The position numbers and the translations under genes are program-made. From NCBI GenBank assembly GCA_025061735.1, contig JANXAU010000040.1:1-64000 (forward strand): DNA of 64,000 nt, in the 5' to 3' direction. The notes below the pieces were generated by a model, which made no database searches, had not been told where the DNA came from, and was given only the letters and a program-made list of their open reading frames with translations. The stretch is from Candidatus Bipolaricaulota bacterium. GTDB lineage: Bacteria; Bipolaricaulota; Bipolaricaulia; RBG-16-55-9; DRXL01. Below, piece by piece: positions 1 through 64,000 of the stretch (positions within the stretch are counted from its first letter, which is position 1; each line of letters begins with the position of its first letter).

Positions 1-845
1 AAAGAGTCAAAACGCTCGTCGCCGCGCAGACGCTTCAGCAGCGCGACTTCCAGCTCCATCCCATAGAGATCTTCTTCGGTGTCAAACAGATGGACTTCGA
101 CGCTGGGGCTGGCGTCGGCAAACGTAGAACGGCTGCCAATATAGAGCACCCCGTCGCGCCGATAGCTCTTATAAAAGACGTGCACGGCATAGACGCCCGC
201 CGCAGGCCACAGCACCTCGGGGTCAAGCTGGAGATTCGCTGTGGGATAGCCCAAGGTGCGCCCGCGCCCATCCCCGCGAACCACGCGCCCAAAGAGCTTG
301 GGCGCATACCCCAAGAGCACCCGCGCCCGCTCCACCCGCCCCCCCAGCAAATGCTCGCGCACCGCCGTTGAGCTTACAGCTTCCCCTTCTATTGTAACGC
401 GCGGGATCACCTCGACCTCGAAGTGATACTGGGAGCCAAGCCGGAGGAGCAAGTCGACATCCCCACGACGCCCCTTCCCAAAGCGCGCATCCGGCCCCAG
501 CACGATCACGCTCGCTCGCAACCGCTCGCATAAGATCTTCTGGACGAACGCCTCGGCCTCCATCCAACCGACTTCGGGAAATTCGACCGCAATCACGATC
601 TCCACGAGCTTTTCTATCGTGTGCAGCTTCTTCTCAACGGGCAAAATGAGGGGCTTGGGAGGGCCCACGTAGTTCTGGGGGGGTCTTTTGAAGACAAACG
701 CGACGCTTTGCAGATGGCGCTCGCGCGCGCGCTGCACCGTGCGCTCCAGCAACGCGCGATGCCCCACATGCAGCCCATCGAACGTCCCCAGCGTAAGGGC
801 CGTCTCGCGCGCGACGCGAACGTCAGCGAGTGTATAGATGGGCAT
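1..845 (-). CDS. ribF: Bifunctional riboflavin kinase/FMN adenylyltransferase RibF (3' end beyond window; absent from ORF track because it runs off the edge)
   Basis: Manual minus-strand translation from ATG at 845: MPIYTLADVRVARETALTLGTFDGLHVGHRALLE...; later VIVLGPDARFGKGRRGD and RGDGRGRTLGYPTANL motifs typical of RibF. Confidence 0.9.
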   Translation of the reverse strand, partial: MPIYTLADVRVARETALTLGTFDGLHVGHRALLERTVQRARERHLQSVAFVFKRPPQNYVGPPKPLILPVEKKLHTIEKLVEIVIAVEFPEVGWMEAEAFVQKILCERLRASVIVLGPDARFGKGRRGDVDLLLRLGSQYHFEVEVIPRVTIEGEAVSSTAVREHLLGGRVERARVLLGYAPKLFGRVVRGDGRGRTLGYPTANLQLDPEVLWPAAGVYAVHVFYKSYRRDGVLYIGSRSTFADASPSVEVHLFDTEEDLYGMELEVALLKRLRGDERFDS

Positions 846-1797
846 GGAGATACCGGTGGGCCTCAGCAACCACGCGCTCCTGCACGTCGTGCAGCTCGCC
901 GGGGATGACACAGCCGGCCGCTTGCTCGTGGCCCCCCCCGCCAAAGGCCCGCGCGATCCCGTTGACCGCCGCCCGCCCCTTGGAGCGCAGACTCACCTTG
1001 ATCTTCCCGTTCTCTAGCTCTTTAAAGAGCAGCGCGATCTCAATCCCCTCCACGCTGCGCAGCTCTTCGACCAATCGTTCCGTCTCGTTGAGCGTCGTGT
1101 TCGTCTGCCGGAACGCCTCTCTGGGAATGGCGCTCCAGATGACGCCGTCGCTCATCTGCGCGTTCTGCAAGACGTAGCCCAGCAATTTCAGCTCGGCCAA
1201 GCTGCGGCGCTCGTAGATCTCAATCGCGATCTCGCGGGTGTTGATCCCGTGGTTTAGCAGCTCGGCCGCGATCTGCAGCACCTCGCTGGTGACGTTGGAG
1301 TTGCGAAACGAATCGGTATCCACGACGATCCCGGTGTAGAGGCAGATCGCGATCTCGCGCGTGATCTGAAGCCCTAAGTACTTGGCAAGCTCGTAGAGCA
1401 ACTGCGTCGTCGACGCGGCCTCTTTGACGAAGTTGACCTGGCCGTAGCGCGGGTTGTCGCGATGGTGATGGTCAATATTAATAATAATTTGGCCCTCGCG
1501 GATGCGCTTGAGGGCGTCTTCGCCGATGCGACTTAAGTCCCCGCAGTCTACGATGCACCAGACTTCGATCTGGTCGCTGGGGACTTGGGTAGGATGGACA
1601 ACGGACGAGGAGCGGGGGAGGAAGCGCAAGCTGGGCGGGACGAGATCGCGATTGGCGACCCAGACCTCTTTGTGCAGTTGTTCGAGCATCAGCGCCAGGG
1701 CCAGCTCGCTGCCGATGGCATCGCCCTCCGGACCGATGTGCGAGAGAATCCCAAAGCGCTGGTGCGCGTCTATCACGGACTTGAGTTCCTGGAGCAT
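823..1797 (-). CDS. nrnA: DHH/DHHA1 family phosphoesterase (NrnA-like oligoribonuclease/pAp phosphatase)
   Basis: DHHA1 GGGGHEQAAG motif, NIDHHHRDNPRYG, HIGPEGDAIGSELAL. Confidence 0.85.
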   Translation of the reverse strand: MLQELKSVIDAHQRFGILSHIGPEGDAIGSELALALMLEQLHKEVWVANRDLVPPSLRFLPRSSSVVHPTQVPSDQIEVWCIVDCGDLSRIGEDALKRIREGQIIINIDHHHRDNPRYGQVNFVKEAASTTQLLYELAKYLGLQITREIAICLYTGIVVDTDSFRNSNVTSEVLQIAAELLNHGINTREIAIEIYERRSLAELKLLGYVLQNAQMSDGVIWSAIPREAFRQTNTTLNETERLVEELRSVEGIEIALLFKELENGKIKVSLRSKGRAAVNGIARAFGGGGHEQAAGCVIPGELHDVQERVVAEAHRYLHAHLYTR

Positions 1798-1868
1798 GAA
1801 AGACCTTTCTAACTGAGTGATCGGCGATCCGAGCGACGAGCCACTCAGCGCTCGTCGCGGCTCTTATT

Positions 1869-2714
1869 TTACGGAAGGACGTTGAGGATCACCAGTCGCT
1901 GATGGCCTTGGCGCAGGCTCACATAGACCAGGCGCTTGCCATCGGGCGACCATGAGGGATAAGAGTCCCTAAAAGGGTCGCGCGTCAGCCAGCGCCACCC
2001 CTCCCCGCCGGCGCTGATCTGGGCGATGTCGGACTCGTCGCCGCGCAACGCTTCAAACGCTAACAGACTTCCGTCATACGACCAAGCCGGACGCCAGTAG
2101 ATGCCGTCGCTGGGGGTGAGCTTATGGAGGATTAAGCCGTTGGGGCGCATGGTGTAGAGGTCCCAGCTCCCTTCGCGATAGGAAGAGAACGCGATGCGAT
2201 CCCCGCGGGGAGACCAGGCTGGGAAGGCCTCACGCCACGGGTCTTGGGTCAAGCGCTCGATCGTAAAGCTCAACGGATCGAGCAGATAGAGATCGGGCCA
2301 GCCGTCGCGAAACGACTCGAAGACGATCTTGCCGTCGGGGGTCCAGCTGGGCTCCCAGTCCGTAGCGCTGTGCTGAGTTAAGCGCGTGACGTCGGAGCCA
2401 TCGGCCTTCATCAGATAGATTTCGTAGTTGCCGTCGCGTGACGAGTAGAACGCGATCTTCGTGCCATCGGGAGACCAGCGCGGGCCGAGATCGCTGGCGC
2501 GGTGGGCGGTGAGCCGCTTGAGTTCGGTCGTGGGCCAGAGCTGAAGCAGATAGATGTCGGCGTTGCCGTCGCGGTCGGAGACGAAGACGATCTTGCGGCC
2601 GTCGGGCGACCAGTGGGGGTTCCAGTCGTCAAAGCTCGTCGTCTGACTGAGAGAGGGGAAGGGAGAGATCGCCAAGAAGAGCAGCGTTGTCAGGGTGAGC
2701 GCGTATCGGATCAT
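1869..2714 (-). CDS. TolB-like PD40 beta-propeller exported protein
   Basis: Repeated WSPDG(R/K)(K/R)I motifs (PD40) and N-terminal signal peptide. Confidence 0.85.
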   Translation of the reverse strand: MIRYALTLTTLLFLAISPFPSLSQTTSFDDWNPHWSPDGRKIVFVSDRDGNADIYLLQLWPTTELKRLTAHRASDLGPRWSPDGTKIAFYSSRDGNYEIYLMKADGSDVTRLTQHSATDWEPSWTPDGKIVFESFRDGWPDLYLLDPLSFTIERLTQDPWREAFPAWSPRGDRIAFSSYREGSWDLYTMRPNGLILHKLTPSDGIYWRPAWSYDGSLLAFEALRGDESDIAQISAGGEGWRWLTRDPFRDSYPSWSPDGKRLVYVSLRQGHQRLVILNVLP

Positions 2715-2717
2715 ACG

Positions 2718-3665
2718 CTAAAATCCTAGAATTTCCTCGGGCCGCAGATAGTGACACGTGTAGCCGTTGGGGTGTTTCTGTAGATAGTCTTGATGCTCTT
2801 CTTCGGCGCGCCAGAACGAGCTGGCTCGTTCGACTTGCGTCACTATCGGCGCGCCCCACCGGCTGTATTTGTTCAAACGATCTATGAATTCTAGAGCGAT
2901 CTGGCGCTGTTTTTCCGTGTGATAGAAGATCGCTGAGCGGTACGACTCGCCGATGTCGTTGCCCTGACGGTTCAGAGTTGTGGGATCGTGCATGCGGAAG
3001 AAATAGCGCAAGAGCTTCTCGAACGAGAGCTTTTCGGTGTCATAGATGACTCTGACAGCTTCGGCGTGCCCCGGATGATACCGATAGGTCGCGTTGGGGA
3101 CCCTCCCTCCGGTGTAGCCCACGTCGGTGTAGACGACGCCGGGGATCTTGCGCAGGATCTCTTGCATCCCCCAGAAGCACCCGCCCGCCAGATAGACGAT
3201 CTCGCGATGGGGCACCAGCCCCGCGAGAATGAACGGCTCTAAGTAGCGCGCGTAGCCCTCGGCCTCCATCTGCGCGACGGGCACAAAGCGCAACGACGCT
3301 GAGTTAATACAGTAGCGCTTATGGGTGGGAGGCGGCCCGTCGTCGAAGACGTGGCCCAAGTGAGAGTCACCGTGTCGCGAGCGCACTTCGGTGCGTATCA
3401 TTCCATACGAATAGTCGGGCTTCTCGACGATGTTTTCTGGCTCGATGGGCTTGGTGAAGCTGGGCCAGCCCGTGCCCGAATCGAACTTATCAAACGACGA
3501 GAACAACGGCTCACCGCTGACAATATCTACGTAGATGCCCGGCTCATGATGATCCCAATACGCGTTTTGAAACGGCGGCTCGGTGCCGCAGTTGCAGACG
3601 ACCTCGAACTGCTCGGGTGTCAGACGCTTTCTCAACTCTTCACGCGACGGCTTGCGATACACCAC
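2718..3665 (-). CDS. msrBA: Bifunctional methionine sulfoxide reductase (MsrB-MsrA fusion)
   Basis: MsrB motifs [10 protein letters not shown] and [11 protein letters not shown] followed by MsrA motif [10 protein letters not shown]; TolB-like gene starts 3 nt downstream of its stop. Confidence 0.92.
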
Positions 3666-3746
3666 AGATCGCCCTCCTAGCTGGCTTATTATACCCGATC
3701 TGCGCTGATTATGGGACTTTCGGTATAATCTGCGCGGTGGTCGAAG

Positions 3747-4721
3747 ATGCGACTCTTGGCTTTGTGTGCGCTGCTGCTCTTGTTAAGCGTTGTGCCTTCT
3801 GGGGCTCAGTCTCCCTTGATGGTGGTCTTAGACTGGCTGCCCAACCCCAATCACGTCCCGCTTTATGTTGCGCAAGAGATGGGCTTTTTCAGGGCCGAGG
3901 GGCTTTCCGTCTCTCTGCAAGCGCCTACGGCGTTTGACCCCAGCGATCCGGCCAAGCTCGCCGCGGCAGGCCGCGCCGATCTCGCCATCACAACGCCGAT
4001 CAATCTCATCGTCATCCGCTCCCAGAACGTGCCCTTAACAGCTATCGGCTCGCTCATTCAAAAGCCCCTCGGAGGGCTGTTGGCTCTGAAAGAGCGCGGC
4101 ATTCGCACTTTGAAAGACTTCAAAGGGCGCAAGATCGGCTACTCGTTGGAGCCGGAAGAGCCGGTCTTGTGGACAGCGATGCTCGAAACGGCGGGCCTCA
4201 AGCCCGGAGATTATCAGCTCATCAACGTGGGCTTCGACACGCTCCCGGCGCTGCTCACCGGACAAGTCGATGCCATCGGCGCGTTTCGCAACGTCGAGAA
4301 GATCTTAATCGAAGCTCAAGAGCGCAAAGAGACGGTCTTCTTCGCGCTGGAGGAGCATGGCATCCCCGATCATCCTCAGCTCGTCTTCGTTGCTAATGAC
4401 ACAGTAGCGCAGCAGAAATCTGAGTTTCTAAGAAGTTTCTTGCGCGCGGTCGCCCGCGCTGCTGCTCTAACGCTTCAGGACCCCAACCGCGCGTTTGCGC
4501 TCTTTCTCAGAGCCAATCCCGATCTTCAACGCGACGCCGATCTCCACAGAAAATTTTTTGACGCGACGCTAGCGCTCTTCGCCGGCGCGCCCTGTCATAA
4601 TCAATTAGATAGATGGACCAAGCTCCAGACTTTTCTCTTTGAGCGTAAGCTCATCGCGCGTCCGAGCGAGCTTGCGCGGCTCGTCACTGTCAATCTCTTG
4701 CCCTCGGAGTGTGGCCGATGA
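3747..4721 (+). CDS. ABC transporter substrate-binding protein, NMT1/THI5-like (ThiY-like)
   Basis: Signal peptide; [27 protein letters not shown] typical of THI5/ThiY family. Confidence 0.82.
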
Positions 4722-5515
4722 TCAAAGTCGGATTCTATCAGTTCTGCCCCGTCTTTGGCGATAAGCGCGCCAATCTGCACAAGATCGTCGAAGCACTCGA
4801 GAGAGCCAACGCTGATCTTCTTGTGCTCCCAGAGTTGTGCACGACCGGGTATCTCTTCACATCGCAAGACGAAGTGAACGAACTCTCCGAACCCATACCC
4901 GGCCCGACGACGCGCTTCTTCGAGAATCTCACGCAACGCAAAAACCTCTGGCTCGTGCTGGGGATGGCCGAACGCGATGAGATCTCAAAGAAATGCTACA
5001 ACTCGGCCGTGTTGATCGGCCCCGACGGCTACAGAGCGACGTATCGCAAAGCGCATCTCTTCTTTGAAGAGAAGCTCTATTTTGTCCCCGGCGACACGCC
5101 GTTTCGGGTCTACGATCTGGGGGCTGCTAGAATGGGGATGCTCGTCTGCTTTGATCACTTCTTCCCCGAAGCGACGCGGGCATTGGCGCTCCAGGGCGCA
5201 CAGATTATCTGTCATCCGTCGAACTTGGTCTTGCCGGGGAAGGGGCAGCAGATCACGCGCGTGCGCGCGATGGAGAACCGAATCTTTTGGATCTTAGCGA
5301 ATCGCTACGGGGTCGAAGAGCGGGGGGGTAAAAAGCTTTCGTTCACGGGAGCAAGCCAGATCGTCGCGCCCAACGGGGAGCTACTGGCGCAGGCTCCGTC
5401 GGATAGCGAGTCGTTGCAGATTGTCGAGATCAGCCCTGCAGAAGCTAACGATAAGAGAGTAACAGCGCTGAACGATCTCTTCGCGGATCGCAGGCCGGAG
5501 ATGTATAATCTCTAA
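4709..5515 (+). CDS. Carbon-nitrogen hydrolase (nitrilase superfamily)
   Basis: Glu-Lys-Cys triad contexts: VLPELCTTGY, YRKAHLFFEE, MLVCFDHFFPE. Confidence 0.88.
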   Translation: MWPMIKVGFYQFCPVFGDKRANLHKIVEALERANADLLVLPELCTTGYLFTSQDEVNELSEPIPGPTTRFFENLTQRKNLWLVLGMAERDEISKKCYNSAVLIGPDGYRATYRKAHLFFEEKLYFVPGDTPFRVYDLGAARMGMLVCFDHFFPEATRALALQGAQIICHPSNLVLPGKGQQITRVRAMENRIFWILANRYGVEERGGKKLSFTGASQIVAPNGELLAQAPSDSESLQIVEISPAEANDKRVTALNDLFADRRPEMYNL

Positions 5516-5559
5516 AGTTTGATTTGCTCAAAGCTCTCTTGTAAACTATATTTGCGCTT

Positions 5560-7059
5560 ATGGCTACCACGCGAGTTCGTTTTCACACGGCGTTTGAGCA
5601 AAAGATCTATAGCTTCTTAGAGAAATTCGCTCAAGCAGACCAGATCGCGCTCTCCGGCGGCGCTGACTTCTTTCTCTTCGGACACCAGATCGACGCCGCG
5701 TTTGAGTACCAAAACTATCGCGTCGTGATCGAGTGCAAAGAGAAAGACGCCCCCGTAATCTCGCTGTTAGAGCCGATCAACAAGCTCTCATCGGTCATCG
5801 CCGAAGCGCGACGAGCAGAACCGCACAAGACGTACTTGGGCGTCATCGTCGTCAATTTCGATTGGGCAGAGATCAAGCCCGAAGACGTCCAAAAAGCCAA
5901 CTCCCAAGGGCTGAAGATCTGGACCGCCGAGCGGGTGCGCTTCTACGATAAGCTCATAGACGCGCTCAACCCCGAATTGGCGCTGCTCTCGCTCTTCAAA
6001 GACGAGTTCGGTATCACCCGTGATACGGGCAGAGTGATCTCCGTGCCCGCCATCAAGACGACGCGCTTCGGCAAAGATTTGTTGACGTTCGAGCTAGAAG
6101 CCTCTAAGCTCATGCCCTTAGCGTATGTCTTTCGCCTCGCCGATCCTCACACCGAAGCGTATCAAAGAATGATAGATAAAGATCGTCTCATGGAGATCGC
6201 CGCCGAGCTTTCGAAAGAAAAGCTCGAAGTCAACTTCCCCAACAATATTATTGTCAGTTTTGAAGAGGGCGTGCGCTGGGAGCCCACAGACGGCAACGTC
6301 GGCATCTTGCAGATCCCCGAACGCTACGGCATCGCGTGGGTGATAGACGGTCAGCACAGGCTCTACAGTTTCTGCAAGCTACAGAACAAAGAGATCGCCG
6401 AGAACTTCAAGCTCATCGTCACCGCCTTTCAGAATCTCACCAAAGCTGAGCAAGCAACTGTCTTCCGCACTGTTAACAACAAACAGAAGAAGATCAACGC
6501 CAACCTAGTAGATTTTTTGCTGAGCAAAGAGGTCGCTACCGACGACCCGCGCTCGATTGCCGCTCGCGTGATCATTCGCTTTCATGAAGAAAAATTCTTC
6601 GACTATGAGATAGACTGCGGGTTCAACGGCGGATTGCTGAAGCTCTCGAGCTTGTGTAGCGGGTTGGTGCGTCACGGGTTGATCGGGCGCTCCAAACTGT
6701 TGCAAAAAACCCCTAAAGACGAGTCTACGCCTTATCACGTCCTCAAGCAATATCTCCTAGCCGTGAAAGAGACCTTCCCCACGAATTGGAAGAAAGAGAA
6801 TTCGTTCGTGCAGAGCAACGCTGGGCTGAATATCTTCTTCGCGCTGCTCAAGAAGATCATTCGCCATATGGGTATTCCCAAAGAGCGCCTGGACGAGCTG
6901 CGCCAAAGAGACTTTGAGAAGTACCTAGAGCCGCTCAAGCTCACCAAATTCACCGACGAGCTGAAGAAGTTCGCCGCTACGGAGTCGGGTCGCGCGGCGA
7001 TTGTCAAGATGCTCTCCGGGAAGATCGAGCAGAAGTTCAAGGGCTTCGCGGAGCTGTGA
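5560..7059 (+). CDS. DGQHR-domain protein (DndB-like) with N-terminal PD-(D/E)XK nuclease-like domain
   Basis: IPERYGIAWVIDGQHRLYSF and FRTVNNKQKKINANLVDFLL are DGQHR-family signatures; N-terminus has GHQIDAAFEYQNYRVVIECKEK resembling D...E-x-K of restriction-like nucleases. Confidence 0.8.
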   Translation: MATTRVRFHTAFEQKIYSFLEKFAQADQIALSGGADFFLFGHQIDAAFEYQNYRVVIECKEKDAPVISLLEPINKLSSVIAEARRAEPHKTYLGVIVVNFDWAEIKPEDVQKANSQGLKIWTAERVRFYDKLIDALNPELALLSLFKDEFGITRDTGRVISVPAIKTTRFGKDLLTFELEASKLMPLAYVFRLADPHTEAYQRMIDKDRLMEIAAELSKEKLEVNFPNNIIVSFEEGVRWEPTDGNVGILQIPERYGIAWVIDGQHRLYSFCKLQNKEIAENFKLIVTAFQNLTKAEQATVFRTVNNKQKKINANLVDFLLSKEVATDDPRSIAARVIIRFHEEKFFDYEIDCGFNGGLLKLSSLCSGLVRHGLIGRSKLLQKTPKDESTPYHVLKQYLLAVKETFPTNWKKENSFVQSNAGLNIFFALLKKIIRHMGIPKERLDELRQRDFEKYLEPLKLTKFTDELKKFAATESGRAAIVKMLSGKIEQKFKGFAEL

Positions 7060-7830
7060 ATGGACGAGCGTGCATTACTACAGCAAGCATCAGAACTCTT
7101 TAGGCTTCAAGGGCAGCTCATCGAGCTCCCCGCTCGCGGGCGCGCCGTCTTCGTCGGCGACACGCACGGCGATTGGCAAGCTTCCCAAATCGTCGTCGAG
7201 CGCTATTTAGATTCTGAAACGGTGCTCGTCTTCTTGGGCGACTACGTAGATCGCGGCCCACACTCTTTAGAGAATATTCTCTTTCTGCTGGAGCAGAAGC
7301 TGAAGCACCCCAAAAATATTTTCTTATTGCAGGGGAATCACGAGGGCTGGAAGTATGCAGAATTCTCTCCGGCAGACTTTTGGCAGAGCCTCTCTCAAGA
7401 GCGTCGTGAGCGCTTTGCCGAAACGCTCGCGCAGCTCCCCCTAGCCGCTTCGACTCCCAACGGCGTGCTGGCCACCCACGCCGCCCTGCCCGATGTGCAG
7501 AGCCTCGCTGAGATCCGGCAGATCGCCCCGATGTCAGACCACTGGCGCGCGCTCACGTGGGGGGATTGGCAAGAAGTACCGGGGTACTATCTGGGCGACC
7601 GGGGCAGCCGCCCTCAGTACGGCGAGGCCTACTTTCGCGAGATCATGAGAAGATTCGAGAAAAGAGTGCTGATTCGCGGACACCAGCCCCACGCACCGCG
7701 CTATCTCTTTGGCGCTCGGTGCGTGACGATCTTCACGTCGTCGGCCTATCCCCTGCCGCGCACCGTCGCCCTCTTAAACCTGACAGACCCCATCCATAAA
7801 GCCGACCAACTCTCCTTAGAGATGGTCTGA
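7060..7830 (+). CDS. PPP-type metallophosphoesterase (Ser/Thr protein phosphatase-like)
   Basis: GDTHGDW, GDYVDRGPHS and GNHEGW motifs; ATG immediately follows stop of upstream DGQHR gene. Confidence 0.88.
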   Translation: MDERALLQQASELFRLQGQLIELPARGRAVFVGDTHGDWQASQIVVERYLDSETVLVFLGDYVDRGPHSLENILFLLEQKLKHPKNIFLLQGNHEGWKYAEFSPADFWQSLSQERRERFAETLAQLPLAASTPNGVLATHAALPDVQSLAEIRQIAPMSDHWRALTWGDWQEVPGYYLGDRGSRPQYGEAYFREIMRRFEKRVLIRGHQPHAPRYLFGARCVTIFTSSAYPLPRTVALLNLTDPIHKADQLSLEMV

Positions 7831-7864
7831 TGGATTGACAGCACGCCGTGGGGCTGTTAAAATC

Positions 7865-7968
7865 TTCTCTGCTCGGGGAGCTCGGGGAACCGGGCTGAGA
7901 GGGCCTCTAGTCTGAGGCCGACCCATCGAACCTGATCCGGGTAATACCGGCGAAGGGAGATCTTCAGT
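7865..7968 (+). promoter_or_regulatory. TPP riboswitch (THI element)
   Basis: Conserved core GGGCTGAGAG...GACCCATCGAACCTGATCCGGGTAATACCGGCGAAGGGAG directly upstream of a thiamine-binding protein gene. Outer boundaries approximate. Confidence 0.95.
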
Positions 7969-8010
7969 CCTGCCCGAGATCCCTCAACGACATACAAGGA
8001 GGGATCTGTC

Positions 8011-9048
8011 ATGCTGCGTCGAGCAACGCTCTGGGTGTTGCTCATCGGATGGGTGCTGGCCTTGAGCGGTTCTTTCTCCTTTGCTCAGGCCGGCGAAGGC
8101 TCCAAGCTCGTCGTCTACGTCTATCAGAGCTTTGTAGACTACGGACCGGCCAAGTTTGTCAAGACCGAGTTTGAGAAGCGCTTTTCAGGGGTCGAGGTCG
8201 AGTTTGTGGCCACCGGGCCGAGCCGCGCGATGCTCGCCCGCCTCGTCACCGAATTCCAAGCGGGCCGCACCCCCGCCGATCTCTTCTTGGGCGAGATCAA
8301 CGACGTCCCCAAAGCCAAAAAGTTCGGGCTGTTTGTGCCCCTCAGCGCAGCCGACGTCCCTAACTTAAGAGACGTCCCCCAAGAGCTGCTCTTCGACCCC
8401 GAAAAGACGCTCATCCCCTACGAGCACGGCTACATCACGCTCGTCTACGACAGCGAGAAGCTCAAGCCCGAAGAGCTGCCCAAGACGTTCGCCGATCTCT
8501 TAAAGCCTCAATATCAAAAGAAGCTGATCGTCCAAGATGCGCGCACCTCCAGCGTGGGGTATGCGTTTCTGCTCTGGACGGTCTATAACTACGGCAGCCT
8601 AGGCTACCTTGATTATTGGCGACAGCTCTTGCCAAATATCTTGACGATCCAGCCGGGGTGGAGCGCGGCTTATCGGCTCTTCCGCCAAGGCGAAGCCCCG
8701 ATGGTCGTGAGCTTCTCCACCGACGCCTACTTCAACGCGCGCTACAAGCCCTTGCTGCTCAACGGCCAGGGCTACCGGACGATCTACGGCGCGGGGATCG
8801 TGCGCACGACGGACAACCCTCGGCTCTCGCGGGAGTTTCTGAACTTCTTGCTCTCGCCAGAAGTCCAAGAAAAACTCCCCGACACCGAAGTGATGTTCCC
8901 TGCCAACAGCAAAGCAAGGGTGCCCGAAAAGTTCGCGCAGCTTGCGGTCGTACCCCCCAATCCGGTGATGCTCCCCCTTGAGATGGTCGCCGAGCAGGGG
9001 GATCGCTGGTTGGAGGAGTGGGCCAAGCTGATCGTCACAGGACGGTAA
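8011..9048 (+). CDS. thiB: Thiamine ABC transporter substrate-binding protein
   Basis: TbpA/ThiB-like (KLVVYVYQSFVDYGPAKFVKTEFEKRF), signal peptide, downstream of TPP riboswitch. Confidence 0.88.
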   Translation: MLRRATLWVLLIGWVLALSGSFSFAQAGEGSKLVVYVYQSFVDYGPAKFVKTEFEKRFSGVEVEFVATGPSRAMLARLVTEFQAGRTPADLFLGEINDVPKAKKFGLFVPLSAADVPNLRDVPQELLFDPEKTLIPYEHGYITLVYDSEKLKPEELPKTFADLLKPQYQKKLIVQDARTSSVGYAFLLWTVYNYGSLGYLDYWRQLLPNILTIQPGWSAAYRLFRQGEAPMVVSFSTDAYFNARYKPLLLNGQGYRTIYGAGIVRTTDNPRLSREFLNFLLSPEVQEKLPDTEVMFPANSKARVPEKFAQLAVVPPNPVMLPLEMVAEQGDRWLEEWAKLIVTGR

Positions 9049-9051
9049 CGT

Positions 9052-10806
9052 GTGAACTCTGCGACTCCACACCCTCCCCCCGTCCCTCTCCCTAGCCGGG
9101 AGAGGGTGGCCGCAGGCCGAGGGAGGGTGTGGGGTCTCGTCGCCATCGCGCTGCTCTTTCTGATTCTCTTCTTCTATTGGCCCGTGGCGCGCCTGCTGGC
9201 CGAGGGCCTCACCCACAATGGAAAATTCTCGCTCGACTTCATCGTCCAGATTCTCACCGACGCCTACTTTCAGCACGTCATTGGCTTTACGTTCTACCAG
9301 GCCCTCTGGAGCACGCTGGCTTCGATTGCTCTGGGATTGCCGTTGGCGTACATTCTGACGCATTATGACTTCCCCGGCAAGCGCTGGCTGCGGGCTTTCA
9401 CAATCGTGCCCTTCGTCTTGCCCTCGATCACCGTGGCTTTGGGGTTCGCGCTGCTCGTGGGGCGTCGGGGGTATCTCAATCAGCTCTTGATGGGGCTGTT
9501 GGGGCTGAACGAGCCGCCCCTAGCGCTGATGTACTCTCTAGAGGGGATTATCTTAGCGCACGCGTTCTACAACGCGCCGATCATCGTGAGGACGGTGCAC
9601 GCGGCGTGGGAGAAGCTCGACCCGCGCTACGAAGAGAGCGCGCGCGTGCTGGGCGCAGGGCGCCTGGCTGTGTTCAAAGATATTACGCTGCCGATGATCT
9701 TCCCCAGCCTGCTCTCCGGGGCTGCATTAGTATTTATCTTCTGTTTTTTAAGTTTTCCCATTGTGCTCACCATCGGCGGCGGGCGCTTCTCGACCATCGA
9801 AGTCGAGATCTATACGCGAGTGATCACGCTGCTCGATCCCCAACTGCTCAATTACAAACTCGGCGCGGCCCTGGCTCTCCTCGGGCTGGTGATCTCCTTG
9901 GGAATGACCTATCTCTATCTGCGTCTTCAAGGGAGTTTGACGTACTCTACCGAGCTGCTGCGCCCGCGCCCGACGGAGCCACTCTTTGCGAAAGAGAGCC
10001 TTTGGAGACCCAGTCGCTGGCTGATCGGAGGGTATCTGTTCTTGTGCGCGCTGATCTTCTTGGGGCCGATGCTCGCTGTTCTCTTCGATTCGTTCTGGGA
10101 GGAGACGGCTACGGGGGGAGGGTGGACGCTGCGGTGGTATTCGTATATCTTCGCGCCCGATTACGATGCGCTCCTGGGAGACGCGCCGCTGCGGGCCGTG
10201 CTCAACAGCCTCTGGGTAGGGCTGACGGCGGCGCTGTTGGCCCTGGTTCTCGGGCTGATCTTCGCTTATGGAATTGCGCGCGCGCGGTGGCGCGGGCGTC
10301 GCGCGCTCGACACACTGCTGATGGCCCCGCTGGCTACGTCTTCGGTGATCTTGGCGTTTGCGTTCCTGCGAGCGTTTAGCACGCCCCCGTTGATGTTGGT
10401 CGGCTCTACTCTTGTGGTCGTCTTGGTGCACGCGATGATCGTCTTTCCGTTTGTGGTGCGGGTATTGGTGCCGTTGATGGAGGGCTTTGATCAACGTCTG
10501 AGCGAAGCGGCGCGCACGTTGGGAGCGTCGGCGTTCAGGGCGCTGCGCGAGATCGAGCTGCCGTTGCTGGCGCCCGGCGTCCTCGCGGGGGTCGTCTTCG
10601 CGTTCGCCCTCAGCCTTGGGGAGATGAGCGCGACGCTGATGCTCGCCCCGCCGGGGTTTGCGACGATGCCCATCTCCGTCTATCGGTTGGTCAGCCAGCA
10701 GACGTGGGGAGCGCCCAGCGCCATGAGCGTGCTTATGATTTTCTCGTCTTTTTTGGCGTTTTGGTTGCTGGAGCGCGCGGGCGAACGCACTCTGAAGGGG
10801 TTCTGA
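9052..10806 (+). CDS. thiP: Thiamine ABC transporter permease (two fused permease domains); true start may be internal, e.g. GTG at 9127
   Basis: Two EAA-loop permease domains (EESARVLGAGRLAVFKDITLPMIFPSLLSG and EAARTLGASAFRALREIELPLLAPGVLAG). First ~25 codons lie in a palindromic repeat. Confidence 0.85.
   Translation: MNSATPHPPPVPLPSRERVAAGRGRVWGLVAIALLFLILFFYWPVARLLAEGLTHNGKFSLDFIVQILTDAYFQHVIGFTFYQALWSTLASIALGLPLAYILTHYDFPGKRWLRAFTIVPFVLPSITVALGFALLVGRRGYLNQLLMGLLGLNEPPLALMYSLEGIILAHAFYNAPIIVRTVHAAWEKLDPRYEESARVLGAGRLAVFKDITLPMIFPSLLSGAALVFIFCFLSFPIVLTIGGGRFSTIEVEIYTRVITLLDPQLLNYKLGAALALLGLVISLGMTYLYLRLQGSLTYSTELLRPRPTEPLFAKESLWRPSRWLIGGYLFLCALIFLGPMLAVLFDSFWEETATGGGWTLRWYSYIFAPDYDALLGDAPLRAVLNSLWVGLTAALLALVLGLIFAYGIARARWRGRRALDTLLMAPLATSSVILAFAFLRAFSTPPLMLVGSTLVVVLVHAMIVFPFVVRVLVPLMEGFDQRLSEAARTLGASAFRALREIELPLLAPGVLAGVVFAFALSLGEMSATLMLAPPGFATMPISVYRLVSQQTWGAPSAMSVLMIFSSFLAFWLLERAGERTLKGF
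9067..9132. repeat. Nested palindromic repeat (REP/MITE-like)
   Basis: Perfect 12-bp outer arms CCACACCCTCCC (9067-9078)/GGGAGGGTGTGG (9121-9132) and 9-bp inner hairpin CCCTCTCCC (9084-9092)/GGGAGAGGG (9098-9106). Confidence 0.9.
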
Positions 10807-11880
10807 ATGAACTACCTAGAGCTGCGAGAGATCGTCAAGCGATTTGGCGCTGTCTTAGCTTTGGATCGGGTCTCGCTGGAGATCGCCAAGGGCGAGCTGG
10901 TGGCGTTGGTGGGTCCCAGCGGCTGCGGCAAGACGACGCTCTTGAGATTGATCGCGGGCTTAGAGACCCCCGACGCTGGGGATATTCTCTTGGCGGGGCA
11001 GAGCGTGTTGGGAGTTCCCCCAGAGCAGCGCCGCGTGGGGCTGGTCTTTCAGAACTACGCGCTCTTCCCACATATGACGGTTTGGCAGAACGTCGCTTAT
11101 GGGCTGAAGTTTAGAAGGGGAGAGGGACTAGGGGTGAGTGCCTTGCTCGAACTCGTCGGGCTGACCGGGCTTGAAGATCGCAAGCCCGCCGAGCTCTCTG
11201 CGGGGCAGCAGCAGAGGGTCGCGCTAGCGCGCGCCCTCGCCCCCAACCCCCACATTCTCTTGCTCGACGAGCCGCTCAGCGCCCTCGACGCCCAACTGCG
11301 CCAACGCTTGAGAACTGAAATTAAGAGAATCCAACGAACTCTTAAGATCACGACGATCTACGTGACCCACGACCAAGAAGAAGCCCTCGCCATCGCCGAC
11401 CGCGTCGCCGTGATGCAGACGGCTCGCCTTGAGCACGTGGGCACCCCGTGGGAAGTCTATCAGCATCCCAAAACGGAGTTCGTCGCGCGGTTCATCGGGC
11501 GCGGCAATCTCGTCACCGCGCGCGTCGTTTCTGAAGATCCTCAGCGCCTCTTGCTCAAAATCGGGAATGCTTCGGTCTGGGCCAAGCGCACAACGCCGCT
11601 GGCGCATACAACCGTAAGAGCGCTCATCCGACCGGAGCGCATTCGCTTCGGTTCTTCTACAGAAAACAAGCTCTGCGGGCGCATCGTGGGGCGGGAGTTC
11701 ACCGGCGACCGCCTCTGGGTGCACCTGCAGACCGAATCCCATCTCTGGGTCGTCCAAGCCGATCTCTCCCACAATCCTCAAGAGGGCACCGAGGTAGAGT
11801 TCGGCTTCAACAGCGAGGACGTCTACGTTCTCCCCGACTCAGCCACCGCCGAGCCAGCTCTAGATCAGCCGACGTCGTGA
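10807..11880 (+). CDS. thiQ: ABC transporter ATP-binding protein of the thiamine transporter, with C-terminal TOBE-like extension
   Basis: Walker A GPSGCGKTT, signature LSAGQQQRVALARAL, Walker B ILLLDEPLSALD; position in operon with thiB/thiP. Confidence 0.85.
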   Translation: MNYLELREIVKRFGAVLALDRVSLEIAKGELVALVGPSGCGKTTLLRLIAGLETPDAGDILLAGQSVLGVPPEQRRVGLVFQNYALFPHMTVWQNVAYGLKFRRGEGLGVSALLELVGLTGLEDRKPAELSAGQQQRVALARALAPNPHILLLDEPLSALDAQLRQRLRTEIKRIQRTLKITTIYVTHDQEEALAIADRVAVMQTARLEHVGTPWEVYQHPKTEFVARFIGRGNLVTARVVSEDPQRLLLKIGNASVWAKRTTPLAHTTVRALIRPERIRFGSSTENKLCGRIVGREFTGDRLWVHLQTESHLWVVQADLSHNPQEGTEVEFGFNSEDVYVLPDSATAEPALDQPTS

Positions 11881-12517
11881 TCTTGAGATTGAACTCGTCG
11901 CCGGGGACGATCTTCGCCTGCACCCCCAGCAGTGCCAGCACCGCGCCCGACTCGTCGGTAAAATAGCGCCTCTCCGCGCACGCCCGTTGCAACGCCCTCA
12001 AGATCAACTCCCGGCGAAACCCCTGAGGCGTCTGGACGCGCACCAATTCTATCCGATCTACGTTCTCGACGATCTGGCCTTCGCGCACGCGCTTGAGGCT
12101 GTCGGTGACGGGCAACGCTGGAACAGCAGCACCGTGACGGAGGGTCGCCTCTAGGACCCGCTCTATCAGCTCTGGAGAGACGAGGGGTCTAGCCGCGTCG
12201 TGAACGAGCACGTACTCTTCATGAGCAGCCCGCACGCCCGCGAGCGCCGAGTCTTGGCGGTGCTCCCCCCCATAGACCAGCTCGACGCGCTTGGACGTCT
12301 CCTCAACGCAACGCTCACAGCGTTCTCGGTCGTCCCGATGGAGGACGACGACGATCTGAGCGATCTGATCGCACTCGGAGAATCTCTCTAGAGAGTAGCA
12401 CAGCAACGGTTTGCCACAGAGTTCTATGTACGCTTTGGGGACTTGGGTGTGTAAGCGCGTTCCGCGCCCTGCCGCCAGCAGCACCGCGCTGAAGCGCGCG
12501 CTCACGAGGCCTCCCAC
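11807..12517 (-). CDS. ispD: 2-C-methyl-D-erythritol 4-phosphate cytidylyltransferase
   Basis: LLAAGRGTRLHTQVPKAY, VHDAARPLV, PVTDSLKRV, QTPQGF, TDESGAV motifs. Confidence 0.93.
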   Translation of the reverse strand: MGGLVSARFSAVLLAAGRGTRLHTQVPKAYIELCGKPLLCYSLERFSECDQIAQIVVVLHRDDRERCERCVEETSKRVELVYGGEHRQDSALAGVRAAHEEYVLVHDAARPLVSPELIERVLEATLRHGAAVPALPVTDSLKRVREGQIVENVDRIELVRVQTPQGFRRELILRALQRACAERRYFTDESGAVLALLGVQAKIVPGDEFNLKITTSADLELARRWLSRGERRRPRC

Positions 12518-13560
12518 TTCTCCTTGGGCACTTCGACCTTGGGCCGCACAAACAGCATCTTGCCCGCCTCGGTCTGCAAGCTCGAATGCACCACCGCGCG
12601 GATCTTGCGCCCGATAAAGCGGCGCCCGTTCTCCACGACCACCATCGTGCCGTCGTCGAGATAACCGATCCCTTGGCCGATCTCCTCGCCCTTGTCGATC
12701 ACCTCGACCTCGAGTTCTTCGCCGGGGATGAACTTGGGCTTCACGGCATTAGCGACTTCGTTGATATTTAAGACAGCAACGCCCTCGACTTTGGCAACTT
12801 TATTGAGATTATAATCGGTCGTGATGATCTTGGCGTTCAATTCTTTCGCTAGCTGAATGAGCTTGCGGTCTACATCGGTCAGGCCTGCATAGTCTTTGTC
12901 TATCGTCTCGACGTTGAGATCGGGGTTGCGTCGCAACTCGCCCAGAATATCAAGCCCGCGACGCCCCTTGCGCCGGCGCAGATTGTCCGCAGAGTCGGCG
13001 ATCGCGTGCAGCTCGCTCAGGATAAACTGGGGAATGAGGATCTTGCCCTCGATGACCCCCGTCTTGGCCAGATCCCCAATCCGTCCATCGATGATGACGC
13101 TCGTGTCGAGCAGCTTAATCGGAGGCTGCTGCACCGGCGCCTCGCCGACGCCTCGCACTTGTTCCCATAGATTCGTCGCGCGATAGCCCACCAAAAATCC
13201 CGAGAACCCCAGGGCGACGACCACCATCCCCTGCAGGGCACGCCAGATCGGCCCCGACGGGAAGAGCAGCTCCACCGCCCAGGCCAACAGCCCCCCTAAG
13301 AGCGCTCCTCCCAGCCCCATCGCCAAGCCCTGCACGAGCAGGCGCACCCCGTTCTCCTTAGCCACCTGACGCTCCAGCCACAGCGCCAGGCTGTGCAAGA
13401 AGAACGCAAACGCAAACCCACTCAAGCCCCCTAGCACGGCTTGGGCTTCCCACGACCGCAGGCCGCTCAGCGGCGGTGGCAACGGCGGCACCCAGTCGGC
13501 CGTCAGCCCCAGCGCCACCCCGGCCAACGTCGCCATCAGATAGCCGAAGATCTTCCCCAT
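12502..13560 (-). CDS. Membrane PIN-TRAM domain protein (YacL-like)
   Basis: N-terminal TM helices, PIN domain (KLLDTSVIIDGRIGDL...ITTDYNLNKVA), C-terminal TRAM domain. Confidence 0.88.
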   Translation of the reverse strand: MGKIFGYLMATLAGVALGLTADWVPPLPPPLSGLRSWEAQAVLGGLSGFAFAFFLHSLALWLERQVAKENGVRLLVQGLAMGLGGALLGGLLAWAVELLFPSGPIWRALQGMVVVALGFSGFLVGYRATNLWEQVRGVGEAPVQQPPIKLLDTSVIIDGRIGDLAKTGVIEGKILIPQFILSELHAIADSADNLRRRKGRRGLDILGELRRNPDLNVETIDKDYAGLTDVDRKLIQLAKELNAKIITTDYNLNKVAKVEGVAVLNINEVANAVKPKFIPGEELEVEVIDKGEEIGQGIGYLDDGTMVVVENGRRFIGRKIRAVVHSSLQTEAGKMLFVRPKVEVPKEKWEAS

Positions 13561-13674
13561 GATCGTCTAATTCCCCCGCTTGAGTATATCAAGAAGCGCA
13601 CTTCCTACCAAGCCCCTCTTGACTTCGAGCCGAGCTCTCGGCTATTTTATTAGAAGAGTGGTGAGAGGGAGTCT

Positions 13675-14520
13675 ATGACCGTTCGACACGCCCTAGAGGG
13701 TCTCACGGAGTACCTTCGTGGGGCCAAGGTCGCCTCGGCGCGTCTGGAAGCAGAGATGCTCTTGGCTCATGCGCTGGGGCTGGATCGCTTGGATCTCTAT
13801 CTGCGGCCGGAGCGCGCCCTCACCGAAGAGCAGCATCGGCGCGTGCGTGCGCTGGCGCAGCGGCGCGCTCAGGGCGAGCCGCTCCAGTACCTTCTAGGAT
13901 CGGTTCTGTTCTATAACGTCAAGCTGAGGCTCTCGCCCGCGGTGCTCATCCCTCGCCCCGAGACCGAAGAATTAGTAGAACTCATCGTCAAAGACTTTCT
14001 TGGCGCTCCTCCCCAGCGCGTGCTCGATCTGGGCACCGGCTCTGGAGCGATCGCCATCGCGCTGGCCAAAGCGTGGCCCCAAACTCAGATCGTCGCTGCG
14101 GATATCTCGAACGAGGCGCTGGCCATCGCCGAACAGAACGCCCTCTCAAACGGCGTCCAGACGCAGATTCTCTTCGTGCGCTCGGACTGGTACAGCGCGC
14201 TGACAGGCTCGTTCGATCTGATCGTCTCCAATCCTCCCTATCTGCGCAGCGGCGCGCTCGATTCTGTACAACGGGAGGTGCGATGCGAGCCGCGCCTCGC
14301 GCTCGACGGCGGCCCCGATGGCCTAGACGCCATTACACGTATTATCAGAGGCTCTGTGCATTTTCTTGCTCCCCACGGGCGGCTCTACTTGGAGATAGAC
14401 GCCGACCAAGGGGAGCGCGTGCGCCGGCTGCTGCTCGCTACGCAGATCTTCGCGCGCGCCGAGATTCTGCAAGACAGCAGCGGGCGAGCGCGCTTCGCCC
14501 GCGCGGTGCGTTCGGCCTAG
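13675..14520 (+). CDS. prmC: Peptide chain release factor N5-glutamine methyltransferase
   Basis: VLDLGTGSGAIAIALA and catalytic SNPPYL. Confidence 0.93.
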   Translation: MTVRHALEGLTEYLRGAKVASARLEAEMLLAHALGLDRLDLYLRPERALTEEQHRRVRALAQRRAQGEPLQYLLGSVLFYNVKLRLSPAVLIPRPETEELVELIVKDFLGAPPQRVLDLGTGSGAIAIALAKAWPQTQIVAADISNEALAIAEQNALSNGVQTQILFVRSDWYSALTGSFDLIVSNPPYLRSGALDSVQREVRCEPRLALDGGPDGLDAITRIIRGSVHFLAPHGRLYLEIDADQGERVRRLLLATQIFARAEILQDSSGRARFARAVRSA

Positions 14521-14522
14521 CT

Positions 14523-15212
14523 ATGCTCGTGCAAGTGTCGGAGCTGCGCTTTACCACGCCGCAGGGGCAGACGGTGTTGGAAGACGTCCATCTGCGGGTG
14601 GAGCACGGGGAATGGGTCTGCGTGGTGGGGCCGCCTGGCGCGGGCAAGAGCTTGCTGCTGAAGCTCTTGGTGCGGGAGTGCGAGCCGCAGCGCGGCCAGA
14701 TCTTGGTGGACGACAAGAACATCACGCGCTTGAGGCCAAATCGCCTAGGGGAGCTGCGGCGGCGCTTGGGGATCGTCCCCCAAGACCCTACGCCCCTCCA
14801 GCGCACGGTTTTTGATGCGCTGGTCTTCAAGCTGCGCGTTCTGGGCTTTGCCCCAGACGAAGCCGAAGAGCGCGCCGACAACGTTCTAAAGCTTCTGCAG
14901 CTTGTCAGCGACGAAGACAATGACCGTCTCATCAGCGAACTCGACGCTCCGCAACAGAAGCTCTGTTTTCTGGCCCTGGCCGTCTGTCACGATCCCGTGC
15001 TCTTGCTGTTCGACGAGCCGTTTGAGGGTCTCTCCGAAGATGGCGCTCAGCGGGTGCTCGACGGTCTGACGCGGCTGTACGAGGGCAAGCGCCTGGCGAT
15101 CTTGATGGCCACGCGCTGTCTCTCGTGGGCTCAGAGGAGCCGAGCGCGTCTGGTCTATCTCTCTAACGGGCGGGTGCAGGATCGTCCGCCGGCCTGCTGT
15201 GAGGTGACCTAG
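14523..15212 (+). CDS. ftsE: Cell division ABC ATPase FtsE-like
   Basis: GPPGAGKSLLLKLL Walker A, LLLFDEPFEGL Walker B, directly followed by FtsX-like permease. Start refined to ATG 14523. Confidence 0.78.
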   Translation: MLVQVSELRFTTPQGQTVLEDVHLRVEHGEWVCVVGPPGAGKSLLLKLLVRECEPQRGQILVDDKNITRLRPNRLGELRRRLGIVPQDPTPLQRTVFDALVFKLRVLGFAPDEAEERADNVLKLLQLVSDEDNDRLISELDAPQQKLCFLALAVCHDPVLLLFDEPFEGLSEDGAQRVLDGLTRLYEGKRLAILMATRCLSWAQRSRARLVYLSNGRVQDRPPACCEVT

Positions 15213-15214
15213 GG

Positions 15215-15958
15215 ATGGGCTTTCTGCTGCAGGAGCTGGCGCGGGCGACGTTCACGGCGGTGCCTGGGCGCGCGCTGATCGCGTTGGCCTTGGGGGCGCT
15301 GCTGCTGGCGACAGCGGGGCTGGCGGCCTTGGCGGCTCGCGACGAGAGCGGTGGGCGGCTGATGGTGCTCTTTGAGCCGGGGATCTCCAACGAACAGATC
15401 AACGCGATCTACCGTCAGGTGCGGGAGTGGGAGAGCCTATCGGAGGTGCGGTACGTGGAGGGGGGATTGGGGAGAGCGCTGAGCGTGGTGGTGCGTCGGT
15501 GGAGCGAACGAGCGCAGGTTGAAGAGGCGCTGCGGGCCTTGGCGGGAGTAGCGAAGGTAGAATCAGGGCGTCGGAGCGCTCTGGGTATGATGCTGCTCCC
15601 GTGGGGCGGGGTGGTCTTTGCGGGGCTAGGGATGATGTTCGGCGCTTTGGCTCTGATGGTGTTGGTGGGGGTGCGGCGGGCGTGGCGGGGGGAGTTGGAG
15701 ATCCTTTCGCTATCGGGGGTTTCGATGGGGATGGTACGAGGGGCGTTGATGGTGTGGGGGATGGGGTGGGGGGGAGGGAGTGCTTTGGTGGGGTTGTTGC
15801 TCTTGGGGGTGGTGCGGGCGTGGGGGCAGGCGTCGGGTTGGCTTCCGGAGTTTGAGCAGTCTGGTGCTCTGCGCTACGCGGCCTTGGTGATGGTGGGGTT
15901 GGGGGGATTGAGCGGGGGACTGGCGGGGGGAATTGGCGCGCTTACCCTCAGGCGCTAG
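15215..15958 (+). CDS. ftsX: FtsX-like permease
   Basis: N-terminal TM, extracellular domain, three C-terminal TM helices; adjacent to ftsE. Confidence 0.75.
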   Translation: MGFLLQELARATFTAVPGRALIALALGALLLATAGLAALAARDESGGRLMVLFEPGISNEQINAIYRQVREWESLSEVRYVEGGLGRALSVVVRRWSERAQVEEALRALAGVAKVESGRRSALGMMLLPWGGVVFAGLGMMFGALALMVLVGVRRAWRGELEILSLSGVSMGMVRGALMVWGMGWGGGSALVGLLLLGVVRAWGQASGWLPEFEQSGALRYAALVMVGLGGLSGGLAGGIGALTLRR

Positions 15959-16338
15959 GCTCTCAGAAGAGCGTGCAAAAGGGTGCTGACGATGCTGATG
16001 ATCAAGGCTCCCAGCAAGGCCCACCAGAAGTTCTCCACAACAAAGTAATTAGGCAAGAGCCAGGCGGTGAGCCAGAGCATCGCGGCGTTGATGACGATCA
16101 AGAACAGTCCAAACGTAATGAGCGTGGCGGGCAGCGTTAAGAAGATAATGACAGGGCGCAAGAGGGCGTTGAGCAGGCCTAAGACCAAGCCTGTCAAGAT
16201 GAGCGCGGCGAGCTGGTCGTTGAAAGTGGCGCCGAGGGCGTGGATGCCGGGGAGCAGCCACGCCGTCACGGCAACCGCGATCGTCGAGACGACCCAGCGG
16301 ATGAGAAAGCGCACCAGAAGTCCGTCGCTCTGAGCCAT
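15955..16338 (-). CDS. Phage-holin-superfamily-IV-type four-TM membrane protein
   Basis: Four hydrophobic helices; GIHALGATFNDQLAALILTGLVLGLLNALLRPVI pattern. Confidence 0.75.
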   Translation of the reverse strand: MAQSDGLLVRFLIRWVVSTIAVAVTAWLLPGIHALGATFNDQLAALILTGLVLGLLNALLRPVIIFLTLPATLITFGLFLIVINAAMLWLTAWLLPNYFVVENFWWALLGALIISIVSTLLHALLRA

Positions 16339-16342
16339 AAAA

Positions 16343-16777
16343 TTAGATTCTTTCTAGTGTTTGCAGCACCTCGCGGCTGTGGCCGTTGGGCGAAACTTTG
16401 GGAAAGACGCGCACGATCACGCCGTCTTTGATGATGAACGTCACTCGCTGCGCAAATCCCATGAAGTTCAAGACGTCGTAGGCGCGAGAGATTTTTTTCT
16501 CTGGGTCGGCCAAGAGCGTAAAGTTCAGCCCGTACTTCTTGGCGAATCTCTGATGCGACTCTGCGTCGTCGGTGCTCACGCCGTAGACCTTCACGCCGCG
16601 TCGCTCGAACTCGCCTAGATCGTCTCGGAAGGCGCAGGCTTCGGCTGTGCAGCCGGGGGTATCGTCCTTGGGGTAGAAGTAGAGCACGGTTGTGCCGCGA
16701 AAATCTAGCGTCACGCGATTGCCGTTCTGATCTACTGTTTCGATCTTCGGAGCGGGAGTCCCTTCGGTCAGCGCCAT
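16343..16777 (-). CDS. bcp: Peroxiredoxin (Bcp/PrxQ type)
   Basis: YFYPKDDTPGCTAEACAFRD; start refined to ATG 16777 preceded by GGAGG. Confidence 0.92.
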   Translation of the reverse strand: MALTEGTPAPKIETVDQNGNRVTLDFRGTTVLYFYPKDDTPGCTAEACAFRDDLGEFERRGVKVYGVSTDDAESHQRFAKKYGLNFTLLADPEKKISRAYDVLNFMGFAQRVTFIIKDGVIVRVFPKVSPNGHSREVLQTLERI

Positions 16778-16926
16778 CGGTGCCTCCTTCTGCGTGGGCG
16801 TAAGCAACCCTAAGCGCACGCTGAGTTCACTTTATCAATTCTAGACGGCTGTTGTCAAGATCGTGACGGATTCTAGGGATTCTCTGCTAAGCGCGAGGCA
16901 CTTGACTTCGTGCGTTAAAATATTAG

Positions 16927-17115
16927 GAGCTAGGGCTTCAAGAGGGTCAGTTTGTCGAGGTTATACGCAAAGATGGTGGTATCTTCTATAGACCCAAGAG
17001 ACTGGTTGACTCAGACATTGAAGAAGCATTGCGCGACATCGAGGAAGGAAGGGTTATTGGTCCCTTCAAAACCGCCAAAGCCGCTCTCAAAGCGTTAAAA
17101 ACAACGAAGCTATGA
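16927..17115 (+). pseudogene. AbrB/SpoVT-type antitoxin remnant, 5'-truncated
   Basis: Open frame without start codon: ELGLQEGQFVEVIRKDGGIFYRPKRLVDSDIEEALRDIEEGRVIGPFKTAKAALKALKTTKL*; N-terminal AbrB strand missing. Confidence 0.7.
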
Positions 17116-17246
17116 GAGTGGTTTTCACCAAGAAGTTCATTCGTCAATACCAGCAAGCTCCCCAACAGCGTCAGAAACAGTTCGATAAACAGCTAGGCTT
17201 TTTGCTTCAGGATATTCGCCACCCATCATTACAAGCTATCTCTTAA
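17112..17246 (+). pseudogene. RelE/ParE-family toxin remnant, 3'-truncated
   Basis: MRVVFTKKFIRQYQQAPQQRQKQFDKQLGFLLQDIRHPSLQAIS*; ATGA overlap with the antitoxin frame; only 44 codons. Confidence 0.7.
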
Positions 17247-17386
17247 GCATCAAACCCCATCCAAAGTGAGAAAGTTATCTCGGAAACGTAAAACTCTTGC
17301 ATCTGTCGCATAGTGACTCCCCGCCTTCGATTCAGTATCTTACAAATCTTGGCACACCCGCCAGCCAGCGGGTAGAATAACAAGTC

Positions 17387-18886
17387 ATGGAACTCACGAC
17401 GAGCACTCTAGAAGTCTTCAACCCCGCTACAGGAGCGAAGATCGCCGAGGTGCCCATCACCCCGCCCGCCGCGGTCGGCCCCGCCGTCGCCCGCGCCCGC
17501 CACGCCTTCTCCACCTGGCGCGAACTCAGCTTCGCTCATCGGGCACGCTATCTCTACGCCGCCCGCGATTGGATCGTAGATCACCAAGACGAGATCATCG
17601 AGACGATCTGCTCCGAAACGGGCAAACCCCGCACCGAAGCCCTCATCGCCGAAGTCTTCTACTGCTGTGATCTGCTCAGCTACTACGCCAAAAACTCCGA
17701 ACGCTACCTCAAAGACGAAGTGCGCTCCCCTCACTTGCTCAAGAACAAGCGCGTCTTTGTCGTCTATAAACCCTTGGGCGTCGTCGGCGTCATCTCCCCC
17801 TGGAACTATCCGTTCACGCTGGCGATGGGCGATGTCGTCCCCGCGCTCATGGCCGGAAATACCGTGATCCTAAAGCCCTCAGAGTACACGCCGTTGACAG
17901 GACTGCTCGTCGAGCGTCTCTTTCGTGAAGTGGGGCTTCCCCCCAACGTCTTGCAGACGCTCTGCGGCTACGGCGACACCGGCGCGGCGTTGGTAGACCA
18001 CTGCGACGGGATCGCCTTCACGGGATCGGTCGCAACGGGCAAAAAAGTCGCCGAGCGCGCTGCGCAACGGCTGATTCCCGTCTTGCTGGAACTGGGCGGC
18101 AAAGACCCGATGATCGTGCTCCGGGACGCCGATCTCGAACGAGCGGCCAACGCTTGCGTGTGGGGCGCGCTGAGCAACGCCGGACAGATCTGTATGTCTG
18201 TCGAGCGCGTCTATGTCGAAGCGCCGATTTATGACGAGTTCGTGAGAAGAGTCGTCGAAAAAGTCAAATCGCTGCGCCAGGGAACCGAGAAGCAGTTTGG
18301 GGAGATTGACATCGGGCCGCTGACGATGCCCAAACAGTTAGAAACCGTCGAGCGACACCTCCGTGATGCCGTCGAGAAGGGCGCTCAAATCTTGGTTGGA
18401 GGCAAGCGCAAAGAGGGGCTGTTCTTCGAGCCGACCGTGCTCGTGAACGTGGATCACTCGATGCAGATCATGCGCGAAGAGACCTTCGGCCCCGTCATTC
18501 CCATCATGAAAGTGAACTCTGCCGAGGAGGCCCTGATGCTCGCCAACGATTCGCGGTATGGGCTATCGGCCAGCGTTTTTACCCGGAACAAAGAGCTGGG
18601 GGCGCAGTTGGCACGACAGTTGGAGACGGGCAACGTCTGTGTGAATGACTGTATTGCGAACTTCGCGGTCTTAGAAGCCCCCTACGGCGGCGTTAAGGAG
18701 AGCGGGCTGGGGCGGCGTCACGGGGAGTGGGGGTTGAGACAGTTTACATCGCCACAGACGGTTGTCGTGGATCGCTTCGGGCTGAAGCGCGAGCCGTTTT
18801 GGTACCCGTATAACGAGCGCGTTGCGCACTGGATCTCTCGTGCCTTAAGATGGCTCTATCGTCGCGGATGGAGGAGAAGAGACTAA
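17387..18886 (+). CDS. NAD(P)-dependent aldehyde dehydrogenase family protein
   Basis: SPWNYPFTLAMGDVVPALMAGNTVILKPSE, LELGGKDPMIVL, catalytic NAGQICMS. Confidence 0.93.
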   Translation: MELTTSTLEVFNPATGAKIAEVPITPPAAVGPAVARARHAFSTWRELSFAHRARYLYAARDWIVDHQDEIIETICSETGKPRTEALIAEVFYCCDLLSYYAKNSERYLKDEVRSPHLLKNKRVFVVYKPLGVVGVISPWNYPFTLAMGDVVPALMAGNTVILKPSEYTPLTGLLVERLFREVGLPPNVLQTLCGYGDTGAALVDHCDGIAFTGSVATGKKVAERAAQRLIPVLLELGGKDPMIVLRDADLERAANACVWGALSNAGQICMSVERVYVEAPIYDEFVRRVVEKVKSLRQGTEKQFGEIDIGPLTMPKQLETVERHLRDAVEKGAQILVGGKRKEGLFFEPTVLVNVDHSMQIMREETFGPVIPIMKVNSAEEALMLANDSRYGLSASVFTRNKELGAQLARQLETGNVCVNDCIANFAVLEAPYGGVKESGLGRRHGEWGLRQFTSPQTVVVDRFGLKREPFWYPYNERVAHWISRALRWLYRRGWRRRD

Positions 18887-18890
18887 GTCT

Positions 18891-20114
18891 ATGAGTGCCA
18901 AACATCAAGAGAGCAAAAGAGAGAAGAGAAATCTCAGGAGATGGGGATGGCTTGGAGCGGGGGTTATCATCGTCGTTGTTCTTGGCATAGCCGGGGCCTT
19001 CTGGGCGACGCAGCAGATAGGGGAGCGCCGTGTGACGGTCTGTCGCGTGGGGTGTGATTTCGCTAAGATCAGTGAAGCGATTGCGGCTCTGCCGCCTCAC
19101 GGCACGATCGTGCTGCGTCCCGGCGTCTATGCCGAATCTGTGCTCATAGAAAAAGCGCTCTCGTTGCTGGGCGACGAGAAGACGACCATCGAGGGCGAGA
19201 TCACCGTGCGCAACGCCCAAAACGTGACGCTCGCGCAGATCACGCTCAAGGGGGCACTGCGCATCCAAGCGAGCAAATCTGTTCGCGTAGAGCGCGTAGG
19301 GGTCCTCGAGAGCGCGGGCGACGGGGTCACCATCAGCCACAGCACCGATGTCTCTCTCTCCGAGAGCACGGTGACGGGGCATCAAGGCGATGGCGTCGCG
19401 GTCGTCTCGTTCTCGCAGGTCGAGCTGCGCCAGAACGCGATCGGCAACAACGGCGGATGCGGGATTCGCAGCGATGACGGGTCGCGCGTGACCGGGGAGG
19501 GCAATCGCAGCGGCGGCGCGCTCGTGCCTCAAGATTTCAAGACGATTCAAGAGGCGATCAACGCGTGGCGATCCGAGTGGGGGCCAAACGTCGGGGGGAA
19601 TCTCTGTGGCCCTCGGTTGGCTCCGGCGCTGTTGACGGGCACGGGCGAGATCTTCGTCGGGCCGGGGATCTATCGCGAGCGCCTCACGATTCGCGATAAG
19701 ACGATCTATCTGCGCGGCGCGGGGATAGACGAGACGATTCTGGACGGCAGCGGCTTCGCCGACGCCGATGGGATCACGCTGCGCGGCAAGGCCCAGCTCA
19801 CTTTAGAAAGCTTCACCGTGCGCAACTTCGGCGACGACGGCCTCGATGCCGAGGGCGAGATCGAGCTGGCGATACTCAAGAGCGCCTTCATCGCCAACAA
19901 GAGCACGGGTCTAGAGATCGCGCACAACAAGGTTCGGCTCCGGCTGAAGCAGAGCATCGTGCGCGACAATGGCAATTACGGACTATGGGTACTGGGCGTA
20001 GAGAACCTCGTCGAGTGCAGCGGGAACACGATCTCTAACAACGGGACGAACTACGGCGGGCTGCGCCCCGACGTAGCGACATCTGTAGAGAGCAAATGCC
20101 AAGGAGAGCTATGA
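18891..20114 (+). CDS. Membrane-anchored right-handed parallel beta-helix protein
   Basis: N-terminal TM; two PbH1-type repeat blocks ([35 protein letters not shown]...[14 protein letters not shown]). Confidence 0.82.
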
Positions 20115-20815
20115 GCTTTTGGCAGCGCATCCGTCGGCGCATGGCGCTCTACAAGCCCAAGCGCTTCAAAGATCACTATCACTACGCAGCGTTCTTCGAC
20201 GCGCGCAGCGTCGTCTTGGCCGGCGACGACATGGCCGTCTTGGAGTACCCCGACGAGGAGACCCAACAGAAGATCTTCCGGCACGCGGTGGAGAAGTTCG
20301 ATCTCACAGACAGAAAGATCTTGGACGTCGGGTGTGGGTTGGGGTATCTTAAAAAGTATCTCGACGCCCAAGAGATACGCTATCGTTCGTATTTGGGGGT
20401 AGACTTGAGCGCGAAGATGGTGGCTGGGGCGCGGCAGCGCTTTGGGGAGCATTTTGAGCAGCGCGACGTGCTAGAAAAGCCCTTCGCCGAGAACGAATTT
20501 GACGTTGTCTTCTTGCTGAGCGTCTTGGGCTATCCCATTGGGGACAGCCCTTTTGGGTATATGAGCACGCTGTTAAAAGCGTTATATAGAATTTGTGGGG
20601 AGGGACTGGTCTTCACGCATCTGGCGCCGGGGCGTCGGAACGAGCCGTCGGATTTCACGGTCGTCCCCGAAGCGATGGCCCAATGGTGTCGGGAGTATCT
20701 CTCGCCCGAGGTCGTTCTGGACGACACTCTAGGGCTGGTGACGTATGTCGTGGCCGTGCGCAAACCGTTAAAGTCTCCGGGCAAGCCCTTGCAGGGCGAA
20801 GGGCCGACAAGCTAG
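20111..20815 (+). CDS. Class I SAM-dependent methyltransferase
   Basis: [16 protein letters not shown] motif I; start refined to ATG 20111 with AGGAGAG upstream. Confidence 0.85.
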
Positions 20816-20828
20816 GATAAAGATCGCT

Positions 20829-21245
20829 ATGATCTCGTGGATCGCGGAAGCCACCAAGCGGGTACTCTTGCCCGAATTGCAGAAGATGAGTGCTCAGCTA
20901 GCTGAGCTATCTCAGCGCGTGGGCGATCTCAACGATCACGTGGTGAGGCTCGATCAGCGCATTGACCAGACCAACCAGCGCGTGGACGAGCTGCGCAGCG
21001 ACCTCATCGGCCGCATCGATCAGACCAATGTGCGCATGGATGCGCTACGGCGAGAACTGCTCGAGCTGATCACCAGCACGCGCGCTGAGCTGACCCATCG
21101 TCAAGACGCCCTCAGCGCCCGCATTGACGAGATCGTATTGGTGCTGAATAAGTTTCATGATGCGCTGGTGCGGCGCGAGGACTATGAGCGGTTACGCGAA
21201 CAAGTGCACGAACTGGAGAAGAAAGTCGCAGCGTTGATGCGCTAG
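20829..21245 (+). CDS. Coiled-coil protein of unknown function
   Basis: Long heptad pattern with repeated RIDQTNxRxDxLR units. Confidence 0.7.
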
Positions 21246-21279
21246 ACCAGAGATTTCTTCATCGAGGAGAGAGAAGACG

Positions 21280-23043
21280 ATGGAACGCACAGCAGAATGC
21301 GGCAAGCTCACCAAGAACGACGTTGGTAGAAAAGTCTCATTGATGGGCTGGGTGCATCGGCGGCGCGATCTCGGCGGGCTTATTTTTATTGACATGCGCG
21401 ACCGTTCGGGACTGGTGCAACTGATCTTCCATCCCGACCAGAAGGCCTACGCGCTGGCCCGCGAGCTAAATCGCGAAGACGTGATCTACGCCCACGGCAC
21501 GGTGCTCGCCCGAACGCCCGAAAATATCAATCCCAAGCTGCCCACCGGCGAGATCGAGGTCCGGGTCGAGTCGCTAGAGATCCTGAACAGATCGAAGACC
21601 CCGCCGTTTGCTATTGATGTCGTAGATCCCGCTCAAGAAGCTCAAGAATTGGTACGTTTGGAGTATCGCTATCTGGACTTGCGACGCCCCGAACTCCAAA
21701 AGAACTTCGCCCTGCGCCATCGAGTTTTTTTAGACATCAGAAATTTCTTGAGCGAGCGCGGCTTCTACGAGATCGAGACGCCGATGCTCACGAAATCCAC
21801 CCCCGAAGGCGCACGAGACTATCTCGTCCCCAGTCGAACATTTCCGGGGAAGTTCTTCGCGCTCCCCCAGTCGCCTCAGCTCTTTAAGCAATTGTTGATG
21901 GTCGCTGGATTTGAAAAGTACTTTCAGATCGCGCGTTGCTTCCGCGATGAAGATCTGCGCGCCGATCGTCAGCCCGAATTCACCCAGTTAGACCTGGAGA
22001 TGAGCTTTGTCTTCGACGAGCGCCCCATCTTAGAGCTGATCGAAGAGCTTGTTTGCTTTCTGTTTGAGAGGCATCTTGGCGTGCGCGTGGCGCGCCCCTT
22101 CCCGCGCTTGAGCTACGCCGAGGCGCTGGAGCGCTACGGCTCCGACAAGCCCGACCTGCGCTTTGGTCTAGAGATCATAGATCTCTCGCAAGCTCTTTCG
22201 GGTATAGAATTTCGCATCTTCGCCGAGACGCTTGGGAGCGGGGGAGTCGTGAAAGGGCTGGTCCTGCCCGGCGGCGCGAAGTACTCGCGCAGCCAGCTCA
22301 ACGAGCTAGAAAAGCACGCCCAAGCGCTCGGAGCCAAGGGACTGCTCTGGATGAAGCTCACCGACGGCGGCCCAGACTCCCCCATCGCAAAGTTCCTCAC
22401 GCCGGAGCTGCTCGCTCGTGTTCAGAAGACTTCAGGAGCGCAATTGGGAGATCTGCTCTTGATGATCGCGGGGGAACGCAAGCTCACGAACACGGTCTTG
22501 GGCGCGCTGCGCCTGGAGCTGGCGCGGCGAGAGAAGCTCATCGCTGCTAATCAATGGAAATTCTGTTGGGTTCTAGATTTTCCGCTCTTCCAGTGGGACG
22601 ACGAAGAACAGAGACTCGTGAGCGAGCATCATCCGTTTACGTCGCCGAAGGCTTCGGATTTGGCGCTTCTGGAGCGCGAGCCGCTCAAAGTGCGCGCCAA
22701 CGCCTACGATCTGGTGCTCAACGGCGTGGAGATCGGCGGGGGGAGCGTTCGTATCCATCAGATGGAGCTGCAGCAAAAGATCTTTGATCTGTTGGGCCTA
22801 AGCCGCGACGAAGCCCAGGCGAAGTTCGGGTTCTTCTTGCGGGCGTTGGAGTACGGCGCGCCGCCGCACGGCGGGATTGCGTTGGGGTTGGATCGCATCG
22901 TGATGCTCATGGCCGGAGCAGAATCCATCCGAGATGTGATCGCCTTCCCCAAGACGAACACGGCCTACTGCCCGCTCACCGGCGCGCCGGTCGAAGCGAG
23001 CGAGAAGCAGTTGCGCGAGTTGAGCATCGCTGTGAAAGTTTGA
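21280..23043 (+). CDS. aspS: Aspartyl-tRNA synthetase
   Basis: [29 protein letters not shown], class II motif 2 [18 protein letters not shown], motif 3 [13 protein letters not shown]. Confidence 0.97.
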
Positions 23044-23047
23044 GCTT

Positions 23048-23926
23048 ATGCGCAAGCGTTGGTGGGTCCCGTTGGCAGCCCTTGGGGCGCTCATCGTGCT
23101 GGCCGCTGGGCTTTCTCAAGTCTCGTTTGTGGGAACGCGCTACGAGCTGCCTTCAGAGACCTCTCCCCCTCCGGAGATCCCTCCCTCCCCAGAAGCACTG
23201 CCGCCGTCTCCCACCGATCCCCCGTGGTGGACCGATCTGGTCTTGATCGCCTCCGGAACGCTGCTGCTTGCTTCTGTCATCTTTCTCATTCTCAATCCCA
23301 AAGACCTCAAAGAAGTCATCCGGCGTGCGGCCGCGCTCTCGCTCTGGGTCGTTGCGCTCTACTTTATCATCCTCAGGCTTCGGGAGACAACGCCCGTCGA
23401 GACCTCCACGGAGCCGTCTCGCGAGAGTCTAGCCCCTCCCCCAGGCCCTGTAGAGACCTTGCCCTCCTTCGAGCAGTTTCAAATCCCTCCCTGGGCTACG
23501 TTCTTCTTGGTGCTCGCAGCTTTGGCCATCATCGCTCTGCTGGCTTATCTGCTAGTGCGTCTAGGGAGACGGCGTGCTCCAGAGCCTCTCTCGCTGGGGG
23601 AGGAGCTGGCGGCGATCAGCCAGCGCACGGCTGAGGAGCTGCGCGCGGGCGCCTCGCTCCACGAGACGATCCTGCGCTGCTACCGCGAGATGTGTGATCT
23701 GCTGAGCGAGCGCACTCAAATCGCCTTGGGACGGGCCATGACCGCGCGCGAGTTCGAACGCGCGCTAGCGACCGTAGGCATCCATGAAGCCCATATCGAG
23801 CGCCTGAGCCGGCTCTTCGAGTGGGCACGCTACAGCAATCAAAAGCCCTCTCCCGCCCACGAACAAGAAGCGATCTCCGCTCTAGAAGCGATCGCTCAGC
23901 GCTACGGCACCGCGTCTCTATCATGA
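23048..23926 (+). CDS. DUF4129-type membrane protein
   Basis: TM helices then C-terminal TILRCYREMCDLLSERTQIALGRAMTAREFERAL...RLSRLFEWARYS, typical DUF4129. Confidence 0.75.
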   Translation: MRKRWWVPLAALGALIVLAAGLSQVSFVGTRYELPSETSPPPEIPPSPEALPPSPTDPPWWTDLVLIASGTLLLASVIFLILNPKDLKEVIRRAAALSLWVVALYFIILRLRETTPVETSTEPSRESLAPPPGPVETLPSFEQFQIPPWATFFLVLAALAIIALLAYLLVRLGRRRAPEPLSLGEELAAISQRTAEELRAGASLHETILRCYREMCDLLSERTQIALGRAMTAREFERALATVGIHEAHIERLSRLFEWARYSNQKPSPAHEQEAISALEAIAQRYGTASLS

Positions 23927-24525
23927 TGAAAGACAGACAACGCAAGATCCTTGTCTTGGCCATAGCCCTCTTCGTGGGAGCGCTCTTCCTCACGCTGCTC
24001 TACGGAGACCTGCTACGGGAGCATCTCCTGCGCCCGGTGCTCTATCGGCTCTGGCTCTTCTGGTTGCAGCTTCACGGGCTGCCCTTCGACCCCATCTGGA
24101 CGATCTTCATTGGGCTGGCGGCCTTGGCCGTCTATCTGGGGATCGTAGATCTTCTCTTACAATCGGACTCGTCCCGAACGCGCCCCCAGAAGCCCCTCTC
24201 TACAGGCCCCGTGCTCGCGCTGGTCCGCCAGATCAAACTGAGTGCTCACGGCGAGCTGGCCCGCTGGAATTTCTCTCACCATCTGAGCAATCTCGTCATC
24301 GCGTGGATCGCGCTGCACGACAACATCCCCGAAAGCGAAGCGCGACGACGGTTTACTTCTCTACCCGCTTTCGCGCGCTGGCGCGAGCTGCTCATGCTCA
24401 ACTTCCCCAACCCCAATAGCCGCTCCCTCCGACGCCTGTCGAACAGAGAATTTCTGCACGAATTGGATCGCGTGCTCACGGAACTGGAGGACTACGCCCG
24501 CTATGGTCGTCGCGGAACGCGCTAA
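23923..24525 (+). CDS. Membrane protein of unknown function between DUF4129 and MoxR genes
   Basis: Two TM helices; ATG at 23923 overlaps upstream stop; overlaps moxR start. Confidence 0.65.
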   Translation: MMKDRQRKILVLAIALFVGALFLTLLYGDLLREHLLRPVLYRLWLFWLQLHGLPFDPIWTIFIGLAALAVYLGIVDLLLQSDSSRTRPQKPLSTGPVLALVRQIKLSAHGELARWNFSHHLSNLVIAWIALHDNIPESEARRRFTSLPAFARWRELLMLNFPNPNSRSLRRLSNREFLHELDRVLTELEDYARYGRRGTR

Positions 24526-25441
24526 ACAGATCTTGGATGAAGTCGAACGAGCAGTGATCGGCAAGCGCGCCGTATTAGAACAGATTCTCCTCTCGATCCT
24601 CGCCGGCGGACATATTCTCATCGAAGACCTCCCCGGCCTGGCCAAGACGCTCACCGCCAAGAGCTTTGCCACCGTCTTGGGCCTAGATTTTAAGAGAATT
24701 CAGTTCACGCCCGATCTGCTCCCCGGGGACATCACCGGGACGTATATCTACGACCGCAACACCGGGCGGTTCGAGCTGCGACCGGGGCCGATCTTTTCCA
24801 ATCTCATTCTGGCCGACGAGATCAACCGCGCCTCGCCCAAGACCCAGTCGGCCCTCCTAGAAGCCATGCAAGAGTTCCAAGTCACTCTAGAGGGGCAAAC
24901 CCTACCCTTGCCCCAACCGTTCATCGTCATCGCCACCCAAAACCCCATCGAATTTGAAGGGACGTTCCCCCTTCCCGAAGCCCAACTCGATCGGTTTCTC
25001 GTGCGCGTCTCGCTGGGCTATCCCTCTTTTGACCAAGAGCAAGAGATGCTGCGCCGGCGGCGCGAGCGCGCCCGCGATGAGCCGCAACTGCAAAGAGTGA
25101 TAGACAGCACTGAACTGTTACAGATGCGCCAACACTTAGAGACGATCTTTGTTCATCCCGATCTGGAGCGCTATATGATCGCGCTGGTGCACGCCACGCG
25201 CCAAGACGGGCGCGTCTTGGTGGGAGCCAGCCCGCGAGGGTCGTTAGCGCTATGGAAGCTCTCGCGGGCGCGGGCGGCCCTCGAGGGGCGCGATTACGTC
25301 ATCCCCGATGACGTCAAGGCGGTGGCGCACGTAGCACTCGCTCACCGATTGATCTTGCAACCGGAACTCTGGATGAAAAAGCTCTCCGAGCACGAGATAC
25401 TCTCAGAGATACTGGAGCGCGTGCCGGTCCCCAAAGTCTAA
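24503..25441 (+). CDS. MoxR-family AAA+ ATPase
   Basis: [62 protein letters not shown]. Confidence 0.95.
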
Positions 25442-26325
25442 ATACGGGTCGCTCGCTGAGAGAGAGCTTTTTTGGTCAGTTCCACGACTTCTCTGGGCGT
25501 GCGCGCGACGGGAATCCCCTTGGATTCGAGCGCCTTGGCTTTGGCGTCGGCCGTGCCCTCGCTCCCGGAGATGATCGCGCCCGCGTGCCCCATGCGCTTC
25601 CCCGGCGGTGCCGAAAAACCCGCAATATACGCGACCACCGGCTTGGTGATCTCTCGCGCGATAAATTCTGCGGCTCGTTCTTCGTCGGTGCCGCCGATCT
25701 CCCCCACCAAAACGATCGCTTTCGTCTGACGGTCTTTCTGAAAGAGCGCTAAGATATCTATAAAGCCGCTGCCCACGATGGGATCGCCACCGATGCCCAC
25801 CACCGTAGATTGTCCAATATTGGCGCGCGAGAGCTGATCGGCGATCTCATAAGTCAGCGTTCCGCTGCGGCTGACGATGCCGACGGGGCCGGGCTTGAAG
25901 ATATGATTGGGCAGAATCCCGATCTTGCACTTGCCCGGCGCGATCAGCCCCGGACAGTTGGGGCCGATCAACCTCACGCCCTTCAGCTTGACAAACTGAT
26001 AGACTTTTAACATGTGATGGACGGGGATGTGCTCGGTGATGCAGACGATCAGCGGGACTTCTGCGTCGGCCGCTTCTAAGATTGCGTCGGCCGCGAATTT
26101 GGCCGGCACGAAGATCACCGTCGCGTCAATCGCGTGATGCTGTTGTGCTTCGCGCACGGTATTATAGACGGGGACGCCGTCGAAGATCGTGCCGCCCTTG
26201 CCAGGGGTGACCCCCGCGACGATCTTCGTCCCGTATTCGAGCATTCTCTTGGTGTGAAAGCCCCCTTCGCTCCCGGTGATCCCCTGCACCAAGACGTTCG
26301 TAGAGCGGTTGATCAGAATACTCAT
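25438..26325 (-). CDS. sucD: Succinyl-CoA synthetase alpha subunit
   Basis: [38 protein letters not shown]-type [13 protein letters not shown]; start refined to 26325. Confidence 0.94.
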
Positions 26326-26430
26326 AAGAAGATGCCTCCGTCGTTCTTTGCGATGCTGTTGAGTATAGGGCAAGTGTTATTTAAGTGCAAGAGAGTTGCA
26401 CGAACGCACGTTTCTCGATAGCTTTAGAAG

Positions 26431-26970
26431 ATGCTCAACGACCAAACGGTCATCGCGCGGCAATTGGGGCGTCCTCCCCGAGGGAAGTTCGACGTGAGCG
26501 TCCGTTGTCCCTGGGGCTACCCAGCTGTTATCCGCGTGGCGCCCCTGCTGCGCGACGGAGACTCCGTCGAACCCTTCCCCACGCTCTTCTGGCTGACGTG
26601 TCCCATCTTAATCGAGCAGCTCTCGCGCCTGGAAGAGCGCGGACTGATAGATCAGTTAGAGTCGGAACTCGCGCGCGATCCCCAGCTTCGACACCTGTAC
26701 GAAGAAGATCACCGACGCTACACCCAGGAGCGTGAGGCGCTGCTCAGCGACGATGATCGCCAGACGCTCTCACGCTTGGGCTGGCTCGACGCGCTCCGGA
26801 GTCGCGGGATCGCCGGGATCGCCGATCGCACAAAAGTCAAGTGCCTCCACGCCCAGTACGCTTTTCATCTGGCGCGCGGAGGCCTGATCGGGCGTTGGTT
26901 GGAGGAGCGCTTTCGGTTCTCGTGGTGCTCTCCCACAGAGATCCGCTGCGCGCGCTTCACTTCCCCTTGA
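26431..26970 (+). CDS. DUF501 domain protein
   Basis: RQLGRPPRGKFDVSVRCPWGYPAVI...FPTLFWLTCPILIEQLSRLEERG; KCLHAQYAFHLARG. Confidence 0.85.
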   Translation: MLNDQTVIARQLGRPPRGKFDVSVRCPWGYPAVIRVAPLLRDGDSVEPFPTLFWLTCPILIEQLSRLEERGLIDQLESELARDPQLRHLYEEDHRRYTQEREALLSDDDRQTLSRLGWLDALRSRGIAGIADRTKVKCLHAQYAFHLARGGLIGRWLEERFRFSWCSPTEIRCARFTSP

Positions 26971-28918
26971 ACTCCGGCTTCTTCTTGGTCAAGAAGGCGT
27001 TGACGCCCTCGAGCATGTCTTCGGTGCTGAAGAGCAGCCCAAACGCCTCGCGCTCCATCAAGAGCGCTGCTTCTAGAGAACAGTCCGCCCCCGCGTTGAT
27101 GATCTGCTTGGTCAGGCGCACGGCGATGGGCGCGCGCTCCGCGAGCTTCTCCGCGAACGCTTTCACTTCTTGTTCGAACTTCTCGTTCTCGTAAACGTGA
27201 TCTATCAAGCCCCATTGGGCGGCTTGTTCAGCGCTGAGGCGCTCGCCCAACATACAGATCTCTTTGGCGCGTGCCGGGCCAACCAAGCGCAGAAGTCTTT
27301 GTGTCCCGCCGCCGCCGGGGATCAGCCCTAGATGGATCTCAGGCTGCCCCACCTCGCTGCGCTTGCTCGCTAAGCGAAAATCACACGCGAGCGCTAATTC
27401 CAATCCGCCGCCCAGCGCAAACCCGTCAATCGCCGCGATGACGGGCTTGGGGCAAAGTTCGGGCGCTCGGAAAAACTCGCCGAGTTCGACGAACTGATAG
27501 GGCTTGCCCCCCGTAAATTCCGTAATGTCAGCTCCCGCGCTGAACGCCCTCCCGCCCTCGCCCCGCAGCACGATCACCCGCACGTCGGGGTTCTCGCGCA
27601 GTTCAGAGAAGACTCTGGGCAGCTCCTCGCGCATCTCCGAGTTGATCGCGTTCAGTCTATGGGGGCGATTCAGGCTCACGTAAGCAACGTGCGTCTTTGG
27701 GTCTATCTGCACTTTCAGAGTTTTATACTCTTTGCTCTCTTTGCTGTATTTGTAGAAGCCCTCGCCGGCGGCCTCACCGGTCTTGCCCTGCTGCACCATC
27801 TGGCGCAGGAGCGCCGTCGCCTTGTAGCGCTCGTCTTTGTATGTGGCGTACAGCTCGTCGAGCTTGTTGAGAATCTTATCGAGGCCGATTCTATCGGCGC
27901 GGCGCAGCAGCCCCTCGGGGAAGCCCGCGCCCAACTGACACGCTAGGTCGATCTGATCAGCTGTCGAAACTTTGTTCTCGATCAGCCAAGCCGCCTGGTT
28001 GGCCATGAGGGCGTAGAGGGGCAGGGGATCGAACTTTTCGCCGGCTTCGCGCGAGTAATTCGCGCCCTTCTCTTTGTAGTTATAGAACCCCTGACCCGTC
28101 TTGCGCCCCAGGTGCCCGGCTTTGACCTTCTCTTCTATGATAGAGGGGACGGGCTCACCGGCCTCCTTGGTCAAGTGATAGCCAATGTCAATCCCCGTGA
28201 GGTCTTGCAGCTCAAACGGCCCCATCGGGAAGCCCTCGTAGAACTTCATGCGGCTATCTATCTGCTCTATCGTCGCCTCGCCGCGCGAGACGATGTGCGC
28301 CGACTCCAACATATACGGCCCCACGAGCACTCGATTCACGATAAACCCGCGCACGTCCTTCTCGACGCGAATCGGGGTCTTGCCGAGCTTTTTGGCGAGT
28401 TCCGCGATCAGCGCCATCGTCTCTTCTGACGTTCCTTCTCCCTTGATGACTTCTACTAAGGCCATGCGCACCACCGGGCTGAAGAAGTGCATCCCCACGA
28501 CTTTGTCAGGACGCTGGGTGGCCCGGCCCAGCTCGGTGATGCTCAAGCTGCTCGTATTGCTGGCGAGAATAGCGTCTTTGGGAGTGAGCTTATCTAACTC
28601 TTTGAACGTCTCGAGCTTGAGCTTCATGATCTCGGGAATCGCTTCGATGACGACATCGGCGTCCTTGACGGCTTCTTTGAGATCCACCACGGGGGTGATG
28701 AGTTTGAGAGCAGCGTCGGCTTTCTCTTTGGAGATTTGACCCTTCTCGACGAACTTACCCAGGCTCCACGCGATCTGGTCATAGCCCTTCTTGACGAGTT
28801 CTTCGCTGATGTCGCGCATCTTGACTCTATAGCCGGCCATCGCCGCGACCTGAGCGATGCCATGGCCCATCGTGCCGGCTCCTAACACAGCAATGGTCTT
28901 AACGTCCTCGAGCTTCAT
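26957..28918 (-). CDS. Bifunctional 3-hydroxyacyl-CoA dehydrogenase (N-term)/enoyl-CoA hydratase (C-term)
   Basis: N-terminal GAGTMGHGIAQVAAMAGY, FFSPVVRMALVEVI, GFIVNRVL; C-terminal ALGGGLELALACDFRLASKRSEVGQPEIHLGLIPGGGGTQRL. Confidence 0.94.
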   Translation of the reverse strand: MKLEDVKTIAVLGAGTMGHGIAQVAAMAGYRVKMRDISEELVKKGYDQIAWSLGKFVEKGQISKEKADAALKLITPVVDLKEAVKDADVVIEAIPEIMKLKLETFKELDKLTPKDAILASNTSSLSITELGRATQRPDKVVGMHFFSPVVRMALVEVIKGEGTSEETMALIAELAKKLGKTPIRVEKDVRGFIVNRVLVGPYMLESAHIVSRGEATIEQIDSRMKFYEGFPMGPFELQDLTGIDIGYHLTKEAGEPVPSIIEEKVKAGHLGRKTGQGFYNYKEKGANYSREAGEKFDPLPLYALMANQAAWLIENKVSTADQIDLACQLGAGFPEGLLRRADRIGLDKILNKLDELYATYKDERYKATALLRQMVQQGKTGEAAGEGFYKYSKESKEYKTLKVQIDPKTHVAYVSLNRPHRLNAINSEMREELPRVFSELRENPDVRVIVLRGEGGRAFSAGADITEFTGGKPYQFVELGEFFRAPELCPKPVIAAIDGFALGGGLELALACDFRLASKRSEVGQPEIHLGLIPGGGGTQRLLRLVGPARAKEICMLGERLSAEQAAQWGLIDHVYENEKFEQEVKAFAEKLAERAPIAVRLTKQIINAGADCSLEAALLMEREAFGLLFSTEDMLEGVNAFLTKKKPEFKGK

Positions 28919-28989
28919 AGCGCACCCTCACCTCAAAGTTTTGATTGACGCTATGATAGCGCAAAGACGGTAGAGCGTGCAAAGTTTGG

Positions 28990-29346
28990 CTAAGATATCT
29001 TGACGACGCGATTGCGCTCGTCTACGTGGACGACCCGTGGACGATGACGCAGGGCCTCTACAGGCTCGAGGCTGGCATAGGTGAGAATAATCACGAGATC
29101 GCCGGGAGCGCCCCAGCGCGCCGCTGCCCCGTTGAGCTGAACCACCCCCGATCCCGCTGGCCCTTCGATCACATACGTCTCCAAGCGCGAACCGTTGTTG
29201 ACGTTGACGACTTGGACTTTTTCGTAGGGCAGGATCTGGGCAGCGCGCATCAGCTCGCTGTCTAACGTCAGACTGCCTTCATAATGAAGATCGGTCGCGG
29301 TGATCGTCGCCCGATGAATCTTCGACTTCAGCAGCTCTATGCGCAT
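28990..29346 (-). CDS. panD: Aspartate 1-decarboxylase proenzyme
   Basis: [10 protein letters not shown]...[10 protein letters not shown] (Gly-Ser processing site), LNGAAAR. Confidence 0.94.
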
Positions 29347-29464
29347 ACTTCATCTTAGCGAGCCCCCTGCCCTCACGCAACCGGGCCGTCAGAAACCAAC
29401 TCCTTGCGTGATAGAATTGAAGTTGCTATCATCGGGTATGCCTCCTGAAGAAGGGAGTTAGCGT

Positions 29465-30604
29465 ATGCTAAGCTTTATCGTACGGCGCTTTCTCTACATG
29501 ATCCCCTTGCTCTTTATCATCTCGGTCTTTGCTTTTACCATCGTGAAGCTACAGCCCTCGGATATCGTCGCGCAATGGAAGTTCAACCCCAGCATCGGGC
29601 GCGATCTCTTAGAAAGCTTGATCCGACAATTCGATCTCGACAAAGACCCCGTCACTCAATATATCACATGGCTGAGAAATATCTTCACCCGAGGGGATTT
29701 GGGGTTCTCGTTCTTCAACAAAGTCCCCGTGGGAGACTATCTCTTCGGCGGAGGATCTTTACTCTACAGCATGGTCATTATTCTCACTACGATGCTTTTC
29801 ACGTGGCTTATTGCTATCCCCATCGGCATCTACAGCGCCACCCATAAGTACTCGTTTAACGATCATTTTCTGAATTTTATGGGTTTTCTGGGGCTTTCGA
29901 TCCCGGTCTTTCTCTTGGCGATCGTCTTCTTGCAAGTGATGGTCTCGGTGCTGCGGGTCGGCTACTGGTGCGACATTGACTGGCTGCGCCCGATTGTGAC
30001 TTTCTTCCGACCCCCGTGCGTGGAGCTGAGTCCGGGCGTCTTCTCCTGCGAGGGCGGCATTCTCTGTCTGTCTAAGGCCGAGCGCCTGGCCCAAGGCTAC
30101 TACGGCACCGCCGAGGGGTTGGCGGTTGGGGGCCTCTTCGCCAACGAGTATACGCTCGCCCCGTGGAGCTGGGCCAAATTCCGGAACTTCCTCTGGCACC
30201 TGTGGCCGGTCGTCATCATCGTGGGCACGGCCAACATCGCCGCGCTCATTCGCTACATGCGCGCCAACCTCTTGGACGTGCTGGGGCAGCCCTACATCCA
30301 GACCGCGCGCGCCAAGGGGCTTTCCGAAAGGGTCGTCATCTACAAGCACGCCGTGCGCAACGCCATCAACCCCTTGGTCAGTATGCTCGGCTTCTGGATC
30401 CCCTTTATGTTTGAGGGGATCTTGGTGGCGTCAGCGGTCATGAACCTTCAGACGGTCGAAGTCAACTACTTCAATGCGCTTCAAACCCAAGACCAATGGG
30501 TCATCATGGGGGGATTGCTCTACTTCGGGGTCATCTTGGTCGTCGGCAATCTGATATCCGATATCTTATTAGCCGTCGTGGACCCGAAGATCCGCTATGA
30601 CTGA
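29465..30604 (+). CDS. Oligopeptide/dipeptide-type ABC permease (DppB-like)
   Basis: FIVRRFLYMIPLLFIISVFAF; EAA-like YIQTARAKGLSERVVIYKHAVRNAINPLVSMLG. Confidence 0.88.
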   Translation: MLSFIVRRFLYMIPLLFIISVFAFTIVKLQPSDIVAQWKFNPSIGRDLLESLIRQFDLDKDPVTQYITWLRNIFTRGDLGFSFFNKVPVGDYLFGGGSLLYSMVIILTTMLFTWLIAIPIGIYSATHKYSFNDHFLNFMGFLGLSIPVFLLAIVFLQVMVSVLRVGYWCDIDWLRPIVTFFRPPCVELSPGVFSCEGGILCLSKAERLAQGYYGTAEGLAVGGLFANEYTLAPWSWAKFRNFLWHLWPVVIIVGTANIAALIRYMRANLLDVLGQPYIQTARAKGLSERVVIYKHAVRNAINPLVSMLGFWIPFMFEGILVASAVMNLQTVEVNYFNALQTQDQWVIMGGLLYFGVILVVGNLISDILLAVVDPKIRYD

Positions 30605-31874
30605 GACGGGGTCGAAGAACAAAACCGAGTCTGTGATCGGGGGGGTGCGCGGGACAGAACCGGTCTCGCAAGGGCGACTCATCTGGCGGCGCTTCAAGCA
30701 ACATCGCATGGGGCTGTTTGGCAGCATCGTCGTGATTCTCTTCTATATCATCTTTGTTGTCTTTGCGGAGTTCATCGCCCCCTATAACTACAATCAAGAG
30801 CACCGCAACTTCGGGTATATCCCCCCGATGATCTCGCGGATTCGCTTTTGGGACAAGGACGGCAATTTCTCGTTCAAGCCGTTCGTCTACGCGCTGAGCC
30901 AGGCCCAAGTCTACCTCAACGTCGAGACGGGAGAATACACGACCAAGCCTCCCGAAGGCGACCCGCGCTACTTCCGTCAGCCGGGGATCTTCTGGTGGGA
31001 GGAGGACACCTCGCGCAAGTGCTATATCGAATTCTTCGTGCGCGGGGAAGAGTATCGCTTCTGGGATTTGTGGAAGACCGATCTGCATCTGTTTGGAGTG
31101 CGCGAGGCCGGGGCTGGCCCCATGGGGCCGGCGGAGCTAGCAACCTCCCCGTGCCAGCTCTTTCTCTTTGGCACTAACAAATTGGGCTACGATATCTTCT
31201 CGATGACGCTGATCGGCGGCAAGATCTCGCTGGCCATCGGCCCCCTGGTGATCGTCTTCGCTTTTATCTTGGGGATTCTGCTGGGAGGCATCTCGGGCTA
31301 CTACGGAGGCGGAATTGACACGTTCATTCAGCGCGTCATTGAAGTCTTCATGGCTCTGCCCCGCTTGGCGCTGTTGTTGGCGCTGGCGGTGATCTTGTCC
31401 CAGTATAAGCTCACGGGGATGGCGGTCTTTTGGGGGATCGTCTTTATCTTGATTATCGTCAGTTGGGCGCCGCTGGCGCGGGTGGTACGCGGGCAGTTCT
31501 TGGCGCTGCGCGAGGCCGAGTTTGTCACGGCCGCCCGCGCCATCGGCGTCAGCGACCTGCGCATCATCTTAAAACATATCTTGCCCAACACGACGAGCTA
31601 TCTGGTCGTCGCCGCGACGCTCACCATTCCCAACATTATTATCTTAGAGAGCACCCTGAGCTTCTTAAGACTGGGGATTCGCGATCCCTTGACCAGTTGG
31701 GGCGTGTTGATGCAAGCCGGCTGGAGCACTCAAGTGATTGAAAAGTACCCGTGGTTTCTCATCCCCGGCATCTTTATCGTTCTCGCCGTGCTGGCGTTTA
31801 ACTTCATGGGCGACGCCCTGCGCGATGCCGTCGATCCCTTCACCGTCACCGGGGCCAAAGAAGAACCCACGTGA
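30597..31874 (+). CDS. Oligopeptide/dipeptide-type ABC permease (DppC-like)
   Basis: LGYDIFSMTLIGGKISL; REAEFVTAARAIGVSDLRIILKHILPNTTSYLVV; LSFLRLGIRDPLTSWGVLM. Confidence 0.9.
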   Translation: MTETGSKNKTESVIGGVRGTEPVSQGRLIWRRFKQHRMGLFGSIVVILFYIIFVVFAEFIAPYNYNQEHRNFGYIPPMISRIRFWDKDGNFSFKPFVYALSQAQVYLNVETGEYTTKPPEGDPRYFRQPGIFWWEEDTSRKCYIEFFVRGEEYRFWDLWKTDLHLFGVREAGAGPMGPAELATSPCQLFLFGTNKLGYDIFSMTLIGGKISLAIGPLVIVFAFILGILLGGISGYYGGGIDTFIQRVIEVFMALPRLALLLALAVILSQYKLTGMAVFWGIVFILIIVSWAPLARVVRGQFLALREAEFVTAARAIGVSDLRIILKHILPNTTSYLVVAATLTIPNIIILESTLSFLRLGIRDPLTSWGVLMQAGWSTQVIEKYPWFLIPGIFIVLAVLAFNFMGDALRDAVDPFTVTGAKEEPT

Positions 31875-31958
31875 GATGGAGAGCTTCCGAAGAATTTGAT
31901 CTCGTCCGATGTTTTCCGTATGATGGAATATCTGCCAGAGTGAGAGGGGGAACCGTTC

Positions 31959-34433
31959 ATGCCCGAACGCATCGAGCGCACGTTTATTGAAGACGAGATG
32001 CGCGTCTCGTATATCAACTACGCGATGAGCGTCATCCGAGGGCGCGCCATCCCCGACGTCCGCGACGGTCTGAAGCCCGTGCAGCGCCGCATTCTCTATA
32101 CGATGGCGCAGCTGGGGCTGGCGCCCAACCGCCCGCACAAGAAGTCCGCGCGCATCGTCGGGGAGTGCCTGGGCAAGTACCACCCCCACGGCGACCAGCC
32201 CGTCTACGACACGATGGTCAACATGGCGCAGCCCTTCTCGTTTCGCTATCCGTTGGTGGACGGGCAGGGGAATTTTGGCAGCATCGACGGCGACGAGCCG
32301 GCGGCGATGCGCTACACCGAGGCCCGCCTCACCCCCATCGCCGAAGAGCTGCTCGTCGAACTGGACGAGAACACCGTAGATTTTGTGCCGAACTTCGACG
32401 ATTCGCTCACCGAGCCTGTCGTCCTGCCCGCTCGAGTCCCCAATCTCTTATTAAACGGCTCCTGGGGGATCTCGGTGGGCATGACGACCCAGATCCCTCC
32501 TCACAACCTTTCAGAAGTCGTAGACGCCCTCGTCTATATGATTGATAAGCCCGAAGCCTCCGTAGAAGAGCTGATGCAGTTCATCCGGGGTCCGGACTTC
32601 CCCACCGGTGGGATCATCGTGGGGCGCGAGGGGATCGTCGAAGCCTACAGAGACGGCGAGGGCAAGATCAAAGTCCGGGGCGTGGCGCGCATCGAAGACG
32701 ACGCGATCATCATCTCCGAGATCCCCTTCCAGGTGCGCAAGTCCACCCTTGTCGAAGCGATCGCCAACAAAGTCCGCTCCGGCGACCTCGACGAGATCTC
32801 CGACTTAAGAGACGAGTCCGACCGCGACGGCATCCGAATCGTCGTCGAACTCAAGCGCGGCACCAACCCTCAGCTTGTCTTGCAGAAGCTTTACAAATAC
32901 ACCCCCCTCGAATGGACCTTCGGCGCGAACTTCCTGGTGATCGTGGACGGCAACCCCCGAAAATTATCTTTGAAAGAGCTGCTTTATTATTTCATTGCTC
33001 ATCGGCGCGAGGTCGTCCGACGGCGCACGCAATTTAGACTGAACGCCGCCCAAGAGCGCGCCCATCTGTTAGAGGGGATGCTCAAAGCCCTAGACAACCG
33101 TGATGAGATCATCGAGATCATCAGTAAGTCCAAAGATGCTGCCCAAGCGATGGACGCGCTCCAGAAAAAATACAAGCTCTCAGAGAAGCAAGCCGACGCG
33201 ATCTTGAAGATGCAACTGCGCCGCTTCACGGCTTTAGAAACTCAAGAACTCAAAACAGAATTCGACGAGAAACAGCAAGCGATCAAAGAATACAAGTCCA
33301 TCTTGGCCAGCTCGCAAAAGCTCGACGGTATTATCAAGTCCGAGCTTCTAGAGCTGAAGAAGCGCTACGGCGACCCGCGCCGCACGCAGATCGTAGAGAG
33401 CGTAGACGGCGAGACGCTCTCCGAAGAGGCGTTCATCCCCGACACAGACTTGCTCATCAGCGTCAGCGTCAAGGGCTACGCCAGCGCTCCCAAGGAAGAA
33501 GCCTACAGAAAGCAGCAGCGGGGCGGCAAGGGGATCTTGGTGATGCGCTTGCGCGAGGGCGATGCGATGAAGCGCGTCTTCACTTGCCACGCCCGAGACG
33601 ACCTGCTCGTCTTCACCAAGGCCCACAAAGCCTACAAATTAAAAGCGTATCGGTTGTACTCCGAGCGCCGCGATGTCAAGGGCGAGAATTTAAGAAACTT
33701 TATCGGGATGAGCCCCGACGAAGAAGTCTGCGCGATGCTTCCGTTGCACACCGACGGCGCGGGGAATCGCTACTGCGTGATGGTCACCGCTCAAGGAATC
33801 GTCAACCGCAACGCCTACGAAGACTTCTACAATGCTCACACCAACGGCATCTTGGCGATCAACCCCGACGAAGGCGATTTTATCGTAGATGCGATCCTCT
33901 CTCACGGCACCGGGGATCTGCTGCTGGTGAGCGCGCAGGGCATGACGATTCGCTTTAGGGAAGAAGAGGCGCGCTGTGCCGGCCGGCCCAGCAAGGGTGT
34001 GATCGGGATGCGCCTGGACGAAGGGGATCGGCTGGTGGGCGTGGTGGCGCTCGAACCGGGCGATCCCGAAGACAAGCTCTTATTGGTCACCGAGAACGGC
34101 TACGGCAAGCGCACGCCGTTAGAGGAGTTCCCGGTGCAAGGGCGCGGCGGCAAGGGCGTCTTGGGCATCAAGGTAGACGAGAAGACGGGGCCGATCGTGG
34201 CCGTTGAAAAAGTCAAAGACGACGATGAGATCATGGTCACCACGCTCAACGGCAAGATCATCAGGATCTCGGCAGCCGAAGTGCGCATCGTCAGCCGCTA
34301 CGCCAAGGGCGTCAAATTAATAGACCTGGACGAGGGCGACAAGGTCGTCTCCGTCGTGCGCTACGTGCCGGGGAAGAACGGCGAGTCCGAGGGTCACCCT
34401 ATCGCTCACGAAGCGGCGGCTTCAGGGTCTTAG
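31959..34433 (+). CDS. gyrA: DNA gyrase subunit A
   Basis: [27 protein letters not shown]; catalytic [10 protein letters not shown]; GyrA-box QRGGKG; six-bladed C-terminal domain. Confidence 0.96.
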
Positions 34434-34438
34434 CGCTC

Positions 34439-35845
34439 ATGCGCACCGTCATCGGCTTAGAAGTCCACGCGCAGCTTCTGACCAAGACCAAGCTCTTCTG
34501 TAGCTGTTCGGCAGCGTATTTCGGGGCGCCGCCCAACGCGCACACGTGCCCGGTCTGTTTGGGGATGCCCGGCGCGCTCCCCGTGCTCAACGAGCGCGCC
34601 GTCGAGTACGCCCTGAAAGCCGCGCTCGCCCTGCACTGCGAGATCCCTGCGCGTTCGGTCTTCGCGCGCAAGAACTACTTCTACCCCGACTTGCCCAAAG
34701 GCTATCAGATCTCTCAGTACGAAGAACCCTTGGCCCTTAGGGGGTATCTGGAGCTTCCGACGGGCAAGCGCGTTCGCATTCGTCGTCTCCATTTGGAAGA
34801 AGACGCGGGCAAGCTCTTGCATCGTCCTGAGGGGTACAGCTTGGTAGATCTCAACCGTGCGGGCGTTCCGTTGATCGAGATCGTCAGCGAACCCGATCTT
34901 AGCTCTCCCGAAGAGGCTCGGCTCTACATGGAAGAGCTGCGGCGGGTTCTGCGCTATCTGGGGGTGTGCAGCGGTGACATGGAAGAAGGCTCGCTGCGCT
35001 GCGATGCCAACGTCTCGGTGAGCCCAGATGAGCGCTTAGGCACCAAGACCGAGATCAAGAACATGAATTCATTCAGAGCGATTGAAGAAGCGCTGAAATT
35101 TGAAGTCGCGCGCCAGCGCGCGCTCGTAGAGAAGGGCCATCCGATCGAGCAGGCCACCCTCACGTGGAACGAGGCGCTGGGGCGAACCGAGCTGATGCGC
35201 TCCAAAGAAGAGGCCGAAGACTATCGCTACTTTCCTGAACCCGATCTCGTCCCTCTTCAGATAGACGACGCTTGGAGAGAGCGCGTGAAGAGATCGCTGC
35301 CGGAGCTGCCCGCGCAGAAGCGCGCCCGCTGGATGCAAGAATATAAACTTCCAGAGTACGATATCTCCGTGCTCACGGATGAGCGTTCCGTAGCTGAGTA
35401 TTTTGAATCCGTCGTGGGACTCTATCCCCATCCCAAGGACGTGAGCAACTGGATGATGTCGGAGATTCTCAGACTGCTCAAAGAGAGCCAGACGATGGAG
35501 ATCGCGCTCAAACCGGAGCACTTCGCGCGCGTCTTGGAGATGGTCAGCTCTGGTCAGATCAACCGCACGGTCGCCAAAGACGTGATCGCCGAGTCGTTCA
35601 AGACGGGCAAAGCCCCAGACGAGATCGTGCGCGCGCGGGGATTGTCGCAGATTTCCGACGAGCAAGCGTTGGCAGAGATCGTAGCTAAAGTCCTCGCGGA
35701 GAACCCCAAGGCGGTAGCCGACTTCCAGTCGGGCAAAGAGGCGGCTATTGGCTTTTTGCAGGGGCAAGTGATGAAAGCGACGGGGGGCAAGGCCGATCCC
35801 AAGAAGACGCGCGAGATGTTGTTACAGAGACTTCGCGCGACGTGA
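34439..35845 (+). CDS. gatB: Asp-tRNA(Asn)/Glu-tRNA(Gln) amidotransferase subunit B
   Basis: [58 protein letters not shown]. Confidence 0.96.
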
Positions 35846-36256
35846 TCAACTTGTTGTAGCCCCAACGGCGTATTTGCAATCAGCCCTATCGCCCCGTAAG
35901 CGGCGAACCCCTTGACCACGATTGATCTCGATCTGCAAGAGACGCCCCCCTAACCCTTGGCGAATCACTTCGACCGCCGCGTCGAGATCCATCTTCGGCC
36001 CGCACGTGAAGATATCTATCGCCGCGTATCCGTACTCCGGCCAGGTATGAATCGTCAAGTGCGACTCGGCGATCACCACAACGCCGCTGACGCCATAGGG
36101 ACTGAACCGATGGAAGACGCTCTTGACAACCGTCGCATTGGCAGCGCGCGCTGCGTCGAGCAGCAACTGCTCTAACCCTTGGACATCATTGAGCAGATGG
36201 GAATCCGCCTCGAAGACCTCCACGATCAGATGACGCCCCAGGGCTGGCTCCCGCAT
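35846..36256 (-). CDS. speH: S-adenosylmethionine decarboxylase proenzyme
   Basis: [25 protein letters not shown], processing site [11 protein letters not shown]. Confidence 0.94.
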
Positions 36257-36259
36257 GGC

Positions 36260-37327
36260 TCACCTCCTCGGTGGTCTCATGATCGAGTCTTGGTCATAGT
36301 AGATCTCCACCTCCTCCTCCCCAAGGGAGCGACACCGCACGGGGTGAAACGCGCCGAGCGTCTCGACCCGAAAGAACGTCGAACGATACCACGGCCGATC
36401 CGGAGCCTCCGAGAACAACGCCGATTGCTGTGAAACCGTCTCCGTCAGATACGGCCAATTCTCGTAAAACCCAAAATCCCGCAATACATCCGAGATGAAC
36501 AGATCGTGTCTCTCTAGAAGCTTCTGTTCAAAAAGCCGCCATTTTTCAGGCGATGCTTCGATCTTGGTCAACCCAAAATACCCCGCCTGCCCCGCCCCCG
36601 GCTTCAACAGCGATAAGCCCTGCTCGACAAAGAGCAGAAAGCCGTCTACCGTCTCTAACGGGTCGGTGACGAAGACGTCGAAGCTCCCAAAGAATTTCTC
36701 AGGCAGGGGCCGGCGCAGATCGTGGAGATACGCCTTGAGCGGCCAGCCCCTTTGCTGCGCGTGCTCGTTGAGAAAATCTACAAGACGTTGATCTATCTCG
36801 AAAACGACGATCTGCGCCGGTCGCTCTGTCAGGGCCAACGCGACGCTGAGCAGATCGTCATCGCCCAACAAGACGATCTCTCTGTGGGCCAGATCGCCGC
36901 AGCGATCGAGCCACGCCACACGACGAATGACCGACTCTTCGGTCAGAAAGCCCTGCTCAAATTCGAGTGCTGCTGAAGGGCGTTGTTGAGCGATTTGGGC
37001 GAATTTCTGTTGCAGGTGTGGGAGGGGAGCCGGGCCGATGGTGCACTGAGGGCACGGCGTATGCACGGGCGGGGAGAGAGCAACTCGCCAGCGCTCGAAC
37101 GCCACGCGGCCCGCGGGCGTCAGCTCGAGGGCGCGCCCTCGGACTTTCAGATAGCCCAATTCGCGCAAAGCCTCGATCAGCTCTGCAAATTGCGGGAAGG
37201 GGCGCTCGCACGCGCCCGCGGCTTGCCAGAGATCCCTCTCACGATAGAGCGCCTGCAGCATTCGGCGCACGTCGGGTGCGCTAAGAGCCGATGACCGTTG
37301 CTGCAGGCGTTGTAGCAATTCCTGCAT
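36260..37327 (-). CDS. bpsA: N4-bis(aminopropyl)spermidine synthase-like (branched-chain polyamine synthase)
   Basis: EIVLLGDDDLLSVAL, VFEIDQRLVDFL, FDVFVTDPLETVDGFLLFVEQGL; 4 nt from SAM decarboxylase gene. Start refined to ATG 37327 behind AGGTGAT. Confidence 0.82.
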   Translation of the reverse strand: MQELLQRLQQRSSALSAPDVRRMLQALYRERDLWQAAGACERPFPQFAELIEALRELGYLKVRGRALELTPAGRVAFERWRVALSPPVHTPCPQCTIGPAPLPHLQQKFAQIAQQRPSAALEFEQGFLTEESVIRRVAWLDRCGDLAHREIVLLGDDDLLSVALALTERPAQIVVFEIDQRLVDFLNEHAQQRGWPLKAYLHDLRRPLPEKFFGSFDVFVTDPLETVDGFLLFVEQGLSLLKPGAGQAGYFGLTKIEASPEKWRLFEQKLLERHDLFISDVLRDFGFYENWPYLTETVSQQSALFSEAPDRPWYRSTFFRVETLGAFHPVRCRSLGEEEVEIYYDQDSIMRPPRR

Positions 37328-37472
37328 GGCGATCACCTGCAAAAGCAAAATGGACTTGCCCTCCACACAACCACACCATGACGCAAAGAGCTGTTCCTTG
37401 CGTCCTAGCACGGGGCTTCAGACAAGCCCAGGCGTTTTTATTATAGCGTCGTGCCCTGCTCTTGGCAAATTC

Positions 37473-37949
37473 TCAAACGCGGTGCTCGTTCAGTCTATAG
37501 GCGGCGATCCCAAAGGCTACCGCCACGTTGAGCGATTCTTTCTGGCCGTGCATCGGAAGTGTGATGATCGCGTCGGCGCGCTTTAGAAGCGCGTGAGAAA
37601 GCCCGGTCACCTCGTTGCCCAGCACAAGCGCGATGGGAAACTTCGGGACAAATGCGCGATAGTCTATCGTGGGAAACTCGATATTGTTCTCTAACGCAAC
37701 GATCTGGACGTTTTGGGCTTTGAGTCGTTCGAGCAGCCTCCACGTTTGGGCAACGCGCTCCCATGGGACGGTCTTTTCGGCTCCGAGCGCGACTTTTTCG
37801 ATCTCGTAGCGCGGCGGCGTGGGCGTGTAGCCACACAGATAGAGTTTGGTGATCCCCGCCGCATCAGCAGTTCTAAAGATAGCCCCAACGTTGAACATGC
37901 TACGAATGTTGTCACAGACGACGTAGAAGTCTTTAGTAAACATTTTCAT
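37473..37949 (-). CDS. SpoU/TrmH family RNA 2'-O-methyltransferase
   Basis: NIRSMFNVGAIFRTADAAGI, ALVLGNEVTGLS, LPMHGQKESLNVAVAFGI. Confidence 0.92.
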   Translation of the reverse strand: MKMFTKDFYVVCDNIRSMFNVGAIFRTADAAGITKLYLCGYTPTPPRYEIEKVALGAEKTVPWERVAQTWRLLERLKAQNVQIVALENNIEFPTIDYRAFVPKFPIALVLGNEVTGLSHALLKRADAIITLPMHGQKESLNVAVAFGIAAYRLNEHRV

Positions 37950-38020
37950 ACGCCCGGCCACCCACGTAGCGGGCTTTGTATTGTACAAGATTATCCATTC
38001 GCGGTATACTGAAGACGCGC

Positions 38021-39508
38021 ATGATCGAGCTCGATGGACACTCTTTGACTCTTGAAGCTGCTGCGAAGATCGTCTTTGGCTGCGAGAAGGTGTCTCTGGC
38101 GTCCAGCGCGTTGGAGCGCGTGCGGGCTGCTCGCGCCCTTGTCGAGCAGATCGTCTCCAAGAACCAGAGAGTTTATGGGATCAACACGGGCTTTGGCAAG
38201 CTCAGCACCGAGGCGATCCCCAGCGAAAAGCTCTCGCTGCTCCAAGAGAATCTCCTCAAGAGCCATGCTGTGGGCGTTGGGGAGCCGCTCCCCGACGAAG
38301 TCGCTCGTGCGGCGTTGCTCTTTCGCCTCAATTCGCTCTTGCAGGGACGCTCCGGCGTGCGCGTTGAAGTGATAGAATATCTCAAAGAATTTGTCAATCG
38401 CTCGGTTGTCCCCATCATCCCCTCGAAAGGCTCGGTCGGCTCCAGCGGGGATTTAGCGCCCTTAGCCCATCTGGCGCTGCTCTTGATCGGCGAGGGCCAC
38501 GCCAAGCTCAGCGAAACAATTCTCTCTGGGAGGGAGGTATTACGCGAGCTTGGACTAGAACCGTTGCGCTTGGCCCCCAAAGAAGGACTGGCGCTCGTCA
38601 ACGGGACACAGATCACGTTAGCGTTGGGATTTGTCGCGCTCGTGCGCGCCCAGAAGCTCTTAGCCCAAGCGCAAGCGATCGGCGCGCTCGCGGTCGAAGC
38701 GCTGCGCGGGCATACAGACGCTTTCGATGAGCGTCTGCATCGCGCGCGCCCGCACTCTGGGCAACTGCGCGTCGCGCAAGCGTTGCGCGACTGGCTTCAC
38801 GGCAGCCAGCTCGTCAACGGCAGAACCGACGATGTCCAAGACAATTACACGCTGCGCTGCATCCCCCAAGTCTTGGGCGCCTCTCTCGATGCGCTCGACT
38901 TTGTCGCTCAAACATTCCAGATCGAGATGAACTCGGCTACTGATAACCCCTTGGTCTTCGCCGAGTCGGGGGAGGTGCTTTCGGGGGGGAACTTTCACGG
39001 GCAGATCTTGGCGTTCTGCTGCGAACTCTTAGGCCAAGCCGTCGCAGAGATTGGGAACTTCTCCGAGCGCCAGATCGCGCTCCTGCTCGAAGCCCCTGAT
39101 CTTCCCAAGTTTTTGGTCCAGGAGAGCGGGCTGAATTCGGGTCTAATGGTTCCCCAATACACAGCCGCCGCGCTCGTCGCAGAGAACAAAGTGCTGGCAC
39201 ACCCCGCCAGCGTGGACTCTATTCCTACCTCCGGGGGCAAAGAAGACCACAACAGCATGGCCACTACCTCGGCCTATAAAGCCCTTCGTATCGTCGAGAA
39301 CGTCGAGATCATCTTAGCGATCGCGCTGCTGACGGTGCGTCAAGCCCTCCGCTTCCGGGACCCTTCTCTATTGGCTCCCCGCACCCGCGCCCTCTATGAA
39401 CGCCTCTCCCGGCAGATCCCCCCGTTGGACAAAGATCGCCTCTTGCAGTATGATATTCAACGGGCAATACGCATTCTAAAGGAGGATCAGGGGTTGAATG
39501 TCATTTAA
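38021..39508 (+). CDS. hutH: Histidine ammonia-lyase family (MIO enzyme)
   Basis: YGINTGFGKLS, GSVGSSGDLAPLAHLAL, RCIPQVLGASLDAL, TDNPLVF; start refined to ATG 38021. Confidence 0.9.
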   Translation: MIELDGHSLTLEAAAKIVFGCEKVSLASSALERVRAARALVEQIVSKNQRVYGINTGFGKLSTEAIPSEKLSLLQENLLKSHAVGVGEPLPDEVARAALLFRLNSLLQGRSGVRVEVIEYLKEFVNRSVVPIIPSKGSVGSSGDLAPLAHLALLLIGEGHAKLSETILSGREVLRELGLEPLRLAPKEGLALVNGTQITLALGFVALVRAQKLLAQAQAIGALAVEALRGHTDAFDERLHRARPHSGQLRVAQALRDWLHGSQLVNGRTDDVQDNYTLRCIPQVLGASLDALDFVAQTFQIEMNSATDNPLVFAESGEVLSGGNFHGQILAFCCELLGQAVAEIGNFSERQIALLLEAPDLPKFLVQESGLNSGLMVPQYTAAALVAENKVLAHPASVDSIPTSGGKEDHNSMATTSAYKALRIVENVEIILAIALLTVRQALRFRDPSLLAPRTRALYERLSRQIPPLDKDRLLQYDIQRAIRILKEDQGLNVI

Positions 39509-40391
39509 GTCGGGGTTTGTCGGGCTTTTGGGGCAGGCGAACGCGGGCAAGTCGAGCTTTATTAATGCTCTTCTGGGCCAGAAGTTTCTCATTGTCTCCG
39601 AGAAGCGCCAATCTACGCGCTATCGCATTCGCTGCGTGCTCACCCTCCCCGGCGCGCAGATCGTCTTCGTAGATACCCCTGGCCTGCACAAGCCCGTAGA
39701 CAAGCTCAGTCGGTATCTCATCAAGCAGGCCTACGCCGCGCTCTCGGGGTTAGATGTGTTGGTCTACATGACCGAGCCATGGGGCAAGCTCCACGAAGAA
39801 GACCAGAAAGCCTTCGAGCACTTGAAGAACTTCTCCAAGCCCATTCTGCTGTTGATCAATAAGATTGATCTCGCCGATGCTGCCACCCTCGAAGAGACGA
39901 CGCGCGCCTACCGACAGACGGGTCTCTTCCGTGAGATCATCCCCATCTCGTGCAAGCAAGAAGCCAATTTGGGATTAGCCGCGAACAAGATCGCCGAGCT
40001 TTTGCCCGAAGGCCCCAAGTTCTTCCCCGACGAGATCCGCACCGATCGCTCTCAAGAGTTTATCATTGCCGAGTTCATCCGCGAGAAGATCTTTCAACTC
40101 ACCCACAAAGAGATCCCCTACTCTACTGTTGTAGAAGTGACGCACATGGCCGAGCGCGAGGACGGGGAACTTCTAGAGATCTTCGCGAATATATATGTAG
40201 CTCGCGAATCGCAAAAAGCGATTCTGATCGGGAGCGGAGGCAAGATGATCAAGCAGATCGGGACGCTCGCCCGCCAAGAGATCGAGCGGTTTTTGGGGCG
40301 CAAGGTCTACCTCGATCTGCAAGTAAAGGTCCACCGCGACTGGAACGAGAGCGAAGCGGAGATCGTGCGGATGCTCGACCGAGTGAGATAA
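39498..40391 (+). CDS. era: GTPase Era
   Basis: GQANAGKSSFINALLGQK, VDTPGLH, NKIDLAD, KH domain GSGGKMIKQIGTLAR. Confidence 0.95.
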   Translation: MSFKSGFVGLLGQANAGKSSFINALLGQKFLIVSEKRQSTRYRIRCVLTLPGAQIVFVDTPGLHKPVDKLSRYLIKQAYAALSGLDVLVYMTEPWGKLHEEDQKAFEHLKNFSKPILLLINKIDLADAATLEETTRAYRQTGLFREIIPISCKQEANLGLAANKIAELLPEGPKFFPDEIRTDRSQEFIIAEFIREKIFQLTHKEIPYSTVVEVTHMAEREDGELLEIFANIYVARESQKAILIGSGGKMIKQIGTLARQEIERFLGRKVYLDLQVKVHRDWNESEAEIVRMLDRVR

Positions 40392-40394
40392 CCC

Positions 40395-42326
40395 ATGAGC
40401 TTAGTACGCGAGGGTTTTACACACTCAGAAACGCTCTTTCGTGCTCTTGTGGAGAGCGCGCTCGTCGGCATCTATGTCATCCAAGATGGCCGACTCGTTT
40501 ATATCAATTCCGTGCTCGAAGAGACCTTGGGCTACACGCGAGAAGAAGTTTCTCAGGGTCTGCTCATGGATCTGGTGATCCCCGAAGACCGTGCTCTGGT
40601 GTTGGAGAAGATTCGCGCCCGCGAGTCCGGGGAGATCGAAGCGGCGCGCTATACGCTGCGAGTGCGGGCCAAAGACGGCCGCACCGTGTGGCTTGAAGTC
40701 TGGGGGCGCCGCGGCGAATGGCACGGCCGCCCCGCGATCATCGGCACCGCTTTGAATATAACCCCTCACAAAGAGACCGAACACTTGCGCACTATACTCC
40801 TGCATATCGGCTCCCAAATCTTGCACAACACCAGCACCAAAACTATCTTAAAGACGGTCGTCCAAGCGCTGCATCAGCACTCCAAGTTTCGCAAAGTTGG
40901 CTGCTCGCTCTACGCTGTCCCCAGCGACCCTCGCTCTCCTCAGCCACCGATCATCGCTGAATACTTGACGGCGGGCCTGACCCCCGAAGAAGAGCAGCGC
41001 ATTCGTCAAAATATTAATATCGGAAAGATCATCCCCGATCGCCGCATCTTAGAGACGGGGCAGCCCATCGGCGCCGCCCTCTATGTCACCCCAGAGCGAA
41101 TGCCAGAACTCCCAGAGTACAGCGCCGCCGTAGTCCCCCCAGGGAGGACGTGGGGGCCTCACGATACGCTCTATATCTTCTTGCGCATCGGGGAGCGCAT
41201 CTTCGGGCGGATCGCGCTCGCCGATCCCCACGACGGCCAGATCCCCACCCCCAGCGAACTCGAACCCCTCGTGCTCTTGGCCCACTTCGCCACGCTGGCC
41301 ATCCATCACACCCGCCACCTGAGCGAGCTGCGTGAACAGCAACACCAAATGCAAAGCTTGATCGCATTCTTGCAAGCGCTCAACCAGTCCTCCACGCTCC
41401 AAGAACTCTTAGAGATCGTCATCCGTGAGGCCGTTCACTTGATCCCCAACGCCCAAGGCGGGTCTTTCTTGATGCTCAACCCCCAGACCGACGAGTTTGA
41501 GTTCCAAGCCGCGGTGGGCCGCGATCTGCAAAAGCTCCAAACGGTGACCATCCCCTATGAGCACATCGCTCATACGCTGGGGCTAGAGCACGGGCCGAAG
41601 ATTTTAACGGCCTCGGAGCAATTGACCCATCCCGCTCTTGTTGAGATCATCCAAAAGCTAGGGCCACCGCCGGCCTCGACGATCTCCCTGCCGCTGCGCG
41701 ATCCCGAGGGCCGCATCATGGGTGTTCTAAATATCAACAACTACGACAAAGAGGGCGTCTTCGATCACTCTGATTTAGAGCGATTGGTCGCCTTTCGCAC
41801 GCAGTTGGAGATCGCGCTTGCCCGCGAACGCGACCGAATTCGTCTCAGAGAGCTGAGCAAGCGCGACGCCCTGACCGAAGTCTATAACCGACGCACTCTA
41901 GAAGAAGCCTTGGAATGCTTAGAGAAAACCCAACGCCCTTTCGCGCTCGTCTTTGTAGATATTGATGATTTCTATACAGTGAACGATCGTTTTGGGCATC
42001 TGGAGGGGGACAGAGTCATCCAAGAGCTGGCGAGCTTTTTGCGCCAGAACGTGCGCGCCACCGATGGGGTCTATCGCTACGGCGGCGATGAGTTCGTGAT
42101 TGTGATGGAAGGAGCCAACCGCGCGGAGGCGCAGCGCGCCATGGAGCGCTTGGAGACGAAGCTGCGCACGCTTTGTGCGCAATGGCGCGCGCGCTTGCAG
42201 AACACCGAGATCGCCTTGAGTCTGGGGATTTCGGACTGGTCTCCGGAGGCGCCACGCTCGCTCCGCGAGGTCCTTGAAGAGGCCGATCAATTTATGTATC
42301 GTCGTAAGCGAGCGAAGAAGCTATGA
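40395..42326 (+). CDS. PAS-GAF-GGDEF diguanylate cyclase
   Basis: PAS (FRALVESALVGIYVIQDGRLVYINSVLEETLGYTREE), GAF-like regions, GGDEF (FGHLEGDRVI...YRYGGDEFVIVM). Confidence 0.92.
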   Translation: MSLVREGFTHSETLFRALVESALVGIYVIQDGRLVYINSVLEETLGYTREEVSQGLLMDLVIPEDRALVLEKIRARESGEIEAARYTLRVRAKDGRTVWLEVWGRRGEWHGRPAIIGTALNITPHKETEHLRTILLHIGSQILHNTSTKTILKTVVQALHQHSKFRKVGCSLYAVPSDPRSPQPPIIAEYLTAGLTPEEEQRIRQNINIGKIIPDRRILETGQPIGAALYVTPERMPELPEYSAAVVPPGRTWGPHDTLYIFLRIGERIFGRIALADPHDGQIPTPSELEPLVLLAHFATLAIHHTRHLSELREQQHQMQSLIAFLQALNQSSTLQELLEIVIREAVHLIPNAQGGSFLMLNPQTDEFEFQAAVGRDLQKLQTVTIPYEHIAHTLGLEHGPKILTASEQLTHPALVEIIQKLGPPPASTISLPLRDPEGRIMGVLNINNYDKEGVFDHSDLERLVAFRTQLEIALARERDRIRLRELSKRDALTEVYNRRTLEEALECLEKTQRPFALVFVDIDDFYTVNDRFGHLEGDRVIQELASFLRQNVRATDGVYRYGGDEFVIVMEGANRAEAQRAMERLETKLRTLCAQWRARLQNTEIALSLGISDWSPEAPRSLREVLEEADQFMYRRKRAKKL

Positions 42327-43180
42327 TCGTCATTCGTCCGTTGCAGACTTTAGAAGAGCTGCACGCGTGCGAGCGGCTTCAGAAGGAGATCTGGGGCTTT
42401 GAAGATATCAGCGTTGTGCCCCATCACTTGCTCTTGACGACCATCAAGAACGGCGGCGTGCTGTTGGGGGCGTTTGAAGGGGAAGCGATGATCGGGTTTG
42501 TCTATGGCTTCCCCGGCATCGAACAGAATAGAGTCAAGCACTGTTCGCTCATGTGCGCCGTCGTCTCGGAGCGTCGCTTTCAGGGCGTGGGCTATCAACT
42601 CAAACTGAAGCAGCGCGAGGCCGTACTCGCCCAAGGGATTGAGCTGATCACGTGGACGTTCGATCCGCTCGTCAGCTCCAATGCGCATTTCAATCTGCAC
42701 AAGCTGGGCGTCATCTCCAACCGATACGAGCGCAATCTCTACGGGGATATGCGAGACAGATTGAACGCCGGTCTGGAGACCGATCGCTTGACGGTCGAGT
42801 GGTGGATCGCCAGCCCGCGCGTGAGGAGGAGACTCGACTTCGCTGGCTCTGTCCCCAAGGGAGATCTCGCTGCCTTGGGAGAGGTCATCAACCAGACCGA
42901 AGAGCGCGACGGCTTCTTGGTCAACCGCGACTATTCGCTCGCGCGCACCGAGCCGAAGCTGCTCTTGGAGATCCCGTATCACTGGCGCGAGATGCGCGAG
43001 CAGAATATGCCGTTAGTGCGAGAGTGGCGTCAGGTGACGCGCGCGATCTTCGAGCGCTACTTCGCTCAAGGCTACTATGCGACGGATTTTCTCGTCTTCG
43101 AGCACCTAGGGCAGAAGCGCGCGTTCTATTTGTTAGAAAAATCTCAGAGAGAAGCGTTGCTAAACGTTGTCCTAACGTAA
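42323..43180 (+). CDS. GNAT-superfamily acyltransferase (COG3375-like)
   Basis: IRPLQTLEELHACERLQKEIWGFEDISVVPHHLL...AMIGFVYGFPG...HCSLMCAVVSERRFQGVGYQLK. Confidence 0.78.
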   Translation: MIVIRPLQTLEELHACERLQKEIWGFEDISVVPHHLLLTTIKNGGVLLGAFEGEAMIGFVYGFPGIEQNRVKHCSLMCAVVSERRFQGVGYQLKLKQREAVLAQGIELITWTFDPLVSSNAHFNLHKLGVISNRYERNLYGDMRDRLNAGLETDRLTVEWWIASPRVRRRLDFAGSVPKGDLAALGEVINQTEERDGFLVNRDYSLARTEPKLLLEIPYHWREMREQNMPLVREWRQVTRAIFERYFAQGYYATDFLVFEHLGQKRAFYLLEKSQREALLNVVLT

Positions 43181-43203
43181 ATCTTGGGCTATGATAGAGC
43201 ATC

Positions 43204-43455
43204 ATGAACATCACACAGTTGCAAGCAGATGATGAATGGCTCGCGAATCATCTGGACGAGTTGGTAGAACGTTATTCTGGGCGTGCGATCGCCATTCACC
43301 AAGGAGCTATTATCGCTGTCGGTGATTCTGAAGCCGAGGTCTATCGTCAACTTCGTGAACGTGGAGTTGATCCCATGCCGTTGGTCTTTCGCGTTCCTAG
43401 ACCTGAAGATCTCCATTCGATCTTAGCTACCCATGCCTATTATCTTTCGCTATAA
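43204..43455 (+). CDS. Small DUF5678-like protein
   Basis: WLANHLDELVERYSGRAIAIHQGAIIAVGDSEAEVYRQLRERGVDP pattern; overlaps next ORF. Confidence 0.65.
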   Translation: MNITQLQADDEWLANHLDELVERYSGRAIAIHQGAIIAVGDSEAEVYRQLRERGVDPMPLVFRVPRPEDLHSILATHAYYLSL

Positions 43456-43828
43456 GAGTCTGAAAGGACGGCCGCTTCCCCTTATACCTGTCGGCCTCAA
43501 GATCGCCGAACGATGGTGCCCTGTGGAACTCTATGTAGATTCTGGAGCAGCGTACACGGTGCTCCATGCGAGCATCGCTGAGGGCATAGGATTCGATTAT
43601 CGCAAGGGACAACTCATCCATCTGCAAGTTGGAGATGGCGGTTTCATTCCGGTCTATCTGCACTCGTTGGAGTTTCAGCTTGGCCCAGAGCGATTTACTG
43701 CGCAGGTGGGATTTTCTGAAAGACTCGGAGTCAGCTTCAATCTGATGGGGCGTGCTGATATATTCGAGCGTTTTGAAATATGCTTTCATGAAAAGCAGAG
43801 AATAGTGAGTTTTGAACGTGCTCTTTAA
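43433..43828 (+). CDS. Retropepsin-like aspartyl protease domain protein
   Basis: Catalytic-type VELYVDSGAAYTVL; FNLMGRADIFERFEICFHEKQRIVSF is typical of small bacterial/archaeal retropepsin-like proteins. Confidence 0.7.
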   Translation: MPIIFRYKSLKGRPLPLIPVGLKIAERWCPVELYVDSGAAYTVLHASIAEGIGFDYRKGQLIHLQVGDGGFIPVYLHSLEFQLGPERFTAQVGFSERLGVSFNLMGRADIFERFEICFHEKQRIVSFERAL

Positions 43829-43835
43829 AAGATCT

Positions 43836-45008
43836 ATGAAACTTGAAGCCATCGAGCTGCGGCATCTGGAGATGGAGCTGGTCGAGCCGTTTGAAACCAG
43901 CGGCTGGCGCGAGACGATCCGACCGTGCATCATTGTCACGATTCACAGCGACGGTCTGACCGGCTACGGCGAATGCGTCGCCGGCGCGGGACCGTGGTAC
44001 TCCGACGAGACGATCCAGACGGCGTGGCACGTCTTAGAAGACTTCTGCATCCCCGCGGTGCTTGGTCACGATCTCTCTTCTGCTGAAGAGCTGCAAGCGA
44101 GGCTCAAGCCCATCCGCGGACACCCGATGGCTAAAGCTGCTTTAGAAGCTGCGTTCTGGGACGTGCTCGCCCAAGCGAAGAACATCCCTCTAGCCACGCT
44201 GCTCGGCGGCACAAAAGACCGCATCGAAAGCGGCATCTCTATTGGCATTCAAAAAGACATCCCAACGCTGCTCGGCGTGATCGAGCAGCGCTGCGCTCAG
44301 GGCTACAAGCGCATCAAGCTCAAAGTGAAGCCCGGATGGGATATTACAGTTCTGCGCGCCGTGCGCCAGCGCTTTCCCACTCTAGACTTGATGGCCGACG
44401 CCAACGCCGCTTACACCATCGCTGATGTAGAGCATCTCAAACAGTTTGACGAGTTCGGTCTCATGATGTTAGAGCAACCCCTAGAGTACGACGATTTGAT
44501 AGACCACGCTCGCCTACAGCGGGAGCTGAAGACCCCCATCTGTCTGGACGAGAGCATCAAGACCCCCGACGATGCCAGAAAAGCGCTAGATCTGGGGGCG
44601 TGTAAGATGATTAATATCAAGCCGGGGCGAGTGGGCGGGCTGCTGAACGCCAAGAGAATTCACGATCTCTGTCTAAGTCGGGGCGTGCCCGTCTGGTGCG
44701 GTGGGATGCTGGAGACGGGGATCGGGCGCGCGGCGAATGTCGCGCTGGCGAGCCTGCCCAATTTCACGCTGCCCAACGACATATCGGCGAGCGCGCGCTA
44801 CTGGCGCGAAGATCTCATAGAGCCGCCGTTCGTGCTCGAACCCGATGGGACGATCAGAGTTCCGACGGGGTTGGGGCTGGGCGTGCGCGTCGTGCCAGAG
44901 CGCTTAGAGAGAGCGACACGACGACGAGCTGTCTTTCAGAGCAAGACCCTCACCCCGGCTACGTCTCCCCTCTCCCGTGAGTTATCGCAGAAGAGAGATC
45001 GGGGGTGA
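43836..45008 (+). CDS. Enolase-superfamily N-succinylamino acid racemase/o-succinylbenzoate synthase family
   Basis: KxK base RIKLKVKPGW, metal ligands MADANAAY, LEQPLEYDDL, ICLDESI; WCGGMLETGIGRAANVALASLPNFTLPNDISAS. Confidence 0.9.
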   Translation: MKLEAIELRHLEMELVEPFETSGWRETIRPCIIVTIHSDGLTGYGECVAGAGPWYSDETIQTAWHVLEDFCIPAVLGHDLSSAEELQARLKPIRGHPMAKAALEAAFWDVLAQAKNIPLATLLGGTKDRIESGISIGIQKDIPTLLGVIEQRCAQGYKRIKLKVKPGWDITVLRAVRQRFPTLDLMADANAAYTIADVEHLKQFDEFGLMMLEQPLEYDDLIDHARLQRELKTPICLDESIKTPDDARKALDLGACKMINIKPGRVGGLLNAKRIHDLCLSRGVPVWCGGMLETGIGRAANVALASLPNFTLPNDISASARYWREDLIEPPFVLEPDGTIRVPTGLGLGVRVVPERLERATRRRAVFQSKTLTPATSPLSRELSQKRDRG

Positions 45009-45009
45009 G
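44949..45009. repeat. Degenerate palindromic repeat (REP/MITE-like)
   Basis: Inverted arms CTCACCCC (44949-44956)/GGGGTGAG (45002-45009) flanking CCCCTCTCCC core similar to the repeat at 9067-9132. Confidence 0.6.
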
Positions 45010-45022
45010 AGCCTTATCACCT

Positions 45023-45763
45023 ATGATCCTCAAAACCGTCGGCTTGATCCTCCGTGCGATCAAGTTTCGCGAGAGCGATCTGATTCTCACGGTGCTCTCA
45101 CGCGACTACGGCAAGATCGCGCTGATCGCCAAAGGAGCACGGCGCCCAGAGAGCAAGTTCGGCGCGGCCTTGGATCTGCTCACCCTGAGCGAATTGGTCT
45201 TCTACGAGGGCGAGAATCTTAAGCTGCTCAAAGAAGCGAGCATTCTCAATGACTTTCGCGATCTCAAACGCGAGTACGAGAGACTAGAGACAGCCCTGCA
45301 CGCCGCGTCGCTCTTGAATCATTTGATCGAAGACGAGCACCCTGACCGCGCTGTCTTCGATCTCTGTGAAGACTTTTTATCTCATTTGGGGCATTTAAAG
45401 AAACTGCGCCTGGGGGAGTTGGCTTTTAAGCTGAAATTATTGAGAGCAGCGGGTCTGGCACCGCGGCTCAATCGTTGCGCACGGAGGGGGCACCGCTTGA
45501 CCTCAGAGCTATGGTTCTCCACGCAGCACGGTGGCCTCGTCTGCGCCGAGTGCCATCAAGCCGGAGATGCCCGCATAGAGCCAGGAACAGCCCAGAGCTT
45601 AAAGATGCTCTTAGGCACTAGGTGGGAGCGGCTCGACCGGCTCGCGCTCTATGACGACAAGCTAGAGATAGCCCATCGGCTCGTGGACGAGTTCATCGGC
45701 TATCACTTACGAGACGTCCGCCGCTCGCTCACATGCTCTCGAAGTAGCCCCCAACGCGAATGA
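45023..45763 (+). CDS. recO: DNA repair protein RecO
   Basis: KTVGLILRAIKFRESDLILTVLSRDYGKIALIAKGARRPESKFGAALDLL; start refined to ATG 45023. Confidence 0.9.
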   Translation: MILKTVGLILRAIKFRESDLILTVLSRDYGKIALIAKGARRPESKFGAALDLLTLSELVFYEGENLKLLKEASILNDFRDLKREYERLETALHAASLLNHLIEDEHPDRAVFDLCEDFLSHLGHLKKLRLGELAFKLKLLRAAGLAPRLNRCARRGHRLTSELWFSTQHGGLVCAECHQAGDARIEPGTAQSLKMLLGTRWERLDRLALYDDKLEIAHRLVDEFIGYHLRDVRRSLTCSRSSPQRE

Positions 45764-45824
45764 GCAAGATCGCGATCCCAATCGCGATCAGAAAGTTCCC
45801 TAGAGCCGTCAACAGCTCCGACAT
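45729..45824 (-). CDS. Small single-TM protein, 31 aa (not in ORF track)
   Basis: MSELLTALGNFLIAIGIAILLIRVGGYFESM*; SD GAGGAGGTGAG just upstream; TTGACA-18-TATAGA promoter further upstream. Confidence 0.6.
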   Translation of the reverse strand: MSELLTALGNFLIAIGIAILLIRVGGYFESM

Positions 45825-45851
45825 GGCCTCACCTCCTCTGCCTTGGGCCTA

Positions 45852-45881
45852 TCTATAGCACAAAGGGCAACGGGTTGTCAA
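45852..45881 (-). promoter_or_regulatory. Sigma70-type promoter for the 31-aa small ORF
   Basis: -35 TTGACA (45881-45876), 18-nt spacer, -10 TATAGA (45857-45852). Confidence 0.6.
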
Positions 45882-47155
45882 ATAGAACCTAAAGCAATAT
45901 CTGAACGATACTGCATCCCCTCAAATTGGATCTTCTCGATAGCGGCATAGGCGCGCACGCGGGCCTCGCGAAGGGAAGCTCCCAGCCCAACGACGTTGAG
46001 CACGCGCCCCCCCGCCGTGACGATCTTGCCCTCTTGGAGCGTCGTGCCCGCGTGAAAGACAAGCGTACCCACGCTTCTCTCTCTCTGAAGAGGGAAAGCC
46101 TCCAGCCCCTCAATCTCAAGGCCCTTTTCGTACCGTTCGGGATACCCTCCAGAGGCCAAGACGACACAGACGGCGCTCATGGGCTTCAGCTTCGTCTCAA
46201 ACCGCTCTAAGCGTCCCTCGGCGATCGCAAGATAGAGTTCAAGCAGATCGAAATCGAATCTTGGCACCAAGACTTGGGTTTCGGGGTCGCCCCAGCGCAC
46301 GTTGTACTCCAAGACGTAGGGGCCATCTTGCGTCCAGATCAGCCCAAAGTAGAGAATCCCTTCATAACTGATGTTCTCACGGCGCAGCGCGTCAAAGGTC
46401 GGCGCGACGATCTTTTGCACGGCCTCCTCGAGCATTCTTTGGGTCAGCCACGGTATCGGCGAGAGCGATCCCATCCCCCCGGTATTGGGACCCTGATCGC
46501 CATCGCGCAGCCTCTTATAGTCTTGAGCCGTGCCCAGCAACTTCCAACAATTTCCATCCGAAGCGACAAAGAGCGAGAACTCTCTCCCGACTAAAAACTC
46601 TTCGACGACGACGCGCTGCGACGCCGCGCCGAACTTTTTCGCGATCATGAAGTCTCTGAGTATCTGTTCTGCTTCGGAGTGCGTCTGAACGATAGCGACC
46701 CCCTTGCCGGCGGCTAGACCGTCGGCCTTGATGACCAGGGGAGTTGACAAGGTGCGGGCGAACGCGACGGCCGGCTCCCACTGGTCAAAGCTGCCGTGTC
46801 GCGCTGTGGGAATCCCGTGTTTGTGCATGAACGCTTTGGCTGCGACCTTGCTGCCCTCCAGAAACGACGCCTTCTGCGTAGGGGCAACAATTTTTAGATG
46901 CTCTCTCTCAAAGAGATCGCGAACCCCGGCGACGATGGGGGCTTCCGGGCCGACAACGGTCAAGTCGATCCGTTCTTTACGAGCAAACTCTACCAGAGCA
47001 GAGAGATCCTCGGCACCGATGGAGACGTTCTCGCCCAGCTGGGCCGTGCCGGCGTTGCCGGGAGCGATATACAAATTGGAGAGCTTGGGAGATTGGACCA
47101 GCCCCCATGCGAGGGCATGCTCCCGTCCCCCAGAGCCGATTAAGAGAACTCTCAT
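45878..47155 (-). CDS. purD: Phosphoribosylamine--glycine ligase
   Basis: VLLIGSGGREHALAWGL, DQGPNTGGMGSLSP, EYNVRWGDPETQVL. Confidence 0.96.
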   Translation of the reverse strand: MRVLLIGSGGREHALAWGLVQSPKLSNLYIAPGNAGTAQLGENVSIGAEDLSALVEFARKERIDLTVVGPEAPIVAGVRDLFEREHLKIVAPTQKASFLEGSKVAAKAFMHKHGIPTARHGSFDQWEPAVAFARTLSTPLVIKADGLAAGKGVAIVQTHSEAEQILRDFMIAKKFGAASQRVVVEEFLVGREFSLFVASDGNCWKLLGTAQDYKRLRDGDQGPNTGGMGSLSPIPWLTQRMLEEAVQKIVAPTFDALRRENISYEGILYFGLIWTQDGPYVLEYNVRWGDPETQVLVPRFDFDLLELYLAIAEGRLERFETKLKPMSAVCVVLASGGYPERYEKGLEIEGLEAFPLQRERSVGTLVFHAGTTLQEGKIVTAGGRVLNVVGLGASLREARVRAYAAIEKIQFEGMQYRSDIALGSI

Positions 47156-47246
47156 ACTCGCTTGGAGTATAGCAGACGCTTCCCTGGAGAGCCAATGCTA
47201 GCGCTTGGCTTGCTTTCGCTGTATAGTAGAGCGACGGAGTTATACG

Positions 47247-47690
47247 ATGAAGACGCTTGTTCTTGGGTTGGGGAACGAATTGCTTGGCGATGATGCGGTG
47301 GGGATTCTGGCCGCGCGTATGCTCAGAGAGCGCCTGGGGAACAGAGCCGACGTCGTCGAGAGCGCGCTGTCGGGGATGGCCCTGCTCGATCTCTTGATGG
47401 GATACGAGCGAGCGATCATCATTGACGCGGTCAAAACGGGGCGAAGCGCTCCGGGGACGATCTATGAACTCACGCCCGAAGATCTGAGCGCTGGGCTCGC
47501 CCCCTCCCCCCATTACGCGGGCCTGCCGGAGCTGATCGCCACCGCCAAGGCGCTCGCCGTGGATTTTCCCAACGAGATCAAGATCTTTGCCCTAGAAGTT
47601 GAAGATCCATATACTATCGGTGGGAGGCTCAGCCCCGCGGTTGAACAAGCCCTAGAAGGGCTTGTCCGCCGCGTTGAGGAAGACTGCTAG
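47247..47690 (+). CDS. [NiFe] hydrogenase maturation endopeptidase (HycI/HyaD family)
   Basis: LVLGLGNELLGDDAVGILAARML, IIIDAVKTGRSAPGTIYEL; start refined to ATG 47247. Confidence 0.88.
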   Translation: MKTLVLGLGNELLGDDAVGILAARMLRERLGNRADVVESALSGMALLDLLMGYERAIIIDAVKTGRSAPGTIYELTPEDLSAGLAPSPHYAGLPELIATAKALAVDFPNEIKIFALEVEDPYTIGGRLSPAVEQALEGLVRRVEEDC

Positions 47691-47692
47691 TT

Positions 47693-48100
47693 ATGCACGA
47701 GTGGGCGCTGGCCGAAGCCGTCGTAGCGACCGCCAAGAGAGCCGCGCGCGAGCAACAGTTGCGCCGCGTCACGGGGATCACCGTTCGGCTGGGCGAACTG
47801 CAACAGATCGAGAGGGAGATTTTTAAGTTCGCGCTGGAGCAGATGCTCGCCCACGAAGACGCTCTCGTGCGCGACGCGAAGGTCGTCTTGGAGAGAGAGC
47901 GCGCGCGCTTTCGCTGCCGTGTGTGTCACCGCGAATGGGACTTCCAAGCCGAGGAGCTAGGCTCAGAGATCGCTGAAGCGATCCACTTCATCCCGGAGGT
48001 CGCGCACGCGTATCTTCGTTGTCCGAGCTGTCGTAGCCCGGATTTTGACGTGATGGCTGGGCGCGGGGTTTGGCTGGCTTCTTTGGAGGGAGAGGAGTGA
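47693..48100 (+). CDS. hypA: Hydrogenase nickel metallochaperone HypA
   Basis: MHEWALAEAVVATA N-terminus, VRLGELQQI, Zn ligands CRVC...CPSC separated by a long archaeal-style insertion. Confidence 0.9.
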   Translation: MHEWALAEAVVATAKRAAREQQLRRVTGITVRLGELQQIEREIFKFALEQMLAHEDALVRDAKVVLERERARFRCRVCHREWDFQAEELGSEIAEAIHFIPEVAHAYLRCPSCRSPDFDVMAGRGVWLASLEGEE

Positions 48101-48101
48101 G

Positions 48102-48860
48102 ATGGACCCGCGCGTCGCGATCATCTCAGATCGACTGAAGAGCATCAAAAAAATTATTGCTATTGCAGCGGGCAAGGGCGGGGTGGGCAAGAGCACCATC
48201 GCGACGGGGCTGGCGCTCGTGCTCTCGCAGTTGGGCTACAAGATCGGGCTTTTAGATCTAGATTTCTACGGCCCCTCGTCGCACGTGATTTTGGGACTCT
48301 CCGAAGAGATTCAGCCGAGAGAAGAGCGCGGGATCGTTCCCCCCACGGTGCACGGGATTGAATTGATGTCGCTGGTGTTCTACACAGGGAAGAACCCGAC
48401 GCCGCTGCGCGGGCCGGATCTGACCAACGCTCTCATAGAGCTGCTGGCGATTACGCGCTGGGGGGATTTGGACTTTCTGATCGTGGACATGCCGCCGGGG
48501 ATGGGGGAGACGACGCTTGATGCAATTCGATTCTTAAAGAATCCGAGCTTTCTCATCGTAACGACGCCGTCGCGTGTTGCTCACGAGACGGTGGGCAAGC
48601 TCCTCGCGCTCTTGAGCGAGCTGAACATCGCGATACTTGGGGTCCTCGAGAATATGCGCAGATCGAGCGACAGAGCGCGCTCGTCTTTTGGGGTTCGTGT
48701 TGTGGGGGAGCTGCCCTTCGATGAGGGGCTGGAAGACGCCCTAGGCGATCCTGAGAGGTTCTTACAGACGGAGTTTGCGCAACGGCTGCGCGAGATTGCC
48801 TCGGCTATTTTTCCGCTGCCAGAGCCACGAGCATCTCCACCGCCTTCGTTGCGACTCTGA
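48102..48860 (+). CDS. Mrp/MinD-family ATPase, mmHypB-like
   Basis: GKGGVGKSTIA, LLDLDFYGPSSHVILGL, GIVPPTVHGIELMS, PTPLRGPDLTNALIELL, VDMPPGMGETTLDAI; adjacent to hypA. Confidence 0.85.
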   Translation: MDPRVAIISDRLKSIKKIIAIAAGKGGVGKSTIATGLALVLSQLGYKIGLLDLDFYGPSSHVILGLSEEIQPREERGIVPPTVHGIELMSLVFYTGKNPTPLRGPDLTNALIELLAITRWGDLDFLIVDMPPGMGETTLDAIRFLKNPSFLIVTTPSRVAHETVGKLLALLSELNIAILGVLENMRRSSDRARSSFGVRVVGELPFDEGLEDALGDPERFLQTEFAQRLREIASAIFPLPEPRASPPPSLRL

Positions 48861-49584
48861 TCGCGTTCTCTTCGCTCATCTGAAGCTGATCGAGCGCGAC
48901 GGATTCGCTGCGTGTGCGCTGCGCCGCTACCCCGGCAACACAACCTGCTCGTAAACCTAACGCGCTGCAGATTACGAAGAGCGTCGCGGCTTCCATCTCG
49001 TAATTTAAGACGTTCAGTCGCCTCCATTCTTCAAGCGACCCGCGCAAGTGTCGAGGGACATGCCCACTAAAAGTATCGTATCGCTCTTGCCCGGGATAGA
49101 ACGTGTCCGATGAGCACGTGATCCCGACGTGATGGGGAATCCCAAGCATTTGCGCAGCGCGAAGAAGCGCACGCACGATCTCGTAGTCGGCCACAGCGGG
49201 GTACTCGAGGGGCGCATAGTGCGTCGAAGCGCCCTCGAGGCGTACAGCCCCCGTCGTGATAACAACGTCACCGATATTAATAGAGGGCTGAATCGCTCCT
49301 GTCGTTCCAACGCGAATGAAAAGTCTCACGCCAAGCTGGGCTAACTCTTCGACGGCAATCGCCGTCGAAGGCCCCCCAATCCCCGTGGACGTCGTGAGCA
49401 CCGGCGTCTGACCAATATAGCTGAGCCATGTGGTGAACTCGCGCTTCGACGCGAGAAAGCGCGCACGTTCTAGCGGCGCTGTCTTGGCGATCTTCTCGAC
49501 GCGGGCGGGATCGCCGGGCAGGAGCGCGATCTTCGCCCCTTCGATCTGATCGTCTGTCAGATGCAAGTGATAGACGCTCTTCAT
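48805..49584 (-). CDS. udp: Uridine phosphorylase family nucleoside phosphorylase
   Basis: VYHLHLTDDQIEGAKIALLPGDPARVEKIA, STGIGGPSTAIAVEEL, RVGTTGAIQ, NYEMEAATLF. Confidence 0.92.
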   Translation of the reverse strand: MKSVYHLHLTDDQIEGAKIALLPGDPARVEKIAKTAPLERARFLASKREFTTWLSYIGQTPVLTTSTGIGGPSTAIAVEELAQLGVRLFIRVGTTGAIQPSINIGDVVITTGAVRLEGASTHYAPLEYPAVADYEIVRALLRAAQMLGIPHHVGITCSSDTFYPGQERYDTFSGHVPRHLRGSLEEWRRLNVLNYEMEAATLFVICSALGLRAGCVAGVAAQRTRSESVALDQLQMSEENAIRVATKAVEMLVALAAEK

Positions 49585-49603
49585 CTTCTACCCATTGCTG
49601 CTA

Positions 49604-50044
49604 TTAAATCTCGTGAATTATTCTATCTAAGACTTGGGAAACCGCGCAGGCAACCTCTGTAGACAGACCCTCGCCTGCCGCAAAGTTCTTCCCCTCGATG
49701 CCATAGACGATCAGGCTTTGGGGGAGTTTGCCCAACGTCCGCGCCAATTCTATCGCTTCCGCAAGTCCGAAATTGTGCGTCGAATAGCGAAAGAATCTCG
49801 TCGGGATCTCTTGACGGTGAGCCTCAAAGCGAAAGATCGTCCCCGGCGTCGCTCCCGACTGCACAGCGTCAATCACAATGACGTTCTCTGCATCCTGCCA
49901 AGCTTCTATCAGAGCAGTGCCTTCGCCGCTCAGCTCTAAAATCTCAACGTTCCTGAGATTCTTTTTGCGCAGCGCACGGGCGACGACCAGCCCTATGGCG
50001 TCGTCGCGACGATAGTCGTTCCCAACCCCGATGACCAGCGTCAT
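49604..50044 (-). CDS. Hydrogenase maturation protease (second paralogue, HoxW-like)
   Basis: LVIGVGNDYRRDDAIGLVVARAL, VIVIDAVQSGATPGTIFRFEA, THNFGLAEAIELA, IYGIEGKNF. Confidence 0.88.
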   Translation of the reverse strand: MTLVIGVGNDYRRDDAIGLVVARALRKKNLRNVEILELSGEGTALIEAWQDAENVIVIDAVQSGATPGTIFRFEAHRQEIPTRFFRYSTHNFGLAEAIELARTLGKLPQSLIVYGIEGKNFAAGEGLSTEVACAVSQVLDRIIHEI

Positions 50045-50484
50045 GCATCAAAGAGAAAGACCAAGTCTTGCTTGAATCCCACCACACCGCGCAGCTTGGC
50101 TAAGACTTCGGGATCGTGACGCCATAGCCCGCGCACCCTATCTCGGTGCAAGACCCACACCACACTCTCTTCCAAAGCCCGCGCCCGATAGACCCGCCCC
50201 GGCGCTCCCGCCCCAAAGAGCAGCTCCCCGAAAAACTCCCCCGGCCCCAACTCTATAGTCCCTACTCCGTTCACAGCAATTTCGATGCGCCCCTGCTGCA
50301 CCCAATAGATCGCGCTGGGCGCGTCTTGCTCACCGTGAACGATCGCATCTGCTCTGTAGCGCACCAGCTCCGACAGCTCCTCGATCCAATCAAAGAAGCG
50401 ATCGCCGCGCGCAACCGCTTCTACGTCGGGTCGAAAGCTCGGTCCCGACTCTAAGACCGCTATGCTCTCGTTCGGATTGCCCAT
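50041..50484 (-). CDS. Cyclic-nucleotide-binding domain protein
   Basis: YWVQQGRIEIAVNGVGTIELGPGEFFGELLFGAGAPGRVYRARALEESVVWVLHRD; start refined to ATG 50484. Confidence 0.78.
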   Translation of the reverse strand: MGNPNESIAVLESGPSFRPDVEAVARGDRFFDWIEELSELVRYRADAIVHGEQDAPSAIYWVQQGRIEIAVNGVGTIELGPGEFFGELLFGAGAPGRVYRARALEESVVWVLHRDRVRGLWRHDPEVLAKLRGVVGFKQDLVFLFDA

Positions 50485-50533
50485 AACAAGAGCAGTGTAA
50501 GCGCGATGCGCAGCCCTTCTCAAGGCTGGTCTT

Positions 50534-52216
50534 CTATCTTCGAAGTCTCATCTGTCTCCTGCGTTGAGGACTTCTGAACGCCGAATCTAGAAATGCCCTC
50601 TGGCGCAGCAGACGATGATAGCTCAGCGCGAAGCGATGCGCCTCGTCGCGCACGCGCTGCAAGAGCTGGAGCGCAGGGCTCTCGCGGGACAGCACAATCG
50701 GAGACGAGCGCCCCTCGACAAAGAGATGCTCGAACTCTTTCGCCAGAGCTACCGTTGCGATCTGCTCTAATTTCAGTTCGCGCATCACGGCGCGTGCCGC
50801 GCTGAGCTGCCCCTTCCCACCGTCTATGAGAACGAGATCGGGCATGGGCAAGAAGCGCTCGTCGCCGGACAACCCGCGCACCAGACGCCGACGCAAGACC
50901 TCTGCGATCATCGCGAAGTCGTCTATCTGATCTACTGTCTGTATGCGAAAGCGCCGGTACGCTGACTTCAAGGGCTTTCCCTTCCAAAAGACGACCATCG
51001 AGCCAACGGCCTGACGCCCGTGCAGATTGGAAATATCAAACGCTTCGATGCGCTGGGGCGCTGCGCTCAGCTTGAGAACGCTCTGGAGTTCTTCGAGAGC
51101 AGTGCGTTCGCGCTCGTCGTTGTTCACCGAAGGCGTGCGTAGCGCTAGAGCAGCATTGTGAGCTACAGACTCTATCAGTCTCTTGAGCGCACCGCGCTGC
51201 GGCACGCGCAGCTTGACAGGGCCGCCGCGCCGCTCGGCCAACCAATTGGCCAAAGCTTCGTCATCTTCTAAAGGCGCAGCCAGCACGATCTCCTTGGGCA
51301 CCGCGCTCTTCTGATAGTACTCTTTCAAAAACGCCGTCAAGACCTCGCTGCTAGAAGAGCCAGGGGGAACGTCGAGCCAGAAGCCCTCGCGCCCCTCAAG
51401 CCGGCCCTCCCGCACGAAGAAGACCTGCACCGCAGCCGTGCGGGCCTCCTCGTCTATGGCGCACGCGATGAGATCGCGCTCGACGGGGCTGGGGCTGAGC
51501 GCTTGCTGCTCGGCATGAAGCCGTTCTATCGCTTGTATCTGATCGCGCAGGTGGGCTGCGCGCTCAAACTCCAAGCGCTCGGAAGCGCTCTCCATCTGAG
51601 CGCGCAGCTGGCGCAGCAGCTCGTTCTGTCTGCCGCGCAGAAAGAGCGTCGCGTTCTCGACAAGTTTTGCGTAATCTTCGACGGGGATTGCCGCGACGCA
51701 GGGAGCATCGCACAGCCCGATATAGTGATCCAAGCAGGGGCGCCGCCGCACCGGTGGACGCTCGATCTTCAGCGTACAGGTGCGAAGGCGAAAGAGCTTC
51801 TGGAGGAGCTTGATCATCTCGCGGGCCGACTGCCCGCTGCGATAGGGGCCAAAGTATCTTGCGCCATCATGCTCGCGCCGCCGCACCAGCTCTACCCTTG
51901 GAAAGAGATCGCCGGTGAGCTTGATATACGGATACTGTTTATCGTCCTTGAGGCGAATGTTAAATTTGGGCTTGTGCTTTTTGATCAGCGTCTCTTCAAG
52001 CAGGAGCGCCTCGCGCTCGTCGGGGGTTATGATATAGTCAAAATCAACGGCCTCTTGCATCAGACGTTGCGTTTTGGGATCTGAAGACGTTTGAAAATAC
52101 GAGCGCAGGCGCTCGCGCAACAGAGAGGCCTTGCCGACGTACAGAACCTTCCCGTGGGCGTCCTTGAAGAGATAGACGCCCGGAGCCGCTGGGAGTAGCG
52201 CGAGTTTCTCGTGCAT
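50534..52216 (-). CDS. uvrC: Excinuclease ABC subunit C, apparently lacking C-terminal HhH
   Basis: GIY-YIG APGVYLFKDAHGKVLYVGKAS; ILKHKPKFNIRLKDDKQYPYIKLT-like; EAFDISNLHGRQAVGSMVVF; LVLIDGGKGQLSAA; start refined to 52216. Confidence 0.94.
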   Translation of the reverse strand: MHEKLALLPAAPGVYLFKDAHGKVLYVGKASLLRERLRSYFQTSSDPKTQRLMQEAVDFDYIITPDEREALLLEETLIKKHKPKFNIRLKDDKQYPYIKLTGDLFPRVELVRRREHDGARYFGPYRSGQSAREMIKLLQKLFRLRTCTLKIERPPVRRRPCLDHYIGLCDAPCVAAIPVEDYAKLVENATLFLRGRQNELLRQLRAQMESASERLEFERAAHLRDQIQAIERLHAEQQALSPSPVERDLIACAIDEEARTAAVQVFFVREGRLEGREGFWLDVPPGSSSSEVLTAFLKEYYQKSAVPKEIVLAAPLEDDEALANWLAERRGGPVKLRVPQRGALKRLIESVAHNAALALRTPSVNNDERERTALEELQSVLKLSAAPQRIEAFDISNLHGRQAVGSMVVFWKGKPLKSAYRRFRIQTVDQIDDFAMIAEVLRRRLVRGLSGDERFLPMPDLVLIDGGKGQLSAARAVMRELKLEQIATVALAKEFEHLFVEGRSSPIVLSRESPALQLLQRVRDEAHRFALSYHRLLRQRAFLDSAFRSPQRRRQMRLRR

Positions 52217-52305
52217 CGCTCTTTTATTGTAGCACGCCAAGCGGCAGCAGACGAGTTTCAGAATTGCTATAATCTTAGAGCGATCGTATTCCCCAAGGAG
52301 GCACA

Positions 52306-53670
52306 ATGAACCTACAGATCGATTGGGCGGCTCTGGGCCAAGAGACCACCCAGATGCTCTCGGAACTCCTGCAGATAGACACGACCAACCCCCCCGGCGA
52401 CGAGTACAAGGCGATCGAGTATCTTCAGAAGAAGCTTCAGAAAGAGAAGATCGAGAGCGAGATTCTCGCTAAAGACCCCAAGCGCGCGAATCTGATCGCG
52501 CGGCTCAAGGGCAAGCGCCCCGGCAAGAAGCTGCTCCTGCTCTCGCACGTGGACGTCGTCCCCGTCACCGATCCCACGCGCTGGAAGTATCCCCCGTTCA
52601 GCGGCGCAATCGCCGAGGGCTGCGTCTGGGGCCGGGGCGCGTTGGATATGAAGTGCATGACGGCCATGGAATTCACGGTAATGGCGCTCTTTCAGCGCGC
52701 CAAGCTCGACTTCGCCGGCGAGCTCATATTGGTGGCGGCCGCCGATGAAGAGAAAGGCTCGGCCTACGGAGCAGAATGGCTCTGCAAGGCCCACCCCGAC
52801 AAGCTGCGCGCCGACTGGGCGCTCAACGAAGGCGGCGGGCTGCCCGTCCAGATCGGCCATAAGACGTTCTATACGATCAATACGATAGAGAAGGGCCTGT
52901 GGTGGTTCAAGGTCCGGGTGAAGGGCAGCTCGGGGCACGGCTCGATCCCCCATCCGAATAACGCTCTAGCTAAATCAGCTTATATTATAGACAGAGTCGC
53001 GCGTTATCAATTCCCCAAGAAGATCGCGCCCGCGGTGCGCGAGTTTATCTTACGAGCCGGCGAGGCCCTCGGCCCAGAGATGCACAAACTTGCGCTCGTC
53101 TTAGTGGACGAGACCAAAGAACTCGATCTTCCTCCATTGCCCGCGAACTCCCCCGTCAGCGCTCCGCTCTTAAACGCCCTCGTGCGCACCACGATCTCCC
53201 CCACGATGATCCACGCCGGCGTCAAAGAGAACGTCATCCCCGACAGTTGCGAGTTCGTCCTAGACTGTCGGCTTGTGCCCGGCTACACCCGCGAGCGCGT
53301 CCGCGAGATCTTGCTTGAGCTGGCCGGAGAGTACAAGAACGATCTGGAGATCGAGACGATCAACGCCCACGAGGTCTCGGAGTCCCCCCTAGACGATGAG
53401 TTCTATAAGCTGATCGAAGCGACGATTCGCGAAGAGGTTCCCGGAGCGGGGACGGTCCCGCTGATGCTCACAGGAGCGACGGACTCACGCTTTGTGCGCG
53501 AGTTGGGCGTCAAGGCCTACGGCTTCTGCCCAATGTCCACCAAGATGAATCTTGCCGACCGCGAGAGGCTGATCCACAACGACAACGAGCGGATTGACGT
53601 AGAGAGCTTAGAACTTGGGGTGCGGGTGCTCTCTAAGATCGCGATGAAGGCGCTCGACGCTAGGTTCTAA
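52306..53670 (+). CDS. M20 family metallopeptidase
   Basis: LLLSHVDVVPV, GRGALDMKCM, VAAADEEKGSAYGA, VKGSSGHGSIPHPNNA. Confidence 0.92.
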   Translation: MNLQIDWAALGQETTQMLSELLQIDTTNPPGDEYKAIEYLQKKLQKEKIESEILAKDPKRANLIARLKGKRPGKKLLLLSHVDVVPVTDPTRWKYPPFSGAIAEGCVWGRGALDMKCMTAMEFTVMALFQRAKLDFAGELILVAAADEEKGSAYGAEWLCKAHPDKLRADWALNEGGGLPVQIGHKTFYTINTIEKGLWWFKVRVKGSSGHGSIPHPNNALAKSAYIIDRVARYQFPKKIAPAVREFILRAGEALGPEMHKLALVLVDETKELDLPPLPANSPVSAPLLNALVRTTISPTMIHAGVKENVIPDSCEFVLDCRLVPGYTRERVREILLELAGEYKNDLEIETINAHEVSESPLDDEFYKLIEATIREEVPGAGTVPLMLTGATDSRFVRELGVKAYGFCPMSTKMNLADRERLIHNDNERIDVESLELGVRVLSKIAMKALDARF

Positions 53671-53702
53671 AAAACGCAGGGGCGTAGATCGTACGCCCCT
53701 GC
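53669..53702 (-). terminator. Rho-independent terminator of cspA
   Basis: On minus strand: 11-bp perfect stem GCAGGGGCGTA-CGATC-TACGCCCCTGC followed by GTTTTTT. Confidence 0.85.
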
Positions 53703-53720
53703 TCCTCACGTCTTGGCTCT

Positions 53721-53927
53721 TTACTTCTTGGGAACGACGTTTTTGGCGCGGAGGCCCTTGGGATCGTTCTCGATCTCGAACTCGACGGCTTGGCCTTCGC
53801 GCAGCGTCTTGAAGCCTTCGGTCTGGATGGCCGAGAAGTGCACGAAGACGTCCGGGCCGCCGTTGTCCTGAGCGATGAAGCCAAAGCCCTTGGCCTCGTT
53901 GAACCACTTGACCTTGCCCGTCGCCAT
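53721..53927 (-). CDS. cspA: Cold shock domain protein
   Basis: [34 protein letters not shown] with RNP1/RNP2. Confidence 0.97.
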
Positions 53928-54058
53928 GCGAAACTCCCTCCTTTGGCCTCAATCTGCTGCTCGACAACCACGACCTGCCTCGGGAAGGATCACTTCGCCG
54001 GCAACGTCATTGGTCTGAGCAACTGGACTCCGGTGCCACATCGAGTCCAATCGCTAAC

Positions 54059-54087
54059 ACTATAACGATAAGATGGGCGTTTGTCAA
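54059..54087 (-). promoter_or_regulatory. Sigma70-type promoter of cspA
   Basis: -35 TTGACA (54087-54082), 17-nt spacer, -10 TATAGT (54064-54059) on minus strand. Confidence 0.8.
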
Positions 54088-54186
54088 GAGGGGCCATTAG
54101 GCAGCTTCCCCGGCGTCAGAAACTGGACGTTGGTCGCTATAATAAAGTAAGATTCGGGTCGAGCCTCCTAGGGGCTACGATCCCGC

Positions 54187-54630
54187 ATGAAGGACGAGCT
54201 GAGCAAGCTTGCTGGACAGATCCGCTGGGCGTATGCCGAGCATCTGATCCGTTGCAGCGATCCGGAGCCTGAGGATATGGAAGAGTTGCTTCGTCTCGAT
54301 GGAGCGCACGAAGAGGCTTTCTATTGGCTGGCCTTTGGCTACGCCAAGCGCCGGTACGATCCCGATCACGTGCGGGGGCTGCTGGTCTACCTGATCAGCC
54401 AATACCCCGCCCCGCACGAGGACCCGGCGCGCCGTGAGCTTCTGGTGAGATCCATCCAGCAAAAGAAGATCGGGTTGTCTGACTTAACCATAGAAAAGCT
54501 CTGTGGGACCTATCTCAGCTGGGACGAGATCTTCCGGCTGACGGGCAAGGAGTTCAACCCCTCCCGCACCAAGGAACACGTCCGCAAAGTCTACGACGAG
54601 TTGATGACCAAGTCCAAGGAGAGATCGTAA
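54187..54630 (+). CDS. Helical protein of unknown function
   Basis: Open frame of 147 codons; 1-nt overlap with next gene suggests coupling. Confidence 0.6.
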   Translation: MKDELSKLAGQIRWAYAEHLIRCSDPEPEDMEELLRLDGAHEEAFYWLAFGYAKRRYDPDHVRGLLVYLISQYPAPHEDPARRELLVRSIQQKKIGLSDLTIEKLCGTYLSWDEIFRLTGKEFNPSRTKEHVRKVYDELMTKSKERS

Positions 54631-55283
54631 TGCGCAGACCCAGCTATCATTCTTCGGAGGATGCGTGGTTTCTGGAGAGGCTGAAGTCTCTGGCCTTGCC
54701 TGTGGATCAGCGTTCTGCTCATCCCACGCGGGCCATCCTCCATGCGTACTTGCACAACCGTTTGCCGGATCGCTGGCTGAGCGCGGAAGAGCTACAAGGG
54801 GACTCGCGGCCCTGGACGCTCACGATGGTCTCGCAACACGTGCTGGGCTGTCCTAGCTGCCAGCGCGAGCTCTCTCAAATGCGGCGCGCGCAACTCCACA
54901 GCCCTTGGGAGGCGAAGGTGCTTCATCTGGGCTCTCCCCAAGCGGCTATGGCGCACCTACGGGTCTTTGCGCTCCTCGCGGTGGTCTTGCTCCTGTTGAA
55001 TGGAGCCTTGCTGATGCTCTTCCCCACCCCAGGAGGGAAATTCATCCCGTGCAGCACGGTGGTCAAGGGCCTTTACCCCAAAGGAGAGAGCACCGATAAA
55101 TCCAGCCTCCCGCTTATTGATCTAGACGCCAACAAGCTCTGCTGGAGCGCCCCTTCCGAGCAGCCTTGGCAGACGTGGTGGGCCCCCTTGGCGATAGCCC
55201 TATGGCTCCCGCTTCTGGTGTTGCACTTGCTCTGGGCGTGGGCTTCGGCCCTAGACCTGCCACGACGGCGCGAGTGGGCGTGA
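54630..55283 (+). CDS. Membrane protein with putative zinc-finger (zf-HC2/anti-sigma-like) motif
   Basis: H-x3-C-x2-C in SQHVLGCPSCQREL followed by two TM segments. Confidence 0.55.
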   Translation: MRRPSYHSSEDAWFLERLKSLALPVDQRSAHPTRAILHAYLHNRLPDRWLSAEELQGDSRPWTLTMVSQHVLGCPSCQRELSQMRRAQLHSPWEAKVLHLGSPQAAMAHLRVFALLAVVLLLLNGALLMLFPTPGGKFIPCSTVVKGLYPKGESTDKSSLPLIDLDANKLCWSAPSEQPWQTWWAPLAIALWLPLLVLHLLWAWASALDLPRRREWA

Positions 55284-55311
55284 GCGCGCTCTTCTGCTAA
55301 GATAGAGCGTT

Positions 55312-56040
55312 ATGCGCTGGGTAAGATTTCTGCACGACGGGAGAGCGCGGATCGGCCAAGTGCGGGGTGAGACCGTCTATGCCGATCACGAGCGCTTTGA
55401 GTTGGGATCGCTGAGGCTACTGGCCCCAGCTCAGCCTACGAAGATCGTCTGCGTGGGGGTCAACTATCGCGACCACGCCGCGGAGATGGGACGCAAGATC
55501 CCCGAACGCCCCGTGCTCTTCTTTAAACCCCCCTCGGCCCTCATCGGCCCGGAGGAGACGATCTATATCCCCGCTTCAGACAGGGTGGACTACGAGGGCG
55601 AGGTCGCCTTGGTGATCAAAGAGCGTTGCAAGCGCGTTCCTGCGTCTAGAGCCTACGAGGTGATCTGGGGGTTCACGTGCTTTAACGACGTGACGGATCG
55701 AGCGACCCAAGCGTGGGAGCTGAACTGGGTGCGCGCCAAGGGCTTCGACACCTCCGCTGCCCTCGGCCCGGTGCTCGTCTCCCCCGACGAGGTCTCAGAG
55801 CCGTTGCGGATAGAGACGCGGGTCAACGGGCAGGTGCGCCAGCGATCCGACACGGGACAACTGATCTTTGCGATCCCTCAGCTTATCGAAGAGATCAGCA
55901 GTTTTATGACGCTAGAACCGGGGGATGTGATCGCCACCGGGACGCCAGCGGGGGTCGGTCCGCTGGCGCCGGGCGATCTGGTCGAAGTAGAGATTGAGGG
56001 GATTGGAGTCTTGCGCAATCGGGTGGCGCGGGCGGGTTGA
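55312..56040 (+). CDS. Fumarylacetoacetate hydrolase family protein
   Basis: VGVNYRDHAAEMG, RPVLFFKPPSALIGPEE, DYEGEVALVI, FTCFNDVTDR, PGDVIATGTPAGVG. Confidence 0.93.
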   Translation: MRWVRFLHDGRARIGQVRGETVYADHERFELGSLRLLAPAQPTKIVCVGVNYRDHAAEMGRKIPERPVLFFKPPSALIGPEETIYIPASDRVDYEGEVALVIKERCKRVPASRAYEVIWGFTCFNDVTDRATQAWELNWVRAKGFDTSAALGPVLVSPDEVSEPLRIETRVNGQVRQRSDTGQLIFAIPQLIEEISSFMTLEPGDVIATGTPAGVGPLAPGDLVEVEIEGIGVLRNRVARAG

Positions 56041-56081
56041 TTTGCGCCCCTGACAGGGCATTTGGTAATCTAGAGGCTCCC

Positions 56082-56154
56082 GGGGCCGTAGCTCAGGTGG
56101 GAGAGCGCCCGCTTTGCAAGCGGGAGGTCGGCGGTTCGACTCCGCTCGGCTCCA
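56082..56154 (+). tRNA. tRNA-Ala (anticodon TGC), CCA not encoded
   Basis: Cloverleaf GGGGCCG...CCCGC-TTTGCAA-GCGGG...GGTTCGACTCC...CGGCTCC-A; acceptor arms pair. Confidence 0.95.
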
Positions 56155-56176
56155 CAGCAGAAAAAAGCTCTCTTGG

Positions 56177-56205
56177 TTGACAAGCTCCTACCAACCACCT
56201 AGAAT
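56177..56205 (+). promoter_or_regulatory. Sigma70-type promoter of topA (leaderless spacing)
   Basis: Between tRNA-Ala and topA ATG 56217: TTGACA-17 nt-TAGAAT with the -10 ending about 11 nt before ATG, counted manually; coordinates good to within a few nt. Confidence 0.7.
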
Positions 56206-56216
56206 GATCGTATTCT

Positions 56217-58478
56217 ATGGCCGAAAAGAATCTGGTGATCGTCGAATCTCCGGCGAAGGCCCGGACGATTGAGAAGTACTTGGGCCAAGATTTCACCGTG
56301 CTCTCGACGATGGGGCACGTGCGCGATCTGCCCAAACACCGATTCGGCGTCAATATCCAAGAGGGGTTCACGCCGACGTACGAGCCGTTGCCGGAGCGCA
56401 AAGAAGCGCTCAAGAGGCTTCAGACAGCGACGAAAAAAGCCAAAGAGATCTATCTCGCTACCGATCCAGACCGCGAAGGCGAAGCGATCGCGTGGCACGT
56501 CAAAGAGGCGCTCAAGCTCAAACAGATCCAACGGATTGAGTTCAACGAGATCACCAAGGAGGCCGTGCGACGCGCGCTGGAGCACCCCCGTGAGATTGAC
56601 ATGCAGCGCGTCGAAGCCCAACAAGCTCGGCGTATCTTGGATCGCATCGTCGGGTATATGCTCAGCCCGCTCATCTCAAAAAAGATTCGGAGTCGGCTGT
56701 CGGCCGGGCGTGTCCAGTCGGTCGCCGTCAGACTGATCTGTGAGCGCGAGCGCGAGATCCAAAACTTCGTCCCCGAAGAGTACTGGTCCATCACCGCCAC
56801 GCTCACGCCCCAAGGGGAATCACGCCCCTTCGACGCCAAGCTCTACAAGCGCACCAACGGCGAAGAGAAGCTCAAGATCTCCAACGGTGAGCAGGCCCAA
56901 CAGATTTTGAAAGAGCTAGAGGGCGCTACGTATAGGGTACTCAAGGTTGAAGAGAAGGAACAGCGCCGTCACGCACCCTTGCCCTTCACGACAAGCACGC
57001 TACAACAAGAAGCCTCTAAGAAATTGGGCTTCTCTACGAAGAAGACGATGTCCATCGCGCAGCAGCTCTACGAGGGCGTCGAGCTGGGAGCCGAAGGCGC
57101 GACGGGCTTGATCACCTACATGCGCACCGACTCTACGCGCATCTCTGAAGAAGCACAAACGATGGCGCGCGCGTTCATCGCGTCCAAATACGGCAAAGAG
57201 TACGTGCACACCGGCGAGGTCCGCAGAGCCAAAAAATCCAACATCCAAGACGCTCACGAAGCGATCCGTCCTACGGTCGTCACGCGCCTGCCCGAAGAGG
57301 TCGCCGACTACTTGACCCCCGATCAGCTCAAGCTCTACAGACTCATCTGGCAGCGCTTTGTCGCCAGTCAAATGGCTTCAGCGGTCTTCGACGTCGTCTC
57401 GGTGGAGATCCAAGGGGGAGAGTATCTCTTTCGCGCCAGCGGCTCGGTGCTGAAATTCCCGGGATGGCTGGCCGTCTACGAAGAGGCCCGCGACGAAGAC
57501 AGACCCAGCGACGATGAAGAGACCACCGGTCAACTGCCCCCCTTGCGCGAGCAGCAGCTCTTAGACTTAGTTCAGCTTACGCCCAAGCAGCACTTCACCG
57601 AGCCGCCGCCGCGCTACACCGAAGCCACGCTCGTCAAAGCGCTAGAAGAGAACGGGATCGGACGCCCTAGCACTTATGCTCCTACCATCTCGACGATCTT
57701 AGAACGCGGGTACGTCAAACTAGAGAAGCGTCGGTTTGTGCCAACCGAACTGGGCTTTTTAGTGACCGACGCGCTGGTGAAGCACTTCCCCAAGGTCGTA
57801 GACGTGGGCTTTACGGCACTGATCGAAGAAGAGCTGGACAAGATCGAAGAGGGCCAGCTCGACCGGATTACTGTTTTACAAGACTTTTACAGAGAATTTG
57901 CGAGCGCCTACGAGAAGGCCAAAGCCGAGATGGAATCTCTCAAGCCCCCGCCCATCGAGACCGACGAGAGCTGTCCAGAGTGCGGGAAGAGATTGGTGAT
58001 TCGCACAGGGCGCTATGGGCGGTTCTATTCGTGTTCGGGCTTCCCCAAGTGCCGCTACACGCGCCCGCTCGAGACAGAGACGAAAGCCGACGAGATGCCC
58101 CAAGCGAATGAGACGAAGTCTTGCCCCAAGTGCAGCGCGCCGATGGCGCTGCGGCGCGGGCGCTACGGGCCGTTCTACGGCTGCACGCGCTACCCCGACT
58201 GCGACGGGATCGTCAACCTCGAGCGCGCGCGCGAAGAATCTCCGGTGCGCTGCCCCAAGTGCAACGGCGCTCTGGTGAAGCGCTACGCGCGCAAGGGGGG
58301 ACGGAGCTTCTGGGGCTGTGAAAATTACCCAAACTGTGATTTCACCGTTAATCAGACGCCCGTCAAGCCCTGCCCCGTCTGCAAAGAGGGGGTTTTGGTC
58401 GAGGGGGCAGAAGGAGAACTGATTTGCAGCAACAAGCAGTGTGAACACCGCGAGAGCGTTACGCCGGTAGCTGTATAA
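56217..58478 (+). CDS. topA: DNA topoisomerase I
   Basis: VIVESPAKARTIEKYL, ATDPDREGEAIAWH, active-site GLITYMRTDSTRIS, C-terminal Cys4 zinc ribbons. Confidence 0.97.
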   Translation: MAEKNLVIVESPAKARTIEKYLGQDFTVLSTMGHVRDLPKHRFGVNIQEGFTPTYEPLPERKEALKRLQTATKKAKEIYLATDPDREGEAIAWHVKEALKLKQIQRIEFNEITKEAVRRALEHPREIDMQRVEAQQARRILDRIVGYMLSPLISKKIRSRLSAGRVQSVAVRLICEREREIQNFVPEEYWSITATLTPQGESRPFDAKLYKRTNGEEKLKISNGEQAQQILKELEGATYRVLKVEEKEQRRHAPLPFTTSTLQQEASKKLGFSTKKTMSIAQQLYEGVELGAEGATGLITYMRTDSTRISEEAQTMARAFIASKYGKEYVHTGEVRRAKKSNIQDAHEAIRPTVVTRLPEEVADYLTPDQLKLYRLIWQRFVASQMASAVFDVVSVEIQGGEYLFRASGSVLKFPGWLAVYEEARDEDRPSDDEETTGQLPPLREQQLLDLVQLTPKQHFTEPPPRYTEATLVKALEENGIGRPSTYAPTISTILERGYVKLEKRRFVPTELGFLVTDALVKHFPKVVDVGFTALIEEELDKIEEGQLDRITVLQDFYREFASAYEKAKAEMESLKPPPIETDESCPECGKRLVIRTGRYGRFYSCSGFPKCRYTRPLETETKADEMPQANETKSCPKCSAPMALRRGRYGPFYGCTRYPDCDGIVNLERAREESPVRCPKCNGALVKRYARKGGRSFWGCENYPNCDFTVNQTPVKPCPVCKEGVLVEGAEGELICSNKQCEHRESVTPVAV

Positions 58479-58501
58479 AAGACCAAAGGAGGTTCGCCAC
58501 G

Positions 58502-59449
58502 ATGCTGCGCGCTTTGACACTCTTTGGATGTCTCGTAGCCCTGACGGTTTCGGTGGCGAGTCCGCAATCGGTCGTGCGGATTCTCAGCCCGCAGAGCACG
58601 ATCTTCTCGTTGGACTTCAGCCCCGACGGCCGATGGGTGGCCGCCGGGTGTGGCAACGGGACGGCTTGGATCTGGGAGGTCTCAACGGGAAGGCCTGTGA
58701 GAGTGCTCAACGAGAGCTTGGGCACGGTCTTCGCGCTCGCGTTCAGCCCCGACAGCCAGAGACTGCTCACGGCCAACGGCGACAGCAACGTGGGCTATCT
58801 GTGGGACATAGAGAGCGGGCGCGCGCTCCTGAAGCTAGAGGGCCACGAAGGCTGGGTGCACGCCGCGGCGTACAGCCGCGACGGCAGAGTCTTAGTAACT
58901 GGCTCGGAAGACCGCACGATCCGAGTCTGGGATGCGACTAACGGGCGTCTGATCAGAATTCTCACGGGGCATCGCAACACGGTCTTCGGGCTGGCGATCA
59001 GTCCCGACAGCCAGATCATCGCGTCAGCGGGGGGCGACGGCGAGGTGCGCCTGTGGGCGGTCTCCGACGGCACGCTGTTGGGCGTGCTGCCGGTGCGGGT
59101 CAATGCCGTCTTTGCCGTCTCGTTCAGCCCCGACGGGAAGAAGCTCGCGGCGATCAGCGGCGACGGCGTGGTGAGGGTTTGGGACGTAGCTTCTCAGAAG
59201 TTAATTCTCTCGCTGGCGGGGCATCGTGGGCGCAGCCACGGCGTGCGCTTCCATCCCGATGGGAAGCGCCTAGCTTCCAGCAGCATGGACTGGACGGTCA
59301 AACTCTGGGACATCGAGAAGGGACAAGAGCTGAACGTCTTCACCGAGCACAAGGAGTTTGTGCTGGCGGTGGGCTTCAGTCCCGACGGCAAGCTCTTGGC
59401 GTCGGGCGGCGGGGACTTTCAGCTCATCTTGAGAGCGCTGGAGAAGTGA
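58502..59449 (+). CDS. Exported WD40-repeat beta-propeller protein
   Basis: Signal peptide; about seven FSPDG...VRVWD repeats. Confidence 0.92.
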   Translation: MLRALTLFGCLVALTVSVASPQSVVRILSPQSTIFSLDFSPDGRWVAAGCGNGTAWIWEVSTGRPVRVLNESLGTVFALAFSPDSQRLLTANGDSNVGYLWDIESGRALLKLEGHEGWVHAAAYSRDGRVLVTGSEDRTIRVWDATNGRLIRILTGHRNTVFGLAISPDSQIIASAGGDGEVRLWAVSDGTLLGVLPVRVNAVFAVSFSPDGKKLAAISGDGVVRVWDVASQKLILSLAGHRGRSHGVRFHPDGKRLASSSMDWTVKLWDIEKGQELNVFTEHKEFVLAVGFSPDGKLLASGGGDFQLILRALEK

Positions 59450-59458
59450 GCGTTGTTG

Positions 59459-60448
59459 ATGAGCGTCGTCGGCTACGGAGCAGCGATCCCGCGCAAGCGC
59501 ATCTCGCTTGCGGAGATCAATCGGGCGTGGGGGCGCGCGGGAGGCCGCGGCGAGCGAGCCGTCGCCGCTTCTGACGAAGACGTCGTTACGCTCAGCGTCA
59601 CAGCTGCGCGACGGGCGTTGGCTCATGCGAAGATTCCGCCGACAGAGTTAGGCGCAATCTACGCGTGTAGCGTCTCGCTGGGCTACGGGGAGCACACGCT
59701 GGCGGGCAGCGTCGCGTTGGCGCTGGGTGCTGAAGGCCCGGTGACGCTCTGCGATTTGGGGCTTTCGACGCGCTCGGTCACGTCAGCCATTCAGTGTTGC
59801 GTCGATGCGATCCGGTCTGGGCGTATCGTCTATGGACTGGTCGTCGCCGGGGATGTTCTGCCGGCCAAGCCGGGTTCGGAGTCTGAGCTGAGCAGCGGCG
59901 CTGGAGCTGCTGCTCTCGTCTTGGGAAGCGGCCCCGGTGTAGCTGAGCTGGAAGGATTCGGTTCGCACGCGGAGGGCTTCATCGGGCGTTATCGTCCGGA
60001 GGGAGATTTTCCCCAGATGGACGACGAGCGCTTCGTCTTTCAGCAGGGGGTTGCGGTGCACGTGGCCCACGCGCTGCGCCGGCTGCTGGAGCGCACGGGG
60101 CTGAAGACAGATGCCTTCGCGCGCGCGGTCTTTGGCGCGCCGGAGCCGCGCTGGGGAGCGCGAGTCGCGCCCAAGTTGGGGCTGTCTGAAAGAGTCTTCA
60201 CGCTGAGCGGGGAGATCGGCTCGGCGGGCTGCGCGATGCTCTTGCTCGATCTCATCGGCGCTTTGGAGCAGAGCCAGCCCAACGAGAAGATTCTCGTGAT
60301 CTCGTGGGGGCCGGGGGGCAGCGACGCGCTGGCGCTCACGGTGCGCGAACGCTCGCTCTCGCTACCAACGGTCGCCGAACAAGTAGCTCACAAAGAGCTG
60401 ATCACGTACCCGGAGTATCTGCGAGCGATGAGGCTCTTGGGAGGTTGA
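59459..60448 (+). CDS. Archaeal-type HMG-CoA synthase-like protein, probably catalytically inactive for HMG-CoA synthesis
   Basis: MSVVGYGAAIPRKRISLAEINRAWG N-terminus and overall thiolase-fold pattern of archaeal HMGCS; adjacent DUF35 and thiolase; catalytic motifs altered (see finding). Confidence 0.8.
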   Translation: MSVVGYGAAIPRKRISLAEINRAWGRAGGRGERAVAASDEDVVTLSVTAARRALAHAKIPPTELGAIYACSVSLGYGEHTLAGSVALALGAEGPVTLCDLGLSTRSVTSAIQCCVDAIRSGRIVYGLVVAGDVLPAKPGSESELSSGAGAAALVLGSGPGVAELEGFGSHAEGFIGRYRPEGDFPQMDDERFVFQQGVAVHVAHALRRLLERTGLKTDAFARAVFGAPEPRWGARVAPKLGLSERVFTLSGEIGSAGCAMLLLDLIGALEQSQPNEKILVISWGPGGSDALALTVRERSLSLPTVAEQVAHKELITYPEYLRAMRLLGG

Positions 60449-60450
60449 CG

Positions 60451-60840
60451 ATGCACACGCCGCCCGTCTGGAGAATTGCGCGGGAGAACGCGCGCCTGAT
60501 CGGCTATCGCTGTCGGCGCTGCGGGTTTGTAGAGTTCCCTGAGCCGAGAAAGACGTGCAAGCGCTGTCGGGCGCCCGCGGAGTTTGAAGAGATCTCGATG
60601 GGCACGCGCGGGAAGATCGTCTCATTTGTGGTGCAGCATCGTCTGCCGGAGGGGTTTGAGACGCCGCTGCCCTTAGCCGTGATAGACTTAGAGAACGGAG
60701 CGCGGGTGTATGGTCAGATCGTGGAGTGCAAGCCCGAAGAACTGACAGTGGGCTTAGAAGTCGAAGCAGATTTCAGGGTCTTTTATGACGATGCGGGCTT
60801 GCGCGTCTATTCATATAAGTTTCACCCAGTGCGAGGCTGA
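60451..60840 (+). CDS. DUF35/OB-fold zinc-ribbon acyl-CoA-binding protein
   Basis: YRCRRCGFVEFPEPRKTCKRCRAP zinc ribbon plus OB-fold GKIVSFVVQHRLPEGFETPLPLAVIDLENGARVYGQI. Confidence 0.9.
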   Translation: MHTPPVWRIARENARLIGYRCRRCGFVEFPEPRKTCKRCRAPAEFEEISMGTRGKIVSFVVQHRLPEGFETPLPLAVIDLENGARVYGQIVECKPEELTVGLEVEADFRVFYDDAGLRVYSYKFHPVRG

Positions 60841-60843
60841 ACG

Positions 60844-62013
60844 ATGGCTCAGCATAGCTTGCGCAACAAAGTAGCGATCATCGGCGCGGGGATGATCAAG
60901 TTCGGTGAGCTGTTTGACAAGAGCTTCGAGACGATGATCGAAGAGGCCTATCTGAACGCTCTGAAGAGCGTAGACAAGGGTCTAGATCCCAAGGAGATCG
61001 AGGCGGCGTGGCTGGGCACGCTCTACCCGCCCCAAGGGAATTCAGGGGTCTTGCTCTCGTTCGCTACGGGGCTGTTTGGCATCCCCGTCACGCGTGTCGA
61101 GAACGCGTGCGCAACGGGCAGCGACGCGTTCCGCAACGCGTGTTTTGCCGTAGCGTTGGGTCTGTATGACGTGGCGCTCGTCGTCGGCGTGGAGAAGATG
61201 CGCGACGACGGCGGCGGGCTGATCCAACGGACGGCCGTGAAGCAGCTCTGGGGCGGGCGCGGCGTCACGATGCCGGCCTTCTTCGGCCTGCACGCAACGG
61301 CCTATATGCACAAGTATAAAATCTCCCGCGAAGAGATCGCGCTGGTCAGCGTGAAGAACCATCGCAACGGCGCGCTCTATCCCTACGCGCACTATCGCTT
61401 CGAGTGCTCGGTCGAAGACGTGCTCAAAGCGCCCTATATCTCGTATCCCTTGGGATTATATGACTGCTGCCCGGTCACCGACGGGGCGGCGGCTGTGCTG
61501 ATCTGCCGTGCCGAGCTGGCTTCTCAATACACCGACAAGCCCGTCTTCGTCTTGGGGTCGGGCCTGGCGACCGAGACGTTCTTTCGCGGCGGGGATCTGA
61601 CGAGCTTCCCGGCTACGCGATACGCTGCTCAACAAGCCTACGAGATGGCCGGCGTCAGCCCAGACGATATTGACGTCGCCGAGATTCACGACTGCTTCAG
61701 CATCACCGAGCTGATCAGCTACGAAGACTTGGGCTTTGCCCCTCCAGGGCAGGGAATCGCTCTTTTGAAAGAGGGGATCGTTCAACTCGAAGGCTCCAAG
61801 CCCATCAATCCCAGCGGAGGTCTCTTAGCCAAGGGGCATCCCATCGGCGCGACGGGCGTCGCTCAGATCGTCGAACTCTTTGAGCAACTGCGCGGGCAGG
61901 CCGGCCCCGTCCAAGTGAAGAACAATCCCCAACTAGCCCTGCAGCACAACATCGGGATCGGGCGGACGGCTACGGGGTCGGTAAGCTGCGTTCATATCTT
62001 AGGGCGGGGCTGA
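60844..62013 (+). CDS. Thiolase (SCP2/archaeal acetoacetyl-CoA thiolase type)
   Basis: VENACATGSDAFRNA (catalytic Cys), AEIHDCFSITEL, NPSGGLLAKGHPIGATG. Confidence 0.92.
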   Translation: MAQHSLRNKVAIIGAGMIKFGELFDKSFETMIEEAYLNALKSVDKGLDPKEIEAAWLGTLYPPQGNSGVLLSFATGLFGIPVTRVENACATGSDAFRNACFAVALGLYDVALVVGVEKMRDDGGGLIQRTAVKQLWGGRGVTMPAFFGLHATAYMHKYKISREEIALVSVKNHRNGALYPYAHYRFECSVEDVLKAPYISYPLGLYDCCPVTDGAAAVLICRAELASQYTDKPVFVLGSGLATETFFRGGDLTSFPATRYAAQQAYEMAGVSPDDIDVAEIHDCFSITELISYEDLGFAPPGQGIALLKEGIVQLEGSKPINPSGGLLAKGHPIGATGVAQIVELFEQLRGQAGPVQVKNNPQLALQHNIGIGRTATGSVSCVHILGRG

Positions 62014-62406
62014 GCGCGAGACGATCAGCTTCAGTCTATATTCTTTGGGGTTGAGGCGGCAGCGCGTGCACGGCCTAGGCTCTAGATCGAGATAGCGCAC
62101 CCGATAGCCCGCGTACTCCAACTCCGTAGGCGCTAGCATCGAATTGAGCGTCATCTGGGCTGGGGAAGCGCTCTGTGTTTGGAGTTCGAGTTCGACTTGA
62201 GCGTTGCCCTCCCAGACGCAGACGACATCGATGGGGCAGCGAGAGTCTTCTATCACCCTCACGAATCTCACGCTCAATCTCTCGATCTGCACACTATGCT
62301 CTACTCTCACCCAGAACGGCTCGTCGAGCTTGAACAGGGCCGTCGCGGGCTGCACGCACCCCGTGAATGTCATCAACGCTACGATCAGAAGGCTCAAACG
62401 AGTCAT
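61999..62406 (-). CDS. Lipoprotein of unknown function
   Basis: Lipobox MTRLSLLIVALMTFTGC; SRCPIDVVCVWEGNAQVELEL motif; start refined to 62406. Confidence 0.65.
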   Translation of the reverse strand: MTRLSLLIVALMTFTGCVQPATALFKLDEPFWVRVEHSVQIERLSVRFVRVIEDSRCPIDVVCVWEGNAQVELELQTQSASPAQMTLNSMLAPTELEYAGYRVRYLDLEPRPCTRCRLNPKEYRLKLIVSRSAPP

Positions 62407-62527
62407 CTGTCTCTTCTCCCCATCCCAGAGTTGTCTTGATCTCATGACCGACTCCGGCACGTCTGCGGACGCGCCTCTGCGATTGTACTCCAAAGATCAG
62501 CTAGAATGCCACTAGAGGTGATGGCCA

Positions 62528-62629
62528 ATGGTGCTGCGTCATCGGATATCGAAGATCGGGCTGCTGATGCTGATCTACAGCGTCCCGATGCTCTTGTTGG
62601 CGTTGGTGGCCTCGTGGGCGCGTTGGTAG
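62528..62629 (+). CDS. Small single-TM protein, 33 aa (not in ORF track)
   Basis: MVLRHRISKIGLLMLIYSVPMLLLALVASWARW*; GAGGTG Shine-Dalgarno-like sequence 7 nt upstream. Confidence 0.4.
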   Translation: MVLRHRISKIGLLMLIYSVPMLLLALVASWARW

Positions 62630-62631
62630 AG

Positions 62632-64000
62632 CTAATAGACCCAAGGCCCCCCCGGCCCCTGATCCAGCCCAAACTCCGGATTGGGCGCATTCTCCCACCA
62701 GTCGGGCCACTCGTTCGACGCCCAGAAGCTCCCTGGCGCGATCTCATACGGCCCGTAAAGTTCTCGCTGACCGTTCTGGAGGATCTCGATCTGCGCCCGC
62801 ACCGGACGCGCCGCCCCGCGCGCGTTGATCGCTATCAGATAGGGCACAAACGGATAGTGTCGCTCGTTCAGAGAATAACGCTCCATACGCTCAGACTCTA
62901 AGAAGACGCCCCATTGCTCTTCAGACGGATCGCGCTTGGCACTCACCCACCGATACCCAACCCCCGGATGAAACTCCAACATCATCAGATCTACTTCAGC
63001 GTCGCCCTCCCACCTCAACGTCACTTCTAACGTCGTGTTCAGCTCCAGCGTCAGCTCGGCCGTCTCCCCCGCTCGCACGGTGATCTCCCCCCGCGCGCTT
63101 ACCCTATTAGCAAGACGATACCCGTACCAAGCCGCATCTCCCCCCGAGACGAGCACTTCATACGTCCCCGGCTCGATCGCGACAAATCTAGCAGTCCCCG
63201 AAAAGTCCGTCTGGGCAAAGTACTTCTCGGTCTTCTGCTGGCGCAGGATCACGTCTACGGCAGGGATGCCTACAGGCTCGTCGTCTTCGGTGATCTGGCC
63301 GTCACGGTTGGTATCGGCGCGATTGCGCGTCACGACTCTGATCAGCGCGACGCCGCCGTCGTCGGGGAGCGTGGTCGTCTGGACGGCGCGGGCTAGGTTG
63401 ATCCTGCCCCAGCCCGTCTGAGGATCGAACCCGCGCGCTTCGATGTCGTCGGCGGTCTCTTCTAAGACTTTACGAATCTGATAGTGCGTCGCGTGCGGGA
63501 AGAGCTGCTTGAGCAGCGCCGCGCCCCCGGAGACGTGCGGTGCGGCCATCGAAGTCCCGTCGAAGTACTCATAGAGCTTGGGCGCTCCCGTGCCGGTCTC
63601 CTCGACCCAGCGCGGAATTGCCGAGAGCACGAGTTCTCCAGGAGCCGAGACCGAGATCGCCGAGCCCATCGTGGAAAACTCCGCGCGACGGTCGCGCGCG
63701 TTGGTCGCGCCTACGCCGAGCACGCCGGGATAGTTCTTGGGATAGAGGACCTCGTCGAGTCCCGAATTCCCCATCGAATTGACGAAGACGGCTCTGTTTT
63801 CTATGACTAGATCTATGGCGTCTTTGAGGGTCTGGCTGTAGCCGCGCCCGCCCCAACTGTTGTTCAAGACGTGGGCCTCGTCGCCCGATTGTTCTAGACC
63901 GTCTGGGCCCAAGAGCGCCGCCCAGAGGAGACAGCGAGCGACGTTAAAGTCGCCCACATACCCAGAGCGATTCTCGTCGCTCACCAAGCGCGCGTTGAAG
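62632..64000 (-). CDS. S8 family subtilisin-like serine protease (N-terminus beyond window)
   Basis: Catalytic FDGTSMAAPHVSGGAALL; oxyanion-region VNSMGNSG; frame stays open through 64000, so the M at 63987 is probably internal. Confidence 0.9.
   Translation of the reverse strand, partial: FNARLVSDENRSGYVGDFNVARCLLWAALLGPDGLEQSGDEAHVLNNSWGGRGYSQTLKDAIDLVIENRAVFVNSMGNSGLDEVLYPKNYPGVLGVGATNARDRRAEFSTMGSAISVSAPGELVLSAIPRWVEETGTGAPKLYEYFDGTSMAAPHVSGGAALLKQLFPHATHYQIRKVLEETADDIEARGFDPQTGWGRINLARAVQTTTLPDDGGVALIRVVTRNRADTNRDGQITEDDEPVGIPAVDVILRQQKTEKYFAQTDFSGTARFVAIEPGTYEVLVSGGDAAWYGYRLANRVSARGEITVRAGETAELTLELNTTLEVTLRWEGDAEVDLMMLEFHPGVGYRWVSAKRDPSEEQWGVFLESERMERYSLNERHYPFVPYLIAINARGAARPVRAQIEILQNGQRELYGPYEIAPGSFWASNEWPDWWENAPNPEFGLDQGPGGPWVY

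Follow-up and report, generated by a model that had tools for sequence, protein, structure and literature searches.

A predicted PD-(D/E)XK nuclease-DGQHR fusion protein in a small variable gene slot of Bipolaricaulota

The window analysed here is the whole 64,000-nucleotide stretch of Candidatus Bipolaricaulota DNA, and the features at the locus of interest are listed in Table 1. Two genes are central, referred to as A and B, of which B opens on the base directly after the stop codon of A (TGA ATG); both lie exactly where an earlier note on this DNA, made from the sequence alone, had placed them.

Table 1. Features at the nit-A-B locus (positions in the window)
Feature	Position	Strand	Basis
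nit, carbon-nitrogen hydrolase, left border of the variable slot	4709..5515	+	PF00795, 4e-51
Promoter-like element of gene A (TTGATT, 17-nt spacer, TAAACT)	5519..5547	+	Between-genome comparison
Gene A, PD-(D/E)XK-DGQHR fusion protein, 499 aa	5560..7059	+	Profiles, motifs, structure model
Predicted PD-(D/E)XK nuclease core of A, residues 11-136 (E13/D45/E58/K60)	5590..5967	+	AlphaFold2, Foldseek
DGQHR domain of A, residues 163-415, ParB/sulfiredoxin-like	6046..6804	+	TIGR03187, motifs, Foldseek
Gene B, PPP-type metallophosphatase, 256 aa	7060..7830	+	PF00149, motifs, PDB sequence search

The DGQHR/DndB signature that had been read in protein A is confirmed by profile searches, as both TIGR03187 (residues 164-415, 124.6 bits, E 5.9e-36; curated cut-off 58.85 bits) and the DndB profile PF14072 (38.2 bits, cut-off 29.1) match above their cut-offs. 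The QR (202-203), DGQHR (263-267) and FxxxN (302-306) sequences, which have been named as the motifs of DGQHR domains (PMC4619093), show little or no variation across 24 aligned sequences. Foldseek gives weak matches of this middle part to ParB-N (5k5d) and PadC (6ryk), in agreement with the published placement of the GmrS domain, which is related to DGQHR, in the ParB/sulfiredoxin fold (PMC4619093). The nearest matches of A among titled genome records are all from Bipolaricaulota (Acetothermia).

At the sequence level, residues 1-158 of A are not matched by any family of Pfam, NCBIfam or PADLOC. AlphaFold2 modelled most of this N-terminal region with pLDDT above 90 in the context of the whole protein, and residues 1-155 alone, with 23 sequences, with a pLDDT of 93.1 and a pTM of 0.88. 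The modelled core has the order alpha-beta-beta-beta-alpha-beta (helix 11-25, strands 30-33, 46-50 and 53-60, helix 70-86, strand 91-98), and places the D and the (D/E)XK elements, D45 and E58-C-K60, on adjacent strands. The resulting signature, D45-x12-E58-C-K60 with an additional E13 in helix 1, is intact in all six copies of A from the window's family. In the alignment of 24 sequences D45 is fully conserved, and E58 and E13 are each found in 23, whereas K60 is kept in ten, including all five window-family copies present there, and is replaced by T in 12. The top Foldseek matches in the PDB include Cdn1 (1.7e-5), Avs4 (4.9e-4), AF1548 (5.3e-4), MspJI (1.3e-3), Card1 (6.5e-3) and the R2 endonuclease, with archaeal Holliday-junction resolvases lower down; the TM-scores are at most 0.5, which supports assignment to the superfamily but not a close relationship. 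The N-terminal 136 residues or so of A are thus confidently predicted to form a PD-(D/E)XK nuclease. This bears out the nuclease core proposed in the earlier note, which had named its absence from a structure prediction as refutation; the prediction gave a PD-(D/E)XK model of pLDDT 93 with all four residues in place.

The identification of B as a PPP-type phosphatase also holds, with the metal- and phosphate-binding motifs GDTHGD (33-38), GDYVDRG (60-66) and GNHE (92-95) and a Metallophos match (PF00149) with an E-value of 3.6e-21. The nearest solved structures in a PDB sequence search are eukaryotic PP1-type phosphatases (E 8.8e-23). B resembles the EukaryoticPPP-like bacterial phosphatases in being closest to PP1 and in carrying the DRG of the PP1 Arg221 loop; Bipolaricaulota are unmentioned in the main text of a 2021 survey of that group (PMC8249667).

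Most of what is known of DGQHR proteins concerns accessory roles in DNA-modification systems, and their biochemistry is little understood. With the described families, i.e. DGQHR proteins (TIGR03187), DndB (PF14072), DGQHR_dnd_1 (TIGR04172) and DpdB (NF041060), A shares the DGQHR core with its QR, DGQHR and FxxxN motifs, but it has an additional N-terminal nuclease. It scores far below the cut-offs of the more specific models, with 101.5 bits against the equivalog cut-off of 450 for DGQHR_dnd_1, and 68.6 bits against 300 for DpdB of 7-deazaguanine DNA modification. A link to phosphorothioation (Dnd) was rejected, since dndC has no match in the whole assembly (93% complete); there are no dnd genes next to A either, and their absence, remarked on earlier for the window, thus extends to dndC of the entire assembly. 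GmrSD (DUF262 plus DUF1524) is an NTP-dependent type IV enzyme whose GmrS resembles the DGQHR domain type (PMC4619093), and the logic that we propose for A is the same, a nuclease joined to an NTPase/sensor domain of the ParB/Srx type. The parts are different, however: the sensor of A is DGQHR and not DUF262 (PF03235 16.9 bits, cut-off 33.2), and its nuclease is an N-terminal PD-(D/E)XK domain, whereas that of GmrSD is a C-terminal HNH domain, and A has no DUF1524 match. The effector nucleases Mrr, Cdn1, Card1, MspJI and Avs4 have a cutting domain of the same PD-(D/E)XK fold as A, but with other sensor domains, such as CARF in Cdn1 and Card1. Among the DGQHR papers returned by literature searches, no title, abstract or searched passage describes a nuclease-DGQHR fusion, and searches on the radical-SAM and DUF433/DUF5615 contexts returned nothing.

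A was found in six of 100 genomes of the phylum, all from the window's family, and is missing from three non-monophyletic genomes of this family. The nmt-nit pair is common to eight genomes of the family. In G050 nit is directly followed by B within a 62-kb contig, and in G053 the end of nit and B adjoin directly on one contig, A being absent from both. G054 shares synteny with G050 on either flank and with G053 on the right-hand one, and has a DUF5647 gene and A in exactly the nit-B gap. Ahead of A are DUF433 and DUF5615-like genes in G055 and G049, and two MutS-domain genes and one DUF5615 gene in G052. G051 has a MazE-type antitoxin gene in the same place; A and B both went undetected in this assembly, which is 72% complete. 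As varied genes or no gene at all can be found between nit and B, this gap is a small variable slot of which B forms the right border. The window does not form a defence island. The two MutS-domain-V proteins of G052 (L016, 5379-8491) are 521 and 516 residues long and are encoded in tandem between nit and A.

The 29-nt promoter-like element scores only 8/12 against the sigma-70 consensus and was therefore missed by a standard promoter scan, but was revealed by comparison between genomes. It occurs exactly once, without mismatches and always just 5' of A, in each of G000 (the window's own assembly), G055, G056, G049 and G052, despite differing upstream genes. It has no match in G050 and G053, which lack A; G051 has a copy with three mismatches downstream of nit, and G054, with DUF5647 upstream of A, does not have it. 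In G000 and G056 the start codon of A lies 12 nt past the -10 element (window 5548-5559), which makes the transcript nearly leaderless, while G055, G049 and G052 (L014, L015 and L016) have about 25 extra bases before the start, with a GAGGTG ribosome-binding site.

The dN/dS ratio of A is about 0.04-0.06 and that of B 0.09-0.18, albeit that these ratios are rough, as dS is near saturation for distant pairs. At similar dS, dN is about 0.05-0.07 for A versus 0.12-0.15 for B, and the A protein changes more slowly than the products of both neighbours. Judged by these rates, A is under strong purifying selection and hence a maintained, working gene. Recent transfer of A is argued against by the similar dS of A, B and nit between genomes and by the A tree, which is without clear conflict with the trees of its neighbours (at modest support). 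Together with the scattered position of the A-less genomes, this fits an old presence followed by several losses, the number of which is not firm, better than it fits a newly inserted gene. The repeats around A are weak and chance-like, without a recognisable target-site duplication.

A genome scan with A yielded 22 loci, four from Bipolaricaulota and 18 distant ones with at most 29% identity. Viral contigs scanned with A alone and with B alone gave no match, nor did the N-terminal domain of A as sole query retrieve a plasmid relative. The distant relatives are longer (about 750-860 residues) and have the same order of PD-(D/E)XK followed by DGQHR, with about 25% identity over both domains. 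Unlike A, they have a longer N-terminal arm, a C-terminal part with a weak, below-cut-off HEPN_Swt1 match in two of three tested cases, and multi-gene contexts. Most of them adjoin genes for a radical-SAM protein and an HSP90-like ATPase, often accompanied by a small further DGQHR gene and a PIN-like one, and many of these radical-SAM-linked relatives carry T in place of K60. The recurrent set (L017 7683-17422, L018 4014-14402, L030, L037-L039, L040-L045), on plasmids as well as chromosomes, consists of the long nuclease-DGQHR gene, often the small DGQHR gene, radical SAM, one or two HSP90-like ATPases and often a PIN_8 protein; PADLOC reports no complete system for it. A radical-SAM partner of this kind was not found in the four A-bearing genomes, in a search run without a positive control.

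At four other loci the relatives adjoin D12-class adenine methylases (L023 4747-8899, with one on each side; L024 5755-8912; L034 6647-9974; L110 4001-7124). All four keep K60, some have a HEPN-like end, and three are on IMG/VR viral contigs. Another K60-keeping relative sits between genes for a Schlafen-type helicase and a putative nuclease. A D12 methylase beside a long nuclease-DGQHR protein looks like a restriction-modification arrangement that is as yet undescribed, and these neighbours, as the strongest hint, support a restriction-type role for the wider family. No D12 methylase was found in G000 (93% complete), and no N6/N4 methylase in G000, G054 and G056, so that these searches lend no support to classical restriction-modification in the case of A. 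In an Acinetobacter phage (L022, 4120-6029) a DGQHR gene lies directly behind an N6/N4 DNA methylase gene (PF01555 1.7e-54).

The A fusion is a conserved compact variant of this poorly described group. We consider the chance slightly better than even that A is an orphan DNA nuclease of restriction type which senses modification or structure, and we infer DNA cleavage, NTP use, modification sensing and a role in defence. A would then be a single-chain enzyme, probably NTP-regulated, in which the DGQHR domain serves as the sensor, binding DNA and probably also a nucleotide, and the PD-(D/E)XK domain does the cutting. Since the searches for a D12 or N6/N4 methylase partner were negative, the likeliest mode would be a type IV-like cleavage of foreign DNA that depends on modification or structure. 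This reading draws on the confident nuclease fold with its E/D/E/K residues, on the intactness of every DGQHR motif, and on the resemblance of the DGQHR domain type to GmrS of the NTP-dependent GmrSD (PMC4619093). The patchy presence of A, the assortment of DUF433/DUF5615, MazE-type antitoxin, DUF5647 and MutS-like genes that also enter the slot, the D12 and Schlafen neighbours of K60-keeping relatives and the strong purifying selection on A point in the same direction. However, slower change than in both neighbours would be unusual for an arms-race effector, the window is no defence island, and the methylase-paired relatives, about 25% identical, have N- and C-terminal parts that A does not.

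The main rival is a housekeeping or regulatory role, in which A would be a resident protein that takes part in transactions or regulation of the DNA of its host and is kept for this and not for defence, either DndB-like and DNA-binding or a repair nuclease of the Mrr/Hjc type. We regard this as rather unlikely, albeit clearly to be reckoned with, since it is favoured by the slow evolution of A, i.e. the very low dN/dS and the slower change than in the flanking genes. It also agrees with the regulation of transcription by DndB itself (PMC4507180) and with the weak Holliday-junction resolvase matches of the N-terminal domain. A resident role is less easily reconciled with the absence of A from three non-monophyletic relatives and with the methylase-paired and viral relatives; moreover, the DndB and DpdB models span only the DGQHR part of A and leave the nuclease domain outside. 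Improbable is a methylation-sensitive restriction enzyme with its methylase encoded at another genomic site or within the 7% that the assembly lacks, for which the D12 neighbours at L023, L024, L034 and L110 could be cited, but against which stand the negative searches of G000 (D12) and of G000, G054 and G056 (N6/N4), the two families searched.

If A is indeed a restriction-type nuclease, it may, more tentatively, belong to an undescribed class in which a DGQHR sensor drives an N-terminal PD-(D/E)XK domain, with D12 methylases as the neighbours of viral and proviral members, radical-SAM and HSP90-like ATPase genes as those of members on plasmids and chromosomes, and the Bipolaricaulota protein as a minimal orphan. 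The lone nuclease-DGQHR protein and its methylase-linked relatives would then give the DGQHR domain a testable job, that of sensor of a restriction nuclease.

The earlier note had further proposed that A and B form a module in which the phosphatase partners the nuclease; in such a functional pair B would control or serve A. In each of the four complete loci the stop codon of A abuts or overlaps the start codon of B, and in G056 the pair is kept together although both outer flanks differ, so that A and B are probably co-transcribed; transcription from the promoter of A would probably continue into B. B is present, however, in 71 of the 100 phylum genomes, usually as a single copy, and follows nit without A in G050 and G053. 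In family f5 it is preceded just as tightly by an MFS-like gene, and a PPP gene is absent from the DNA around all 20 examined loci of distant A relatives (L023, L024, L029-L046). A functional pair is accordingly very doubtful: the survey of homologues finds no conserved co-occurrence beyond close relatives, the outcome that the note itself had taken as telling against the module. B is an ordinary phylum-wide gene, a neighbour of A rather than a proven partner, and the adjacency follows from its fixed position. What survives of the proposed stand-alone defence module is the fusion with its intact catalytic residues, the accessory nature of A and the methylase- or defence-like neighbourhoods of its distant relatives; the phosphatase falls outside the mechanism, and its removal from the picture keeps a false two-gene system off the record. 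To the right of B, a TPP riboswitch (window 7865-7975) precedes an ordinary operon for a substrate-binding protein, a permease and an ATPase (8011-11880), presumably a thiamine-related ABC transporter.
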